A DNA stretch of 64,000 nucleotides from Pycnococcus provasolii (Eukaryota; Chlorophyta; Pseudoscourfieldiophyceae; Pseudoscourfieldiales; Pycnococcaceae), in assembly GCA_938743325.2 (NCBI GenBank), contig OW568893.1:434001-498000 (forward strand), in the 5' to 3' direction. The notes under the pieces were generated by a model, which searched no databases, was not told where the DNA came from, and worked only from the letters and a program-made list of their open reading frames with translations. Shown here piece after piece: positions 1 to 64,000 of this stretch. The position numbers were made by a program, and so were the translations under genes. The stretch's first letter is position 1; each line of letters begins with the position of its first letter.

Positions 1-3000
1 GGAGGAGTCACGATGTGAATGAACTTGATGTTGTCGTCGCCATCCGCGTCTGACACCGGAAGATTTGCGGTGAAAGTGTACCCGTCGATGATCTTATCGT
101 ATGGCGACCCGACTTGACCATATGTGATGCTCTGAGCCACCGGCGGATCTGGCGTGGCTGCAATATTCACAGTAAGTTTGGCAAAGTTGCTATCCAGACC
201 CTTCTCATCACGTGCCACATATATAATCGTGTCTACGCCGAATGCGTTCGAATAGGGCGTGTATTGAAATATGCCAAATTGTGCGTCGAGAATATTTAGG
301 TCGCCCTTCGAACCTGGACACACGACGCGAAAGGTAAGGTCCTTTCCTTCGGGATCAGTAGCTTGCAGTATTCCCAAACCTTCATCCGTTTCGGGTGGAA
401 GCTCCGGGTAGTCCTCACGCACGTTCAAGGTGACATCGTCCGCCTTGGGCGGGTCATTACGCTCACGTATGGTCAGCGTTCGAGTCGCATCTGACACTTC
501 ACCGTAATCGTCCTCCACGCTAAAGGTCACATTTCGTCGCAAGAAGCGAATTGCTGGTCCATCGTTTTTGAATTTAAAGCTGCGCAGTACATTGACGTAC
601 GTCAGTAACGGAAATGCACCCGAGATGTCGTACGCTCCAACGGACGGATTGCTTGAGTCCTTGGATATTGTCGGCAAACTAGCGCCATCTTCAAAAGCTG
701 GGCTTGAGCTATCAAATAAGAAGATGTCCGAGGAATCGTCGAATGGTTCGATTGTCACGCGAGCGCGGATCAAGCTTGTCGAGTCTACATCAGTGACCGT
801 GAGGCCGCCATCGAGCGAGCGAGATGTGGCACCCTCATTATATATTATCTCACTCGACGAGGGCTGCACAGTCGGTGGGTCATTCACGGAATTCACCCTG
901 ATGCGCGCAGGGTACGTGTGCGTCTTTTTTGCGTGCATTTCGTGCACGCGAATACGCAACATGCGATCATTGGCTGTGTTCTTCGGGTTTTGACTCGGAT
1001 TGCGATAGTGAATCATTCGCAGAGCCTTGGCGTACTCGACGAGTGGTGCCCTTCCGGCGCACTGCGGGCCCTTTGCCGGATCGTCTGCTAGTGCGCTGCC
1101 GTCAGCTTCTCCCTTGCGCAGGTATATGATGAGGTTGGAAGCATCGTAGTACGCTGTGAAGTCCTGCAAGCCAGCAGACGTCTCTGATGACGGTCCAAAC
1201 GCCAGCTGATCCTCTGATCCATCCAATGCGTTCGCCCCATCGTTGGAGTTTACGAGAGATATGTCGAGTCCACACACATCCTCAGTGAGCACTGTGACGC
1301 CATCCTCAAACACCGTGTCGGCACCATCAAATGGATAAAGAGCTTCTAGCTGATCTTCGGTGTGCATGAGCTGACTAATCCTTGGATTCATGATGACCAC
1401 GGTCGGCAGCATCTCCACAGACGCATAAATGCTAAAATGCTTTGCTAATCCACGAATCGTACCCGTAGGCGGGTCAAAGACTGTGTCCTCGAGGACGTTC
1501 CAATTATCGTTCGGCGAACGTCCGTACGTCCAGATGATGCCCGCCAGGTCAGGATTCGTTGATGATGAAATTGGAATGGATATTGGTACAGGCACGGCAA
1601 AGACATCCGTGCTGTCAAGAGCATCGATGCGAATGCTGACAATCGTCTGCGACTTGAACACGCTCGTGTCGATCCGCCTTGGCAGATTATCCTGATTCAT
1701 TTCAGTCACATTGACCTTCATATTGCTGACAGATCCCACCTTGGAAGTGGGAATCCATCCTGTTGGAAATGTTATGGACAGGCCGAGACTGGTGTCAATT
1801 TGCACATCCGACGTGGCTACCTCGTCGAGAGGCATCACCTCTGGGTCTGTGAGCTCATTGTCAATGATGCGCACAGAGAGCTGCACAGACTCCAGTACAG
1901 AGTAGCAAGGGTCATTGCTTGCGGTCACTGTGACTGATAGTATGCCACTGTGAGTGCGCTCTGCCAATGTGTCATCCTTTGCAGCAATGTTGAATATGCC
2001 TGTTGGCATGGCACCACCAACTTCATAATCTGCCGGATTGATCGTGATTGAGCTCGGTTGCACAGTGAGCTGGTTATCTGCACTGGTGAGCTTGATTGTC
2101 ACAGGCGCAATCGGAATTGTCTGCAGGGCAAACGCCATTGGAGTCGGTGTTGTCAACGTTTCCTCCCGAACGGTGATTGATGTGTCTAGCACTCCATCTA
2201 TCACCTGATTCGTCAACGCCTGCTCGCACGTCGTGGCACCCCAGCAGATCTTTGCAACATCTGTCTCCGTAACAGTCACGGCGACATTTGTGGTAAGTCC
2301 GCTGTAGTAAGAATCAGATGAGACTGAGGCTACGGGAATTTGTAGCCTCCCAAGTGCACCATTTGATGAGGCAACGCGGCATCTTCCATCGGCAGGTAGC
2401 GCCAGGTAGGCACGACCTGAGTCTGTCGAAAACGCTTCGTATCTAAGCATTAAGCCGGTCAACGTCTTGTCGAGACTGGCAATCTCACTAGGCTCTGTGT
2501 CGACGGCGAGGATTGGTTGCGAGATAACACCCGATGCAAGATCGCGGCAGTACGAGTCGTCTTTCGTGGCCGCACTTCCAGTGCATCCAACGACTACATT
2601 CACTTCGGACAAGGGCTTACTGCCAAGGGACACGTCAAGGCGCTCGAACGAACCTTCCTCGAAAGTGATTTCTGTTGAAGGCACCTTGAGCGAAGCAGTG
2701 TCAATGTCTTCGACTGTTATCGATAGAGTTCGTGTCAGCGTGTAGGATGCATCGTCGCCAGATCCCTTCAACGCGACGATTCTCTCAGTGTTTCCGCGTA
2801 CCATACCATCAGCTCGACCAAAGATGGTGACTGATTGCGCTTCATCCCAATTCGACACGGTGAATGTCAGTGTGCGTGGCGTGATATCCAAACCGCGCAA
2901 CTCGCTGGCAACGGTATTTCCATCCCGGTCCACCTCCTCAAACGTCAATTGGACTGTTGCCAGAGGACGAGTGTTCAGCGCGACTTTCACTTTTGCACCG

Positions 3001-6000
3001 TTCGCTGAACCCTCTCTTACGACCAAGCCGCTCGACGGACTGACACTGATTCCCGCCGAGCTATCGTCGACGAGAGTGAGCGGTACCGGATCTGGCTTGA
3101 GAGCTGCATAAACTGGATTCAAGGAATCAACGCCGATAGTGAGCTGCGTAGTCCGTCTACCGTCAGCGACACTGTTTCTTTTATTCGATATGAGCATAGA
3201 TTGTTTGACATCGAACGCCTCGGGTGTGAATCGCATCGTGAAGCTTGATGCTCCACCCTCACCTCCCAGTTTCGGGTCTGTGCCGCTTTGCAGATATACA
3301 ACATTTATGAATGCGGTTGGTACGGTGAACGTTATCGTGACATCGGCGTCTGGGCGGCTCGACAAGGACACCTGAAGCGCGACGTTGGAGCCTTCGTCAA
3401 TTGTCAGACTTTCTGATGGTGCAAACAATACACTTGCCGATACAGATGCATGATCACGCAAATTTAGCTTGACGTTCGTAGTGGCGCCACTTTCCTGCTG
3501 AAATTGACTTGCGCGTGAATTGTCACTCACACTTATTTCATGCTGAATCGACGCGTAGTGATTGCCTTCCACAATGCCATCAGCCAGAGCAAAGACGGTT
3601 AGCATGAACTTTGTGATGGTATCACCCGCCTCCTGGCGTGGAAACACGAGCGTGGTTTGTTTGAAGAATCCCGTCTCGCCGTCGCGCTGCATGTCCACCT
3701 GAGACTCTTCTGCCTTCGGGATGCTGATCGTCACATTGAGAGAGACGACTGGAATGGACGAAAGTGTGAGTTCGTACGGCGCACCTATCCCACGCTCTCC
3801 CAGCTTCTCAGCCTCCTCAAGAGAAAGTACAGTGGATGGCGCGATGAGAATCTCAGGGTACTTGAGCAGGGGTACGGGAGGAGGAGGTGGTGGAGGAGGT
3901 GGTGGAGGTGGAGAGGGAGTAGGTGGTGGTGGTGGTGGAGAAGAGTCATCAGGAGAAGTAGACGCAGGTGAGGGTAGAGGTGGTGGAGGAGGTGGAAAAC
4001 GTGGAGGAGGAGAGGAGTCAGGAGAGGAAGACGTAGGTGATGGCGCTGGCGGCGGATGAGGATGAGGATGAGGTGGTGGAGAGGAGTCAGGAGACGAAGA
4101 TGCAGGTGAGGGTGAGGGTGGAGGTGGCGTTGGTGGCGTTGGTGGCGGTGGCGGTGGTGGCAATGGTGGCGGTGGCAATGGTGGTGGTGGTGGCGGTGGA
4201 CTGGGCGGCGGACTAGGCGGTGGGCTAGGCGGCGGTGGACCCGGAGGCGGACTTGGCGGCGGGGGCGTACATGATCCTACCGCAATGCATCCATCTGGTG
4301 GAGGTGGCGGCGGACTAGGCGGCGGGCTGGGCGGCGGGCTGGGCGGCGGGCTGGGTGGCGGGCTGGGTGGCGGGCTAGGTGGCGGGCTAGGTGGCGGTGG
4401 TGGTGGCGGTGGTGGCGGAGAAATTGGTCGAGACGGTTGAGGAGGAATGGGAGGACGAGGAGGCGAACTCCGCGGGATGGGTGGTGGTGGCGGCGGCGGT
4501 GGTGGTGGCGGTGATGGCGGTGGTGGCGATGGTGGCGATGGTGGCGGTGGTGGCGGTGGTGGAGGCGGGCTTGGTGGTGGCGGGCTCGGAGGAGGTGGTA
4601 AAAGAGGCGGGCTTGGTGGAGGTGGACTGGGTGGTGGAGGCGGAGGCGGACTTGGTGGCGGAGGACTGGGCGGTGGAGGTGGAGGCGGACTTGGCGGCGG
4701 CGGACTGGGTGGTGGAGGTGGAGGAGGATCGATCCTTGCATTATGAATGGTGCCTTCTCCAGCTCGCAAAGACTGCCTTCCAGCTAGTCCTCCAGTCAAA
4801 GAGTACGCAATTGAATTCTGCAATATTCCCAAAGCCGATACTGCGTACATAGTAATCGCAATACGACCTCCGCCGCCGCCGCCGCCTTGCTGGTTGTTCG
4901 TAGTAATATATCCATAGCCCCCGTTGCCTCCATTCGCCTGCACATTGCCGGCGCCTTCAAGACGCGACGCGTGCAATTGCACAGATCCGCCCGCGCCGCC
5001 ACCTCCGGCTCCTCTGTAATAGCTCGACCCAGACATCAAGCCGCCTTCGCCGTTCGCATGTACAGACCCGTCGATGCGCAGAGTACCGCTTGCCGAGAGC
5101 TTCACACGTCCGCCGCCGTAGCCGCCTCTCCTATTGCTAGTTCCAGCGGCACCGCCCCGTCCCCCGAAGCTCCAGGGAGACGTCACAGACCCGAACGCAA
5201 CGGGCGCGCGGTAGTTGCCTGATGTTGTGCCACCCAAGCTTGTCGTGGCATCGCCGCCGTGCGATCCGCCGCTGCCGCCGTAATAAATAGAACTACGTCC
5301 TGTGTAGCTGCCAACCTCACCAGCACCAGTCGTCGCGTTATTCACGCGAGACGAAACGACGAGATTGCCACCCGAAGCAATCGTGATACTCTGAGCGCCC
5401 ATCACAAGCGTCGTCGCGGTGACTGTCGCGCTCTGCGCAATGCTGATCGACGCGCCCATCGAGACAGCCATGTCTGTCGCTGTCACCTTCGCTCCCGATG
5501 CCACGGTGAGCGTCGTCGACGACCCGCCCGTGATCGACAAATGCGTCAGATGTGTTGCCAATGCCTCGTGCGACTTGGCATACAGCTCGCCTGAAACAGT
5601 CAAAGAGTCCAAGATGCTCGCTGACACCGTGCACGAGCTGTCGACGCAGTACGCCTTGGATCCTGCGCCAATCTCACCGCGGAGCACCTGCATCGTCAGC
5701 GCCTGCTTCGCTTTGGCTACCGCACTCGAGCCACTCAGATGCACGAGCTGCTGTGTAGCGATCACGCTCAGCGTACTCGCGTGCGCGTCGAGTATGCCCT
5801 TCACCGTACTTCCGTAGCCCGCGCTGGACAAGCCTGTCAGTCGAAGTGTCACGCTCGACGCCTTGATCTGTCCAGTCGTCTCGACGATCGCGTCCCGCGC
5901 CTGCACAGTCATGTCCTTGTCGTTGTACGCCTCCATCAGCCCGCCCAGCTGCAAGGCTTCCGACATCGACACAGAGCACGTCGCCGAACATCGTAGCCGC

Positions 6001-9000
6001 GCCGCAGAGGCAACCGTCAGCTCGCGCATGGATAGCGTCGAAGACGCGCTTGTCCACAGCAGGTGTGCGCTGCCGTTCACGTGCACGCTGATCGACGACT
6101 CGGTGAACGAGTAAATGCTCGACGACAGTGTGCTGCTCGTCATGCAGTTCGTGCGCTTATTGTCGAGCACGAGCGCGTCAGGCTGATTATCGCGCACGTG
6201 ATACACCGTCCCTGCTCCTGCCGCCTTGTCCGAGCCGTGCCGACCCGAGTTGCCTCCCTTTGCAGTAAGCGACGACATGATCGCACCCGCAATCGTCGTA
6301 TAACGCAAGGCGATACGACCTCCGCCGCCGCCGCCGCCTTGCTGGTTGTTCGTAGTAATATATCCATAGCCCCCGTTGCCTCCATTCGCCTGCACATTGC
6401 CGGCGCCTTCAAGACGCGACGCGTGCAATTGCACAGATCCGCCCGCGCCGCCACCTCCGGCTCCTCTGTAATAGCTCGACCCAGACATCAAGCCGCCTTC
6501 GCCGTTCGCATGTACAGACCCGTCGATGCGCAGAGTACCGCTTGCCGAGAGCTTCACACGTCCGCCGCCGTAGCCGCCTCTCCTATTGCTAGTTCCAGCG
6601 GCACCGCCCCGTCCCCCGAAGCTCCAGGGAGACGTCACAGACCCGAACGCAACGGGCGCGCGGTAGTTGCCTGATGTTGTGCCACCCAAGCTTGTCGTGG
6701 CATCGCCGCCGTGCGATCCGCCGCTGCCGCCGTAATAAATAGAACTACGTCCTGTGTAGCTGCCAACCTCACCAGCACCAGTCGTCGCGTTATTCACGCG
6801 AGACGAAACGACGAGATTGCCACCCGAAGCAATCGTGATACTCTGAGCGCCCATCACAAGCGTCGTCGCGGTGACTGTCGCGCTCTGCGCAATGCTGATC
6901 GACGCGCCCATCGAGACAGCCATGTCTGTCGCTGTCACCTTCGCTCCCGATGCCACGGTAAGCATCGTCGTCGACGACCCGCCCGTGATCGACAAATGCG
7001 TCAGATGCGTTGCCAATGCCTCGTGCGACTTGGCATACAGCTCGCCTGAAACAGTCAAAGAGTCCAAGATGCTCGCTGACACCGTGCACGAGCTGTCGAC
7101 GCAGTACGCCTTGGATCCTGCGCCAATCTCACCGCGGAGCACCTGCATCGTCAGCGCCTGCTTCGCTTTGGCTACCGCACTCGAGCCACTCAGATGCACG
7201 AGCTGCTGTGTAGCGATCACGCTCAGCGTACTCGCGTGCGCGTCGAGTATGCCCTTCACCGTGCTTCCGTAGCCCGCGCTGGACAAGCCTGTCAGTCGAA
7301 GTGTCACGCTCGACGCCTTGATCTGTCCAGTCGTCTCGACGATCGCGTCCCGCGCCTGCACAGTCATGTCCTTGTCGTTGTACGCCTCCATCAGCCCGCC
7401 CAGCTGCAAGGCTTCCGACATCGACACAGAGCACATCGCCGAACATCGTAGCCGCGCCGCAGAGGCAACCGTCAGCTCGCGCATGGATAACGACGAAGAC
7501 GCGACGTCAGACCACAGGAGGTACGCGCTGCCGGTCACGTGCACGGCGATCGACGACTCGGTGAACGAGTAAATGCTCGACGACAGTGTGCTGCTCGTCA
7601 TGCAGTTCGTGCGCTTATTGTCGAGCACGAGCGCGTCAGGCTGATTATCGCGCACGTGATACACCGTCCCTGCTCCTGCCGCCTTGTCCGAGCCGTGCCG
7701 ACCCGAGTTGCCTCCCTTTGCAGTAAGCGACGACATGATCGCACCCGCAATCGTCGTATAACGCAAGGCGATACGACCTCCGCCGCCGCCGCCGCCTTGC
7801 TGGTTGTTCGTAGTAATATATCCATAGCCTCCGTTGCCTCCATTCGCCTGCACATTGCCGGCGCCTTCAAGACGCGACGCGTGCAATTGCACAGATCCGC
7901 CCGCGCCGCCACCTCCGGCTCCTCTGTAATAGCTCGACCCAGACATCAAGCCGCCTTCGCCGTTCGCATGTACAGACCCGTCGATGCGCAGAGTACCGCT
8001 TGCCGAGAGCTTCACACGTCCGCCGCCGTAGCCGCCTCTCCTATTGCTAGTTCCAGCGGCACCGCCCCGTCCCCCGAAGCTCCAGGGAGACGTCACAGAC
8101 CCGAACGCAACGGGCGCGCGGTAGTTGCCTGATGTTGTGCCACCTAAGCTTGTCGTGGCATCGCCGCCGTGCGATCCGCCGCTGCCGCCGTAATAAATAG
8201 AACTACGTCCTGTGTAGCTGCCAACCTCACCAGCACCAGTCGTCGCGTTATTCACGCGAGACGAAACGACGAGATTGCCACCCGAAGCAATCGTGATACT
8301 CTGAGCGCCCATCACAAGCGTCGTCGCGGTGACTGTCGCGCTCTGCGCAATGCTGATCGACGCGCCCATCGAGACAGCCATGTCTGTCGCTGTCACCTTC
8401 GCTCCCGATGCCACGGTGAGCGTCGTCGACGACCCGCCCGTGATCGACAAATGCGTCAGATGTGTTGCCAATGCCTCGTGCGACTTGGCATACAGCTCGC
8501 CTGAAACAGTCAAAGAGTCCAAGATGCTCGCTGACACCGTGCACGAGCTGTCGACGCAGTACGCCTTGGATCCTGCGCCAATCTCACCGCGGAGCACCTG
8601 CATCGTCAGCGCCTGCTTCGCTTTGGCTACCGCACTCGAGCCACTCAGATGCACAAGCTGCTGTGTAGCGATCACGCTCAGCGTACTCGCGTGCGCGTCG
8701 AGTATGCCCTTCACCGTGCTTCCGTAGCCCGCGCTGGACAAGCCTGTCAGTCGAAGTGTCACGCTCGACGCCTTGATCTGTCCAGTCGTCTCGACGATCG
8801 CGTCCCGCGCCTGCACAGTCATGTCCTTGTCGTTGTACGCCTCCATCAGCCCGCCCAGCTGCAAGGCTTCCGACATCGACACAGAGCACGTCGCCGAACA
8901 TCGTAGCCGCGCCGCAGAGGCAACCGTCAGCTCGCGCATGGATAGCGTCGAAGACGCGCTTGTCCACAACAGGTGTGCGCTGCCGTTCACGTGCACGCTG

Positions 9001-10157
9001 ATCGACGACTCGGTGAACGAGTAAATGCTCGACGACAGTGTGCTGCTCGTCATGCAGTTCGTGCGCTTATTGTCGAGCACGAGCGCGTCAGGCTGATTAT
9101 CGCGCACGTGATACACCGTCCCTGCTCCTGCCGCCTTGTCCGAGCCGTGCCGACCCGAGTTGCCTCCCTTTGCAGTAAGCGACGACATGATCGCACCCGC
9201 AATCGTCGTATAACGCAAGGCGATACGACCTCCGCCGCCGCCGCCGCCTTGCTGGTTGTTCGTAGTAATATATCCATAGCCCCCGTTGCCTCCATTCGCC
9301 TGCACATTGCCGGCGCCTTCAAGACGCGACGCGTGCAATTGCACAGATCCGCCCGCGCCGCCACCTCCGGCTCCTCTGTAATAGCTCGACCCAGACATCA
9401 AGCCGCCTTCGCCGTTCGCATGTACAGACCCGTCGATGCGCAGAGTACCGCTTGCCGAGAGCTTCACACGTCCGCCGCCGTAGCCGCCTCTCCTATTGCT
9501 AGTTCCAGCGGCACCGCCCCGTCCCCCGAAGCTCCAGGGAGACGTCACAGACCCGAACGCAACGGGCGCGCGGTAGTTGCCTGATGTTGTGCCACCTAAG
9601 CTTGTCGTGGCATCGCCGCCGTGCGATCCGCCGCTGCCGCCGTAATAAATAGAACTACGTCCTGTGTAGCTGCCAACCTCACCAGCACCGCTTGCGGTCG
9701 GAACATTCGCCACATTGCTGACGCTTATTAGCGCATTTGCGGCGACTGTGATGTAATTTGCGGAGACTTCAATTTGCTTTGCTCGGACGGATCCCTGCAC
9801 CGTGAGGTTTCCTCCGAGTACTATGGTAAGTGTTGCAGTTGTACTCGTGAGTTGGCCTGTGGACTGTATAAGGAGGTTTCCCGTTCCGCTTACGTCGGCA
9901 ATACTGTCGATGTTGATTGTCCTCGAGATAGTGCACGTATCACTAAGACTTCCTGAGTCGCACGTGATGGCATCCGCGCACGTTAGAGGCAAGACGTTCG
10001 CGACAATCACAACAGCGGTAGCGAGGGTCAGCAGCGCGCTCGTTTTTCGGCGGGGGTGGTGTTTGTCTTCCCTTCGTCGGCGGCAGCTTTTGATAAGGCA
10101 ATGGTACTGCGCTGTGTGCGCACTGCTTCCGTCGTTGTCTGCGTCTTGATACGCCAT
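1..10157 (-). CDS. Giant repeat-containing surface/cell-wall protein (5' part; C-terminus outside window)
   Basis: I followed this minus-strand frame from the ATG at 10157 to base 1 and found no stop, so at least 3385 codons are open without an intron. An in-frame TAA lies upstream with no other ATG between, which supports this start. Order: a basic N-terminus (residues 1-37), a hydrophobic signal anchor or signal peptide (about 38-63), 3.3 tandem glycine-rich repeats of 484-486 residues (157-1767) rich in GGGGGGGRIA-like and YGGGRV motifs, a Pro-rich SPPP linker (about 1808-2092), then Calx-beta-like segments with TIDEG and EGNHY motifs, and near the left edge cadherin/tandem-95-like modules (NDPP, ATDPEGK, DADGDD). 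Known SPPP modules in algae and plants are hydroxyproline-glycosylated wall proteins. I infer a secreted or anchored coat, scale or adhesion protein. The exact function is unknown. Confidence 0.85.
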   Translation of the reverse strand, partial: MAYQDADNDGSSAHTAQYHCLIKSCRRRREDKHHPRRKTSALLTLATAVVIVANVLPLTCADAITCDSGSLSDTCTISRTINIDSIADVSGTGNLLIQSTGQLTSTTATLTIVLGGNLTVQGSVRAKQIEVSANYITVAANALISVSNVANVPTASGAGEVGSYTGRSSIYYGGSGGSHGGDATTSLGGTTSGNYRAPVAFGSVTSPWSFGGRGGAAGTSNRRGGYGGGRVKLSASGTLRIDGSVHANGEGGLMSGSSYYRGAGGGGAGGSVQLHASRLEGAGNVQANGGNGGYGYITTNNQQGGGGGGGRIALRYTTIAGAIMSSLTAKGGNSGRHGSDKAAGAGTVYHVRDNQPDALVLDNKRTNCMTSSTLSSSIYSFTESSISVHVNGSAHLLWTSASSTLSMRELTVASAARLRCSATCSVSMSEALQLGGLMEAYNDKDMTVQARDAIVETTGQIKASSVTLRLTGLSSAGYGSTVKGILDAHASTLSVIATQQLVHLSGSSAVAKAKQALTMQVLRGEIGAGSKAYCVDSSCTVSASILDSLTVSGELYAKSHEALATHLTHLSITGGSSTTLTVASGAKVTATDMAVSMGASISIAQSATVTATTLVMGAQSITIASGGNLVVSSRVNNATTGAGEVGSYTGRSSIYYGGSGGSHGGDATTSLGGTTSGNYRAPVAFGSVTSPWSFGGRGGAAGTSNRRGGYGGGRVKLSASGTLRIDGSVHANGEGGLMSGSSYYRGAGGGGAGGSVQLHASRLEGAGNVQANGGNGGYGYITTNNQQGGGGGGGRIALRYTTIAGAIMSSLTAKGGNSGRHGSDKAAGAGTVYHVRDNQPDALVLDNKRTNCMTSSTLSSSIYSFTESSIAVHVTGSAYLLWSDVASSSLSMRELTVASAARLRCSAMCSVSMSEALQLGGLMEAYNDKDMTVQARDAIVETTGQIKASSVTLRLTGLSSAGYGSTVKGILDAHASTLSVIATQQLVHLSGSSAVAKAKQALTMQVLRGEIGAGSKAYCVDSSCTVSASILDSLTVSGELYAKSHEALATHLTHLSITGGSSTTMLTVASGAKVTATDMAVSMGASISIAQSATVTATTLVMGAQSITIASGGNLVVSSRVNNATTGAGEVGSYTGRSSIYYGGSGGSHGGDATTSLGGTTSGNYRAPVAFGSVTSPWSFGGRGGAAGTSNRRGGYGGGRVKLSASGTLRIDGSVHANGEGGLMSGSSYYRGAGGGGAGGSVQLHASRLEGAGNVQANGGNGGYGYITTNNQQGGGGGGGRIALRYTTIAGAIMSSLTAKGGNSGRHGSDKAAGAGTVYHVRDNQPDALVLDNKRTNCMTSSTLSSSIYSFTESSISVHVNGSAHLLWTSASSTLSMRELTVASAARLRCSATCSVSMSEALQLGGLMEAYNDKDMTVQARDAIVETTGQIKASSVTLRLTGLSSAGYGSTVKGILDAHASTLSVIATQQLVHLSGSSAVAKAKQALTMQVLRGEIGAGSKAYCVDSSCTVSASILDSLTVSGELYAKSHEALATHLTHLSITGGSSTTLTVASGAKVTATDMAVSMGASISIAQSATVTATTLVMGAQSITIASGGNLVVSSRVNNATTGAGEVGSYTGRSSIYYGGSGGSHGGDATTSLGGTTSGNYRAPVAFGSVTSPWSFGGRGGAAGTSNRRGGYGGGRVKLSASGTLRIDGSVHANGEGGLMSGSSYYRGAGGGGAGGSVQLHASRLEGAGNVQANGGNGGYGYITTNNQQGGGGGGGRIAITMYAVSALGILQNSIAYSLTGGLAGRQSLRAGEGTIHNARIDPPPPPPPSPPPPSPPPPPPPSPPPPSPPPPPPPSPPPPSPPLLPPPPSPPPPSPPPPPPPPPPSPPSPPPPSPPPPPPPPPPPIPRSSPPRPPIPPQPSRPISPPPPPPPPPPSPPPSPPPSPPPSPPPSPPPSPPPSPPPPPPDGCIAVGSCTPPPPSPPPGPPPPSPPPSPPPSPPPPPPPLPPPPLPPPPPPPTPPTPPPPSPSPASSSPDSSPPPHPHPHPPPAPSPTSSSPDSSPPPRFPPPPPPLPSPASTSPDDSSPPPPPPTPSPPPPPPPPPPPPVPLLKYPEILIAPSTVLSLEEAEKLGERGIGAPYELTLSSIPVVSLNVTISIPKAEESQVDMQRDGETGFFKQTTLVFPRQEAGDTITKFMLTVFALADGIVEGNHYASIQHEISVSDNSRASQFQQESGATTNVKLNLRDHASVSASVLFAPSESLTIDEGSNVALQVSLSSRPDADVTITFTVPTAFINVVYLQSGTDPKLGGEGGASSFTMRFTPEAFDVKQSMLISNKRNSVADGRRTTQLTIGVDSLNPVYAALKPDPVPLTLVDDSSAGISVSPSSGLVVREGSANGAKVKVALNTRPLATVQLTFEEVDRDGNTVASELRGLDITPRTLTFTVSNWDEAQSVTIFGRADGMVRGNTERIVALKGSGDDASYTLTRTLSITVEDIDTASLKVPSTEITFEEGSFERLDVSLGSKPLSEVNVVVGCTGSAATKDDSYCRDLASGVISQPILAVDTEPSEIASLDKTLTGLMLRYEAFSTDSGRAYLALPADGRCRVASSNGALGRLQIPVASVSSDSYYSGLTTNVAVTVTETDVAKICWGATTCEQALTNQVIDGVLDTSITVREETLTTPTPMAFALQTIPIAPVTIKLTSADNQLTVQPSSITINPADYEVGGAMPTGIFNIAAKDDTLAERTHSGILSVTVTASNDPCYSVLESVQLSVRIIDNELTDPEVMPLDEVATSDVQIDTSLGLSITFPTGWIPTSKVGSVSNMKVNVTEMNQDNLPRRIDTSVFKSQTIVSIRIDALDSTDVFAVPVPISIPISSSTNPDLAGIIWTYGRSPNDNWNVLEDTVFDPPTGTIRGLAKHFSIYASVEMLPTVVIMNPRISQLMHTEDQLEALYPFDGADTVFEDGVTVLTEDVCGLDISLVNSNDGANALDGSEDQLAFGPSSETSAGLQDFTAYYDASNLIIYLRKGEADGSALADDPAKGPQCAGRAPLVEYAKALRMIHYRNPSQNPKNTANDRMLRIRVHEMHAKKTHTYPARIRVNSVNDPPTVQPSSSEIIYNEGATSRSLDGGLTVTDVDSTSLIRARVTIEPFDDSSDIFLFDSSSPAFEDGASLPTISKDSSNPSVGAYDISGAFPLLTYVNVLRSFKFKNDGPAIRFLRRNVTFSVEDDYGEVSDATRTLTIRERNDPPKADDVTLNVREDYPELPPETDEGLGILQATDPEGKDLTFRVVCPGSKGDLNILDAQFGIFQYTPYSNAFGVDTIIYVARDEKGLDSNFAKLTVNIAATPDPPVAQSITYGQVGSPYDKIIDGYTFTANLPVSDADGDDNIKFIHIVTP
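3880..4735 (-). repeat. Proline-rich SPPP/PPPP linker-coding tract
   Basis: On the minus strand in the giant-protein frame the G-rich plus strand reads as SPPP, SPPPP and PPPPPPP blocks, with one HPHPHP stretch near 4060. It separates the glycine-rich repeats from the Calx-beta-like part. Such blocks in volvocine and other green-algal pherophorin-type proteins are hydroxyproline-glycosylated rods. The plus strand also reads as long poly-Gly or poly-Val, which is an artefact of the other frames. Confidence 0.85.
4857..9689 (-). repeat. 3.3 near-identical tandem ~1.45 kb coding repeats
   Basis: Units, in the protein's N-to-C order, are 9689-8238 (1452 bp), 8237-6780 (1458 bp), 6779-5328 (1452 bp) and a partial unit 5327-4857 (471 bp). 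All are multiples of three, so the host frame is kept. Copies differ at only a few positions. The 1458-bp unit has a 6-bp insertion near 6965 and a diverged patch at about 7487-7550 that the other two full units do not share. The sharp end at 9689 and near-identity indicate recent amplification or gene conversion. Confidence 0.95.
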
Positions 10158-10907
10158 CGCCTTTCTTGCCGGAGGGTGCTTGCACCGACAAGGCCACAGC
10201 AACACAGGGCCGCTCGCTGAGGCAACACGGCACGTGACAAGACGTCGTTGGAGGAAGTGCGATACGCGCCAGTCACTTAAGGCGCAAGACAGGTTGTGAA
10301 GTGGCCAACAATGTCGCGGCCGAGGCGGCGGCGCCAACACGCCAAGCACGTGGGGTGTGAGGAGTCGGTTGATTACGATGCTAGCGCACAACCACCTCCT
10401 CCTCGCACGGAAGTTCACTGAAGGACACTCCCCAGACCGGCTAAGGGCTCTTCCCAGGCTGCCGGGTGGTGCTTTGAGGTCTTTTCTCCCTCCCTCCCTC
10501 CCTCCCTCCCTCCCTCACGCAGCGCTCTCTCTCATGGAACATCCGGCGACGTCGTCCGGTCCGGGGGTTGGTCTGGGGAAGTCCCCGGCCGCCGTTGCCC
10601 GTGGGAGGGGTTGCCGCCTTGCCGGTGACGGTGGGTGAGAACCGTGAGACTGTTGCAGATGTGAACCAGACCGCCTACCTATGTAGAGGACGAAATTAAT
10701 TGAGCGAATCTGCAATTTCATTCCGCTTGTTTAGGACTTCCACATGATGTCATACTTGTCTCACATTCTTCAATGGGGAATCTTCACGCGCCCTCCTCCA
10801 CCGACCGGTTCAATCCTACGGGTACCCCACAAGCAAGAAAAAACTTATCATAGTCTAACTAAAGAATGAAAGAAGTTGGTGTCGTCGTTTCATTTACAGA
10901 TGCTTAC
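10158..10907. other. Intergenic region with (CTCC)n microsatellite
   Basis: This 750-bp gap lies between the giant gene's start and the 3' end of the next minus-strand gene, so it should hold the giant gene's promoter. A pure CTCC run of about 30 bp sits near 10488-10516. No convincing gene or RNA was seen. Short open frames here overlap the minus-strand gene's 5' leader and look fortuitous. Confidence 0.5.
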
Positions 10908-13900
10908 TTACTTGGTCTTCCTCCGGCTAATCACGACGAGCAGAACGCCGGCGACGTACATCCACACCATCGTGAAGATGGTTCTCAGCAGAGATCGGCC
11001 GCCCAGAACGTGCAGAGAAACGAAAAGCGCGCACATCAGCGCGAGACTCTGCGCCTCGGAAAGATGCCTTAGGTCAACGCTGAGATTGTTCTTCACAAGG
11101 AACGTGCGCAGCGTCTCCCACATGTTCAGCTGATCAGCTCCCACGAGCGCGGGTGTCGCGTATTCGCCGAGACGGAGCGACGCGTTCAAGCTGTCGCTGA
11201 GTCGGATCAGCGGATGGCAAAGAGGCGCGAATTCGCGATCGGAGAGCGGGCGGTGCAGCGATGCGCGTGCGTTCGTGCGGCCCACGGCATGGCGAGAGAA
11301 CGCGAGCTGGCGCACAGAACCCATGTCCACACCTGCGATGGGCGACGTTGGCTCAGAAAGAGTAGCCGAATTGCGCTGGATTTGCCCCGCGGCGGCGGCA
11401 TCCATCGACACCCCGACGAGGCCCAGCCTCAAGGTGAAGAACGCGGTCCAGCTCTCCAGGCGGTCCGCATACCTCTTCAGATGCTCGCCACCTTTCGCGC
11501 GATCCGTCTTCAGGTAAGCGTTCAGCGCACGCAAGAGATGCATGACCCCACCCTCGTCGGCAAGACAGGAGAATGTAGAAATCACGTCGAGTGAGTCCAG
11601 CGAAGAGTCATTCGAGGAGGATTTCCGCGACGTGCCGCCAGCATTCAGCTCGGCGAGGTATTGCATCACCGCAACGCGACGCTCGTCGAACAGGCGCCAG
11701 TGCGCGTAGAGGCGGTGACTGAGTTCCTCGCATCTCTCAGGCTGCAAGGCTTGATCGCGTGCCTTGGTGGCTGGCGCAACATACGTCGCCGCACCGCCGA
11801 GAAAGCGCGAAGCTTCGGCGCCGCGAGCTGGGTCGCGTCCATGCGCAGCCATTGCATGCGCCTCCTCGAGCTTAAGCAGTCTCAGACACCGCACTGGCGC
11901 CATGGAGAAGCCAGCCAACACTCTTGCGAGATTGCGTGCCGCACGCTCGGGAGCCGAGGACGACGCACAGCGACGGCATGTCACCTCGGCGATGGTGCGC
12001 AGCGCCGTGTAAAATGGCGCGTGGAGGAGCACGTACGAGTCCCACTTACCCGAGGAATCGAAATCCAAAGGTCTCAACCGGCCGCTGCCGCCGCTGCCGC
12101 TACCACCGCCTCCTCCTGCGGCACCGCCGAAGAGCTGCTGTGCACCATAGCCAAGCAAGCCAGGCGAGGTGGGATGGGACGTCGAGGCGGCGGCGGGGGA
12201 AGCATCGCCACCGCCACCGCCGATGTTGACCCGCTCGGCAGCCTGCATCTTCGACAAGGTGGCGCGCGTCGGGTCCTTGTGCGCCTCCAAGTACTGATCC
12301 CAAGGGCAAATCACCGCCAGATGCAGCTCCACCACCGTGCTCAGGGAAGACCCCGACGACGCATCCCAGCGCTGGTACGTGCGCATCAGGAAGCGGTGCA
12401 GAGGCGCGTACAGCGCGGCGTACGGGTGCCAGTGCTTTGCCGTGAGCGCCGCGCAGCCCTTTGGTGCTGCCGCATGCATCAGCGCGCCGCGCGTCGGCAT
12501 GGACGCGTGGCGCGATGGCCAGGCACCGCTGAGAAGCGGCGGCGTTCTGCGCACGCGCACGAACCATGGTGCATCCGGTATGGAGCTCGTGGAGGTTGCA
12601 CGCGATGATCCCCACGCGTCGTAATGCGAGTGTGGTGTGCGTCGAGTAGCAGCCGCGTCCAGAGCCGTCTTCGATGCTGCAGCCTCCTCGTCCCACATCG
12701 TGCGTTCATCGCGCGTAAAGGCGAGGAGGCTTTCGACCACGCCGGGCGAGGGGCTTACCGCGCGGTCTGGCAGCTTAGGAGCGGGATGTGGCTTGCCTGG
12801 TCCACCTGCGCGCGCACTGTCGTCCGCACCACTTCCTCCTCCGCGCCTTCGACGTGCGCCCGACGCAGGATCTGCGCGATCGGTGAGCGCGGCACCACCA
12901 TCCACGGCACCAGGAGACCCGGCGTTGCCAAGGCGCGTGAATTGGTCGGCAAACCACATAATGCCACGCTCCACCGCCTCTGTGCTCTTGAGGAGATCCT
13001 TCACGCCGCGCTGGCTCGCTCCTGACGCGCCCGCGGAATGCAAGCTGTGCAGCGAACGCACGACGAGTGTCGCGGCGTCTATCGCACCGGGCACCAGCTT
13101 AATATCGCCAAGTCGAGGCACCTCAGCCGCGGGCTGATTCGTCGACACGCGGTGGCTCATGGACGATGCTTCCATCGGCATCGATGGCAGCGAGTCTAAA
13201 GGCATGTCAAACGGCGATCGTTCCTTCCCGAATGCCGAACCGCCCACAGCTGCTCCGAACGAAAGGATGGGTGCGTTCGTTGGCGGCGATGTTCCTGGTG
13301 ACCCTCCCGCGTTTGCCGTGCGCGTTCCAGCCATCGTCTGGCCTTCGAGGCTAACGCGCCACTCCATAGCCTCGTCGCTGTCGCTGAGCAGAAAGTCGGC
13401 TACCGCGTGAAAAAAAATGCGAGCGTGCCTGCCGCGTTCCGTCTCAGGGTCGTACGGCGTTTGCGACGACTGGCTCGTGGACGCGTTGCCATCGGCGGCG
13501 CCACGCGTGCTTCCTCCGACGCGCGCATCTGACGAAGAGCCTCTCTCCGGCGACGCGAAGTAATTGACGTAGCGCAGAAGAAGTTCGCGGCATGGGTGGG
13601 CGCACTGTGCGGTGGGAATCGTGGCGTCGGAGAGCAGAGCGGCGGGTACGGGGCCGGAGGAGGCGTGCGGCGCACCTCCCATCGAGGATCCTGCCGCCGC
13701 CCGTGCGCCAGCTCCTGCCATGCCAGCGTTCGCGTCGGTACCGTCGTAGAAGGGTGCCGGTGCACCTGCCACCGCCCCACGCGGCGGTGCATTCGACGCG
13801 CTCGGTGCCGCGGCTGCCGCCGCTCGGTGGTGGTCCGCGTGAGGAGTTCCAGCGGCATCCGTGGCGGCGGAGTCGGGGGTCATCACGCCTTGGCCATGCC

Positions 13901-14759
13901 TGGAGCAAAAGACGAGGAACCAGAACACGAAGTAAGAAAACAGAGGCACCTCCACGCGTGCGGTGGGCGTGCTTTCCGCAGCACCGCCGGTACTTGCTGT
14001 TCCCATACCACCTGCGGTTGACGTTGGAGCTGCTTGTCGGCTGACATCCGTGCGTATTGTTCCCGCGTAGTGCGGCAGAGCCTCGAGCGCGTCGCGCGCC
14101 GCCGCTAGCGCCGCGGCGGACATGGTCGGCGCTGCAGCCTGCGGCGCGACAGCGGAGGATGAGTACGAGCTCGTATTGCTGCTCGTCGACTGCTTCGCCG
14201 GCACCGTTCTCGAGAGCAGGTCGCGCGTTCTCGACGGCAGCTGCGAGAGCGGAAAGTTGAAGAGCACGACGCCGTCTCGGTCAGCCGCGGTGACCGCCTT
14301 GAGCAGGAGTCCGTCCGGCGACAGGAGGTCGACGAGCCTTCTGACTGCGAGCCTTCGCAGGACTGCGTGCGACGCCGTGTTGAGCGCACTCAACGACCTG
14401 ATCACCTGCGTATCGTCCGCGTCGAGCCACGCCTTTTCGTGCGCACCCGCGAGCCCGAACGCCTTTTCGATGAGTTTCGGGAACACGGTTCGAAAGAAGT
14501 CCGCTGAGAGTCTGGGCACCCCCGACTGCGACCTGGCCGCGGCGTTGCTGAGGTACTGTTCGATGGCGAGCGTGGCTGCGTACATCGCCTGCGCTTCTCC
14601 CAGGGACGATCCGACGGACGCGAGGTAGGACGTGAGCGAGGATGCGGAGTGCGGGTCAAGAGGTGGGCGAGCAGACGTGGAAGGCATGGAGGTAGTCTGA
14701 GCAGGGTGAGGAGAGACCACCGGAAAAGGCATGGTCGCCGTTGACGTGTACCCCGCCAT
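10908..14759 (-). CDS. Large tail-anchored protein, possibly SMPD4/neutral sphingomyelinase-3-like
   Basis: Intronless frame of 1283 residues from an ATG at 14759. The N-terminal 200 residues are helical, with hydrophobic heptads. Long Ala/Gly/Ser-rich low-complexity spacers around residues 210-400 and 620-700 separate conserved-looking blocks. One block (around residues 770-840) contains FLMRTYQRW and VELHLAVICPW. The C-terminus has a single hydrophobic helix (about 1262-1278) followed by RRKTK, as in tail-anchored ER or nuclear-envelope proteins. The block pattern plus tail anchor is reminiscent of the SMPD4 family, but I recognise no catalytic signature and the assignment is tentative. That this is a real gene is much surer than its family. 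The leader contains a GGGA run at 14820-14850 and telomere-like motifs. Confidence 0.6.
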   Translation of the reverse strand: MAGYTSTATMPFPVVSPHPAQTTSMPSTSARPPLDPHSASSLTSYLASVGSSLGEAQAMYAATLAIEQYLSNAAARSQSGVPRLSADFFRTVFPKLIEKAFGLAGAHEKAWLDADDTQVIRSLSALNTASHAVLRRLAVRRLVDLLSPDGLLLKAVTAADRDGVVLFNFPLSQLPSRTRDLLSRTVPAKQSTSSNTSSYSSSAVAPQAAAPTMSAAALAAARDALEALPHYAGTIRTDVSRQAAPTSTAGGMGTASTGGAAESTPTARVEVPLFSYFVFWFLVFCSRHGQGVMTPDSAATDAAGTPHADHHRAAAAAAPSASNAPPRGAVAGAPAPFYDGTDANAGMAGAGARAAAGSSMGGAPHASSGPVPAALLSDATIPTAQCAHPCRELLLRYVNYFASPERGSSSDARVGGSTRGAADGNASTSQSSQTPYDPETERGRHARIFFHAVADFLLSDSDEAMEWRVSLEGQTMAGTRTANAGGSPGTSPPTNAPILSFGAAVGGSAFGKERSPFDMPLDSLPSMPMEASSMSHRVSTNQPAAEVPRLGDIKLVPGAIDAATLVVRSLHSLHSAGASGASQRGVKDLLKSTEAVERGIMWFADQFTRLGNAGSPGAVDGGAALTDRADPASGARRRRGGGSGADDSARAGGPGKPHPAPKLPDRAVSPSPGVVESLLAFTRDERTMWDEEAAASKTALDAAATRRTPHSHYDAWGSSRATSTSSIPDAPWFVRVRRTPPLLSGAWPSRHASMPTRGALMHAAAPKGCAALTAKHWHPYAALYAPLHRFLMRTYQRWDASSGSSLSTVVELHLAVICPWDQYLEAHKDPTRATLSKMQAAERVNIGGGGGDASPAAASTSHPTSPGLLGYGAQQLFGGAAGGGGGSGSGGSGRLRPLDFDSSGKWDSYVLLHAPFYTALRTIAEVTCRRCASSSAPERAARNLARVLAGFSMAPVRCLRLLKLEEAHAMAAHGRDPARGAEASRFLGGAATYVAPATKARDQALQPERCEELSHRLYAHWRLFDERRVAVMQYLAELNAGGTSRKSSSNDSSLDSLDVISTFSCLADEGGVMHLLRALNAYLKTDRAKGGEHLKRYADRLESWTAFFTLRLGLVGVSMDAAAAGQIQRNSATLSEPTSPIAGVDMGSVRQLAFSRHAVGRTNARASLHRPLSDREFAPLCHPLIRLSDSLNASLRLGEYATPALVGADQLNMWETLRTFLVKNNLSVDLRHLSEAQSLALMCALFVSLHVLGGRSLLRTIFTMVWMYVAGVLLVVISRRKTK

Positions 14760-14866
14760 ACTCCGTGTGGTATTCCCGCCCTCCGAAGAGCAGAGCGGCG
14801 GCTGGGGAGGTGGAAATGGAGGAGGGAGGGAGGGAGGGAGGGAGGGGGAGGAAAAGCAGGCCGAAG

Positions 14867-14917
14867 TTCAACCAACCCCAACCCCTAATCGATTCCCTTG
14901 TATTGATTATTCGGGGT
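14867..14917. promoter_or_regulatory. ACCCCTAA / ACCCCGAAT-type promoter motif
   Basis: The plus strand reads CCAACCCCAACCCCTAATCG and, 20 bp on, ATTCGGGGTTCC, the reverse complement of the ACCCCGAAT element seen between other genes here. It lies about 110-160 bp upstream of the 14759 start. A promoter role is inferred from recurrence. Confidence 0.4.
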
Positions 14918-14973
14918 TCCGTCCGTGCATGCCATGTTTGTGGCGCTCTTCGCATGTTCGAAGCATGTCGTGA

Positions 14974-15573
14974 TTACACGGCCTGCATCCACGTCTCCAC
15001 CGCCTGCTTCGCGCCCTTGCTCTCGAGCGTGCTCATGCCGTTACCGTCAACCACCTTGCCGTCTCTGGCGTCGAGCACCACCAGCGATGGCAAGCCGCCC
15101 TTGCGTGCGCCGATGCCTAACCCGGACGACTCCTTCGACGCACATATGCTGAACTGACGCTTTATGGCAGCGGCGCTGTCGCCGCCAAAGGGGGTCTCGC
15201 CTACGACCTCGACGATTTCCCAGAGCTCTGGCGCGTCGCTCTGGCTCCTCACAAGTGCGCGAGCACCGTCGACCCCTTCGCTAGGCACGATGACAATGCG
15301 CACGTGCCTATCCTCGGCGGCTTGTGCCGTTGCGAATTTGTTGGCGTACGGGCCTGACGCCGCGCACCTCATTTCCTTGATGAGCGGCACAACTGGCGTG
15401 CAGTCTGGGCACCAGCTCGCTGCAAAGAAGAGCGCGACAAGTTTGGGCGTCACGTATTGCTTGTTCGTGTCAGTCACGTCTTCGTGGTTCGTGCTTTGTT
15501 GGTTTGGGGGAACGGCGGCGTTAATTTCTTGTAGCCCGACTCCGAGCCAGTCGATTGCGTTTTCTTTTGTCAT
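14974..15573 (-). CDS. Thioredoxin-fold oxidoreductase (nucleoredoxin/tryparedoxin-like)
   Basis: 199 residues from the ATG at 15573. The frame stays open upstream to 16260, but that extension overlaps the FKBP gene in another frame, so the internal Met is chosen. The motif LVALFFAASWCPDC (Cys55 and Cys58) is the redox-active CxxC in a classical thioredoxin beta-strand/helix context, and GGLPSLVVLD is the cis-Pro-type strand. WCPDC is typical of nucleoredoxin/TlpA-type proteins rather than the WCGPC of thioredoxins. No clear targeting signal, so probably cytosolic. Likely role: disulfide reduction or peroxide signalling. It lies 215 bp from the start of the upstream-coordinate SMPD4-like gene and is co-oriented with it and with the FKBP gene. 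Confidence 0.8.
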   Translation of the reverse strand: MTKENAIDWLGVGLQEINAAVPPNQQSTNHEDVTDTNKQYVTPKLVALFFAASWCPDCTPVVPLIKEMRCAASGPYANKFATAQAAEDRHVRIVIVPSEGVDGARALVRSQSDAPELWEIVEVVGETPFGGDSAAAIKRQFSICASKESSGLGIGARKGGLPSLVVLDARDGKVVDGNGMSTLESKGAKQAVETWMQAV

Positions 15574-15991
15574 GTCTGTGTTTAAGTTGTTGGTATGATG
15601 TTTGCACTTTGCAGTGACACGCTTGCGCTGGAGTGCGGTATTCTGGATAGAACGCCACGAAGCTCGCAAGCACCAAACGTCACGACAAGGAAGCTGTGAC
15701 GGTTGAATTGTGGCTGATGGCGAATGGCGAATGGCGACGGTCAGGGGAACGTTCGGACGGTGATTGGGGTGATGTTGACCACCTCCGTGACCCATGCAAG
15801 AAGACGGGGATTGGAGGTGATTCAGGTGATGATGACCTCTGGCGATGGCGATGGCGAGCTTGTTGACACCTACATTACCTGCGTGAACCTTGGGGAAAGA
15901 AGAAGTTAAGCTTAGAAGCCAGCAGAAGGTGTGTATGTATGTTACACGTGCGCCGCCATCGCTCCGTGGCGCTCCTGTGATTACCTTTCGT
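15574..15991. other. Intergenic region upstream of thioredoxin-like gene
   Basis: 418 bp between the thioredoxin-like start and the FKBP stop, both on the minus strand. It contains tandem GGCGAATGGCGA and GGTGATG-type short repeats around 15716-15860. No gene or RNA recognised; it should hold the FKBP 3' UTR and the thioredoxin-like promoter. Confidence 0.4.
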
Positions 15992-16468
15992 TTAGAGCTC
16001 GTCGTCCTGCGCCCAGAACTTCTCCCCCTTAAACAGGATGTACCCGAGCATACAGACGACGAGCGCGACGGTGAATAGTCCGCTCGTCCAGTCGATGCCA
16101 GCGAATGGCACGGGCTCGCCGTCCGACACGCCGAGCAGCTCGACGTCGAAGATGAGGTCGGCGTCGGGGGGGATGACGCCACCCGCGCCGCGCGCCCCGT
16201 ATCCCATCGCTGCGGGTATTTTGATGGTTGCTTTTTCTCCGACGGACATGCGCGGCACACCTTCGTCCCAACCGCGTATGACCTGGCCCACGCCCACCTG
16301 GAAGGTGAACGGCCCCCGCTTGACGCTGCTGTCGAATTCCTTTCCCCCGTCAGCGAGCCGGCCGGTGTAGTGCATCGTGCACGTCTGCCCCTGCTTGGGA
16401 AACGTCACGCCGTCGCCACTGGAAACACTGGAAACTTCCAGCGTGGTGATGCGAGACATGGCTGCCAT
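15992..16468 (-). CDS. Tail-anchored FKBP-type peptidyl-prolyl isomerase
   Basis: 158 residues, ATG at 16468. Residues about 10-115 are a complete FKBP12-like domain: HYTGRL, GKEFDSS, GQVIRGWDEG, YGARGAGG and IPPDADLIFDVELL supply the usual aromatic pocket, including the Trp at its base. After the domain comes a hydrophobic helix (LFTVALVVCMLGYILF, about 131-146) and a short charged tail, KGEKFWAQDDEL, so the domain should face the cytosol from a membrane. Activity: cis-trans isomerisation of Xaa-Pro bonds. Most single-domain FKBPs are soluble or lumenal, so the tail anchor is notable. The terminal DDEL resembles an ER-retention tetrapeptide, but topology makes this uncertain. Confidence 0.92.
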   Translation of the reverse strand: MAAMSRITTLEVSSVSSGDGVTFPKQGQTCTMHYTGRLADGGKEFDSSVKRGPFTFQVGVGQVIRGWDEGVPRMSVGEKATIKIPAAMGYGARGAGGVIPPDADLIFDVELLGVSDGEPVPFAGIDWTSGLFTVALVVCMLGYILFKGEKFWAQDDEL

Positions 16469-16539
16469 AAGATCCGCACCAACCCTACAAAGAAGAAAGG
16501 AATGATGCGGAGGGTGGAAGGGGAGGGTGGACGAGAACT

Positions 16540-16565
16540 CCCCAACCCCTAATCTAACCCCGAAT
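16540..16565. promoter_or_regulatory. ACCCCTAA + ACCCCGAAT promoter motif pair
   Basis: The plus strand reads CCCCAACCCCTAATC followed by TAACCCCGAATT, 72-97 bp upstream of the FKBP start at 16468. It is the same pairing seen near 14867-14917. The region between FKBP (minus) and the rhodanese (plus) is a divergent promoter of about 250 bp. Confidence 0.4.
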
Positions 16566-16718
16566 TAAACCAGGTCTCGCAGTGCCACGTAGGCCGAACT
16601 CGTACCGGGTAGGTGTTGTTGGCGACAGCATTTATTTCCCACATCTCTCTCCATCTCGCGACAACAGGTAACTTCGTGTTCCGATCACATCAGCATCAGC
16701 AGCTTCATTCCATTCTGT

Positions 16719-17186
16719 ATGTTGTTAGCTGCATCTGCATCACGCCCGTTGTTTTACTCATCGTCTTTCAGTACTGTTTCTTTTCGATTTCGTTTCCCTT
16801 GTCAACGTGCTAGGCGTGCTTCAGTATCGCGCATTTCTGTATCTCGCACGATGGCTTCATTGGCATCTCCGTCCGATATTTGCAAGTGCACGCGTGTTTT
16901 GGACATACGACCCGCCGCCGAACGCGCATCGTCAGGACAAACCATCGCAGGCGCGGCGTGTGTCACCTGGAACCGAGAAAAGGCGTGCTTTGACGAATCC
17001 GACGACGACATCGCGAAGGCTCTGCCGTCCAAGGACGAGTGCATCGCCGTGCACTGCAAAACGGGCGGACGCGTTTCCACCGCACTCGGCGTGCTCAAGA
17101 GCATGGGATACGAAAACGTCTTCAACGCGGGCGGACCGGACGGGGGACAGGAACAGTGGGAAGCGCTGAAAACGCTTGCCAAGTAA
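16719..17186 (+). CDS. Rhodanese-domain protein, probably organellar
   Basis: 155 residues if the first ATG is used. The first 44 residues are Arg/Ser-rich and lack acidic residues, as in plastid or mitochondrial transit peptides. A second ATG (16851) starts the mature-looking domain. The rhodanese core has VLDIRPAAE at the first strand and the active-site loop HCKTGGRVSTA, with Cys113 as the catalytic persulfide-carrying residue. GYENVFNAGGPDG is the conserved end of the domain. Single-domain rhodaneses transfer sulfur or act in redox signalling. The substrate cannot be read from sequence. Its 3' end faces the phosphatase gene, 260 bp away. Confidence 0.85.
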   Translation: MLLAASASRPLFYSSSFSTVSFRFRFPCQRARRASVSRISVSRTMASLASPSDICKCTRVLDIRPAAERASSGQTIAGAACVTWNREKACFDESDDDIAKALPSKDECIAVHCKTGGRVSTALGVLKSMGYENVFNAGGPDGGQEQWEALKTLAK

Positions 17187-17446
17187 GCAACTACGACAAC
17201 GACGACGAGGACAAAGAAGGACTGGTGTTCTTCCAAGATCGCTCAATCTGTAACACGGAACGCGAGTCGCTTTGTCCAGTGGTCGTCCTTCACCACTTAT
17301 AGGTAGCCCATTCCATGGCGTTGTTCAGCGGGGGCGTTTGTACGCCGCGCTCGTTGACGTGCACGCGACGAGGACGTGCTGCGACGACGTGATTAATTGG
17401 CAAATAACATTTAGAAATAACAGATACGACTATCGTACAAGAATCT

Positions 17447-19177
17447 TCATAACGAAGACGACCCGTCCGGCGACGGCGCGGCGGCATCCGTCTCGGCGGC
17501 TATGGGCAATACACACCCTCGGCGCTCGAACCACTCGTGCATGGCGAAACGACGCGCGAGCACCGGTCTCACGTCACGTAGTTCCGCGAGCGCCAAGCAG
17601 AGCGGGAGGATGGTGCCTAACAATTCGCAGTCGTTCGGATCGCCGCGAAACGTTCGAATGGGAATGCCGCTCGAAGGCTGCAACACAAACGCGTACGGGT
17701 CGTTGTCCACGAGAACCACGCGTCCTGGCGGACGCCCAAGACGGCTGAGGTCCTTTGCGTATTGGCAGTACGCGCACGGACGCGTCGCCGATCGGTCCAA
17801 CGTCGCCGTGAACGTTGCACGGCGCTGCTGCTGCGGCGGGCCAACGGCGGGACGCACCGGGCTCGGACTCGCCCCGCGGCTCCCGCGCCGAACGTGAATT
17901 GGGCCCGTGGGCTCGTGCGTGCTCTCGAAGCGGTCGCGTATCGCCTCGGCGTACGACTGCGACGCGGATGTGAACAGCACCACCTCGCACGCCGCCGAGA
18001 GCTTCGCGAGGAACTCTCTCGCGCCAGGCCTCTCGTACACGCGCACGCCGCCGGGGCCGCCGAGCGGAGGAGGCAGGTCAAACGATCTTAGCTGCCGTCT
18101 TCTCGCGCTCTCCTTCCACCGACTGCGACCGAGCTCCGGGCTTTCGTGTGGCAGCGCGACGCCAAGAACGAGCGTCTCGTCGAGGTCGAGGACGACGGTG
18201 AGCTTGCCGCGATGCGACGCTTGCTGTGGCGGAAGCAGGCAGCCTGTTCCGTCCTCCTGCCACAGTCCTGCGGCTGCGCGGCTGAGCGGCTCGAGCAACT
18301 TTTTTGTCACAACCGTCTGAGTGCGCCGAAGCGTCGTCTGCACGGCACCCTTCGGTTTGTTGCGGCTTGCCCATATGATTCGAACGCGCTTCATCAGCTG
18401 CCTCCACCTCATCTTAACATTCCTCGCCGCTTTGAACCACCGCTTGGTGTCGCTCGCCTTGCGCGCGACGCCCCAGGCGAAGGCGGCGGCGACCGCGAGC
18501 ATGCCTTGCCACGCTTGCCATCTTCTCCGCAAACCCGCCGGCGCGCGTCGCGGCATCTTGCGCGTGCACAGCAGCGCAACGACGAGCGCGAACACGAGCA
18601 TCGCCAAGAACCTTAGAGCCTGGTGCACGCGAGCTGACGCGAGCACAAAGTCGTGTGCGTGCTGCTGGTTCGTCTTATCCGCCTGTGCGATCCCGTCTGG
18701 GTTGCTCCTTGGTGGAGTCGCACGGTTCTCGGAGGTGGAGGAGGAGGAGGCGGAGGAGGCGGAGGAGGTGGAGGAGGAGGCGGAGGCGGAGGCGGAGGAG
18801 GAGGGGGAGGTGGAGGAGGTGGAGGAGGCGGAGTCGTCGTTCGCCGCTTGTTGGTTCTCGTGCTGCACGACATCACCAGGCCCGAAGTCCCTCCTGCTCC
18901 CTGCTGCCTGTGTCTGTATTCTCTCTGAGAGGTGCCCGACGCCATGAATGTCGTCGGCAATAGAGTCTTGCACCAAAGGCAGCTCACCCGAGAACTCACC
19001 TGCTACCAAACCAGACGCCGACGCCAGGACGCAGAGCCACACAAACGCCAAACACACGGCGAGCCAATTAGACCAAGAAGACCAACCAGACCGACCAGAC
19101 CAACCAGAAGCAGGCCGCACCTTCTTAAGAGGCCTTAATAAGGAAGAAGTAGGCCTTAAGGGAGAGAAGAAGGCCAT
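17447..19177 (-). CDS. Membrane-bound FCP1/SCP1-type (Dullard-like) HAD phosphatase
   Basis: 576 residues, ATG at 19177. Hydrophobic segments lie at about 37-58, 188-205 and 223-238. Between the first two is a Ser/Ala/Thr-rich low-complexity stretch (115-150) encoded by GAG/GGA triplets on the plus strand. The catalytic domain has the HAD motif VVLDLDETL (Asp331, Asp333), FTSASQSYAEAI as the motif-II region and VVLVDNDPYAF as motif III, followed by GDPNDCEL. These define FCP1-like Ser/Thr phosphatases; the membrane arrangement resembles CTDNEP1/Dullard, which acts on lipin at the nuclear envelope. The substrate here is inferred only. A stretch of about 60 residues (HVRRGSRG... to RPCAYCQYAK) inserted before motif III is unusual. 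Confidence 0.85.
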   Translation of the reverse strand: MAFFSPLRPTSSLLRPLKKVRPASGWSGRSGWSSWSNWLAVCLAFVWLCVLASASGLVAGEFSGELPLVQDSIADDIHGVGHLSERIQTQAAGSRRDFGPGDVVQHENQQAANDDSASSTSSTSPSSSASASASSSTSSASSASSSSTSENRATPPRSNPDGIAQADKTNQQHAHDFVLASARVHQALRFLAMLVFALVVALLCTRKMPRRAPAGLRRRWQAWQGMLAVAAAFAWGVARKASDTKRWFKAARNVKMRWRQLMKRVRIIWASRNKPKGAVQTTLRRTQTVVTKKLLEPLSRAAAGLWQEDGTGCLLPPQQASHRGKLTVVLDLDETLVLGVALPHESPELGRSRWKESARRRQLRSFDLPPPLGGPGGVRVYERPGAREFLAKLSAACEVVLFTSASQSYAEAIRDRFESTHEPTGPIHVRRGSRGASPSPVRPAVGPPQQQRRATFTATLDRSATRPCAYCQYAKDLSRLGRPPGRVVLVDNDPYAFVLQPSSGIPIRTFRGDPNDCELLGTILPLCLALAELRDVRPVLARRFAMHEWFERRGCVLPIAAETDAAAPSPDGSSSL

Positions 19178-20033
19178 GATATGATGCGGAGTATCGTGCG
19201 TTGAGGGTTGTTATCGGGACAGGTGTCTGGGGTGGCGTGAGCGTTGCCTAATAACCACTTGACTTGACAGGCAGTGTTGGGTGAGGTGGGAAGGGAGGGG
19301 AGTCTGAGGGGTCTGGGGTGCAACGTGGCACTGCACTGCTCTCTCTTCCGATGTCATTCGGAGGAGGAGCGGCTTAAGCCTCTCCCTTCCTTTCCTTTCC
19401 CTTTTCCTTTTCCTTTTCGTGAGCGTGAGCGTGAGCGTGAGCTTCAACAACGTCCGCCACTACTCTGTCACAACTCTTGGCCGTGGGGGTTGGGGCCGTC
19501 GTGTGTGTGTGCTGCTTCTGTGCATCTGCTGGTTGGTGGGAAAGAAGAAAGGGGAAAAATGCGTGACGTCAAGTCATCAACTAAGACTTTCCTTATTACC
19601 ACCGTACACGCGCTTCTTCTGCCTAGAAGAGGAGGGGGCGGGACGACGAGTCATTCTGAGACTATGTGGTGATGACGCAGCACGCGCAGCAGCACGCATC
19701 ATCATGGCGCCGATGGCGTCGCTCCGCCTCCGTCGTGCCGAAGGATCTAGAAATCTTTTATTTTCTTTCTTTGCAGCAGCATGCTCGAGTGTCGCGCATG
19801 CACGCTGCTGCTCACCTACCTGCTTGGCGGGGGGGGGGGGGGGGGGGGGGGGGGGCAAAGACGCCAACGACGTCGCCAACGAGTAGGATTTATTTTTCAA
19901 AAACGTCTCGCTATTACTGCGTGCGACAAAGAATTGATGAATTCATGGTTCCTGCTCCTCGTCCCCATCCAAACAAACGTTCCCGACGGATCTGGACGAC
20001 TCCGATCCAGACGAAACGAAACGACCCAAACAC
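19178..20033. other. Intergenic region with a 27-G homopolymer and (GTGAGC)n
   Basis: 856 bp between two minus-strand genes. It contains a GTGAGC tandem at about 19419-19442, CCTTTTCC repeats just before it, and an uninterrupted run of 27 G at 19829-19855. The short open frames here cross the homopolymers and have no recognisable domain. Confidence 0.5.
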
Positions 20034-21365
20034 TCAGTCAAGGTCCGCGCAGTCAATGCGCTCGAGTATGCCGTCGCTCAACGTGTACACTCCAGGTGCC
20101 GAAATCGTGTAGTCAGTCATGCCGCCGCCGAGCGTGTCCCAGTCATCGCCGCCGTTGTTCAGAACGAACGTCATGTTGTTGTTCGCATCCACGCTAATTT
20201 CAAACACGTTCGCCTCATCGCCCATGTGCTGCATTTCAATTCCGGGCAACTCGGTCCAAATCCCGTCGTCACCTGCGTAGTGCAGGTACACTTGATCCCA
20301 GCCAGTGCGGTACTTCAGCGTGACGTTCGACGTTGTCGTCGCAGCACCTGGAATTGTCTCTGGTATCGATGGCGGCAGTGGCTCGTCGATTGCCTCCTCT
20401 TCATCATCGGCACCCTCCTCGGAAGACTCCTCAGAATCATCAACCACCACCATCCCCACACTTTCTTCTTCTTGTTGCTCAGAGGCTGCCGCGCTGTCTT
20501 TCTTCTTGTTGTTTTTGTTGCCGCCCTCGTCACTCTTTTCGAGCTCGTCCACAGCGCGTTCGCGCAGTGCATTTTTGAATGACGCGCGAGCCGCCGCATA
20601 CTCGTCTCCCTCAGCCGATTTGATCCTAGTGCTTGTAATCTCGTCGAGCGCGTTGACAGCTTCCTCAAGGAACATCTTGGTCTCCACGTCGTACTGCTTC
20701 TGGTGCTCCTCAATCAAAAGCTCGACAGCTCCAGGTGATATGTACTGCACTCCAGCTTTTTCGACAGCTTCATATAGTGAAGCGGTACCCTGCTTTACCG
20801 CATCGATCTTCCTCCTCCGCTCTTCTTCAGCATCTTCGCTCTCCTCCTCCTCCTCCTCCTCCTCCGCCATCGTCGTACTACCACTGCTGCTGCTGATGAC
20901 TTCTTCCTTCGGCTGATCAGTAGTAGTAACATTATTAGTCGCAGGAAAGCCTCGTCCCCATCCCACACCGCTTTGCTCTTCAATTGGTTGCACCGCCGGT
21001 GGTTCGCGGCTGTCGTCGTCGTCAATCTTGCTGTCGTCATTGCATCCATCATCGACAACAGACGCCGAGTGATTTTCGTCGTCCTTCTCCTCCACTTCCA
21101 CCTCTTTTTTCTCGCCGCTGTTCGTGAAGATGGAGAGGCGTTTCATCAGACCAGATGCCCAACCTGTCGAAGGCTTCAGATCCTTCGGCTTGTTCGGTGA
21201 CGACACGGCGATGGACGAAGGAGAACGACGGCGGCGTGAGAAATCGGCAGCAGCACCACCGTCACGACGACCGAGCAGATGGCCATGGGGAGGGTGTGCG
21301 CGTGCGCCGTGAGCTGGGCGCGGCGTCACGGCGTGTGCGCGCATTGGCAAAGAAAATGGCGCCAT
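20034..21365 (-). CDS. Plastid-targeted coiled-coil protein with C-terminal CBM25-type starch-binding domain
   Basis: 443 residues from the ATG at 21365 (the frame extends to a TTG at 21431, which I reject). The N-terminus MAPFSLPMRAHAV is followed by about 70 residues rich in Arg, Pro, His and Ser, a plausible transit peptide. The middle is acidic, with an EEEEEEEESEDAEEERRRK block and a predicted coiled coil (about 175-300). The last ~105 residues match the CBM25/CBM53 fold: LKYRTGWDQVYLHY, GIWTELPGIEM, MTFVLNNGGDDWDTLGGGMTDY and APGVYTLSDG, including the aromatic residues that stack on alpha-glucan. It has no catalytic domain. By analogy with PTST-type proteins it may bring partners to starch granules; this is inference. 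Confidence 0.8.
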   Translation of the reverse strand: MAPFSLPMRAHAVTPRPAHGARAHPPHGHLLGRRDGGAAADFSRRRRSPSSIAVSSPNKPKDLKPSTGWASGLMKRLSIFTNSGEKKEVEVEEKDDENHSASVVDDGCNDDSKIDDDDSREPPAVQPIEEQSGVGWGRGFPATNNVTTTDQPKEEVISSSSGSTTMAEEEEEEEESEDAEEERRRKIDAVKQGTASLYEAVEKAGVQYISPGAVELLIEEHQKQYDVETKMFLEEAVNALDEITSTRIKSAEGDEYAAARASFKNALRERAVDELEKSDEGGNKNNKKKDSAAASEQQEEESVGMVVVDDSEESSEEGADDEEEAIDEPLPPSIPETIPGAATTTSNVTLKYRTGWDQVYLHYAGDDGIWTELPGIEMQHMGDEANVFEISVDANNNMTFVLNNGGDDWDTLGGGMTDYTISAPGVYTLSDGILERIDCADLD

Positions 21366-21819
21366 TTGTAAAATGAACCCTGGATCAAGCCTGGATGGGT
21401 TTTTACGCGGTTCTTGCGCGGTTAGAACCAACTAAAAATGGAGCGGTTCATATTGATTTGGGGTTTTGGTATTTTTGTCTTACTTTTAAAAAAATTAATA
21501 ACTGGGTCCTCGGGACGAGGGGCCCGCCCCGTTTGGGCCCCTCTGTTACTTCGTAATATGCGCGTCGCTTCGCGCCGTTTCCTTCGGTAGTATGATTCCT
21601 GTTGAGATGGCTCGCAGGAGGCAAGAATAAAATAGATGAGCCAGGTGTCAACTTTGGGATCCATAATTAAACGAGTTCTTGATACCATCTGGCCTCGGGA
21701 GTCGGGAGATAGCGTTGCCTCCGAGAGCGACGACGTTGACGGAAAACTGACGCGGCGAGAACGACGAGATTGACGCAAGCTAGTCGCGAGTTCTGAGCGA
21801 GTTCTGATCGAGCGTAATA
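21366..21819. other. Repeat-derived intergenic DNA; possible copia 5' remnant
   Basis: On the minus strand, TGGTATCAAGAACTCG near 21674-21690 resembles a Ty1/copia primer-binding site (complement of the initiator Met tRNA 3' end) and is followed by ATGGATCCCAAAG. The short frame after it has no Gag similarity I can recognise and stops within 240 bp. An old, truncated element is possible but weakly supported. Confidence 0.25.
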
Positions 21820-22170
21820 CTATGATTGTGGTTGTGGCGGCACGCTCACTCGTTGTCGAGAGCGAGGCGGCTCTTCTGGCTCCTCCTCGTCCTCGTCGTT
21901 GCTGCTACTGTCTTGTAGTAGGTACCTTCGCGTCACGCCAGGTCCGCCTGATTGTGGTTGTGGCGGCGGCGGCGGCACGCCAGGTGGCGGAGGAGGATGA
22001 GGAGGCGCGGACGGTCCGCCTGATTGTGGTTGTGGCGGCACGCTCACTCGTTGTCGAGAGCGAGGCGGCTCTTCTGGCTCGTCCTCGTCCTCGTCGTTGC
22101 TGCTACTTTCTTGTAGTAGGTACCTTCGCGTCGGGCGGCGTACCCGTTCGGAACGCCGCTGGTGCGCCAT
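21820..22170 (-). CDS. Short Pro/Arg/acidic ORF with an internal 38-residue tandem duplication
   Basis: 116 residues, ATG at 22170. The block beginning TRRYLLQ(E/D)SSSNDED and ending SVPPQPQSGGP occurs twice, with a PPPPPGVPPPPPQ spacer. The start RRSERVRRPTRRY resembles the basic linker between integrase and reverse transcriptase in copia polyproteins, so it may be a retroelement scrap rather than a host gene. The duplication is visible at DNA level (about 21825-21947 and 22015-22135). Not recognised as any known protein. Confidence 0.35.
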   Translation of the reverse strand: MAHQRRSERVRRPTRRYLLQESSSNDEDEDEPEEPPRSRQRVSVPPQPQSGGPSAPPHPPPPPGVPPPPPQPQSGGPGVTRRYLLQDSSSNDEDEEEPEEPPRSRQRVSVPPQPQS

Positions 22171-22199
22171 TACTGATCACTTGGGTGGGGGGCGTGATC

Positions 22200-22260
22200 G
22201 CGTGACGGGGAGGTCTAATCGCGTGACGGGGAGGTCTAATCACGTGACGGGGAGGTTTGG
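22200..22260. repeat. 21-bp tandem repeat, ~3 copies
   Basis: The unit GCGTGACGGGGAGGTCTAATC is repeated almost perfectly three times, the last copy diverging at its end into GGTTTGGGTTAG. CACGTGAC/GCGTGAC cores resemble bZIP/bHLH-type sites, but no function can be claimed. Confidence 0.8.
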
Positions 22261-22934
22261 GTTAGTTATCCTTTGTTTGCACCGAAACTCAGAACCCCGA
22301 ATATTTCTACCGACCATGACACCGGTCAGCCTGAAGCAGGCCAACCCCGCTCTAGGTTATTCCCCCCCCTGGTTTTTTCGTAAGAAATTGACAGATGCGC
22401 GCAGAAGCACGCGCCACCGCGTAGACGTTGTCGATAAGTAGTCGTCGTCAGTCGCCTGAGACGCCACGAGCACCTAGATACCGGCGCGCCAGTCTTCTCC
22501 GAGCCATGTCGCGCGCCAGCAGGTCGATGAGTGGTCTCGGAAGCCCAGTTTGTCGGTAAGAATGGTGGTGGCGGTTGTTGGCGATCATGGAGATGAGCAC
22601 CACGCACACACGAGCGCCCATGAGCGCCCATGAGCGTTGTCGTTGTCAGCAGGGACCCTAGAGAAGCCAACAGAGTCCCTGCTACGCTCATGCGCGCTCG
22701 TATGGCGACTACTCCCCATCTACCGAACTCCCCAATTCCTCGACTTAGCACAACGGGCGGGGAATCCGCCATGTGCGTTCCCCGTGTCGAAACTCTCTCA
22801 GATCTCGACCTACGCGGCGACAACTGACAGGTCTGCCTGGACTGTGCAACCTTTGGTGCAGGCCCTGGGAGCTCATTCGCGCGACGCGCGACGCCATGGC
22901 GAAGCTCCGACCTGTAGCCACCGACCATGCCTCC

Positions 22935-23093
22935 GGGGCCCCGCCCTGGAGCTCCCGACCAGGGCTCCGGGGCCCCGACCTGGAGCTCCGACCAGGGCTC
23001 TGGGGCCCCGACCTGGAGCTCCGACCAGGGCTCTGGGGCCCCGACCTGGAGCTCCCGACCAGGGCTCTGGGGCCCCGACCAGGAGCTCCGACC
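22935..23093. repeat. 33-34 bp GC-rich minisatellite, ~5 copies
   Basis: The unit begins GGGGCCCCGACCTGGAGCTC and ends GACCAGGGCTCT. Four full copies and one partial copy differ by single-base indels (34, 33, 33, 34 and 25 bp). Varying unit lengths break any reading frame, so the open frames through it are not coding. It is followed by a run of 17 G at 23122-23138. Confidence 0.85.
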
Positions 23094-23250
23094 AAAGCCT
23101 TTTGTCCAGGGCCCCGTTCAAGGGGGGGGGGGGGGGGGAACTTTTGGTTCCGCACGGCATGTGCCAGAAGTGACCAAAACCCTAGCCCGGTTCCGTGGTG
23201 TCAAAAGAGCCCGCTTATGTGGGCGGGCCATAAATCAGAGATGTGTTTTC

Positions 23251-24789
23251 TTACGTTGTTGGTTTCATGAATGACAGCCTCTTGCTTGAGCTGTTCATCT
23301 CCTTCTCCACGCACGCGAAGCCCGCTCGCTCAAATAGCGCGCCCAGGTCCGTCGAGATGTACCCGCGGTAGTGAGGCTCGTTGAAGTCGCCGAAACGACC
23401 GATGCTCCGATCCAGAGGCTCGCGATCGCCGAGCTGAATGCTGTCGACGAGAACCGCCACGCCACCAGGTTTCAGCGCCTGGAACATCGTCCTCACCGCC
23501 GCCTCGCGCGCCTCCATCGGCAGCTCGTGGAAGGTGTACACGCAGTACACGGCATCGAACCACCCGCCGTCGTCGCCCAGCACTCTCGCCAGCTCGTCGG
23601 GAACGCGCTCGATCGAGTCGTGGTAAAAGTGCGCGCCCGCGGCGCCTCGCGCGAGCTTTGCACCGCGCAATTTCTCCCATGCGCGGTGGTTCGAGCGCGC
23701 GCGCTCCAGGTAAAACGGACTGAGATCCACCGCATGGTACTCGGCGTAGGGCAAGTTGTCGCGCACGAACGTGCCAAGTCGCCCAGTGCCGCATGCGAGC
23801 TCGAGCACGCGCGGCGGCGAATGCTGATCCTGCTGCACGTCCGACGCGCCGCGCCCTGCGACGTTTGCGAGGTGATCCATCAGAGGCGGCAGGACGAGAC
23901 GCTGCATGGCATCTTGCCGTCCCACGAAGAGGCTTTCCGTGGATGTCTCGTACACCTCACTCGAGTGCGTGGACAGCCAGCCGTCCGTCTGGTAGTGGTA
24001 CGTGTTCTTATAGTACTCCGGGTAAACGCTCCCTCGCACCCACAGATTGTCAGGCTCGGCGGCACGCCTTCGACGGAGCGTCTGCGTCGCCTCGAACATG
24101 AAGCGCGCAGCCTTGCGCAGCACGCCGCGGTACTGCGGGTGTCGCGAGCTCTCCATGTCCCACGGAAAAGCGTATTCTCCCGCCGCGACGCGCCGTCCAT
24201 CCTGCCGGTAGGCTGCGAGCGCCTCGAGCAGTGCGCGGTACCCTGCATCAGCGAGTGCCGCCGGCGTCGGCTGCGCGATGGTGGGTCCCGCGGGTGTTGT
24301 CATGCGCATCGCGGACGTCGCTGCGTGCGTGAGGAACCCCGCGGCGCCGAGCGACGCGAACGCCGACGTGCGAAGCAGGTGCGAGGCGAAGTAGCGCTGC
24401 GACGTGCGCCCTCCCTCTCCTGCGCCCGTCAGCTCGGTGAGCGCGTGCGCGACAAGCGCCCGCGCCGAAGGCACGTCCTGCCTTGGGTCCCACGTGCGCC
24501 AGAACTCCGTCGACGGCGTGAGGCGGAAGCGTTCGGCATCGCGCACGCCGGGCGCCGGGCAGTCCGCAGCCTGCGCGTCCGAAGAAGAAGACGATGAGGA
24601 CGATGATGGAGCATCCGAAGAAGAAGACGAGGAAGAGGCCGCAGGCAAGGCGTGCGACGACAGGGGCCTCACCAAGGGCCTGACCAATGCCGCCGGAAGA
24701 CGAGACAATGACGCAAGACAAGGCAGGCCCAAGACACCACCAGCACCAGGAGCGAGGAGCTTGTTGCCACCACGGAGCAGGAGCGACAT
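23251..24789 (-). CDS. Organellar class I SAM-dependent methyltransferase
   Basis: 512 residues from the ATG at 24789, chosen because MSLLLRGGNKLL starts a Leu/Arg/Ser-rich transit-like peptide; another in-frame ATG lies at 25017. A Ser-rich linker (about 55-72) precedes the conserved body. The segment YPEYYKNTYHYQTDGWLS with GRQDAMQR is, to my knowledge, a hallmark of a cyanobacterial/plastid methyltransferase family of unknown substrate. Motif I is VLELACGTGRLG (about residue 330), followed by a YHAVDLSPFYL acidic motif II, FDAVYCVYTFHELP and LKPGGVAVLVDS. Only binding of S-adenosylmethionine can be stated. Upstream lies a divergent gap with three AACCCCG motifs. Confidence 0.85.
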   Translation of the reverse strand: MSLLLRGGNKLLAPGAGGVLGLPCLASLSRLPAALVRPLVRPLSSHALPAASSSSSSSDAPSSSSSSSSSDAQAADCPAPGVRDAERFRLTPSTEFWRTWDPRQDVPSARALVAHALTELTGAGEGGRTSQRYFASHLLRTSAFASLGAAGFLTHAATSAMRMTTPAGPTIAQPTPAALADAGYRALLEALAAYRQDGRRVAAGEYAFPWDMESSRHPQYRGVLRKAARFMFEATQTLRRRRAAEPDNLWVRGSVYPEYYKNTYHYQTDGWLSTHSSEVYETSTESLFVGRQDAMQRLVLPPLMDHLANVAGRGASDVQQDQHSPPRVLELACGTGRLGTFVRDNLPYAEYHAVDLSPFYLERARSNHRAWEKLRGAKLARGAAGAHFYHDSIERVPDELARVLGDDGGWFDAVYCVYTFHELPMEAREAAVRTMFQALKPGGVAVLVDSIQLGDREPLDRSIGRFGDFNEPHYRGYISTDLGALFERAGFACVEKEMNSSSKRLSFMKPTT

Positions 24790-24935
24790 CAGAGCGAGCT
24801 GAGCTGGGAATAGTCGCGCAGGGAAAGGAGGAAAAGGAGGGGGGCGAGAGGGATGGAGCGGGGAGGAGGCAAAATACGAAAAGGAGAGCCACACAAAACC
24901 ATCAGGGACTAGGGAGGGAAATACCAAGATACCTG

Positions 24936-24975
24936 GAACCCCGAAAGGACAAACCCCGCATCCAAACCCCGAATC
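24936..24975. promoter_or_regulatory. Triple AACCCCG promoter motif
   Basis: Three copies within 40 bp (AACCCCGAAAG, AACCCCGCATC, AACCCCGAATC), 147-186 bp upstream of the methyltransferase ATG at 24789 and in the gap that separates it from the mobile-element debris on the other side. Confidence 0.4.
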
Positions 24976-25142
24976 ATTTAAGTTTACGCTTGTCGACGGT
25001 TTGGATGGGCTCGGCATAAGTACAATTGGGAACCCCAAGGATTGGATTGATACGAACCCTATACGCAGCCAGTCCCGGAGTCATTCTTGACGTTGAAGCT
25101 AGTCACCAACTGCGTGACGACACGCTACGACCTGAAAACACC

Positions 25143-26420
25143 ATGCTTTTGCATGCCGCGACGGCTGCTGCTCGTGCCATTGACGATGCACCGCCTCGCC
25201 GCGCCGCTGTCTTCCCTTCCATTCCAGTCGCTCCACCACCCGTCGCGCCGCTCAACTCTTCCCTATATCTTCCTCCTCCTGCCTCGTCGTCCGCCCGTTA
25301 CCCGTCCAACTCCTGGGCTTCCTTCGTTCCTTCTGCTGTTGCTCGTCTTTCCCCTGTTCCTACTGCATCGTCGATTCTTACTCTTGCCGATCTTCAATGC
25401 CGTGATCGCCTCCGTGATGCGGCGCGCTTGCTTCCGCTGCTTCCTGATGAAGCCATCGCGCGCATGCTGGGCTCTTCCCTCGCTGAATGCTTTCGTGCTG
25501 ATCCTGCTCACGTCGCCTACCTCGTCCTCCAGATTCTTGTCCGCTTCGGCCCGTCTACGCTCGGACCTGTCGCTACTACTCTGCGTGATCTGCATGACGC
25601 TGCTGCTGCTTCGCGCACGCGCATCTCGCCATCTCTGAGCGGGCTCGCTACGCGTGCGCTCTTTGATCGGCGTCAGCGTGGCGTCACGCGCGCTACGTCG
25701 CTGCTCACCCTCCAGCGTGGCCTGACCTGGCTCACCACGCATGGTGGGTTCGACTTTCCGCTTGATTGTTCGTTACTGCACAACCTTCGCCCTACGCAAC
25801 GCCCGTCGTCTTCGGCGCCGTGCGTCATGAGCCTCGGTATTCTGGCGAGGTTGGAGCGCTTTGCTGCCTCGTCTACTGGCACTGTCTTCGAGCGCTCTCA
25901 TGCCGCTGCTTGGGCTTCCCAGATCCTTTCAGTTTCGCGCTTCACGCAAATTCAGCATCGCTCGGACCCTGCTTCTCCCATCAACGTTCCTGCTGTGTCG
26001 CCCGCGCCACCGTCATACCACAACCCAGGTACCTCACGGCAAGGAAACAAAGAAACTTGCCCGAAGAAAAAAAAAAAGGGAGAGAAAAACTTCCTTCCCT
26101 CCCCTCCTTCGCTTCCCGATAGGCAAAGGAAACTTTACGCGCACGAAGATACGCACAAACACACGTTCCAACACGTACTCAGAAGCACACGTCCGCGCAC
26201 ACACGCCACTGACGTTCACTATACGCGAAACAAGCTGAAACTCACGACTTTACCGGTTAGGGTACAGAAATCTGACTTAGGGTTAAGCCGGCCGAACTTG
26301 TTGTCATTAACTAGGTGCTCATCCCAACTTTTTGGTGTGTCGTCCGTCAGCCTTGAACTTCGGATATATTGTCTAGGCACCCTAGACGAGTGCGGAACGA
26401 AATATTTGAGGCGCAACTGA
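25143..26420 (+). mobile_element. Possible tyrosine-recombinase (DIRS/Crypton-like) remnant
   Basis: The first ATG in the frame is at 25143. About 300 residues read as a helical Ala/Leu/Arg-rich protein, with ATRALFDRRQRG, SLLTLQRGLTWLTTHGG and AAAWASQILSVSRFTQIQHR. That order resembles the core-binding, SAM-like domain of tyrosine recombinases found in algal mobile elements. The catalytic half with R..H-R-Y is absent. After TSRQGNKET the frame enters a poly-A-derived Lys tract and unrelated sequence up to 26420. I infer a truncated element. The family call is by pattern only. Confidence 0.35.
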
Positions 26421-26462
26421 ACGACACACGCTCGCTAAGCACGCAAACAAAAAAAAACCGGT

Positions 26463-27110
26463 ATGGCACTCACGCTCGCGACAGAGCGGAACGGCGGAAC
26501 GGATACGCGCTTCGCCCCGACGTTCGACGGCGACGTCGAACGTTGGGCGGACTGGCACTTCGGCTTCACGGCGTATGCGCACAGCCGCAAGTTGGGCGCC
26601 GCGCTCACGGCGCAAGCGCACGACGACGCGCCGACGGAGAGCGAGAGTCTCTACTACGCGCTCGCTCTGGCGTGCCAAGGAACTGCAAGGCTCGTCGTGC
26701 AAGGCGTCACTGCAGGCGACGGCGTCGCCGCGTGGAAAGCGCTGACGGCCGAGCTTGACGACGAGCTCAAGCGCCGCGCAGGCACGCTCGTCGACGAACT
26801 GCTCGCGTGGAATCTGCTTATCGCTGACTTTGGATTTCCTCAACAAGAACCAACTCTTATCCATGAGGACAATCAAGGATGCGTTGCTCTGTCAAATAAT
26901 CCTGTGTTCCACAAGCGAACGAAGCACATCGAGATACGATACCATTTCGTGCGTGAACAGGTGAATGAGCTTAAAAATATCGTAGTACGGTTTATCCGAA
27001 CTAACGACATGCTGGCTGACATATTCACTAAGCCACTCAGTGGAGTGCGTTTCGTGAGTTTGGTTCGCAGAATTCTCAAGATGGTAGGATTCGATTCTTG
27101 TGAGGATTGA
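26463..27110 (+). mobile_element. Ty1/copia internal-deletion derivative: Gag N-terminus fused in frame to RNase H
   Basis: 215 residues, ATG at 26463. Residues 1 to about 108 are Gag-like (FDGDVERWADWHFGF, SESLYYALALACQG). From about 118 the protein is the C-terminal copia RNase H, with IHEDNQGCVALSNNP, FHKRTKHIEIRYHFVRE and DMLADIFTKPLSG, all diagnostic of copia elements. Protease, integrase and reverse transcriptase are missing, yet the frame is kept. Base composition shifts from GC-rich to clearly AT-richer near 26815. It cannot move on its own. An LTR follows directly. Confidence 0.8.
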
Positions 27111-27138
27111 GAGTACTCGAGTGATTGTCGAGTGGGGG

Positions 27139-27650
27139 TGTTGGAGTTTTAGGGGTTTGTAGTACGACACATCACCTGTCGAAGTTTGGGGGTTAAGGAG
27201 AAGGACAAGATAAGGTTCTTGTGTCTAGAAGTGGAGACGTCTAGACACATGGGAACACCCTTCCATATGGAGCAAGAGATCTCTAGAGATGAGGTTTAAT
27301 TGGTTTGGAGACGGTTAGAACGAGATAAGAGAATCTCCATCGACTTCTAGAAAGGTTGCATGGAATAGCACGAAGCATGGAACGCAAGCTTCGTGCCCTC
27401 TCCCCTTTCCCTCTCTTCGAGTAACAGGTTCATTCCTATTCCGTAACAACTCTCATATACCAATATTCATGATGACGGAACCCAGACCTATCTTGAATTA
27501 CTTCGAATTCTCTATGGGCAATCAGACGCCGGAAGAGGATTCTGGATACATCTGGAAGAGGTTCTCCTTGTAAGGGAAGGTGGGAACGTGGTGGAAAGAC
27601 CCACGTACGGAGTTTATTATTGTTGTTGTTGCGTGTTATATTAAGTAACA
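27139..27650 (+). mobile_element. 3' LTR of the copia derivative
   Basis: It begins TGTTGGAG right after the purine-rich tract GAGTGGGGG and ends TTAAGTAACA, giving TGTT...AACA termini and a length of 512 bp. It lies 28 bp after the RNase H stop codon. No matching 5' LTR is seen upstream of the Gag fragment, so the 5' part is lost or replaced. Confidence 0.6.
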
Positions 27651-27723
27651 CAAAACGACCTTAAGCACTCAACACTTACCTAAGCTCCGTAGTCCTCTCT
27701 CCCGCACTCACATGCCGGCGGGC

Positions 27724-27796
27724 ACCCATGTTACCGTGACCGTGCAAGTCACGCCGTCTATTTCGCCCTCAATTAGCTTGGCTGACAGAACACGGC
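27724..27796 (-). pseudogene. RPN9 gene fragment
   Basis: On the minus strand this reads VLSAKLIEGEIDGVT followed by CTVTVTWV. The intact RPN9 PCI domain at 28.94-29.02 kb reads ALSAKLIEGSIDGVT and SAVTVTWV. Similarity stops abruptly on both sides. The fragment sits between the copia LTR and the left end of the ~0.95 kb repeat, about 1.2 kb from the intact gene and in the same orientation. A GTGAGT directly follows the coding similarity. It is most likely a degraded partial duplication. Confidence 0.7.
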
Positions 27797-27846
27797 TGTT
27801 TAATGTGGATTACAAACACTCAGCTCATACGCCAAGCTAGGATCGT

Positions 27847-28799
27847 TCATTCAATATTGAATGGAATGAATGGTGAGTGAATGGGTATTGTTATATTGTA
27901 GCGGCCACCGCGTCGTGAATGGTGAATGGTAACTCGCGGCGATACCATATCATTGGACCTCTAGAACCCACCCACACAACGCAAACGTCGGGGACTTCGC
28001 ACGACGCCATTGAAGTTTTGTGCCAAAGGGACGAAACGTTCGATCGGTCCAAGTTAGGTCCGCCCGAGTGCCCGACCGGGATCCCCAAACTCCCTGCAAA
28101 CTCCCCCCGACCAAAAATCACATGAATAAGGGGAATGGTTCTACAGCGGATCCCCGGAATTCGACCTGCTTTTCCCCTCCGACCCGAGCTCCGACTCGTT
28201 TCGACTGATTTGAGCGAGCATCTGTCACAATCATCCGCTGCAGCGCAGCACGCGCAGCACGTCGTCGCGTGCACGACGACGCGCACGCGTCAGTGGCGCT
28301 ACCGCACTATTTCTCGACGACACGTCGTACGGTGCGACCGCTAATCTAGCAGGCGGGTGCGGGACTCACCGAAAGCGAGCGTGTCATCAATGCTTGGGGT
28401 GAAGACGCCGACGAGGACTGTTTTGAAAATATATCGTAGGAGTTTGTGTGTACATTGTTTGTAAACACATGATTGCAGTCTCAACTCCAAGACATCCCTC
28501 TTTCCCACAAGCTGGACTCCTTTAGCTACTGTAGAGTAGTAAGTGTTGACCCTTGAGTCATCGTGTTGATGCACGGTTGGTGGCGCTGGCGACGACATCA
28601 ACGAAAACAAGTCGCAACCGGAGCCCTCACTACGCCAACGAAAGCGCCCTGATCGAGCAATACAACCTTCAAAATCACCTGCGCCACGAACAAAAAACGC
28701 GAAGTGAATGGCACCGGTGAATGGGCTGAACGGTGAAAGTGAATGATGTGAATGGACGACAGTTGGACAGACTAATGTGCAACTTCTTTACTGAATGAG
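27847..28799. repeat. ~0.95 kb dispersed repeat, copy 1 (MITE-like)
   Basis: It matches 33090-34070 in the same orientation over most of its length, with indels in the middle. The ends are TCATTCAATATTGAAT on the left and TACTGAATGA on the right, which is an imperfect 10-bp terminal inverted repeat (TCATTCARTA). Many GAATGG/GTGAATGG subterminal motifs occur near both ends. No target-site duplication is evident. The right end stops 6 bp before the RPN9 stop codon. No transposase was seen, so a non-autonomous DNA transposon is the best guess. Confidence 0.65.
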
Positions 28800-28804
28800 G
28801 GATT

Positions 28805-30129
28805 CTAGACGCCAAGCAAAACGTCGCCACCGGGAACGCGCGCCTCGGGGATGCTCATCAGCGTGTGCTCGAGCTTGCCTATCCAGGCGTCGAGGCGGTT
28901 TCGCAGCGCGCGAACCTGGCTCAGCGTCAGCGCTCTCGGCTGCACCCATGTCACCGTCACTGCGCTGGTGACTCCGTCGATGCTGCCTTCTATCAGCTTG
29001 GCTGACAGAGCCTTCATCAGAAGGCGCTCGACGCCGGCGGTGTCCAACTTCGTGCGCTCGGCAATCACGCTCAAGCTCACGCACCGAGAGTCCGCAGGAA
29101 GGCTGAACAGAAGCGACATCAAACACATCACCGTGATCTTCTCGCGGAGCTTGCTCGCGTGCGAGACGAGGAGAGGCTGTGCGTTCAGCGCGGCGGCGTG
29201 CTTCGTGCACAGGGCGTCGTACGCGTGCAGGTCGCCCTCCTGGAACACCTGCACCATGTCAACGAGCCACGCGGACGGAGTGTTGTGCAGGTAGCGGAGC
29301 ACGGGGTGGTTGATGAGCTCCGCGATTCCGTACACGCCCTCCCCAAGCAGCGCCGCGAGGCTCAGGTCCACCGCGAGGCCAAGGCACGCGTCGTCAGGCA
29401 GCGCGTCTGTGGTCACGTAGCTGAGGTAGCTCATGGAGCTGGAGTAGAACTCCGCAAAGTTCTGCTTCACCTTGTGGTAGAGGCTAGCGACGTGGTGCAC
29501 GGCGGCGTGCACGGACGCGTCGACGTCCTCCATCGCCGCGAGCTGTGCCTGTCCCGCCTCGACGAGCTCCTTGCACTTTCGCTCGTCGCCTGCGCGGAGG
29601 TGCAAGCTCGCAATCTGCATGCGCAGGTAGAGGATGGGCGCCGCGAGCGCGACGGGTGGCTCCTTGCTTTCCTGCAGGAGCGCGATGACGCTCTGCAGGA
29701 ACGCGATGGCGGATCGCGGCTCCGTCTGCGCGTGCTGCTGGCTGAGCACGGCGGTAATCTGCGCGAGCTTCAGAGACGAGAGTCTAAGTTTGTTTGTTTG
29801 TGTGTGTGTGTGAGAGAGGGGAACGGCTGGTGAGTATTCCGCTGAAATAGAAGGCGAGTTTGGTGGTTAGCGATAAGGAATCTTGACGCGTACTTGTATG
29901 CAAAGTCTTTGATGAAGGACTGGTAGAGGTCGATCTGCACGTCGGATGGGCACGACGTGAAGGCTGGTTCCGCGAGCAGCGTTTCCGTTTCGAGCGTGAG
30001 TTGGTGCCACAGCTTTTTGTCGTACAGGTCGAGGAGCGCGTTCAGGCTATCGGCGAGCGCGGGATATTTGCCTGATGTGCTCTCTATGTAGGTGCGCGCC
30101 GCGGCGGCCGACGCCGAGGACGAGGCCAT
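28805..30129 (-). CDS. RPN9: 26S proteasome regulatory subunit RPN9 (PSMD13)
   Basis: Two exons: 30129-29894 and 29783-28805. The 110-bp intron (29893-29784) has a GTACGC donor and a TTAG acceptor, and splicing gives FAYK-LSSLKLAQI, restoring the frame. The product is 404 residues, close to the 376-393 of human and yeast RPN9. The PCI domain is clear near the C-terminus: LREKITVMCLMSLLF, LSVIAERTKLD, VERLLMKALSAKLIEG, SIDGVT, VTVTWVQPRAL. RPN9 is a structural subunit of the 19S lid and helps hold RPN10. The start codon ATG at 30129 gives MASSSASAAAARTYIE. It is the only gene here with a demonstrable intron. Its 3' end abuts the repeat. Confidence 0.93.
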
Positions 30130-31342
30130 TGTAGGCGAAAAGGGAATGACGGGCGCGGGAAGGGACGGGGTGGCAAAAACCTAAAGGTGAACGGATTCGA
30201 AGGAGAGAGAAGAGAAGAGGTGGAGAAGAGGGGCGGGAAAGGGAAGGGAAGGGGGTCCCGAGTGGTTTGGGGGTTGGGTTTGGGGGTTGCGTTTGGGGGT
30301 TGGGAAACGAAACGTGTGTGCAAGGCTGGGTCATTCGGGTGAGGAGGAAACGGAAGTTGGTCGGTCAGTTGGTCGGGCACCTCTCTCGGCCTCTCTGGGA
30401 CCACCTATCGTAGAGAGGGCTAGCTAGTGGGCTGTGGGCTGTGGCACCTCCATGGTTACGATAGACTAGTCTAAGCTGGTTAAGCGATGCGCTGAGCACT
30501 GACCGGTCTGCGTCTGCTCTCCAGTCCAGGCAGCCCCTCCAGGTGCCGCAGGAAAGAGAAGACGTTTCCAAAAGGAAGAGAGGAGGACGAGAGAGCCGCA
30601 GGAGAATGAGCGCAGCAGAGCATGAGCACAGACGCCTCCCGCTGATCGGGCACTGACTCTACGGGTCACTGATGTTGATGGTGATGGGTGATGAGAAGAG
30701 AACACGCGAACGATACAAGGCCAGTTATGGGAACAAAAAAGCCGAGCAAGAAACAGCGAGCCTTCCTCGGTTTGGCGTTTTACAATACAGCCTCCAAGGC
30801 TCCAAGGAACAACTTGCTTTTCCTTTGCCCTTTGGTGCCGAACGTCCTTGGGAAGGAACTTACAGTAGAGGTACTGTTCAAGTGCGCCGAACGTTTGGAG
30901 CAAGAACGCGCATGGTCTTACAATAGTTCTACCATCACATCCCGTCCCTCCTCCCTCCGGTAAGTGTCAGGTTTCACGCAAAGAACCATCCATCCCTCCA
31001 ATACTCCATCAGGCAGGCAAAGCCAAAGAGGGCATCGCTGCCTTCTTCTGGGAATGCCATCGCTCTCTTCTCTCTCTCTCTCGGCCTGTTGGTCGGCCCA
31101 CGCCCACGGCCTCTCTCGCTCCTCTAGGGTAACCTCTCTCGCTCTCGCCGGCCGGCCGGGTGTGTCCCATCAGAACATCAACCGCACCGTCCTCCTCTCT
31201 CCTTGCCACATAGCCGTCCTCCGCCACGCCACATAGCCTTACGCCACGCCACCGTTCAAGGGCGCCTGCGCTTAAGGTTTACTCAAAGCCAACTTGACAG
31301 TCAGTCTGTCCAACAGGTTTGCATAGAAAGAAAGAAAGAAAG
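30130..31342. other. Intergenic divergent promoter region with degenerate telomere-like tract
   Basis: 1.2 kb between RPN9 (minus) and the SHIPPO gene (plus). At 30264-30304, about 135-175 bp from the RPN9 start, the plus strand has GGTTTGGGGG/GTTGGGTTTGGGGG repeats. Farther on are CT-rich runs (31070-31082) and two GGCCTCTCTCG-like segments. Several short open frames exist but none has a recognisable domain. Confidence 0.45.
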
Positions 31343-32275
31343 ATGGCGGACGTCTATCCAGGCGGCGAGCCGCCGAAGACGTCGTCGATGTTCGGGCCGC
31401 AGAAGCTTTCCACCAAGCCCACGACAGCCGCGCACAGCTTCGGAACCGCACCGCGCATGCCGAGCAATAAGCTCTACATCACAAAGGCGCAGGTGAAGAA
31501 GAAGACGGGCATGGTGAGCCCAGGACCTCTTTACAACATGGGAAGCTCGTTTGGCTCGCAGCTGGGGAGCAAGAACGAGACGGCGCCGAGCTACCGTTTC
31601 GGCACCAAGAGCACAATCGAGGAGACGGGGCTGGCGAAGGAGTCGCGGCCGGGACCGGGCAACTACCAAACCGTGGGCAGCGTGGGCAAGCAGATCCAGA
31701 GCAGGCGAAACAACGAGCCGACGTGGAAGTTTGGAAGCGGTTCGCGGTGGGGTAACTACAAGCCCAAGACTGGGCCCAACGGCGTGTTCAAGGGCGAGTA
31801 CAGCACGCCCGCCGCCTCCTTGCCGCAGCTTCCGGCTGGCTTCCTCGGCGACGCGCCGAGCTACTCCTTCTTTGGCAAGGCACAACGAGGCGAGCTGGGC
31901 GCCGGGGGTGGCGTTGGCGTCAAGCCGTCGTTCGTCTCCGCGCCCGGTCCTGGCGAGTACGCCGTCTCGAAGTCGATGGGCGGTCAAATTCTTTCGCACC
32001 GCGAGACGTCGGGCACGTTCAAGTTCGGCACGAGCAAGCGCGACGAGGGTGGTAAGATTTACATTACGCACGCGCACGAGCGCAGCCTGATAGGCAAGCA
32101 CAGCCCTGCGCCGAATCTGTACAAGGCTGAGAGCTCGATCGGCCCGCAGTGGACATCGAAGAACTCGAACGCACGAATGACAAAGTTCGGCACGGGCGAC
32201 CGATTCAGCGAGGTGAAGGCGAAGGACACCAGGAGCTTGCCGAAGACGCCAGGCCCGGGCTCGTACGGCGTATAG
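31343..32275 (+). CDS. SHIPPO/STPGR-repeat flagellar-type protein
   Basis: 310 residues; the ATG at 31343 is preceded by (GAAA)n. Sperm-tail PG-rich (STPGR/SHIPPO) repeats recur: VSPGPLYN, RPGPGNYQT, APGPGEYAV, SPAPNLYKA and TPGPGSYGV, with intervening YRFGT, WKFGSG, FKFGTS and TKFGTG motifs. Known members (ODF3/CIMAP families) bind axonemal and cytoplasmic microtubules, including microtubule inner proteins. I infer a flagellar or cytoskeletal role, implying the alga has a flagellate stage. Alternative: a non-axonemal cortical microtubule protein. Confidence 0.85.
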   Translation: MADVYPGGEPPKTSSMFGPQKLSTKPTTAAHSFGTAPRMPSNKLYITKAQVKKKTGMVSPGPLYNMGSSFGSQLGSKNETAPSYRFGTKSTIEETGLAKESRPGPGNYQTVGSVGKQIQSRRNNEPTWKFGSGSRWGNYKPKTGPNGVFKGEYSTPAASLPQLPAGFLGDAPSYSFFGKAQRGELGAGGGVGVKPSFVSAPGPGEYAVSKSMGGQILSHRETSGTFKFGTSKRDEGGKIYITHAHERSLIGKHSPAPNLYKAESSIGPQWTSKNSNARMTKFGTGDRFSEVKAKDTRSLPKTPGPGSYGV

Positions 32276-33089
32276 ATAACAAAGAAAAAAATGCGAATGG
32301 AAATTGTTCGAGTTTTGTCGTGTGTAACGGAGAAAATCAGCAGTTTGTTCGAGGACAAAAATTAAATATCGTTACAAAATCGTTTATTAAAAATCCTTCC
32401 ACCCACCGCAAGTCGAAAGAAAAGTGTCTGAAAATGACGGGCATGAGATGCGCATCATTTTACAACCTTCACTTTGTTTTTCCGTTATAAAAATAATAAA
32501 GTTTTGAGTTAACCAATAGTGAGGTGAAACAAAAGAATGGCGCCGACTTTTTAAAAAACGTTTTGGGCCCAGAGCGGGATCCCACATTGCGCTGCCATCG
32601 CCAGCATCATGCTAACCCCCAGTTGGGCGTGGCGCCGAGGCGGCGCAAACCCCGACTGGACTGTGACGTGGAGGGACATGACGTGGAGGGAGATTTATTT
32701 GGATCCCCTAGTGCCTCGTCCTGCTGGATGTCGAAGTGCGCATTCATCATTCATGAGTGCGTCACCCTCCGAAACGGCGGCGGCGGCCGGCGGCGGCGGC
32801 GGATCCACGCCTTCGGCGAGACGCATCGTCGTCCCGGCTGTCGATCTCAAGTCCTTCCAGTGCTTTGCCTTCTCCATGGCGGCTTTTCCCTCTTGTATCT
32901 CGAGGAAGGTCAGCAACCCGCAACCTCCGCATGCCGCGTCCTTACACCTTAAGCCAACTTTGCCGTCACAGTCTTGATGCACCTCATCAAAGTGAGTTCC
33001 GGAGGCGGATACGTATCTGCGAACCCGTCGTTGTGCCACGCAACCGCGTTGAGCTTGTTTTGACACCTGCTGGCTCCGTACGTACGTCG
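32276..33089. other. Intergenic region, no gene supported
   Basis: 814 bp after the SHIPPO gene. The first ~250 bp are AT-rich with several AATAAA-like words, as expected of a 3' UTR. At 32780-32810 there is a (CGG)n-like stretch. A 123-residue minus frame (32695-33066) with CKDAACGGCGLLTF has no ATG start and no recognised domain, so it is not called. Confidence 0.4.
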
Positions 33090-34070
33090 CTCATTCAATA
33101 TTGAATGGAATGAATGGCGCGTGAATGGGTATTGTAGGCTTTGTAGCGGCCACCGCGTCGTGAATGGTGAATGCTAACTCGCGGCGATACCATAGCCGAT
33201 AGACTAACATCGTTATTGGACCTCTAGAACCCACCCACACAAAGCAAACGTCGGGGACTTCGCACGACGCCATTGAAGTTTTGTGCAAACGACGGGTGGG
33301 CCCGGAATTCCGGGCCCACGGCATGATTCACCGACTCCCGCGAGGGACCAACGAGGAATCCCGGATGGTTTGTGGTAAAAGTGAAAAATCACATGGAAAA
33401 GGGGTCCCCGTAATCCGACCCGAGCTCCGACTCGTTTCGACTGATTTGAGCGAGCATTCTGTCACAATCATCCGCTGCAGCGCAGCACGCGCAGCACGTC
33501 GTCGCGTGCACGCATACGCGCACGCGTCAGTGGCGCCACCGCACTATTTCTCGACGACACGTCGTACGATGCGACCGCTCATCTAGCAGGCAGGTGCGGA
33601 ACTCTTGGAAAGCGAGGCGGAGACGGACGTTTTCCACGCGCGTGTCATCCATGCTTGGGGTGAAGACGCTGACGAGGACTTTTTTGAAAATAACTCGGAG
33701 GAGTTTTTGTGTAAAATGTTTGTAAATACATGATTGCAGTCTCAACTCCAAGACAGTCCCCTTTCCCACACGTTGGACTCCTTTAGATACTACTCTAGCT
33801 GCAGGTAGAGTAGTAAGTGTGACCCTTGAGTCATCGTGTTGATGCACGGTTGGTGGCGCTGGCGACGACATCAACGAAATCAAGTCGCAACCGGAGCCCT
33901 CACTACGCCAACGAAAGCGCCCTGATAGAGTGATACAACCTTCGAAATCACCTGCGCAATGTACAAAAACGCGAAGTGAATGGCACCGGTGAATGCGCTG
34001 AATGGTGAAAGTGAATGGTGTGAATGGACAACCGCTGGATAGAGTAAAGTACACTTCGTTACTGAATGAG
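33090..34070. repeat. ~0.98 kb dispersed repeat, copy 2 (MITE-like)
   Basis: Second copy of the 27847-28799 element, same orientation, with termini CTCATTCAATA and TACTGAATGAG. In this copy the inverted repeat is 11 bp with one mismatch. Blocks shared with copy 1 include CTCTAGAACCCACCCACACA, GACTTCGCACGACGCCATTG and CTCGACTACG-like subterminal GAATGG arrays. It ends about 100 bp from the REV7 stop codon, so both copies sit at the 3' ends of minus-strand genes. Confidence 0.65.
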
Positions 34071-34173
34071 GGATCTCAGCCGTCATGTATGTCCTTTGTT
34101 GTGTTTTTGTTGTGGTCTCTTGGTATAATATCATAGGGTACAATCGTTACAGTACACTTCTTTTCCTTAACAG

Positions 34174-34848
34174 TCACCTCTTGTGCTCGCACCTCATCCT
34201 CACCTTCACGCCCGGGCGCTCCATCGCCTTGACGGGAACCACCTGCGTCGTCGAGGCGTCCGCAGGCTGGTACGCGCACAACAACGCGTGCTCGTCTTCC
34301 ACCCACACGTCGCTTCCCGCGTCAGCGCGGTCCGCGTGCGCCTGCAGTTCGAACGAAAGCTGGCGTGCTCTTGTGCTTGGCGCCGGGCCGAGCATGCTCT
34401 CGCACGCCTTTAGCTTGGCGACGAAGAGGCTCAGCTGCCTCGCGATATCTGCGGCGGACATCGCGCTGGTCTGTGTTGTCTGTGCCGACGTAGTTTCGAC
34501 TTCAAACTCGCAGACGTACCTTTCAATTTCCCTGTTACTGTCGAGTCTGTCGACGAGCACGACGTCGAGTCTCCTCACCGACGCCGCTGCGATGAACGGA
34601 ATGAGCGCGCGTATGTTTGATGCGACGTACGCCTGTAGTCGCGGGTGCGCCGCGACGTACACGGGTATGTTGTGGAATCGTTTGAGCGTGAATAGCGTCT
34701 GCGGGTAGACGAGGCGCATGTGCAGGATGCTGTACGTGAATATCTCAAAGAAGTCACAGAGCAGCGTGGCTATGGATGTGGACTGCTGATTAGACGTAGA
34801 CGAAGGCACTGCAGTATGGAGTACACTATTGTCGTGGTGAGACGACAT
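34174..34848 (-). CDS. REV7: REV7/MAD2L2-type HORMA-domain protein
   Basis: 224 residues from the ATG at 34848 (the frame extends to 35019, but the extension runs into telomere-like repeats). The HORMA domain is recognisable: LLCDFFEIFTYSILHMRLVYP, FTLKRFHNIPVYV, HPRLQAYVASNI, VRRLDVVLVD and REIERYVCEFEV align in order with MAD2L2. REV7 is the accessory subunit of DNA polymerase zeta in translesion synthesis and in other eukaryotes joins shieldin-type repair and cell-cycle complexes. The C-terminal region contains the safety-belt-like segment ending VKVRMRCEHKR. Intronless. Confidence 0.88.
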   Translation of the reverse strand: MSSHHDNSVLHTAVPSSTSNQQSTSIATLLCDFFEIFTYSILHMRLVYPQTLFTLKRFHNIPVYVAAHPRLQAYVASNIRALIPFIAAASVRRLDVVLVDRLDSNREIERYVCEFEVETTSAQTTQTSAMSAADIARQLSLFVAKLKACESMLGPAPSTRARQLSFELQAHADRADAGSDVWVEDEHALLCAYQPADASTTQVVPVKAMERPGVKVRMRCEHKR

Positions 34849-34974
34849 ACTGTATAGGTATGTCCGATTTATGTAAACAAAAAATGAAATGAGAGGGGGA
34901 GAAATCCTCATAAGCATGGGGGAAGCGCGAACCCACCCTGGTACCACCACCACGGACAAAGACTTGAAAAGGAG

Positions 34975-35087
34975 AATCCAAACCCCTAAACACCAGTTAC
35001 CAAATAAACCCCTAAACACTACGATACAGTAGTTACAAACGAAACCCCTAAAACCAGTGTAACCCTAACCCTAACCCTAACCCTAAC
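34975..35087. promoter_or_regulatory. Interstitial telomere-like repeats in REV7/PHD divergent promoter
   Basis: AACCCCTAAACACCAG and AACCCCTAAACACTACG, then CCCCTAAAACC, lead into a perfect (TAACCC)4.5 tract at 35060-35087. It lies in the 400-bp gap between REV7 (minus) and the PHD gene (plus). Telo-box motifs are known plant promoter elements; the perfect hexamer array could also be an interstitial telomeric insertion. Confidence 0.5.
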
Positions 35088-35248
35088 TGCGCCATTCATT
35101 TTTGTTGCTTTTCGTGTGTGTTTTTTGTTTTTGTGTTTGCGTTTTCCGCCGCGGAACACCACACTGTTAACATCTGTCGCATCATTCCATTCCCCCCTCA
35201 CTCATTCTTCCCCTGACTAAGAGTAGTAGCTCGCGCAAATAATTAAGA

Positions 35249-36763
35249 ATGCCTCGTAATAACGCGAACGCGCATCAACACACTCGTCGCAATAGGCGTG
35301 GTCTGCGTCCCTTGAAAGCTGCTGTCGACTATCTCTCCTTGGCATCAGGCAATCACGCATCACCTCATGGGTCCGATGACGACGAATTTCAAACGATGCT
35401 CTCGTTTGGCGAATGCAAACGGTCCTCACGTGCGGCGGCGGCGGCGGCGGCGTCCAGTCGTGCGGATCATGCAGCAGCTCAACAACCCCGGAATCATCGT
35501 GCACCTCATGGGGCGGCTTCATCCAAACAGCAACGGCCGCCACCTCCACCGCCGCCGCCGCGACGAGGACGCCCGTCGAAGAAAGATAATAACGCACCCT
35601 CAACCTCGAAGGGACACGCCTTAGCCCCGAAGAAAAAGTCCGCGTTCCAGCGCGCTCGCTTAGGTGTGCGCAACTGCCTCGCACGCATGCGACTCGACCA
35701 GGCTTTCCTTGACGCATACGCCGGAGACCAGTATCGCGCGTCGAGAAGAGACCTCGTCCGACCTCGTCAGGAGCTTGACGCCGCCGAAAGGAGGGTGCAC
35801 GACAATAAGATGGCTGTGCGCGATTACATGCGCGTGCTGTACGAGTCGAACGGAGAACGGCGAATCCCAAAGGATGCGTACGATGAGAATGGTGAGCTCG
35901 ACTCGAGCCAGATCATCTGCTCGGTGTGCTGCTCGGGCGAGTGCGACGACGATAACGACATCATCATGTGTGACGGCGAGTGTGATCGAGCGTACCACAT
36001 GCGCTGCCTCGATCCACCGCTCACGCCTGACGACCTACCGAAAGCCGAACTCGACGGGTGGCTGTGTCCGGCGTGCGACTGCTGGGTCGACTGCGTGTGG
36101 GATATCAACCAGTACGTCGAAGCGGCTAGGGAGAAGGAGGGCGATGGAGGTGAACCAACGTCAGAGTGGCAGCCTCTGCACACGGGAAGTCACTGGAAAG
36201 ACGTCTTCCCGGAGGAGGAGGAGGCGGCGGGTCTCGCATCAGCCCCCGCCCCTCATACGGCTGAGGATGACTCCGACCTGCTTCCCAGCGAAGATGAGGA
36301 TGATGATGATTTTGAGGTGGATACAGATGCAGAGCGCAGGGCGATGATGGACGGCGATGCGAGCAGCTCCGACGACGACGACGACGACGACGACGATGAA
36401 AACGACAGTGATGACGACAGTGACGACGACGACAGTGAAGATGATCCACGTGGAGAGCTTAAGGCTCTCTCTCCACCGGGATCACCTATCGTGGGCAAGC
36501 GTCGACCCCGTCGGAAGGTTCAAGACGACGAGGACGACGACGACAACGGTGCTGAGGGGGAGGGCGACTCGGACTCGGACGACTCGGACGACTCGGATGA
36601 TCCTGCGAAGCTCATTGTCGTCGGTAAGCGCCGCCGAGCGAATGTCGACTATGCAGCGCTGAATGCGGCGCTATTCGGGCAAGGTGAGGCGTACAGCGGT
36701 GAAATGGTCAACGAGGCATCAGACGGTGAGTGGTCACCGACGTCCACACGCCGTCAAGTGTAA
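35249..36763 (+). CDS. PHD-finger protein related to plant HAT3.1/PRHA, homeodomain absent
   Basis: 504 residues, ATG at 35249. An AT-hook-like RRGRPSKK sits at 105-112 after a poly-Pro run. The PHD finger (224-278) has C4HC3 ligands in ICSVCCSGEC, DNDIIMCDGECDRAYHMRCL and GWLCPACDC. The downstream W..VF-EEEEAA block and the later GKRRRANVDYAALNAALFG match the arrangement in plant PHD-homeodomain proteins, which carry a homeodomain after this block; none is seen here. Acidic Ser/Asp tracts fill residues 330-440. PHD fingers read histone H3 tails, so I infer a nuclear chromatin role. It converges with the bromodomain gene 73 bp away. Confidence 0.85.
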   Translation: MPRNNANAHQHTRRNRRGLRPLKAAVDYLSLASGNHASPHGSDDDEFQTMLSFGECKRSSRAAAAAAASSRADHAAAQQPRNHRAPHGAASSKQQRPPPPPPPPRRGRPSKKDNNAPSTSKGHALAPKKKSAFQRARLGVRNCLARMRLDQAFLDAYAGDQYRASRRDLVRPRQELDAAERRVHDNKMAVRDYMRVLYESNGERRIPKDAYDENGELDSSQIICSVCCSGECDDDNDIIMCDGECDRAYHMRCLDPPLTPDDLPKAELDGWLCPACDCWVDCVWDINQYVEAAREKEGDGGEPTSEWQPLHTGSHWKDVFPEEEEAAGLASAPAPHTAEDDSDLLPSEDEDDDDFEVDTDAERRAMMDGDASSSDDDDDDDDDENDSDDDSDDDDSEDDPRGELKALSPPGSPIVGKRRPRRKVQDDEDDDDNGAEGEGDSDSDDSDDSDDPAKLIVVGKRRRANVDYAALNAALFGQGEAYSGEMVNEASDGEWSPTSTRRQV

Positions 36764-36836
36764 GATTTGTAAGTGCTAACAAAATTGTGACATTGATTAT
36801 GGTAAAAGAAAAAACCTTTATTTACAAACAAGCCGA

Positions 36837-38279
36837 TCAGGAATTCGCCGTTGACGCGGCTGCGGCTGCTGCCGCCGCCTCCTTTGCCTCCTTCCTTCTT
36901 TCATTCGCCTCCATGATGCTCGGCTTGAGAATCTTAGCGCGCGCAATCGCGCTGTTCTTGATTTTGGTAGGAAGCGACTGCGCGAATCGCACCAGGCTTT
37001 TCACGTAGATGTTGGCGAGGTTTGGTGAGTCGCTCACCGCCATGGCCATTGGAGAGTTTTCGGCGAACGCACCTCTCACACTCGTGAGGCGTTTGTTCTG
37101 TGCATCGCAGAGGTATGCCATGTGTCCAAATTCCGCAAATGGATGCTGACATTCACCATGTGCACCCGGCGGCGGCGGCGGAGCGTCGCGCAGAGATGGC
37201 GGCAAAGGCACATTCTCGTAGGGCTCTTTGGGGAACGTGCGCCGCTTGTGCGCTGCCCTTGCGGCTGCCGCGGACGTCGTCGGCACCTTCCCGGCTAGCG
37301 CCTCACCCGCGCCGGTGGCATCGCCATGCGCTGCTGCCACAGCACCGTGTCCCGCGGTATCTTCGAAGATGCCGAGAGCCTGCATAGGTGCGCCTCGCCC
37401 CGTGATGGTTCCAAACGCGCGCCGTGACGGCTCCCACTGCCTAACCGCCTCGGTGTAGAAGATGGAATCCGGTGGGTTGTACGTGCAGCAGTTTCGGAAC
37501 ATGATCGTGACGTCGTTCCAGACGTCGTTCCAGTCTCTGTACTTCCCCGTGTGCGCTTTTTCGGATATCGTGGTGTAGTCCATGGGCGTTTCGATGGTTT
37601 CGCTGTACCCCGGCGCGATGTCGTCAGTCACCGGTAAGTAGAACATCTGGTACTGCGAGTCGATACGCCTGAGTTTATCAAGAAACCTGTCAACATTTTT
37701 CGCCTTGAGGAGTGTCGCTCCCCCTCTTCCGCTGGTCTGTGCTCTGTCGCTGTCTTGGTTGTTGTTGTTTTTCGCCGTTTCTGGTGAGGCGTTTTCTTCG
37801 GGGTAGTCGTCGTCATCGGCGTTTGTTTTGTCGACTTGCTTTTTGATGGAAACGCTTAGGTTTTGCGCCGACGCCGGCGACGCTAACGCTGAAGCGGCAT
37901 TTGCTGCGCGCGATCTCTTTGTTGGAGCGTTGTTCGCCTCTTCCGCCTTGAAGCTTGCAACATTCGTCTCTGCTTTTGCGTGTATCGTTTTTTGCCTTTT
38001 GTTTTGCGCCAGGTTATTATCTGTATTTCCTGCCGCCACTTTTGCGTATTCTTGGGTTGCTCTAGCCGCCCCCGCTGAGGCTTGTTGTGGAGAAGCCAGG
38101 TTGGATCGCTTCCGCTTAGGCACCACCCCTGGCTGAGCAGGATAAGACCCATCCTTGCCTGGCGAGGACGCCTTTCCAGAAGCAGCAGAGGCAGAGGCAG
38201 AGGCAGAAGCAGCAGCAGCAGAAGCGCCACGCGTCGGCGACTTCTTCGTGAGCTTGAACGTAACCTTCAGCGCGCCCAT
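36837..38279 (-). CDS. Bromodomain protein (BRD7/9-like)
   Basis: 480 residues, ATG at 38279. A basic, Ala/Ser-rich N-terminus carries NLS-like KRKR and KRSR clusters. The bromodomain (about 195-285) shows FYLPVTDDIAPGYSETI, the PMDY motif and MFRNCCTYNPPDSIFY with the acetyl-lysine-binding Asn268. The C-terminal region has a KRRTFPKEPYENVPLPPS block and ends in an Ala-rich helix. BRD7/9 proteins are SWI/SNF subunits; assignment to that complex here is by resemblance only. It converges with the PHD-finger gene, so two histone-mark readers are adjacent. Confidence 0.87.
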   Translation of the reverse strand: MGALKVTFKLTKKSPTRGASAAAASASASASAASGKASSPGKDGSYPAQPGVVPKRKRSNLASPQQASAGAARATQEYAKVAAGNTDNNLAQNKRQKTIHAKAETNVASFKAEEANNAPTKRSRAANAASALASPASAQNLSVSIKKQVDKTNADDDDYPEENASPETAKNNNNQDSDRAQTSGRGGATLLKAKNVDRFLDKLRRIDSQYQMFYLPVTDDIAPGYSETIETPMDYTTISEKAHTGKYRDWNDVWNDVTIMFRNCCTYNPPDSIFYTEAVRQWEPSRRAFGTITGRGAPMQALGIFEDTAGHGAVAAAHGDATGAGEALAGKVPTTSAAAARAAHKRRTFPKEPYENVPLPPSLRDAPPPPPGAHGECQHPFAEFGHMAYLCDAQNKRLTSVRGAFAENSPMAMAVSDSPNLANIYVKSLVRFAQSLPTKIKNSAIARAKILKPSIMEANERRKEAKEAAAAAAAASTANS

Positions 38280-38397
38280 AAGTTAGTCACCTCTCAGGCT
38301 GGCAGGCGCAGGCGCAGGCGCGGAACGGAAGGGAAACGTCCTCGGAGAATGAGTATGGCGGCGAGAATGGCGCAGAATTCGAGGGGGGAATTCATTG

Positions 38398-38434
38398 TTA
38401 GGGGTTTGGGTTAGGGGTTTGGGTTAGGGGTTAC
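38398..38434. promoter_or_regulatory. TTAGGGGTTTGGG repeat upstream of bromodomain gene
   Basis: The plus strand has GTTAGGGGTTTGG repeated about 2.5 times, 120-155 bp upstream of the bromodomain start at 38279. It is the same class of telomere-like tract found at other starts. The whole 315-bp gap (38280-38594) is the divergent promoter region to the small Cys-rich ORF. Confidence 0.4.
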
Positions 38435-38594
38435 TCTTAACCTTAGCACGGATCCGCCTCTGGCTTACCTCTTTGGCTTCGAGTTCTGTGACGCGTCTTT
38501 TTAGTTTTTTTTTTTCCCATTCTGTCTCCGCCATACGATACGAACTTCGAGCGTCGATACGGTCCGTACGGTCGGTCGGTAAAGGTTTATATGG

Positions 38595-38858
38595 ATGGTG
38601 AAGGACTTCTTCGGCACGTTCAGGTTGGCGTGCGTATGCAAAGACTGCGCGTGTCTTGAGTTCATCTCGAAGCTTGAGACACTCACGCGAGACGAGTACG
38701 ACGCACTAGGAGGCGCCGTCATGTCGTGCCAGCGCCGGTCGGACCTCACGCTGCTCTGCGCGACGTGCGGGCACAGCGCGGCGGAACACGCACCCGTTCC
38801 ATCGAGAAGTGGGTCGCCACCACCCGTGCCATTTGATGCGAGAGACCAATCTTACTAA
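38595..38858 (+). CDS. Small Cys-rich, probably zinc-binding protein
   Basis: 87 residues, ATG at 38595. Cysteines and histidines are arranged CVCKDCAC in the N-terminal third and LCATCGHSAAEH near the end, giving enough ligands for one or two zinc ions. I do not recognise the family. The CxxCGHSxxEH end loosely recalls FAM221-type Cys/His motifs. It lies between the bromodomain gene (divergent) and the FHA-like gene (convergent, 59 bp), so there is room for a compact gene. Coding status is plausible, not certain. Confidence 0.5.
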   Translation: MVKDFFGTFRLACVCKDCACLEFISKLETLTRDEYDALGGAVMSCQRRSDLTLLCATCGHSAAEHAPVPSRSGSPPPVPFDARDQSY

Positions 38859-38917
38859 TGAACAACAAAAAATTGTATAAGAATGTATGTCAATATGTGT
38901 AGTTGTGTGTTTGTAAC

Positions 38918-39499
38918 TTACAGGTCCGCCTCGTCCATCCTCTTTTTCACCTCGTCGTTCGCGCCGGCGGCGAAGCTTCCCTTGAACGCATTCATGAGCA
39001 TGTCCGTCGCGGCGCTCGGCGGCTCATCCGCGTCGTCGAGCTCCAGCGTCGCTGTGAGTATGACACTCTTTCCGTCATCGTCAAGCGCCTCAATGCACGT
39101 TCCCGGGCCTGCAATGTACGGCACGTTTGGGAAGAGTTCCTCGCCGTTCAGCTGTAGTTTGCCTTGACTTGTGTCCGTGACAAACACGCTTTTATTCTTT
39201 CTTTCCACTTCGAAGTGTTTATCTTTCAAGCAAGGCACTTGCGAGGTTCCAATGGAGACACGTGACGCGGGAGGTATATCAACGGAAGGCCAGTCACCGG
39301 CGAACACGACAGAAACGCTAGGCGGTGACCCTTCCCCAGAATCATCAGAGGACGCCTTGGCAAGAAAACACCGACTTCCTTGAGCACGAGAACGACTATG
39401 ACCTGAGGACTGACATACATGTATTCTTCCTCGACGACGAGTCGTATGAATACCAACCAATGATTGGGGAGGTGCAGATGCAGAGACGAAAGCCGCCAT
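38918..39499 (-). CDS. FHA-like domain protein with plastid transit peptide
   Basis: 193 residues from the ATG at 39499 (a TTG 18 bp upstream is ignored). The N-terminal ~50 residues (MAAFVSASAPPQSLVG, then RRRGR and Ser/Arg-rich) look like a chloroplast transit peptide. Residues about 75-145 resemble an FHA fold: RVSIGTSQV, KDKHFEVERKN, VFVTDTSQGKLQLNGEEL. The usual S..H is modified to KDKH. FHA domains bind phosphothreonine. The C-terminal 40 residues are acidic and helical (FKGSFAAGANDEVKKRMDEADL). Divergent, so the call is cautious; function unknown. Confidence 0.6.
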   Translation of the reverse strand: MAAFVSASAPPQSLVGIHTTRRRGRIHVCQSSGHSRSRAQGSRCFLAKASSDDSGEGSPPSVSVVFAGDWPSVDIPPASRVSIGTSQVPCLKDKHFEVERKNKSVFVTDTSQGKLQLNGEELFPNVPYIAGPGTCIEALDDDGKSVILTATLELDDADEPPSAATDMLMNAFKGSFAAGANDEVKKRMDEADL

Positions 39500-39611
39500 T
39501 GCCACACTTGACAACAAATAATGATTCTGGTCGGAGTCCGGATGAGCGAGAGCGAGATATTTGGTAAGGGTAAAGAAAGTCTCTGGGGGAGGAAGAAGGG
39601 GAAGCCGGGAG

Positions 39612-39671
39612 GATTAGGGTAATGGGTTAGGGTTAGGGTTAAGATTAGGGTTAGGGCTACCATTAGGGTTA
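39612..39671. promoter_or_regulatory. (TTAGGG)n-like tract in FHA/VPS50 divergent promoter
   Basis: TTAGGGTAATGGG, then TTAGGGTTAGGGTTAAG, ATTAGGGTTAGGG and ATTAGGGTTACGG lie in the 246-bp gap between the FHA-like gene (minus) and VPS50 (plus), 75-135 bp from the VPS50 ATG. Confidence 0.45.
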
Positions 39672-39745
39672 CGGCATCTTCTCCCCTGCTCCGGACGAAT
39701 ATTCCAATTTCAACATTCATTCTCGGACCCTTCGCTTTGCTCGCC

Positions 39746-42700
39746 ATGGCGGACATGCTGCGTCGTGCTCGCGACCGTCTTTCTCTTAAAGAAACCTCGA
39801 AGTCAAATCCTACGGGTGGTGCTGGTGCTCCTGGGGATGCTCCTGGTGGTGGTCTTCTGTCTCGTGCGTCAGCTCGTTTTGGTTTCTCATCCGCCATGAT
39901 TGGATCCAACGCTCGGTCTCCCAATGCATCTTCCTCTGGGAGGAAGTCCACCAAGAAGGCGTCTTCATCTGGCGCAGATTCGGCTTCTGGTGTTCTTGCG
40001 TCGTCGTCGTCGGCGGCACCACTTTCGTCGGCGCAGAGATTCCTGCAAGAACACCATAGCAACGCATCCGTCTCGTCGTCAGCCGTCTACAACTCCGCCG
40101 GACTCGTCAGCACGGCGACTGTCAACGCACTGCTGACGTCGACGTCAACATCATCAGCAGCAGCAGCAGCAACAACAAACGACGACGACGACGCCAACTC
40201 CGACGAAACGTCGTCGAAAACGCACGAACCTACGCCGGCTGAGCAGAGAGACGCCGCTGTCGTCGAAGCGCTCGAGCCGGCGTTCTTCGAGTCTGAACTT
40301 GACGAACTCGCGGTCGCGCTCACGCCGCTCGGAGATGACTTCAAAGAAACGGACATTGAACGCGCCATCGACGAGCGCGAAACGGCTCTTCACGCAGTCA
40401 CGAACCAACTTTCCAGGCAGGTGCAGGGCCACCGCGACGAAATCGTTGCAGGCATCGACCAGGTGTCCACGGTGGAACACGACCTAAACGCCGGATACAC
40501 GCTCGTGCGAAACGCAAGAAGGCACCTCGCGGTGGCTCAGGAGGAGGCGGCGCAGAGCGCGCGTGTTGCCGAGGGTGCTGCCCTCAAAAGACGCATCACC
40601 GCCGTGCTGGAAACCCTCCAGCAGCTCTCCGACGCGTGCGAGATGAGAGACCGCCTGCGCGCGGAACTCGAGGCGCACGAGTACGCCACCGCGGTGCGAA
40701 CGTGCGCGATCTGCATGGAGAAACTTTCCAACCTGGGCGACAAGGCTGGTGCGGCGAAAGACCTGAAAAGGACAATTGACAAGCTTCTCGACGAGGTGGT
40801 GCAAGGCATCGACGCGCAGGTGCGTGCCGTGTGCATGTCGTTCGACGACGAACGCATGGCGACGATCGTGGATGCGTACGTCTCCCTCGGCGATCCGTCG
40901 GGACTCGCGGACAAACTCGGCGCGGCATTCGGCGAGGCGGCGCTAACCGCCACGACCATGGTCGTCAAGGGATACGCGCTCGCGCCGTCGTCCAGAGCTG
41001 GCGGGCACGCCGCGAGCACGGGCGCCGCGGCAAATTGGACGTACGCCGAGCTCGTGGAGCGGCTGCCTGGCGAGATGTACCGCTCGTGCCTTCTCAAGAC
41101 GCTCGAGAGCCTTTTCGACGTCCTCGCCACTCACAGAGCGATGGTGCAGTGGCACGAGGAGCGGATGGAGGAGGCGCTCAAGGATGAGAGCAACAGCAAT
41201 GCCTCGGAGGTGCTGCGGCGAAATCTCGAGGCGCTTGCAGAGTGCCAGAGCGCGGCATGGGATCTCATGTCGAGGCGCGTTGCGACTCTGCTCGGCGCAC
41301 CCGCGGCACACGAGGGCGAGAACTTCGTTCACATTGTCAGAAGCGTCGATCGGTTCTGCGCGTGCGGCGAGGCGTTCACGGGCGTCGAGGCGAGTGCGCT
41401 GCGAAATCACATGGCGCGTCAGAGCTCCCGCTTCTTCTCCGGATACCATCGCCAGAATCTCGAGGGGCTCAAAAAGATGCTCGAGCACGAGATGTGGATG
41501 CCGCTTGGCGCGCCGGCGTCAACAAATGCGCCACACCTGAAGCGGTCGTTCGTTCGCACGGGTGGTGGCGGTGGCGCATCCTCGTCGAAGACGCCGATAG
41601 ACGGTGGTGGCGACCCTGCTGCACTCTTTCAACGTGGCAACCCATTCCGAGCTGACGAGGATGGCAAATTTCTCGAGGGGGATCAGGATCAGGATCAGGA
41701 TAGCCGTGCTGCAACCGCAGGAGACGATTCCGACGACGAACACGAAGCAGCTATGGTAGCTGAAGCGGAGGATGATGAAATGGGAGCAGGCGCTTCACGT
41801 GCAGGCGTCGCCGCTCCCGCCGCGGACGGCGGTGCCGTGGTTACCACGGGAAGTCTCGCGTGCCTAAAGTGGAGCGTACGATATGCGGAGCTCATGCCTC
41901 TACTCGGTCCATCGGCTTCCGTCACCGTTTTCCTTGGCTTGTGCCAGCTGTTCGAGGCTTACATGCTCCAGCTCTACCGCGTGTTTGGTCCGCGCGACCC
42001 ACTCACGGGCGGCTTTGCGGGCGTATCGACTGGCGCGCTGACGCCGCGGCTGCAGGCTACGCTGCAGCGCGTGACGCGCAGCATTGGCTGGGCGATGCCT
42101 GCGCCGCCGCCGGCGCCCATGCCGTCTCCCACATCCTCCTCGTCCGATGACGGCGGCTCCACCGGCGGTGCGCAGACGATGGCTGCACGCGCGAAGCAGA
42201 GCATGGCACGCGCGAAGCAGAGCATGCTCGCACGCGCGAACGGCGGCGCACCGTCATCGGCGGCGGGCGCTCTGGGCGGTGGCGGCGGCGATGCTGTGGC
42301 GTCATCGGAGACATCGTCGGGCATGCTGTCATCGGGGAACCTGTTTGCACTCCGCGAACGCTGTGCGGCATGCGAGAGCCTGCAGCACCTGGCGTCGGAG
42401 ATGCGAGGCGTGAAAGACGAGCTCAAGCACGCGCTCCCACCGAACTACCACCAGAAGGTTGGCGAGTGGTACACGCGAACTCTCGACAGCACGGACGATC
42501 TTGTCGAGTGTGTGTTCCGTGCCGCGGCGCAGCTTCTGTGGCCCGTCTCCGCGTTGGTGGAGGCGATCGCGTCGAGCAAGTACGACGCCGACGACATTGG
42601 CACAAGCCACAGTGCGTGGGTCGACGAGGTGCGCTCCGAGGCGAGCCGTTTCGCCTCCAATCTTGCGATTGCGTCGATGACTCCGCGCGACACGGATGTG

Positions 42701-43081
42701 CTGTGGGCGAGTGCCAGCCAACACGTGTGTCGCAGCGTGGTCGAAGGATGGAGCCGCAACAAGCGTGTCAGCCAGATGGGTGCGGCGCAGATGCAACTCG
42801 ACCTGAAGGAGATGGCAGCGGCATTCAAAGCTTGCGGTGCCACGGGCACACCGAACCTTGCTCTTGCGGAGGAGTACGTGACGGTGTTCTACCAGCCCAC
42901 GGAGGACGAGCTGGGCCGTTGGATGTTCACGCACGTGCACATGTGGAGCCCGAAGGTGCTCGAGGCTGCCGTTTCGCAGTACGGAGGCGCGATGGGCTGG
43001 AACAGGAAGATGGTTGCGGATTGGGTGGAACGAGCACGAGCTGCGGTGCAAGCTTCGAACGCATCTTCGAACGTTATGTAA
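39746..43081 (+). CDS. VPS50: VPS50/syndetin (EARP tethering complex subunit)
   Basis: 1111 residues from the ATG at 39746. The N-terminal ~120 residues are Ser/Ala-rich and disordered. Residues about 170-330 form the coiled-coil VPS54-N-like region (HAVTNQLSRQVQGHRDEIV, GIDQVSTVEHDL), and TIVDAYVSLGDPSGLADKL matches the conserved helical rod. Acidic and Gly-rich linkers follow at 600-840. The C-terminal DUF2451-like region contains ASESL-type ACESLQHLASEM, MQLDLKEMAAAF and EEYVTVFYQPTEDELGRW. VPS50 replaces VPS54 in GARP to make EARP, which tethers vesicles for endosome recycling. The length is close to the family norm allowing for linkers. Intronless. Confidence 0.8.
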   Translation: MADMLRRARDRLSLKETSKSNPTGGAGAPGDAPGGGLLSRASARFGFSSAMIGSNARSPNASSSGRKSTKKASSSGADSASGVLASSSSAAPLSSAQRFLQEHHSNASVSSSAVYNSAGLVSTATVNALLTSTSTSSAAAAATTNDDDDANSDETSSKTHEPTPAEQRDAAVVEALEPAFFESELDELAVALTPLGDDFKETDIERAIDERETALHAVTNQLSRQVQGHRDEIVAGIDQVSTVEHDLNAGYTLVRNARRHLAVAQEEAAQSARVAEGAALKRRITAVLETLQQLSDACEMRDRLRAELEAHEYATAVRTCAICMEKLSNLGDKAGAAKDLKRTIDKLLDEVVQGIDAQVRAVCMSFDDERMATIVDAYVSLGDPSGLADKLGAAFGEAALTATTMVVKGYALAPSSRAGGHAASTGAAANWTYAELVERLPGEMYRSCLLKTLESLFDVLATHRAMVQWHEERMEEALKDESNSNASEVLRRNLEALAECQSAAWDLMSRRVATLLGAPAAHEGENFVHIVRSVDRFCACGEAFTGVEASALRNHMARQSSRFFSGYHRQNLEGLKKMLEHEMWMPLGAPASTNAPHLKRSFVRTGGGGGASSSKTPIDGGGDPAALFQRGNPFRADEDGKFLEGDQDQDQDSRAATAGDDSDDEHEAAMVAEAEDDEMGAGASRAGVAAPAADGGAVVTTGSLACLKWSVRYAELMPLLGPSASVTVFLGLCQLFEAYMLQLYRVFGPRDPLTGGFAGVSTGALTPRLQATLQRVTRSIGWAMPAPPPAPMPSPTSSSSDDGGSTGGAQTMAARAKQSMARAKQSMLARANGGAPSSAAGALGGGGGDAVASSETSSGMLSSGNLFALRERCAACESLQHLASEMRGVKDELKHALPPNYHQKVGEWYTRTLDSTDDLVECVFRAAAQLLWPVSALVEAIASSKYDADDIGTSHSAWVDEVRSEASRFASNLAIASMTPRDTDVLWASASQHVCRSVVEGWSRNKRVSQMGAAQMQLDLKEMAAAFKACGATGTPNLALAEEYVTVFYQPTEDELGRWMFTHVHMWSPKVLEAAVSQYGGAMGWNRKMVADWVERARAAVQASNASSNVM

Positions 43082-43236
43082 CATAGTAGTTGTATGTTAA
43101 TCTGATACCAAAAGAAGGCATATTTAAAAGTAAGGATGCACAACCCGCTCTCGACTAGGGAAAAAAAATAAGGGTGAAATGTCATTACTTTTTTATGCGT
43201 TTTTTTTTTTGGCGTGACCAGCGTCTTTCTCGTTCT

Positions 43237-44784
43237 TCACTGGAATTCCACCAATCCCCTCTTAGCGAGCTTCACTTTAGGGTACCCTTCGATGGCAAGC
43301 AGCGTTGGGTTCTCCATGAAGAAGGCAAAGTTTTTGAGGAAGTAGACAGCATTCTCCGCCACCATAGCACGTCCGTCCATCGACAGGTTTACGGTCATGC
43401 GCTTCACCGCCTTCGGGCGCTTCGTGCTCGGGTCCAACTCAGCCTCCACGCGCGTTCCACCGACGGCGAGGATACCCCACTGCGGCGGATTCACAACCGC
43501 CTGGAACGAGTCGATTCCAAACATGCCAAGGTTGCTGACGGAGAAGCTCCCTCCCGTGAATTCCTCAGGCTTCAGCTTGTTGTCCCTCGCGCGTCCTGCA
43601 AGCTCGCGGATGTCCGCAGCAACCTGGAACACGCTCTTCTCGTCGGTGTTACGCACGATCGGCGTGACAAGTCCCGTGGGCGTGGCCACGGCAACGGCAA
43701 CGTCGACGGTTTCGAGCTCGTCGTACAGGCTAGGCGCATCGTCGTTGAATCGAATATTCGCCAGCTCCGTAGCACGCAGCGCGAGTCCCACGGCACGCAC
43801 GACGCAGTCGTTCATCGAGATCTTCGGCTGATCTTCACCTGCGGACTTGTTCATTTCCACGCGGAACTCCTCCGCGGCATCCATGCTAATCTCCTTCTGC
43901 ATGTACTGGTGCGGGTTCTCCACCTTGCTCTCCAGGAGTCGCGTCGCGATGATTTTGCGAATGGTTGTGACAGGGATCACCTCGAAGTCGTCGTTGGACT
44001 CGGGCAGCGCGGCGGGTGCCTTAGGTGCCTTAGGTGCCGCCGCGGTTGCGGCGGTTGCGGCGGCGGGTGGCGCCGCGCCAGGCTTCATTCCCGAGGCGAT
44101 GGCGGCAAGCACGTCGCCCTTTGTGATGATTCCTCCCGGTCCCGTTCCCGCGATTTGCGACTTCTGCAAGCCCGACGAAGCGAGCAAGTTAGCAGCGGCC
44201 GGTCCTATGAGCCGTGCTCCCTTGGAGCCAGGTGCCGCTGGTGTGGCTGCTGCTGCGACTGGTGCAGCTGCAGCTGCTGCGGCGACTGGTGCAGCAGCTG
44301 CTGCGGCGGCGGGTGCCGCAGCCGCAGCGGGTGCGGGAGCGGTGTAGTTGGCGAACGCGGCGACGTCCGCTTCGGATTCGCAGAGCACACCCAAGCACGT
44401 TCCCACGGCGACATCCTGCGCACCTGCGGGCACAAGTATTTTCGCGAGAAATCCTTCCTCCTGCGAGTCGAATCCGACCGTCGCCTTATCCGTTTCAATT
44501 TCCGCGATAATATCCCCTTCGTTGACCTTCGCTCCTTCGCTCATATTCCACTGCGCGATATTGCCTTGCGTCATGGTTGGCGAGAGCGCGGGCATGGCGA
44601 TGGGCGTGTGCGGCGGGAGGGTGGAAAAAGACACCTTAGATGAAGAAGGAAGACCCATAAGACCCATAAAAGAGGTCCTGTGAATAAGAAAGGAAGAAGG
44701 GGATGAAGCAGCAGCAGCAGCTACTGCTGCTCTCCTCCCGAACGAGAAGGCGAAAGAAACGCCAGACATGGCCATGGCGGACAT
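43237..44784 (-). CDS. Pyruvate dehydrogenase E2 (dihydrolipoamide acetyltransferase)-like, degenerate active-site motif
   Basis: 515 residues from the ATG at 44784. A transit peptide (1 to about 55, ending SFSTLPPHT) precedes a lipoyl domain (IAMPALSPTM, EIETDKATV with lipoyl Lys100). Then come an Ala/Pro-rich swing-arm linker, an E3-binding domain (GPAAANLLASSGL, GTGPGGIITKGDV) and the catalytic domain (RKIIATRLLESK, GFS-type SFSVSNLGMFGIDSF). The canonical HxxxDG motif is not present: the site reads VNLSMDGRAMVAENA (Met469 to Val475), lacking both catalytic His and the following Asp-Gly. The rest of the domain is intact. It may be an E2 with altered or lost acetyltransfer, or an E3-binding-protein-like subunit. 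Confidence 0.88.
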   Translation of the reverse strand: MSAMAMSGVSFAFSFGRRAAVAAAAASSPSSFLIHRTSFMGLMGLPSSSKVSFSTLPPHTPIAMPALSPTMTQGNIAQWNMSEGAKVNEGDIIAEIETDKATVGFDSQEEGFLAKILVPAGAQDVAVGTCLGVLCESEADVAAFANYTAPAPAAAAAPAAAAAAAPVAAAAAAAPVAAAATPAAPGSKGARLIGPAAANLLASSGLQKSQIAGTGPGGIITKGDVLAAIASGMKPGAAPPAAATAATAAAPKAPKAPAALPESNDDFEVIPVTTIRKIIATRLLESKVENPHQYMQKEISMDAAEEFRVEMNKSAGEDQPKISMNDCVVRAVGLALRATELANIRFNDDAPSLYDELETVDVAVAVATPTGLVTPIVRNTDEKSVFQVAADIRELAGRARDNKLKPEEFTGGSFSVSNLGMFGIDSFQAVVNPPQWGILAVGGTRVEAELDPSTKRPKAVKRMTVNLSMDGRAMVAENAVYFLKNFAFFMENPTLLAIEGYPKVKLAKRGLVEFQ

Positions 44785-45437
44785 GTTCGTGTGAAGTGTG
44801 AAGTGTGGGGAGGGTTTGGGAGCGAGGGTCCCCGAAGAAGAAGGGAAGGGGTCCCAGTCCCGACTAGGAAGTACGGGGTGTGCAGGTAGGGTAGTTCTAA
44901 CTTCTAAGAAATGGTCGGAGGGGAGGAGGCTGGATCCAGTGGAAACAGGGATCCCTTCCCTTCCCTTCCCTTCCCTTCCTTCTTCGATCACCACTGGAGT
45001 ACTAGGGACCCGACCAGACGATCTCGCCCGACCTTTCTGTAGGGACCCTGATTAGTGAGCCTCAGCTTCGTTGGGGCTTCGTTGTGGCTTCGTTCCCTTG
45101 CCGATGCATCCTTCCCCTTGTAATTTTACCTCACGATAGTTGGGCGCAGCTTTCCTTTCTCCAGTTCGGGGTTCCATTTCGGGGTTGGGATTCTTCAGTT
45201 GCCAACCGGTAATTCTTGCCCCGGTGCTTTCATCATCAAAGAATGTTTTTGTTGATTGTAGCACATCTTGATTTCACTCCAAAAAATACACTCGCCGAAG
45301 AGGAACGACGCGAGCGCGAGCGGCGACGTGAGATTCACTCGGCTTGTTTGGTTCTGGCTCAGGTTTGAAAGACCGCTCAGGGTACAGCAACAGCAACAAG
45401 AGTACCCCGCAGCAACAAGCAGTTAGTAGGGGACTAG
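44785..45437. other. Intergenic region with (CCCTT)n and ACCCCGAA motifs
   Basis: 653 bp. A CCCTT array spans 44953-44980. TTCGGGGTTCC (45166-45177) and TTCGGGGTTGGG (45179-45190) are reverse-complement copies of the recurrent ACCCCGAA motif, about 385-405 bp upstream of the E2 start. No gene recognised. Confidence 0.4.
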
Positions 45438-47231
45438 CTAGTTCCAAGGGATTGCTGCGAGGCGGCGCTCGAGGTAGCCCGGGCAGTTGAGCAATGCAGC
45501 CTTCTCCAGGTCGTAGTCCCACTGCGGGAACAAGTTGATGTCCGAGAATGGCGCGGATTTCGGGAAGAGTTGAGACACGACCTGGTTCAGCCCAAAGAAT
45601 TCTTCCTCGACCATTGGCGCCTTATTGATGGCATGGATTATGGCCTTCCTCACATTGATGTCGTCGGTCGGAGCCATGCCGGTGTTGAGAACGATGACCG
45701 TGTTCTGGAATACGTCCGAGCGGATTGTCTCGAAGGTACCGCTGTGCTTGGTCTCAAAGTTGCGCACCTGAGAGCTGGTGAGCGGCCCAATGCCAAGCGC
45801 CATGTCCAAGTCCCCAGAAAGAAGTGCGGCCTCCACCGCGTCCGTGTCGTTGAAGTACTTCACTTCGAGGAACTCGATCGCGGGCGCACCGCCCCAGTAC
45901 GCCTCGTTCCTCGCGAAGAGAACACTAAGGTCCGTGGTGTTGTCCGCAGGGTCAACCTCCTTCGAAACGAATTTGAAGGGCCCCGTGCCGATCGGAGCCT
46001 TGAGGCCAACGCACGTCACGTTCTCGTAGAGGTGATTCCACTTTTCCGGACCGAAGCCGCCTTCACTTTGAGGGGTGCACGAGTTGTGCGTGTCCGTCTT
46101 CGTGCCTCCCTCCGCAAAGGCAGACGCAGCCGTCATCACCAAGGGGCGGAGGTACCCAAGTTCCTGAAGCAGCGGGTAGTACGGCGCGGACGTTTCGATT
46201 ACGAAACGACCCTCGGCGTCGCAGCTCCAAGACGATATGATTTCCGGAAGGCCGTACCACAAGTGCCGTTCTTTCACCGTGGGGTTCAGGACGTGGTCGA
46301 AATTCAGCTTGGCGACGCTGCAGTTCCAGCTGCTTCCGTCGTGGAACTTAACGCCCTCCCGAAGCGTGAAGACGGCGCGCTGGCCGTCGCCGTTGTTCGT
46401 GACTTCCCACTCGGTGGCAAGCGCTGGCTCGATAGCTCCGTCCTTGCCATAACGGACAAGGCCCTCGTAGATCCAGTTGTTCACGAACAGCTCGTTCGGG
46501 AAGTAGAGATGGGGATTCAGTGGGCCAACCGACTGGAACAGCCCGTTCGTGGTTCCAGGAGCCACTGTCACGTTCGCAGAGCCGGAAAGGATGCGCACGT
46601 CGTTGAGGTCGTAGGCCCACAGCTGATTACCGGGCAGGACGCCGGTCAGGCGGCGATTGAACACGTAGGGGGCGCGCTCGCCCCACAGCGGGACGTTGAA
46701 CGCCTCGCCGTGCACGTCGCGGAGAATCTCTTCCCACCCCTTGGCAATCTTTGACTGGTCCAGCTCCTTCTGTACAGCCTCGATCTTGCTCATCAGCGAC
46801 TCCCGGGTCAGCGGCGCCGTCAAATTTTCCAGCGCCACGTGGTGGGCATTGGCCGTTGCCTGGCGCCACGATGTGGCGTAGCTGTGGGGATCGTACGGCG
46901 CGCCCCACGTCTTGCTCATGAACATATTGAAGGCACCCTGACTCATCAGCTCCCCCCACACCTCGCGATCGACCTCGCTCGTGTTGACTGAGATTCCAAT
47001 CGCCGCTAGGTCCCGCGTGATCTCGTCCACCACAGCCGACGCGTGCGGATCGCCCTCCTTTACGATGAAGTCGACGGAGAGCGGCCTGCAGTCGTCGGGC
47101 GAGAAGGCGGGGATGCCAAGACCGCCGCCACTTCCCGTGATAGCACTCTCCTCCTCCAGCGTGTCAGCGTCCGCCGGCAGCAGCGACCCAGCCAGGAGCA
47201 GGAGCAGCGATGCTAGGCGTGGTGTCGGCAT
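45438..47231 (-). CDS. Secreted NikA-like (SBP_bac_5) solute-binding protein, circularly permuted
   Basis: 597 residues from the ATG at 47231 (a GTG upstream at 47390 is ignored). MPTPRLASLLLLLAGSLLPADA is a clear signal peptide. Residues about 45-210 (LSVDFIVKEG, ITRDLAAIGISVN, MFMSKTWGAPYDPHSYATSW, LHDEA-like VHGEAFNVPLWG) correspond to the C-terminal part of bacterial family-5 solute-binding proteins such as NikA. Residues about 220-597 (GPLNPHLYFPNELFVNNW, YEGLVRYGKDGAIEPALA, FTLREGVKFHDG, APIGTGPFKF, RNEAYWGG, INVRKAIIHAINKAPM, WDYDLEKAALL) correspond to the N-terminal and central parts. The halves are therefore in reverse order. Binding of nickel, a metal chelate or peptide is inferred from family. 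No ABC transporter gene is nearby. Confidence 0.88.
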   Translation of the reverse strand: MPTPRLASLLLLLAGSLLPADADTLEEESAITGSGGGLGIPAFSPDDCRPLSVDFIVKEGDPHASAVVDEITRDLAAIGISVNTSEVDREVWGELMSQGAFNMFMSKTWGAPYDPHSYATSWRQATANAHHVALENLTAPLTRESLMSKIEAVQKELDQSKIAKGWEEILRDVHGEAFNVPLWGERAPYVFNRRLTGVLPGNQLWAYDLNDVRILSGSANVTVAPGTTNGLFQSVGPLNPHLYFPNELFVNNWIYEGLVRYGKDGAIEPALATEWEVTNNGDGQRAVFTLREGVKFHDGSSWNCSVAKLNFDHVLNPTVKERHLWYGLPEIISSWSCDAEGRFVIETSAPYYPLLQELGYLRPLVMTAASAFAEGGTKTDTHNSCTPQSEGGFGPEKWNHLYENVTCVGLKAPIGTGPFKFVSKEVDPADNTTDLSVLFARNEAYWGGAPAIEFLEVKYFNDTDAVEAALLSGDLDMALGIGPLTSSQVRNFETKHSGTFETIRSDVFQNTVIVLNTGMAPTDDINVRKAIIHAINKAPMVEEEFFGLNQVVSQLFPKSAPFSDINLFPQWDYDLEKAALLNCPGYLERRLAAIPWN

Positions 47232-48009
47232 GTTGGCGTGCAACAAAGCCTTTGTTCGACGTGGGCGGTGGTCGCACAGCGCGCGCGCGATGGAACAACT
47301 GCGGTGGAATATCGCGCGGGACCGAAACCTAGGACACCACACCACGTGGTGTGTCAGAGTGTCACGCAGGGTCGGTTGCGCCTGACCCACGGATAGACCC
47401 CGGGGATTTTCTTGGGAGCAAGGGGAGATAACACTTAGTCAGCACTTATTACAAAAAATCTCATAAATGAACTCATATGACCTCATATAACTGTCATCTC
47501 CCCCCGTTAAACGAGAGAAACAAACCCCCCCCCCCCCCCCCCCTGAACCGAACTTTTTCCTAATCTCCTCCTCCAACCCTAACCCTAACCGCGCTCGCTC
47601 TCGCATGTTGCGACAACAAAGTGTGTGTGTTTGATTCCTCTCCTCCCAAACCCCCAAAATACTACTGACCCCGAATTCCTCCCGTCAAGAGATTCCCAAA
47701 GGGAACGGAACCCCCGAACAAACTCCCACGAGATTCCATGTGGTTCAAGGATGGACCCCCAGTCAGCCAGTGGGAACCCCTTTGGCCCTATAAGAATTTA
47801 GATCTGCGTTTGTTTGTGGTGGTCGGGGGATTGATAAAGTGTGGCCCAGAAGGAACAAGGCCCCTCCCCTGATTTCCCCTCCCTCCCTGTCAGCCTGCTG
47901 TCCCTGCTGTCCCCATTCGCCGCTCGTCCAGAATTCTCATCTCACCTTTGTTTATTTCAAAGACTTCATTGTGCTCTCCTGTTGTACTCGTTTCACAAAT
48001 CAACCAATC
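47232..48009. other. Divergent promoter region with C19 run, telomere-like and ACCCCGAAT motifs
   Basis: 778 bp between the binding-protein gene (minus) and the one-helix gene (plus). It holds 19 consecutive C (47525-47543), AACCCTAACCCTAACC (47575-47590) and ACCCCGAATT (47668-47677). A minus-strand frame extending the binding-protein frame upstream starts at GTG and is not called. Confidence 0.5.
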
Positions 48010-48408
48010 ATGCCTTCAGTAGTAGTAGCTGCTCCACGTGGCTTGCCTGCTTCTTCTCTTCGTGCTCGTGCGGTTTCGGTCGCTCGGTCCTCGTCGCGTC
48101 GTCACACTCGCACTGCCTGTTCTTCGGACGAGGGGTTCATGGGGAAGATCTCGAAAGATACCGAGAAGTACAAAAGTGCGACGGCGTCTAACGTCACGAC
48201 GGGCGCGCCGCCAGGAGCGACCGTGCCGCCGAGCCAACCTGCGTTCCGAACGGCAAGGTTCGGGTTCGTCGAGAACGCAGAAGTGTGGAACACGCGCCTC
48301 GGTATCATCGGATTCTTCAGCTTGCTGATTGTCGAGGGAATCGCCAACAAGCCCCTCTTGACGCTCATGGGAATCGAGGTGGGCAACGGCATCGACATTG
48401 GATTCTAA
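48010..48408 (+). CDS. One-helix LHC-like (HLIP/OHP family) plastid protein
   Basis: 132 residues, ATG at 48010. Residues 1 to about 36 (MPSVVVAAPRGLPASS, then Arg/Ser-rich) form a chloroplast transit peptide. A single transmembrane helix (about 92-110) carries the chlorophyll-binding signature ExxNxR in AEVWNTRLGIIGF (Glu91, Asn94, Arg96), followed by LLIVEGIANKPLL. One-helix proteins of the extended LHC family bind chlorophyll and carotenoid in thylakoids and protect photosystem assembly intermediates. It converges with the ABA4-like gene 95 bp away. Confidence 0.88.
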   Translation: MPSVVVAAPRGLPASSLRARAVSVARSSSRRHTRTACSSDEGFMGKISKDTEKYKSATASNVTTGAPPGATVPPSQPAFRTARFGFVENAEVWNTRLGIIGFFSLLIVEGIANKPLLTLMGIEVGNGIDIGF

Positions 48409-48503
48409 GGCTGCCTTTTTTTCCTTTCAAATCTGTTTTTTTTGGTCAACTTCTCTAAAACACAGGTTACATAAACTACAACTTTTTTCTTTAATGGCTC
48501 AAC

Positions 48504-49232
48504 TCAACTCCCTCGCGCTTCTCCTCGCAACGCACGCGTGAGTGACGTCGTAAGCGCGTGCGATATCCAGCCAACGGGACCGAGAACTTGGCACAGAAGA
48601 ACACTATGTCTCGTCGTTACGCTCTTCTCGAGTCCGTCGCGGTAAATCACAACCGCGCCAATCAAGTCCCACGAGCATACGTGCAGCCAGTCCTGACCGA
48701 CGTAGTGTTGTCGCGACAACGCGAACTCGCGCATCGCCGACGTCGACTTCACCGCCTCCGTGAGGAGCATGGACGCGTCCGTCTGCCACGCTTCGGCGTC
48801 GAACGCTCCCGTCTCCGTCGTCGAATAGTCGACGACTGTGCCTGTGACGAGCTCGGTCAGAAACAGGAGAGCTGCGACGGTCGGCACGACGGGAGACTGC
48901 ATGATGGCTTTCGTGACGTCGTTTTGCGGCAGAAACACCATCAGCGGGAATGGCAGGAGAAAGAATAGCTGGAATGTCGAAAACACGGGCTCGACGAGGT
49001 CAGTGCTGACGGCTAAAACTTCCCCAGGGGACGCTCGCGTGCATACGTTCCCAGACGTGGTTGTGGTGCTGCCAGTGCACGGCGAAATGGCGCATCTGCT
49101 CCTGTGCCATGCTGATTCCGTGATTCTGCTGCGTATTTTCTGGCTGGGCTCTGTGACGCGGTTAAGACGCGCGGTGGCAGTAGGAGCACGAGCACGCTGA
49201 ACACGCCGAGTAACACGAGGGACGTTCGCCAT
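48504..49232 (-). CDS. ABA4-like (DUF4281) membrane protein
   Basis: 242 residues, ATG at 49232. The first ~85 residues are Arg/Ser/Thr-rich with almost no acidic residues, consistent with a plastid transit peptide. The body matches the ABA4/DUF4281 pattern: PVFSTFQLFFLLPFPLMVFLP, TVAALLFLTELVTG, QDWLHVCSWDLIGAVVIYRD, LLCQVLGPVGWISHAL. Arabidopsis ABA4 is required for conversion of violaxanthin to neoxanthin in the plastid envelope. Whether this homologue does the same is inferred. Three to four hydrophobic segments. ATTCGGGG and AACCCCGAAAC motifs lie 80-116 bp upstream. Its neighbour is the one-helix protein, another photoprotective factor. Confidence 0.78.
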   Translation of the reverse strand: MANVPRVTRRVQRARAPTATARLNRVTEPSQKIRSRITESAWHRSRCAISPCTGSTTTTSGNVCTRASPGEVLAVSTDLVEPVFSTFQLFFLLPFPLMVFLPQNDVTKAIMQSPVVPTVAALLFLTELVTGTVVDYSTTETGAFDAEAWQTDASMLLTEAVKSTSAMREFALSRQHYVGQDWLHVCSWDLIGAVVIYRDGLEKSVTTRHSVLLCQVLGPVGWISHALTTSLTRALRGEARGS

Positions 49233-49516
49233 GGCTGATCGGTCGGGAAAGCGGAGAAACGAGAGGGGGGAACGAGGGCGGAACTGGTGCCGATGAAGGC
49301 GGATGATAGACTATTCGGGGATGGAGGCAAGAACTCAAACCCCGAAACAAAAGGGTTCTGAACAACCGGAAGGAGAAGTCGGAAGGAGAGGTCGGCAGGT
49401 TTGATGGAACGAGCCACTGCCTGTAGGTTGTGGTGTGTGTTCTTGGTGTGTGCCCCCGGCACCGGTATCACCTTCAGACGCCATACGTTGTGGTCGAGTG
49501 AAAGTAAGTAAAAAGT

Positions 49517-49727
49517 CAAGAATGAGTTACAAGTGTAAAGAAAAGAAGAAGCGCGCCGCCAGCGCGCCAGCAGCAAAGCGCGTCGAGCGATCGTGATCAC
49601 ACGATCGCTATCTTTACATCAATGGAAAACGTCTTGAGTTGTTTATTCCAAAGGGGGGGATTATAGTGGGCTGTCAGTCACCCACTATAAATACACCACG
49701 TCCTGAAAAAGTCAAGACGTAAAACCA
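49517..49727 (-). mobile_element. LTR-like repeat (copia family), copy A
   Basis: A ~210-bp block nearly identical to 62025-62231 in the same orientation. On the minus strand it runs from CGTCTTGAC, through the 9-bp inverted repeat TATAGTGGG...CCCACTATA, to GTAACTCATTCTTGAC. It begins at the stop codon of the integrase frame next to it, so it is likely the 3' LTR of that element. Exact TG/CA ends are unclear. Confidence 0.6.
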
Positions 49728-51085
49728 TGCTGCGATGACGAAATGATCTTCCCTGGTCCTTGGTAGATCAGAGCTCCGGGTTCTGCCGTGGTGCGCTCAT
49801 CATCGATTCCGACGTATAGGCCAGGCGTGCTCTTGGGCATGTGCTTCCCACCTCGGTTGTCAGGGTGAAGCCACATCATTGCATCGCAGCCGTAGATTCC
49901 CAAGGTATCGGACGTTGGTACTATGCCAGTGAGCATCGTCAGAGGTCGCTGCCAATCCACAGCTTTTCGTCGCACGCGGTTGAGAACTTGCCCCGCATGT
50001 CGAATTGCCAATGCGGCGTGAGTGAGGTAGTCTAGTCCAGCTGCATGGCACCAGCTTAGCGCCATCGCCTTCATGAGCTTGATGTGTACCTCCGCAAGTC
50101 CGGCCTGATGATGATCATAGTTGGTGCTCGGCTCGATGAGGATGTCTTTGGAAGTGATGAAGTCCCTCGAACTTTGGCTCAGAAATTCGCTGCCTCGGTC
50201 AAAGCGGATGGCTTTGGTGATCTTCTGGTATTTTGCGTAGAAGGCCAGAATCTCCTGCAGCTTGATCTTGTAATCTCCTGGGTTGTTGATGAATCTGACG
50301 TGAAGGTATCGTGTGCGGCTATCGACGGAGACAAGCAGCGAATTTGCATTGCCAATGGCCGTGTGCGTCAGGGGAATGATGTCCATGACGAGCCGTTCAC
50401 CTGCTTCTGGATACCAGCTGAAGGCATCCTTGTGGCTGAGCTGTCCTTTGCGATGCGCTGTCGCGGAATCGCAACTTGAGCACGCAGGCATTGCCGCTTC
50501 GTCGAAGTACTCTGTGCCTTTGATGTAACCTTCACGTTGCATCATGCGCAGCATCTCCCTGGAGGCATGTCCGTGTTTCATGTGCGTCTCCAGATTACGT
50601 CGCTCTTTTGCAGACCATCCCTCAGGTCCGGCGCTCTTTTGCCGATTCTGCGATAAACCGAACATGCCCGCGAACTCGGCGTCGTGCATAGCGTCTATCA
50701 GTTCGTCCGACGCTTGCGTTATGTCAAGGCCCATAGATTTGAATCGGTCGGTGTCAGAGTCTGTTCGAACGCGCTTGGTCTTGTTGGCCGGTAGATGATT
50801 TGTCGTTGGTGCGATGTCGTCGTCGGCGTCATCGTTGTCATCGTCGAATTTGTCAGGGGAAAGTCCTTTCGTGTATTTGTCGATAAGAACTGCAGGCAGG
50901 TCGCTCCAGTATGGGGCTGCTCGCATGTCTTGTGCGAGGTTGCCGCCGCGCAAGTTGGCTGCGGGTTCCCACGTGAGCAATGCAGTGGATTCCCATTTGA
51001 TGAAGAGCAGGGACAGCGGCGGCGGCGGCGGCGGCGGCAGCGGCGGCAGCGGCATCGGCGGCATCGGCGGCATCGGCGGCTGAGC
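49712..51085 (-). mobile_element. Ty1/copia pol fragment: GAG-pre-integrase and integrase core
   Basis: An uninterrupted frame. The GAG-pre-integrase zinc site reads ETHMKHGHASREML and PACSSCDSATAH. The integrase DDE triad is visible in GERLVMDIIPL, AIRFDRGSEF and HHQAGLAEVHIKLMKAM. The frame ends with the post-integrase GLYVGIDDE...GKIISSSQHGF and a stop at the LTR. Reverse transcriptase and RNase H are missing. Upstream of about 51085 the frame enters a GCC-repeat region shared with an overlapping ORF. Non-autonomous remnant. Confidence 0.8.
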
Positions 51086-51622
51086 CGTCTTCGTTGCCAG
51101 GTTCAACGACAGCTTCAGGTTCACCTCCCAAATCGTCGTGCACACCACCGACGTGGTTCGTCGTGTGGTTCGTGTTCGTGTGGTTCGTGTCCAGTAAGGA
51201 TGCGGCCGCGCGCGGGTTCGCAAGCGCCCACATGGCGCGCCGCGTACGCTCGACAACGTCGACCTTCGTTTCCCCACTCCCCTTAGTAGCCCAAAACTTA
51301 GCCCAAAAGACCTCCAGTTTGTTGACGATGTACGGCCTGTCAACCTTTCGGTAGCGCGCCCAGAGTCCACATGTGCGCGTGAGCGCCAGCTCAGGACTAC
51401 ATGCCGACGAGTCCCACTTGAACTCGTCGGTGCGCTTGACCATGTTATCGACGGCGCGCCTGTAGAAATCAGACATCTTGCTCTCCAGTACGCCTGTCGT
51501 TGCCTGACCCTTTTTTTGCACGTTCACACCCGCGTGGACGAGCGCGCAGACCTCGCACTGCGTCCATCTCCTCCTCTTGCTCCCCTCCGTTCCCTCGCCA
51601 GCACTGGCAGCACTGCGGATAG

Positions 51623-51655
<33 letters not shown>

Positions 51656-51701
51656 CACCAACACCACGACCACCATCAATACGCGTGTGCGAACGCCCCA
51701 T
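50853..51701 (-). CDS. Myb/SANT-like ORF overlapping the copia fragment
   Basis: From the ATG at 51701: an Arg/Gly-rich start, then RRRWTQCEVCALVHAGVNVQ, MSDFYRRAVDNMV and VNKLEVFWAKFWATKGSGE, a trihelix/Myb-SANT pattern like those in transposon-encoded or NAM-like proteins. It runs into DAADAADA plus poly-Ala (51010-51080), then overlaps the copia frame and loses meaning. Residues up to about 210 look coding; the rest does not. It may be the N-terminal part of the same retroelement reached by a frameshift in the GCC repeat, or a host gene cut by the insertion. Confidence 0.45.
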
Positions 51702-52554
51702 GCCCTTAAGGTGCGTCCATCGCGTCTGATCAAAGCACAAGCGGGGCAACTGCCCACGTGTGTGAGGGTGTGCCGGCCGGCGTCCCCTGCACGCGGACTT
51801 GAACGCAGGGGGTCCCTCCTTGATCTATTTCACGTGACCAAGTGCGGGAAAGGACAGCCGGGAAGGGACACGGGAGGGTGTCCCTTCCCGGCCGCGGGAA
51901 AGGACACGGAACCCTGTGTCCTTTCCGAAAAATAACAAAAGGACACCAAAATGACACCAACTGGGTGGGTTTTTGTCCCTTCCCGCAGTGAGGGAAGGGA
52001 CAAAAAATGCAAAAGGACACCAACTAGGTTCAGCCTAAGTACCGTACTGGTCAGGCATCAGCCTAGACTAGTCTATCATCAGGCCAAGGTTGCATGGCAT
52101 TGCATTGCATTGCCATTGCATTGCATTATTGCGATGCTAATGATGCGTTGCTCTCATGCCTCTCCTGAATGATGCGCTCAAAAGCTTTTCTAACCGGAGC
52201 TCCTTCGAGAGTTCCTGATGAGAGTGTAAACTGTAAGGGAGCTCTCATCAGAATAGCCGGCATCACCGCATCACATCACCGCATCACGCACTTGAAGTGA
52301 AGGGAAGCCTCCCTCCTCCTCGTCCGGCAAACGACGGGTCCCACAACCTCCTCCATCAAACGTGCCCTTCAACCTCATCAGTCCCTAGGGGGGCCATTGC
52401 ACGTATCGTAGTACTCTCAGTGGCCTGTTGGTTCTGGCGGACGCTCCTCTTCTCCTTCTCTTTTTGTTCGCCATCGTCACTTCTTGGTATCCGTAGCTTG
52501 CAACTGTGGAATTAAGCCATTAAGAAAGAGTGCTTCACAGTCTCTTCAATTACC
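51702..52554. other. Intergenic region with inverted short repeats
   Basis: At 51840-52020 the word GGGAAGGGACA/TGTCCCTTCCC and GTGTCCTTT recurs in both orientations, able to form hairpins. A GCATT array lies at 52090-52125. CTGATGAGAG (52218) pairs with CTCTCATCAG (52241). CATCACCGCATCA is repeated at 52260-52290. No gene recognised; the end holds the ARM gene's promoter. Confidence 0.45.
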
Positions 52555-54609
52555 ATGGGACGCCTTCCGCCGGTGGATAACCGCTCGCCCAAGTCGTCGT
52601 CGTCGTCGGCCGGCAACAAAAATCAAAGGGACGCAAAGGAAGGTGGTGGTGGTGGAGGTGGTGGAGGTGGGGGAGGAGGCTTGTACCTGCCACCCGTCGA
52701 GGGAACGCACGTCATACCGCTCATCGACATGGCGCAGTGGTCAAGCAACCTCGAGGTGAAGCGCGACGCCGTGCTCGGACTTCTCAGCTTGGCGGAGAGC
52801 AACCACAACCTCGAGGTGATGGGAAAGATGGGCGCGCTCACCGCGCTCTCCGACCTCATGTTCCGACCGGAGGCGACGGAGTTCGAGGGAAGTCCCAAGA
52901 AGAAAACGACGCGATTCCGCGTCGTCAAGCCGGGGTACGGGAGCGGGCCGCTGCACGCGGAAATCAGCGCGGCGAGCTTGGCAGGCGAAGACAGCTCGCC
53001 AGGACTGGCTGCCGAGCGAAGCAGAGCATCAATCTCCGCAGAGGCGTCGACGTCGCTCATCCAAAAGGTGCCGTTCAAACCGTCCAAGGGCGACATCAAA
53101 CTGCAGAGGCTTGCCGCGAACGCCATCTCCCTGCTCGTCGGACATCCCGCGAACCAGAAGCTCTTCCTCGAGCTCGGGTACCTCGAAAAAACGTGCAAGA
53201 TCGCACTGTCGACGCACAACACGTCCATACGACGCTCCGTGGCTGTCACGCTCCTCAACCTCTCCAAAAATCCAAGCCTGCGCGAGTCGCTATTCGAGCA
53301 CCCCAAGCTCATGGAGGCGCTCGGGCACCTCGCTCTTGCATCCGACGAGCGCACGCGACTCAGCGCGTTCGGCGTGTACAAGCGACTTGCACAGTCGGAC
53401 GTTAACTCGGAGAACTGGAGCGAGGAGGAAATCGCGCAGCTGACGCAGTACCTGACGATGAGCCTCGACATTCGGCTGCACATGATGACACTTGACGCGC
53501 TGAACGCGCTCGCGATGAACGAGAAGAACGGCCTCGTGATTGGCGCGCAGCCGGACATTGTCGACAAGCTCGCCAGCTTCCTCGACCTCGAGATGTACAA
53601 CGACGCCGTGCGGCTGCTCGCTTCGACGTGCATATCGACCATCTCCAACTACGAGGGCAACCTGCCCTTGCTCGGCGCGTGCGACATGCTCTTCGAGAAG
53701 CTGCATCAGAGCATCGACCACGGCATGCGCGTCGACGACTACGATGCGTGCCGCCTGGACCTCGGCACCATCGCGCACGTCGCCGTGCTGCAGGAGGTGG
53801 CGGACAAGCTCGTGCAGATAGACTTTGTCGAGCACCTCTTCAAGTACGCGATGATTCACAACAAGCCTTGCCGGAAGCACGCCGCTCGCGCGATTCGCCT
53901 CATCAACATGACGAACGAGGCGTCGGATGTCGCGGTGCTGCGGAACATGGACAAGCTCGCGTACCTGATGTGCAAGGTGAACGACTACGGCGTTCAGATG
54001 GACGCGCTGATGATGATGGCGAAGCTGTCGGAGGACGAGGAGGTGATCAGCAAGTACCTTCTCAACCACCTCGGCCCGATCGTCAGCAAGATTGAGGACT
54101 GGGGCGTCTTGCCTGACCCTGATCTTGCGGAGGTGGCGACAAAGCTTGCGGCAAACCTTGCGCAGAACAAGGTTGCGAAGATGATGCTGACTACGATCAA
54201 GCCGTTGATCAAGAACCTCGTGGAGGGAATCAAGTCGAAGGATCCGAAGCTTCAGATTCAGTCTGTGCGTTTCGTGACCAACTTGACGGAGGAGGCGGAG
54301 GAGGAGGCGAAGGCGGCGGTGGTGAACGTCGGCGCCATCTGGCGCATGCGCTCCATCTCGAAGGACGCCAACGCGAATGCGATGGTAAAGTCCGCTGTGC
54401 AATCGACGCTGAAGAGCAGCCTGGCTGAGCACACCGCCGCCATTATGATTCAGTCGATTGTTCGCGGCCGCATTCACCGAAAGCGCGCGAAGCGCCGGGA
54501 GGAGCGGCTACGCCAGCGCGAGGAGGAGCTCAAGAGAAAAGAGGAGGAGGCTGCCATCAAGGCGCGCGAGATTGCGGAGGCGAAGGCAGCGGCGGAGGCG
54601 GAAGCTTGA
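52555..54609 (+). CDS. Armadillo-repeat protein with IQ motif and C-terminal coiled coil
   Basis: 684 residues, ATG at 52555. After a Gly run (30-42) the protein is nearly all helical ARM-like repeats: WSSNLEVKRDAVLGLLSLAES, LAANAISLLVGHPANQKLF, RRSVAVTLLNLSKNPSLRE, RLSAFGVYKRLAQSD, RHAARAIRLINM-type blocks and IQSVRFVTNLTEEAEEE. Near the end, IMIQSIVRGRIHRKRAKRR is a calmodulin-binding IQ motif, followed by a charged coiled coil (EERLRQREEELKRKEEEA). No catalytic domain. This layout is common in flagellar and scaffold proteins, but the specific role is unknown. Intronless; no close neighbour within 950 bp downstream. Confidence 0.8.
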   Translation: MGRLPPVDNRSPKSSSSSAGNKNQRDAKEGGGGGGGGGGGGGLYLPPVEGTHVIPLIDMAQWSSNLEVKRDAVLGLLSLAESNHNLEVMGKMGALTALSDLMFRPEATEFEGSPKKKTTRFRVVKPGYGSGPLHAEISAASLAGEDSSPGLAAERSRASISAEASTSLIQKVPFKPSKGDIKLQRLAANAISLLVGHPANQKLFLELGYLEKTCKIALSTHNTSIRRSVAVTLLNLSKNPSLRESLFEHPKLMEALGHLALASDERTRLSAFGVYKRLAQSDVNSENWSEEEIAQLTQYLTMSLDIRLHMMTLDALNALAMNEKNGLVIGAQPDIVDKLASFLDLEMYNDAVRLLASTCISTISNYEGNLPLLGACDMLFEKLHQSIDHGMRVDDYDACRLDLGTIAHVAVLQEVADKLVQIDFVEHLFKYAMIHNKPCRKHAARAIRLINMTNEASDVAVLRNMDKLAYLMCKVNDYGVQMDALMMMAKLSEDEEVISKYLLNHLGPIVSKIEDWGVLPDPDLAEVATKLAANLAQNKVAKMMLTTIKPLIKNLVEGIKSKDPKLQIQSVRFVTNLTEEAEEEAKAAVVNVGAIWRMRSISKDANANAMVKSAVQSTLKSSLAEHTAAIMIQSIVRGRIHRKRAKRREERLRQREEELKRKEEEAAIKAREIAEAKAAAEAEA

Positions 54610-54719
54610 GGAGAAGAAAGCTTGCCGAGGACAAAAACAAATGAAAAACAAATGAAAAAAAAAAAACAAAGCTTTCCAGAACGCGCTTCCCCACCTCTGC
54701 CACAAATAACGAACACACT

Positions 54720-55084
54720 ACGGGGATAGTCACAGCCCTACCCTTAAAAAGTTCGGGTCTCTTCCGGGGGCGCGCTCCCGGAAAGACACTTCTTGGCGAA
54801 GCCCACAGTCGCAGCCCGAACCACGGCGAGCGCGCACTTGAGACCACCACCCCGGCAGACGGGCGACCCCCAGGGAACCCCTGCCAGCCGGTGGGGGACC
54901 ACGGCAAACCCTAGCGCTGCAAGCGCGTACGGACTGCCCTCATTCTCAAGTCCGCAGCACCGCACGAAGTGTGCGCAACCGAGAATCACATACCGCGGAA
55001 TGCGGTACGCGCTCCCGTAGAGGCAACACCAACGTGACCTCGAGGGTGCGCGACAAGACAAAAAAAAAAAAAAAAAAAAAAAAA
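54720..55084. repeat. GC-rich block ending in A25: possible retroposon (SINE-like)
   Basis: A structured GC-rich sequence, with short hairpins such as TCCGGGGGCGCGCTCCCGGA (54767-54783 region) and TACCGCGGAATGCGGTA (54992-55008), ends in 25 consecutive A (55060-55084). An A-tail on the plus strand with no downstream gene suggests retroposition. I found no RNA polymerase III boxes or target-site duplication that I trust. Confidence 0.35.
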
Positions 55085-55585
55085 CCACCATCCGTCCCTC
55101 ATTCTCACGCCCACGCGAGCTGACACACACATTATACACCCACACGCCATCACCACCGCACGTGGCGACCAAGCGCGTCTTCCCACCCCCGCGCACTCGG
55201 AACTCCGGTCCCAACCTGCTTTCCGAGTCCGCGGGGCTTTATGTCCGAGCCTACGGCCAGCTGAGGGTCACACCCGCCCGCTCGCACGCGATTCCGCGCC
55301 GGCTTGCCAGCCGCGGATCGGTGACGACGCGAGGCTTTCGCACTCTGTAATTAATCACCAAACATTCACAACTAACATATGCCCAATTCGAGACACCCAA
55401 GTCCCGAAGCAGATGGACCCGCACACTCGGGGAGAGCCACCCAGGGCTACGACCGAGGACTGCACCCAAGTAGAAACCGCTTCCCGGCCCCGAGGGGGCG
55501 CGCCCGCGGCAAGTTCCCGGCCCGGAACTTGCCCAGGGTTAAGTGGGCACCGCCGACGGTGGTTCACTCGCACCCACACTGAGCG
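55085..55585. other. Intergenic region upstream of C1q-domain gene
   Basis: 501 bp, GC-rich, with GTTCCCGGCCCGGAAC (55512-55527) as an inverted repeat and a CCCCGAGGGGGCGCG hairpin just before it. No gene recognised. Should include the promoter of the gene starting at 55586. Confidence 0.35.
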
Positions 55586-56479
55586 ATGAAGATGAAGGCA
55601 CTACCATCGATCACGTCGTGGGTGATTGCTGCGGCGGTGTGGGCGGCGACCTTGCTGCTCCTTTTGGCGCATCAGTCGCAGCTGCAGGCGGAAGTGCGCG
55701 CGGTGCACGCGGAGGGCACAGAATTGAGGAGACGACTGCTGCTGCTCGAGCGGCCGGACGATGCCGCTCTGGAGGCGGGGAGGCGGCGACAGCTGCTCTC
55801 CACGATGTCCGGCGCAGACGTGCTGACGCACGTCTCAAGCGATGGCTCGGCGCGGCTGAGCATCTCTTCGGACACTGGGGTGGACGTGGAGAGCGTCCAA
55901 TTCACTGGCGCAACCATTGGCATTTCCGCAGACACCGATTTGCTCTCGCTCGGGTCTGGCACGCTGACTGTGAATGGAGACATCACTGCAACGGGGAGCT
56001 GCTGTGGTTCTTCATCCACAGCGTTCACGCCACGTGGGTTCTTTGTGAAGAAAGACGGCCATACATATATTACCAATGGTAACAACTGGCAAAACACAGT
56101 CGCCGGCTTCACAACCACGAACCTCGTCGGTGGCTGGGACTCTGGAAACCTCGACATGAACACCGGCGTCTTCACCGCGCCTGTTGCTGGGTACTACTAC
56201 GTCAGCGTAACCCAGCGCGTTGACCAACATGACTCGAGCAGCGGGTCATATTTTCGGCTCATAATCTCCATCAACGACTCAAACGACTACAACCTTGGCG
56301 TCGGCGGGCAGTACATCGTGGGGAATGGATGGAGTTCGAACTATGAAAGCATCCAAGTCACGAACATTATCAGCCTCTCCGCATCGGACACCATAAGCTT
56401 CAAGTTTTCTGCCTCCTCGGACTCTACATATACCATATATGCAGAGTCACACTACTCGGTGTTCCTGATGCCAACGTGA
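55586..56479 (+). CDS. Type II membrane or secreted C1q-domain protein
   Basis: 297 residues, ATG at 55586. A hydrophobic segment (about 10-28) is followed by a coiled coil (QLQAEVRAVHAEGTELRRRL). Residues 75-140 are a beta-rich stretch of short repeats (SISSDTGVDVES, ISADTDLLSLGS, TLTVNGDITATG) of the kind seen before chaperone or head-type domains in phage-like fibres. The C-terminal ~140 residues are C1q/TNF-like: AFTPRGFF, FTAPVAGYYYVSV, YFRLIISIN and YSVFLMPT. C1q domains form trimers, matching the coiled coil. Probably an extracellular trimeric adhesin; ligand unknown. Confidence 0.8.
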   Translation: MKMKALPSITSWVIAAAVWAATLLLLLAHQSQLQAEVRAVHAEGTELRRRLLLLERPDDAALEAGRRRQLLSTMSGADVLTHVSSDGSARLSISSDTGVDVESVQFTGATIGISADTDLLSLGSGTLTVNGDITATGSCCGSSSTAFTPRGFFVKKDGHTYITNGNNWQNTVAGFTTTNLVGGWDSGNLDMNTGVFTAPVAGYYYVSVTQRVDQHDSSSGSYFRLIISINDSNDYNLGVGGQYIVGNGWSSNYESIQVTNIISLSASDTISFKFSASSDSTYTIYAESHYSVFLMPT

Positions 56480-56973
56480 TGAGCTTCTACTAAACCTTCT
56501 TAACCTGGTTAACCTTCTTCTTAACCTACTAAACCTTCTACGAAACCCTCTACTTCTATGAAACCTTTTATTGTGTAATTTGTTAATCAATTCACGTCTC
56601 TTGCCAGTATCTTTTAAGCGGTGCAATTCATAAAAAAAAATGAAATGAGTAACACTTCAAAGAAAGTGCTTTCTACTCCTTGCTGTCGTTCTTGTTGCCG
56701 CGGGCGGGAGTCGTTGACTCGTTGTTGACGTCCGCGGTCGCCGTGTGTGCTCACTTGAGGCGCGTCACAGGAGACTAAGAAAGTGTGACGCGCCGTCGCA
56801 GGAGAGCCCTAAGAGCCCTAAGTGCAAGCGCCATTCACCTTACTTGGCTAACTTGGGTAAGAAACAGCGTGCGTTCGGGGACGAGCAAGAACATTAGGGG
56901 TTTGGGGTTTTCCGATTTTTGGAAGAATCCACATTTCGAGAGCCTTCCCTTGGAGTAGTACCCAGTTCCATCA
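56480..56973. other. Intergenic region with degenerate TTAACC/CTTCT repeats
   Basis: 494 bp. The first 90 bp contain repeats of AAACCTTCT and TTAACCT, likely 3' UTR of the C1q gene. TTAGGGGTTTGGGGTTTT at 56894-56911 lies 63-80 bp upstream of the HtrA start. No other gene seen. Confidence 0.45.
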
Positions 56974-58320
56974 ATGATGGCGATGGCGACTTCCAGACGC
57001 ACCGGTGCTCGTGCACTGTGCACAAAACAACTGGAGTTTGGTGGTGGTGGGTTAGAAGCTGGTTTAAAAGGTGGTGAGGTCTCGTCTTCGTGCTCCCACT
57101 TAGCTGCTGCTGCTGGTGGTATCACCACCAGTTTTCGCACTGGTCGTTGGTCGTCGCAATCGCAATCAGCAGCATCGGCGGCTTCTGGGATGACGAGTAC
57201 GGGTTTTGCGGCGGCCGGGTTAATGGCTGGTGGGTTGGTGGCGACTCTCAACCAAACACCTATCCAAGCAGAAGCGTCGTCGTCGTCGCACAGAAACGTT
57301 CCCATTGGTAGGAACGAGGTGGCGGATGCTGCAGAGGCGGTCGCACCCGCCGTCGTCAACTTGGCGGTTCTCACAAGGACGGGAGGAGGCCTTTTCGGTG
57401 TCCGTGGCGGACATGATCGCGAGGGCGTCGTCGCCGCCACAGGATCAGGATTCATCATCGACACGAAGGGTGTGTGTGTGACAAACGCTCACGTCGTTCG
57501 GGGCGCCGCATCCACGAAGCTGCGCGTCACGCTCCACGACGGACGAACGGTCGAGGGACAGGTCGTCGCTGCAGATGCCGCCAGCGACATTGCGGTTGTA
57601 CAGCTCGACGAGAAGCGTGCGCCTTACCCGTGCGTCAAGCTCGGCCAGTCTGACAACCTGCGCGCCGGCGAGTGGGTCGTCGCACTTGGCAGCCCACTTC
57701 ACCTAAGTAATACCGTCACGGTGGGCATCATTTCCAACGTCACGCGGCGTGCGAGCGACCTTGGCATGGGTGGTGCCGCACGTGCGCGCATGGCGTACCT
57801 TCAGACGGACGCCGCGATCAACCAGGGCAACTCTGGCGGCCCGTTGTGCGACCTCGACGGGCGCGTGGTTGGCGTGAACACGATGAAGGCGCTGGGTGCC
57901 GACGGCGTTTCCTTTGCCATACCAATCGACGAGGCGCGTCGCGTAGTCACGCAGCTGCTCGACCACGGGCGTGTTCGCCGACCTTACCTAGGCATGAAGC
58001 TGCTTGAGCTAAATGCAGGCATATGCGAGAGCCTCCGCACGTCGACAGGAACGCCGTTTCCACCGAAGGAATGCGAGCGTGGTGCGGTGCTGCTACCACA
58101 CGTGCACCCGGGTGCGCCTGCCGATCGATGCGGCTTGCACAGCGGCGACGTGATTGTTAAGGTGAATGAGAAGGACGTGACGGGCGTTCAGAGCGTGTTG
58201 GATCCTCTCGAACCTGGCAAGAAGGTACACTTTGAGGTGGTTCGTCGCGACGAAACGACACGCAAGGGATTTGTGCGTCTGTGTGTGGTGGTCCAGGCGG
58301 AGGAGATGAGAGGTGGCTAA
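56974..58320 (+). CDS. HtrA/Deg serine protease with PDZ domain, organellar
   Basis: 448 residues, ATG at 56974. The N-terminus is Ala/Ser/Arg-rich, with a hydrophobic stretch GFAAAGLMAGGLVATL (78-93) followed by a QAEA site, compatible with thylakoid-lumen or mitochondrial inner-membrane/IMS targeting. The trypsin-like domain has a full triad: His173 in VTNAHVV, Asp205 in ASDIAVVQL and Ser287 in NQGNSGGP. GVSFAIPID closes the protease domain. A single PDZ domain (about 345-440) contains PYLGMKLLEL and GLHSGDVIVKVN. HtrA proteases degrade misfolded proteins. One PDZ plus an N-terminal membrane segment favours an HTRA2/DEG14-like type. Its 3' end faces the sulfatase gene 93 bp away. Confidence 0.92.
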   Translation: MMAMATSRRTGARALCTKQLEFGGGGLEAGLKGGEVSSSCSHLAAAAGGITTSFRTGRWSSQSQSAASAASGMTSTGFAAAGLMAGGLVATLNQTPIQAEASSSSHRNVPIGRNEVADAAEAVAPAVVNLAVLTRTGGGLFGVRGGHDREGVVAATGSGFIIDTKGVCVTNAHVVRGAASTKLRVTLHDGRTVEGQVVAADAASDIAVVQLDEKRAPYPCVKLGQSDNLRAGEWVVALGSPLHLSNTVTVGIISNVTRRASDLGMGGAARARMAYLQTDAAINQGNSGGPLCDLDGRVVGVNTMKALGADGVSFAIPIDEARRVVTQLLDHGRVRRPYLGMKLLELNAGICESLRTSTGTPFPPKECERGAVLLPHVHPGAPADRCGLHSGDVIVKVNEKDVTGVQSVLDPLEPGKKVHFEVVRRDETTRKGFVRLCVVVQAEEMRGG

Positions 58321-58413
58321 GACAAAAGGCAAGGGAACATAAAATGAGAATTTGTAAGAATGCTTGTAAAAAGGGCGACGACGACGTTGTCGTTGTCGTC
58401 GCGTTGTATCTAT

Positions 58414-60852
58414 TCATTTCGGTCCCTCCAATACGAACGTGTCGCCAATCGTCGTCGCTTCCGCAACAAGGAATGCAAGCAGACGGCTTGCGGCATACTC
58501 GGAAGCAACTGCCTCAAATTCCTGCATCATTCGCTCATCACCCGTGCTCTTGGCTTGCGTCAACGCTGCCGCCTTCGCATTCACGTTTCGCATCACCGCT
58601 CTTTCTCGCGCAGCTGCAAACGTGCGAAGGAGGTTGAGCGGAAGCTGGTACCTCGCCCTCGTGCTAGCGGATATCTTCACATCATCATACACAAACACCG
58701 GATTCATCTCGTCGGGGTCAAGCTCCATATTGTAGACGGCGTGTGCGTGCGGCCAAGACTCTCGCGTGACAACCACCTTGTACACGCCATCTGTCCCGGC
58801 ACGCCACTGTAGACGTTCTTCACGTGGCTGCTGGCGGTGACGAGCTTTCACAACAATCGAAGCGCCATCAGGCATGAGTGCTGCGACGCTGGATGGAAGT
58901 TGCTGTTGTTGTGCTGCTGCTGATTTAGCTTCGTCGTCGTCGTTGCCCGGCGTAATGTTCTCTTCTGCTGTTGCGCCATCATCGTTTGAAGTAGCGGGAA
59001 AGAGAGTACGCCACCATGCAGCTAATCGTTCAACAAACGTTGTTGTTGTCGTCGTCGTCGGCGATGGTGGTGGCAGAGGTGTCTCTTCTTCTGCGCCAAC
59101 TTCGACAACCTTTGCCAAGCTAGCACCGTCATCATCCTCGCCGTCGTCATGCTCAATTGTTTCCTTAATCGTCTTGGCGTAGCTGCCACTCGTCGTGTCA
59201 TCAACACGTCCCCACACGATTGGACCGCGGCTCGAGCCTTTGATATTTTCGATGCCGTCATCCTCACTCATCAGGTACACAGCCTGTAGCGGCCGGTCGA
59301 GGTACGCACGCACGCGCGAGGTGCGTTCTTGCGGCGTTGATGAAGAAGTGGGTGGTGGTGACTCAACGTCATTGGCAGACGCAATCCATGTGGACAAGTC
59401 GCGCCCTTGAAGTTGGCGTTGGCTCGTGCCGACGTTCGCAAGCACGTCCGCAGCTGGAGAAAAGTCGTGCGTGAGTCCCATGCGCTCCCATTCAGGCACC
59501 CACGATAGACGCAGCATTGCACAGAGGGTAGGTGCCAGATCTACCGCGGCCATCGCACGTTCGAACGTCGCTCCAGCAGGCAAATATTTCCCTCGCATAT
59601 AAAGGGGAACACGCGAACTCTCGTCCTGTGGTCTGTGCTTGCCCACAAAGCCGTGGCTACCAAGCATGTCGCCGTGATCTGTCGTCCACACAGTAATCGC
59701 GTCATTCTTGTAGTCGCTGCCCCAGATCGCGTCCATGCCTCTCGTCATGCGACCCACCTCCACATCGATCGTCTCGACGAGACCGTAGTAGCCCGCGAGT
59801 TTGCGGCGGAAGTGTGAATTCTTTGCAATTTTCTCAGGAGTATTGCGCCGAGCGCGCGTCGACGCGGGCGGTATGTCACCATCGTACAACCTGTTGCTTT
59901 GGCGCCGTTTTAGATTGGGCAGCACGTCGCCGCGCATGAGAGCGTCAAGAAGATCCTCACCATCCGATGATGGTGGTGCCGCTGCCGCCATCGTGGTGTG
60001 GTTGCCCTCTCCACCGCTGTGACCCCATCGGAATTTCCCGTACGGCGCACAGTAGCTCGTCGGCGGTTCTCGTTCGAAGAGGTCGTACTGCGCATCGCAA
60101 CCGCCGTTCCAGTGATGTGGTGGACCATACGATACAGCCAAGAATATCGGCTGCGGGCAAAGACCTCGGTTAACGTTTCGCTGCTGACTTTTTTTGTGAG
60201 ATTGGAGAATCTCAAGCGCACGATCCGTGTGCCAAGTAGGTTGGTATTCGCTGATGAGTTTGTTGTCGTGCTTAAAGTTTTTGTAGTTGTGCATGTCCGC
60301 ATCGGTGTCGATGATGATATCCATGCCTGCCGCCTTTGCGTGACGGTGCGTGTCCCAATGACCGTTGCCGAGGTGCCACTTGCCCACCCAGGCCGTTTTG
60401 TATCCTGCGCCACGAAGCACATGTGCTAGGGTGGCTGTCGTATCGATGCCATCACGCGCGTAGCCTGGAACGGGAAGCGGATGTCGTGCCCGATTTGTCG
60501 CCACACCCACGCTTTGTGGATATCGGCCAGTCAGCATGGATGCGCGATTAGGACTGCATGCAGGAAATGTCGCATAGGCAAACTTCACCTCGACACTTTG
60601 GTTTCTGAGGATGTCGAGGTTTGGTGTCAGCGCTTGATTCTGCTCGTGGTCTGGCGTGTACGACCACTGATCTGCCATGATCAACACAAGGTTTGATGGG
60701 CAGTCTTCTTCTTTTTGGTTGTTGTTGTTGCTGCTGCTGGTGGTGGATGCTTGCTGCTGCTGCGCGTGAACATCCGTTATCACCAGAATTGCCACTACTG
60801 CAAGAACAACAAGCAGGAAGCGAAGAGTAGAAGTGGAAGAAGCCATCATCAT
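58414..60852 (-). CDS. Secreted type I sulfatase
   Basis: 812 residues from the ATG at 60852 (the TTG at 60882 is ignored; two further ATGs follow directly). A signal peptide (about 1-30, LRFLLVVLAVVAILVITDVHA) and a Gln/Asn/Ser-rich spacer precede the sulfatase domain. LVLIMADQWS supplies metal ligands. CSPNRASMLTG contains Cys99, which becomes formylglycine. KTAWVGKWHLGN, TDHGDMLGSHG and GKHRPQDESSRVPLYMRG complete the active site. Long Asp/Glu- and Thr-rich inserts (about 540-660), with a (GTC)n-encoded Thr run, separate this from a C-terminal domain with DPDEMNPVFV. Substrate likely a sulfated polysaccharide or ester; inference. Bacterial-style choline-sulfatase-type motifs are present. 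Confidence 0.9.
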   Translation of the reverse strand: MMMASSTSTLRFLLVVLAVVAILVITDVHAQQQQASTTSSSNNNNQKEEDCPSNLVLIMADQWSYTPDHEQNQALTPNLDILRNQSVEVKFAYATFPACSPNRASMLTGRYPQSVGVATNRARHPLPVPGYARDGIDTTATLAHVLRGAGYKTAWVGKWHLGNGHWDTHRHAKAAGMDIIIDTDADMHNYKNFKHDNKLISEYQPTWHTDRALEILQSHKKSQQRNVNRGLCPQPIFLAVSYGPPHHWNGGCDAQYDLFEREPPTSYCAPYGKFRWGHSGGEGNHTTMAAAAPPSSDGEDLLDALMRGDVLPNLKRRQSNRLYDGDIPPASTRARRNTPEKIAKNSHFRRKLAGYYGLVETIDVEVGRMTRGMDAIWGSDYKNDAITVWTTDHGDMLGSHGFVGKHRPQDESSRVPLYMRGKYLPAGATFERAMAAVDLAPTLCAMLRLSWVPEWERMGLTHDFSPAADVLANVGTSQRQLQGRDLSTWIASANDVESPPPTSSSTPQERTSRVRAYLDRPLQAVYLMSEDDGIENIKGSSRGPIVWGRVDDTTSGSYAKTIKETIEHDDGEDDDGASLAKVVEVGAEEETPLPPPSPTTTTTTTFVERLAAWWRTLFPATSNDDGATAEENITPGNDDDEAKSAAAQQQQLPSSVAALMPDGASIVVKARHRQQPREERLQWRAGTDGVYKVVVTRESWPHAHAVYNMELDPDEMNPVFVYDDVKISASTRARYQLPLNLLRTFAAARERAVMRNVNAKAAALTQAKSTGDERMMQEFEAVASEYAASRLLAFLVAEATTIGDTFVLEGPK

Positions 60853-61400
60853 GCGATGCGATGGTGGTGGAGGAGAAGTCAAGGAGTCGCCACCAACTTA
60901 CTAATATTCACCACGACGACGACGACGACGACGACGACGGCAAGTAAGTTTTTAAATAGCTGCCCCCGCCGCTCCTCCTCCTCGTCACTCTCAAGTCATC
61001 ACGCGCGTCTCAACATTTACTACCTGTGCTCCATTTTGCGTGACCTGTGGTATGAGTGGTGGTTGAAGTTCGAATTGTCCCACGTTCCGCCGCTCGGAAA
61101 AATCTGGCGAAATCGGGGATACGTCGTTGGTATAATTGCGTTGCGTTGAACTATTCTCCCGGGGCCCCCAACGGCCCCCCTGGGATCCCGGTTGTTGTAT
61201 GGTGGACAACGTAGCTGACATCATGACGGCACAAGAGGCACGACTAGGTGAGTTGTTTTGTTGCTGCGCATAGTGAGTTGTATGAGCTTGCCGCGAAAAG
61301 CCGAAAACCAGGCTTCTCCCAAGGGCTCCCAAGTCCCAAGAACCACGCCAAAATGGCCGAGGAATGTGTGAAAGACCATAACAGGTACCACAACTCCATG
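60853..61400. other. Intergenic region with (ACG)n
   Basis: 548 bp. An ACG run of nine units lies at 60913-60940, 60-90 bp upstream of the sulfatase start. AAATCGGGGATA near 61100 and GGGGCCCCCAACGGCCCCCCTGGG (61160s) are GC-rich patches. No gene recognised. Confidence 0.4.
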
Positions 61401-61668
61401 GTTACTCACAGCAAAAGCGTAGTAGAAATACTACGATAATGTGGGCAAGGTGTGCCACGACGATGGGGGTGCGAGCAGGTACAACAATCTCGCGCGCGGA
61501 GCTGCAAGTTGACTCGTTGATGGTAACACCAAATACGAGTCGTCTTGGTTTCCACATGATGGATCGCTTACGCGCACGCGCACGCTCACGCAAAAGGACC
61601 TGCCAGAAATAAGAGCGTTCATCAATTTTTTGCTCCGCACGATCGATTGACGTGTCAATCACCATCAA

Positions 61669-61728
61669 TAAAAACGTCTTGATGAATTATTCCACAGTGG
61701 GGGGAATATAGTGGGCTGTCAGTCTGAA
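61669..61728 (-). mobile_element. Diverged LTR-like end, copy C
   Basis: On the minus strand it reads GACTGACAGCCCACTATATTCC then CCCACTGTGGAATAATTCATCAAGACG. The two better copies read TGACAGCCCACTATAATCC and AATAAACAACTCAAGACG at the same places. It starts exactly where the gag-like frame ends, so it may be the second LTR of a deleted element. Confidence 0.45.
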
Positions 61729-62030
61729 GGAACGTAATACGTAAGCCGATGTTGATTCTGAGCTCGTGAGTCTGTGCTGCATGTCGATGTCACACTCCTT
61801 GAGGTGTTGCACGAACTCGATCTTCCACTCCTTGTAGTCTTCGGGGCTTCCCGAGAATCCTGGTGGTTTGCGTAGCAGCTTCTTGCATTCTTCGTCTCGC
61901 TTGCTAGACGAATGTCGCTTGCTGTGGTGCGAACCGCGGCGGCGTGACGATGAGTGTTTGCGATGTGAAGAGGATCCCCCGTCGGATGAGCTTTGTTGTT
62001 GCGTAGGGTAAGAGAAATTAGTAGTCAAGA
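61687..62030 (-). mobile_element. Copia gag fragment
   Basis: A Ser/Arg/His-rich stretch (SSSHRKHSSSRRRGSHHSKR) leads to KPPGFSGSPEDYKEWKIEFVQHL, typical of the N-terminal part of copia Gag. There is no in-frame ATG before the block, and it ends in the LTR-like sequence after about 115 residues. The LTR-like copy at 62025-62231 is immediately upstream in its own direction, so this is a heavily deleted element. Confidence 0.6.
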
Positions 62031-62231
62031 ATGAGTTACAAGTGTAAAGAAAAGAAGAAGCGCGCCGCCAGCGCGCCAGCAGCAAAGCGCGTCGAGCGAT
62101 CGTGATCACACGATCGCTATCTTTACATCAATGGAAAACGTCTTGAGTTGTTTATTCCAAAGGGGGGGATTATAGTGGGCTGTCAGTCACCCACTATAAA
62201 TGCCCCACGTCCTGAAGGTCAAGACGGTTTT
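62025..62231 (-). mobile_element. LTR-like repeat (copia family), copy B
   Basis: About 205 bp, nearly identical to 49517-49727. On the minus strand it includes TATAGTGGG, a 10-bp spacer and CCCACTATA, then an 8-bp-armed palindrome GCGATCGTGTGATCACGATCGC. It is followed by the gag fragment, as expected of a 5' LTR. Confidence 0.6.
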
Positions 62232-64000
62232 CCCCCAAATCAAATCCACAAAAACAAATCTCCAGTGGGGGTTTTTAAGTGTCAAAGAAGTATGGCGCCG
62301 CGGGGGAAAATAAATAAAAGAGAAGAGTGAAGGTTACTATGGGGTAAAAGTGAAGGGCGTGCCCGAGTGCGTCTCGGCGCGCCAGACCCTTCCAAGGGGA
62401 GAATAGGTCGAGAGAAAACTCCGACCTATATCCTGGTTAAAAGTCCAATGTCAAGGAGGCACCTCGACCTATTCCATATGACAATCTGTCATATGGGATT
62501 CCAAACTACCCACAGCCCTCCATCTATATTCCAACTAACACCAGAGCCAGTGTGGAACGAGAGTCGTCCATCTTCCAATACATTATTCCTACCATTCCCA
62601 TTTTCCGCATTTGCGCTAGGGACTCTTTTGAGCGGTGTCCGAGTGCACAGTGCGTGGCTAAGTTGACTCGCTCTTTTGCACTCCATTGATTATTCCATGG
62701 TGTGGAGGATTTTCGCGTCGTTGATAAACATCTACTGGACGGATCACTCCTTGATGATGCAAAATTTGCAGATTAGATTCATCTTGTCGCCGTTGTCGAT
62801 GACGATGAAGTGCGTCGTCTCGAGCTTGAATATGTCCGCGCTCACGGCGACCGTGATTCCACGGATTTAGGCCTTAAAACCGTGAATCCACGGTTCTAGT
62901 TTAGCCCTGAATAACGTAGCCTCGGGTACTTATCTTGCTCATATGATGGTATGGGCATTCAAGTTCGTTCGTTGGCACAATGTCCACGCGAAATATGGAG
63001 TCATTTGGACACATACTCGAAAAGTTATTGCATCTCGAAATTCGTGACTCTTAGTCACACAACTCACCATAATAAGTCGCCGACCTACGGACGGTAGGAA
63101 AACATGACCTTGTGTGCTTTGGGGTGAACGATGCCCTACTTAGACATTTTAGATCAATACGAAACTTTGTAAAGTTCTTAAGTACATATGTAAGACTTTG
63201 TTGGTGGCGCGGGGGAGTAGATGCACACGTACAACGTGCACTACGTATCGCTTCATTGCGAAGAGTCATGAAAATCGCCAGAACTGCGTTTTGGTGCACT
63301 TTCTACACAATGTACCCTATATCTTTTTCTACAGTCTAGTACCACCGTTGGCACCATCTTGTAGAGCATCCTTTGAACTTTAATTCCCGAAATTTTCAGC
63401 TCAATCGGCCACGATCTAAGGCCTCAAACTGCAATTCGCGCAAAAGGCCATTTCGACCGTGAATCCACGGCTTTAGTGGTGGGAGTGGACAAATAATGCG
63501 GCTCATCACGTCATTATATTCCAACTAACACCAGAGCCAGTGTGGAACGAGAGTCGTCCATCTTCCAATACATTATTCCTACCATCTGGGACCCATTGTT
63601 GAATGAGTCCCCATCCAACCATAAACCCTAAACTCCATCTGAACATCTCACAACCGTCAGTTTTTCACCACAACAAAACCCCAATCGATTTGTGCACACC
63701 CAGGGCCTCCCATCAGATCTCCTCCAAAGTAAGTGGTGCAAGTGGCGCGGTGCCGGCTGAGCTGCGGCGTGACAGAGACGTCGTGTCATCGAGCAACGTG
63801 ACGACACAACTACTGCTCAGGCAAAGCCAAGAGGTGCTTAGACGCAGCCTAAAAGGGCACCCGACCAGTGTGCCAGTGTCACGACGCACCCCAGTCGGCG
63901 CTACGCCACTTGCACACTAATAATACCTTAAGATGGGCGCAGGTGTTTCACGCATATCCCCATGCGCTGGAATGATGAACTTAAATGAATAAAAATGATA
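62232..64000. other. Repeat-rich intergenic DNA to the right edge
   Basis: A 71-bp direct repeat occurs at 62525-62595 and 63515-63585. The palindrome-like CCGTGAATCCACGG occurs at 62851-62864 (one change), 62880-62893 and 63457-63470. The AT-rich sequence between has no recognisable gene. A 105-residue plus-strand frame at 63603-63920 starts with ATG near an AAACCCTAAAC motif but has no recognisable domain and is left uncalled. Confidence 0.45.

What the first reader, a model, noticed from the sequence alone, without database searches (positions are those of the whole stretch)
45438..47231. Naturally circularly permuted NikA-like solute-binding protein in a eukaryote
Directly seen: after a signal peptide, the protein starts with segments (DLAAIGISVN, TWGAPYDPHSY, WGERAPYVF) that in bacterial SBP family 5 lie in the C-terminal third. 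It then continues with the segments that normally start the mature protein (GPLNPHLYFPNELF, FTLREGVKFHDG) and ends at WDYDLEKAALLNCPGY, just where the first block should follow. Known: in NikA/OppA-type proteins both lobes are built from segments far apart in sequence, so a circular permutation can keep the fold. Inference: horizontal acquisition from bacteria, then tandem duplication and trimming. A cysteine near each new terminus (DDCRPL and LLNCPG) could bridge them. With no ABC permease nearby and a secretory signal, it may scavenge nickel or peptides at the cell surface, or act as a lumenal or wall protein.
Basis: partly seen in the sequence, partly recalled or inferred. Interest (0 to 1): 0.88.

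Follow-up and report, generated by a model that had tools for sequence, protein, structure and literature searches.

The report
Circularly permuted algal metal-capture protein
A bacterial nickel-binding protein had its two ends joined and was cut open elsewhere, and this rearranged form is found in diatoms, dinoflagellates, a cryptophyte, pelagophytes and a green alga, usually with a membrane anchor at the new end, so it looks like a surface trap for scarce metals.

Summary
The ORF lies on the minus strand, 47231 to 45438 (597 aa, one exon). Residues about 46-208 match NikA 335-476 and residues 217-586 match NikA 2-324, by sequence and by predicted fold. It is not a one-off: the Pycnococcus provasolii genome has two more permuted paralogs and no native NikA hit. 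Of 121 proteins mapped, 111 are permuted, 10 hold the N-block only, none is native. Named relatives are diatoms, pelagophytes, a bolidophyte, a cryptophyte, dinoflagellates and this green alga. The 45 sampled for a tree form one clade (SH-aLRT 100) beside bacterial NikA: one ancient permutation is the simplest reading. The metal-chelate site is largely kept. Six cysteines that E. coli NikA lacks are nearly invariant; two flank the cut. Most relatives add a C-terminal membrane helix; the window protein lacks it. The family is very probably that of ZCRP-B, a Zn/Co-responsive plasma-membrane protein of diatoms (PMC9010474), whose main text has no word beginning 'permut'; I could not obtain a ZCRP-B sequence. 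Best reading: a permease-independent metal or metal-chelate receptor; the window copy looks secreted and soluble.

The parts
45438..47231 (-). ORF of the permuted NikA-like protein P0001, 597 aa, one exon, stop at 45438
   Evidence: own-genome match without stops; database copy P0002 99% identical
47163..47231 (-). N-terminal hydrophobic stretch (residues 1-23), signal-peptide-like
   Evidence: hydropathy only; no dedicated signal-peptide predictor was used; the end at residue 23 is my estimate
46593..47096 (-). C-block, residues 46-213, equivalent to the C-terminal third of NikA (about 335-497)
46578..46610 (-). Joint, residues about 208-218: old C-terminus (about NikA 497) joined to old N-terminus (about NikA 5) by only a few residues
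   Evidence: alignment
45474..46583 (-). N-block, residues 217-586, equivalent to NikA 2-324
47088..47090 (-). Cys48, conserved cysteine at the new N-terminus (NikA position 337)
45483..45485 (-). Cys583, conserved cysteine at the new C-terminus (NikA position 320)
46893..46907 (-). WGAPY, residues 109-113, equivalent to NikA W398 to Y402 of the binding site
46839..46850 (-). Residues 128-131 (N-A-H-H): N128 stands at the NikA H416 position, two His lie 2-3 residues on
46257..46268 (-). R322-H323-L324-W325, equivalent to NikA R97, H98 and W100
46146..46148 (-). R362, equivalent to NikA R137
45438..45473 (-). New C-terminal tail, residues 587-597 and stop; no transmembrane helix, unlike most relatives, and no downstream exon found

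Best explanation
This is a member of an algal family of circularly permuted NikA-like metal-binding proteins, very probably the family to which diatom ZCRP-B belongs. In what looks like one ancient event the ends of a NikA-like protein were joined and it was reopened in a native loop (NikA about 321-336); the opening is probably re-closed by a disulfide between two new cysteines. The two-lobe fold and most of the metal-chelate site survived. As no cognate ABC permease was found, the protein probably does not feed an ABC importer. It captures a metal or metal chelate (Ni, Zn, Co) outside the cell and hands it on, by endocytosis or to ZIP-type carriers. Most relatives are tied to the membrane by a helix at the new C-terminus. 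The window copy and one paralog have none and would act as soluble secreted binders. Shown: order, family spread, clade, site residues, cysteine conservation, helix by hydropathy, no NikB/C-type hit. Inferred: disulfide, ligand, uptake route, kinship with ZCRP-B.
For: Order. Fold: full model pLDDT 91.2, pTM 0.88; N-block to NikA 2-319 and C-block alone to NikA 335-476, NikA top in both lists. One clade: the 45 algal rows chosen of 112 stand together, SH-aLRT 100; 24 chosen rows again with six more bacterial sequences. Site, over 112 algal rows: R137 112, H98 112, W100 111, Y402 111, W398 110, R97 88, H416 85. All six cysteines in 103 of 112; E. coli NikA has none. Helix after C583 in 104 of 112, more positive charge after than before it in 97 of those 104. 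Own genome has Ni-SOD and urease and no NikB/C-type permease hit. Diatom ZCRP-B: NikA homolog, cell membrane by YFP, more abundant at low Zn/Co (PMC9010474); a T. pseudonana 'NikA' seen by proteomics (PMC3797725).
Against: No ligand is shown. The window protein has Asn at the H416 position. 24 of 112 rows, both own paralogs included, lack R97, and 23 of those 24 have Glu at 416, so ligands may differ. 62 of 112 rows lack a signal-peptide-like start, among them 10 of the 11 named diatom rows kept, which sits badly with an outward-facing domain. No T. pseudonana or P. tricornutum protein is named among the 120 listed hits of each of three searches (1597, 830 and 3127 hits in all), so the link to ZCRP-B rests on similarity of description. 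The paper puts the predicted membrane segment of P. tricornutum ZCRP-B near the N-terminus; here it is C-terminal. N-glycosylation motifs are not significantly enriched (7 against a shuffled mean of 3.98; 171 of 2000 shuffles as high). The C-block tree alone sets the algal clade nearer the CntA-like rows (support 85, long-branch warning).
Confidence: 0.72

Rival explanations
1. The permuted order is an artefact: misassembly, a missed intron or a chimeric gene model in this one genome.
For: Single genome window, no RNA-seq available here; the order is unusual.
Against: Three copies in the genome, on contigs C33, C10 and C35; 111 of 121 mapped proteins permuted, 0 native, from sources that include NCBI, MMETSP and EukProt; confident fold.
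Confidence: 0.01
2. The protein is a peptide or other organic-solute receptor (Opp/Dpp-like) rather than a metal receptor.
Against: NikA leads every list, CntA comes next; R137, H98, W100, W398 and Y402 nearly invariant and H416 kept in 85 of 112; trees place the family beside NikA/CntA, away from the more distant family-5 rows.
Confidence: 0.12
3. It is an intracellular membrane-tethered metal buffer: in members without a signal peptide the NikA-like domain faces the cytosol as a tail-anchored protein.
For: 62 of 112 rows have no hydrophobic leader, 58 of them starting with Met shortly before C48, and nearly all of them keep a C-terminal helix.
Against: 47 of 112 rows, the window protein included, have a signal-peptide-like leader; the six cysteines are kept in both groups, suggesting an oxidising compartment; charge bias puts the short tail inside (all); ZCRP-B-YFP at the cell membrane with most of the protein predicted outside (PMC9010474).
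Confidence: 0.12
4. The permutation arose in a bacterium that was later the donor, so eukaryotes received an already permuted gene.
For: Long stem below the algal clade (1.35 and 1.2 changes per site) leaves room for an unsampled donor; bacterial sampling here is partial.
Against: No permuted copy recognised in what was examined: 5 of 7 genome-contig loci in native order and 2 with an N-block match only; matches in 165 of 199 genomes of the phylum of G001, those listed being pieces of single blocks except two that reach a little across the joint (G151 160-330, G069 180-291 of 606 positions; not examined further); 0 of 299 genomes of the phylum of G002 at E<=1e-25 (no positive control of its own); 6 of 6 fetched plasmid-collection sequences native.
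Confidence: 0.15

Closest known systems
NikA, nickel ABC transporter substrate-binding protein (TIGR02294; E. coli 1uiu, 1uiv, 3qim; Brucella 4oer)
   Same: Sequence, fold of both blocks, most binding-site residues
   Different: Order circularly permuted; six cysteines; often a C-terminal membrane helix; no NikB/C-type permease found; below the TIGR02294 cut-off (288.6 of 393 bits)
ZCRP-B of diatoms (Kellogg et al. 2022, PMC9010474)
   Same: As described there: eukaryotic algal NikA homolog, about 30% identical to E. coli NikA, one transmembrane segment, membrane location, no NikB/C detected
   Different: Permutation not mentioned in the main text (0 hits for 'permut'; supplements not seen); paper puts the membrane segment near the N-terminus and names diatoms, dinoflagellates and prymnesiophytes as holders, not green algae; the window protein lacks the membrane segment; no ZCRP-B sequence was compared here
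CntA, staphylopine-metal binding protein (5yh5, 5yh8, 5yhe)
   Same: Same fold class, next-best family after NikA
   Different: Native order, bacterial protein with ABC partners (recalled), weaker score
Natural circular permutants among bacterial binding proteins (glycine betaine- and molybdate-binding proteins, PMC2395249)
   Same: Natural circular permutation inside the binding-protein fold
   Different: Other proteins, under 24% identical to one another; not family 5, not eukaryotic
Phytotransferrin ISIP2a (as described in PMC9010474)
   Same: Works-like analogy: single-pass surface metal trap taken up by endocytosis
   Different: The paper reports no significant similarity between ZCRP-B and ISIP2a; iron; analogy proposed by the paper, not tested here

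Membership tests
NikA / SBP family 5 (TIGR02294, PF00496) | Sequence similarity to the family | tested here: met
   PF00496 1.2e-53, 183.1 bits over cut-off 32.4; TIGR02294 E 7.7e-86
NikA / SBP family 5 (TIGR02294, PF00496) | Score above the TIGR02294 equivalog cut-off (393 bits) | tested here: not met
   288.6 bits in three stretches; so called NikA-like, not NikA
NikA / SBP family 5 (TIGR02294, PF00496) | Native order of the blocks | tested here: not met
NikA / SBP family 5 (TIGR02294, PF00496) | Binding-site residues (numbering and roles recalled; H416 also in the title of 3qim) | tested here: inconclusive
   R97, H98, W100, R137, W398, Y402 kept in the window protein, H416 replaced by N with HH nearby
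NikA / SBP family 5 (TIGR02294, PF00496) | Works with NikB/NikC permeases | tested here: not met
   PF00528 in own genome: 2 hits, best matched by CysT and CysW; six-frame search, introns could hide a gene
ZCRP-B | NikA-like algal protein with about 30% identity to E. coli NikA | tested here: met
   34% over 361 and 25% over 180 alignment columns
ZCRP-B | Direct sequence similarity to P. tricornutum or T. pseudonana ZCRP-B | not testable with these tools
ZCRP-B | Single transmembrane segment | tested here: not met
   absent from the window protein, so the window protein is called a relative, not a ZCRP-B; present in 104 of 112 rows, at the C-terminus, by hydropathy
ZCRP-B | Induction by low Zn/Co | not testable with these tools
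   no expression data
Circular permutant of NikA | Both blocks homologous, exchanged order, joined old ends, new ends at one native loop | tested here: met
Circular permutant of NikA | Same overall fold retained | tested here: inconclusive
   predicted model confident (pLDDT 91.2, pTM 0.88) and the two blocks match NikA separately; no coordinates were available to superpose both at once

The most novel reading that the evidence does not exclude
The permutation was the enabling step: by moving the chain end to another place on the fold it let eukaryotes hang a bacterial-type periplasmic binding protein on a single membrane helix, with a conserved cytosolic tail motif, and use it without any ABC permease as an endocytic or hand-over receptor for scarce metals. 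It was then kept for a very long time, with two kinds of binding site, across unrelated algal lineages.
Probability: 0.4. Interest if true: 0.85.

Novelty: new variant of a known kind. Interest (0 to 1): 0.72.

Why it matters
Metal uptake by eukaryotic phytoplankton (Ni for urease and Ni-SOD, Zn and Co for carbonic anhydrase) is poorly explained at the receptor level. A conserved receptor family whose architecture has been read as plain NikA would change how its site, topology and partners are sought. It is also a clear natural case of circular permutation in a large two-lobe binding protein, apparently fixed once and kept across several algal lineages, so that permuted and native forms can be compared with each other and with engineered permutants used in biosensors.

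Tried and rejected
Viral origin: the A1 scan of viral contigs found no relative (40 stretches matched a pattern, none confirmed); 17 phage records matched in part, none covering 80% of the query. Native copy or missing half in the window: none. Hidden 3' exon with a membrane helix in the window or in paralog L003: tblastn of relatives' tails gave good matches only up to the LLNCP region; reading frames showed none that I recognised. Nearest bacterial donor: not resolved; the clade sits beside the bacterial NikA sampled. A family scan of 190 genomes of the class of G003 rang in 173, none over the NikA cut-off, and gave only distant outgroup rows. Excess of N-glycosylation motifs: not significant. 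Remnant of a tandem duplication: 0 of 121. Literature: ten searches listed no paper that I recognised as describing a permuted NikA or a permuted binding protein of algae; pertinent were PMC9010474 (outline and abstract, sections 6 and 10 in full, passages elsewhere), PMC3797725 (passages) and PMC2395249 (passages). Also looked into: PMC13284251 (passages in its reference list only; the 'nika' hit is an author's name), PMC6794264 and PMC2861598 (no occurrence of the terms).

Weak points: signal-peptide and membrane-helix calls are hydropathy thresholds of my own, not predictors. The grouping into two site types is by R97; one row without R97 (P0046) falls with the R97 rows in the tree, and the rows without R97 are one clade beside the others (P0046 apart) but not.

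Full report
WHAT IS THERE. The frame 45438-47231 is on the minus strand: ATG at 47231, 597 aa, no stop, one exon. Pfam finds SBP_bac_5 and NCBIfam finds NikA best, in three stretches (E 7.7e-86, 288.6 bits, below the curated 393). phmmer against the PDB puts residues 234-378 on NikA 11-151, 407-585 on 151-321 and 46-187 on 333-470. E. coli NikA read from NC_000913 agrees. The block that ends bacterial NikA therefore comes first here. The old ends are joined by a few residues and the cut lies in the native loop about 321-336.

GENOME AND NEIGHBOURS. The nearest database protein is PPROV_000982500 of Pycnococcus provasolii, 99% identical, a chlorophyte. Neighbouring frames include a 2-oxoacid dehydrogenase E2-type protein and a syndetin/Vps54-like protein, a PHD-finger protein and an NLI-type phosphatase, so this is a eukaryotic chromosome. 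The genome holds two more copies, on contigs C10 and C35. With the NikA profile three of three copies read C-block then N-block, and the nine matches all lie in those three places, so no native copy was found. Paralog C10 (664 aa) carries a C-terminal membrane helix; paralog C35 (590 aa) and the window copy do not.

SPREAD. A protein search found 1597 relatives, of which 120 are listed. I mapped P0001 plus those 120 onto five native Bacillales NikA-like proteins: 111 permuted, 0 native, 0 with both orders, 10 with the N-block only, most of these shorter than the rest. P0001 and P0002 are near-identical and counted apart. Named relatives (groups partly, otherwise recalled; two names are cut or coded in the output and read by me as Astrosyne and Pseudo-nitzschia multiseries) are diatoms (Cyclotella, Seminavis, Nitzschia, Conticribra, Pseudo-nitzschia, Skeletonema, Astrosyne, Cylindrotheca, Amphora), the bolidophyte Triparma, pelagophytes (Chrysophaeum, Chrysoreinhardia), the cryptophyte Rhodomonas and the dinoflagellate Symbiodinium.

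ORIGIN. With the blocks set in native order inside the script, 45 algal rows chosen of 112 form one clade with SH-aLRT 100 beside bacterial NikA, stem 1.35; the window protein is not resolved within it. Trees of each block alone, with 24 chosen algal rows, also give one algal clade at 100 each; the C-block tree carries long-branch warnings and sets the clade nearer the CntA-like rows. A protein search of 72,556 plasmid records gave 1031 with a match; of the seven listed rows with two pieces I fetched six, all native by BLASTP. Adding them keeps the clade at 100 and puts the window protein with the diatom/cryptophyte rows at 100. Among other bacteria no permuted copy was recognised: 7 genome-contig loci (5 native, 2 with an N-block match only); the listed matches in 199 genomes of the phylum of G001 (165 with a match), where two listed pieces reach a little across the joint and were not followed; 299 genomes of the phylum of G002 (0 at E<=1e-25; the tool notes that an empty answer without a positive control shows nothing). 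This fits one permutation, before the family diversified in algae. Whether it happened in a eukaryote or in an unsampled donor is open.

SITE AND CYSTEINES. Of 142 sequences (140 proteins and the two paralogs) 30 were dropped as incomplete or with inserts. Over the remaining 112, in E. coli mature numbering (residue roles recalled): R137 112, H98 112, W100 111, Y402 111, W398 110. R97 is kept in 88 (type I) and absent in 24 (type II, a label by residue, not always a clade). H416 is kept in 85, Glu in 23, Asn in 2 and Ser in 2. The window protein is type I with Asn at 416 and two His 2-3 residues on. Both own paralogs are type II. P0001 has exactly six cysteines, all conserved; 103 of 112 rows keep all six and E. 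coli NikA has none. C48 and C583 map to NikA 337 and 320, on the two lips of the cut loop, which makes a stapling disulfide likely but unproven.

ANCHOR AND TOPOLOGY. By hydropathy 104 of 112 rows have a helix after C583; the eight without include P0001, P0002, paralog C35 and rows that end early. In 97 of the 104 the charge after it exceeds that before it, which by the positive-inside rule places the binding domain outside. A tail motif GxPxF occurs in 89 of 105 tails of at least 40 aa, against 3 of 105 shuffled. 47 rows have a signal-peptide-like start, 62 do not, 3 are unclear. Those without include 10 of the 11 named diatom rows kept (the exception is P0121; Amphora was dropped as incomplete). 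This is unexplained.

HOW IT WORKS, AND WHAT IS KNOWN. Own-genome searches found Ni-SOD and urease, and PF00528 only in genes best matched by CysT and CysW, so a NikBC route is unlikely. Kellogg et al. 2022 (PMC9010474; abstract, sections 6 and 10 and passages) describe ZCRP-B, a diatom NikA homolog that is more abundant at low Zn/Co, sits at the cell membrane by YFP, and is proposed to trap metal for ZIP carriers or endocytosis; 'permut' does not occur in the main text. PMC3797725 (passages) reports a T. pseudonana 'NikA' as the most down-regulated protein under Fe limitation. I take the present family to be that of ZCRP-B, by inference. The window protein itself, which lacks the membrane segment, I call a relative. 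Natural permutation among other bacterial binding proteins is in print (PMC2395249, passages). None of my ten searches listed a paper that I recognised as describing a permuted NikA-like family.

VERDICT. Observation confirmed; interpretation partly supported and widened. New variant of a known kind.

Noticed in passing
L002 and L003 (own contigs C10:869909-871546 and C35:86998-88653): Two paralogs without R97, nearly identical to each other, only one with a C-terminal membrane helix, preceded by a VEKEVEKEV-type charged repeat.
   Followed up: partly
homologs P0003-P0140 in general: 62 of 112 rows, among them 10 of 11 named diatom rows, have no signal-peptide-like start; nearly all keep the six cysteines and a C-terminal helix. 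Their topology is unexplained.
   Followed up: partly
tails of relatives after C583: Motif E(K/R)xGxPxF in the short tail of 89 of 105 sequences, a possible sorting signal; most of the 16 without it are type II rows.
   Followed up: partly
window 49712-51370 (-): Retroelement-like frame with weak integrase-core and retroviral-type SH3 matches (both just under the Pfam cut-offs); described only.
   Followed up: no
own contig C46 (80,243 bases): Carries a CysT-like gene and may by its size be the plastid genome (size recalled), while a CysW-like gene lies on contig C31.
   Followed up: no
window 58414-60882 (-): Sulfatase-domain protein of 822 aa.
   Followed up: no
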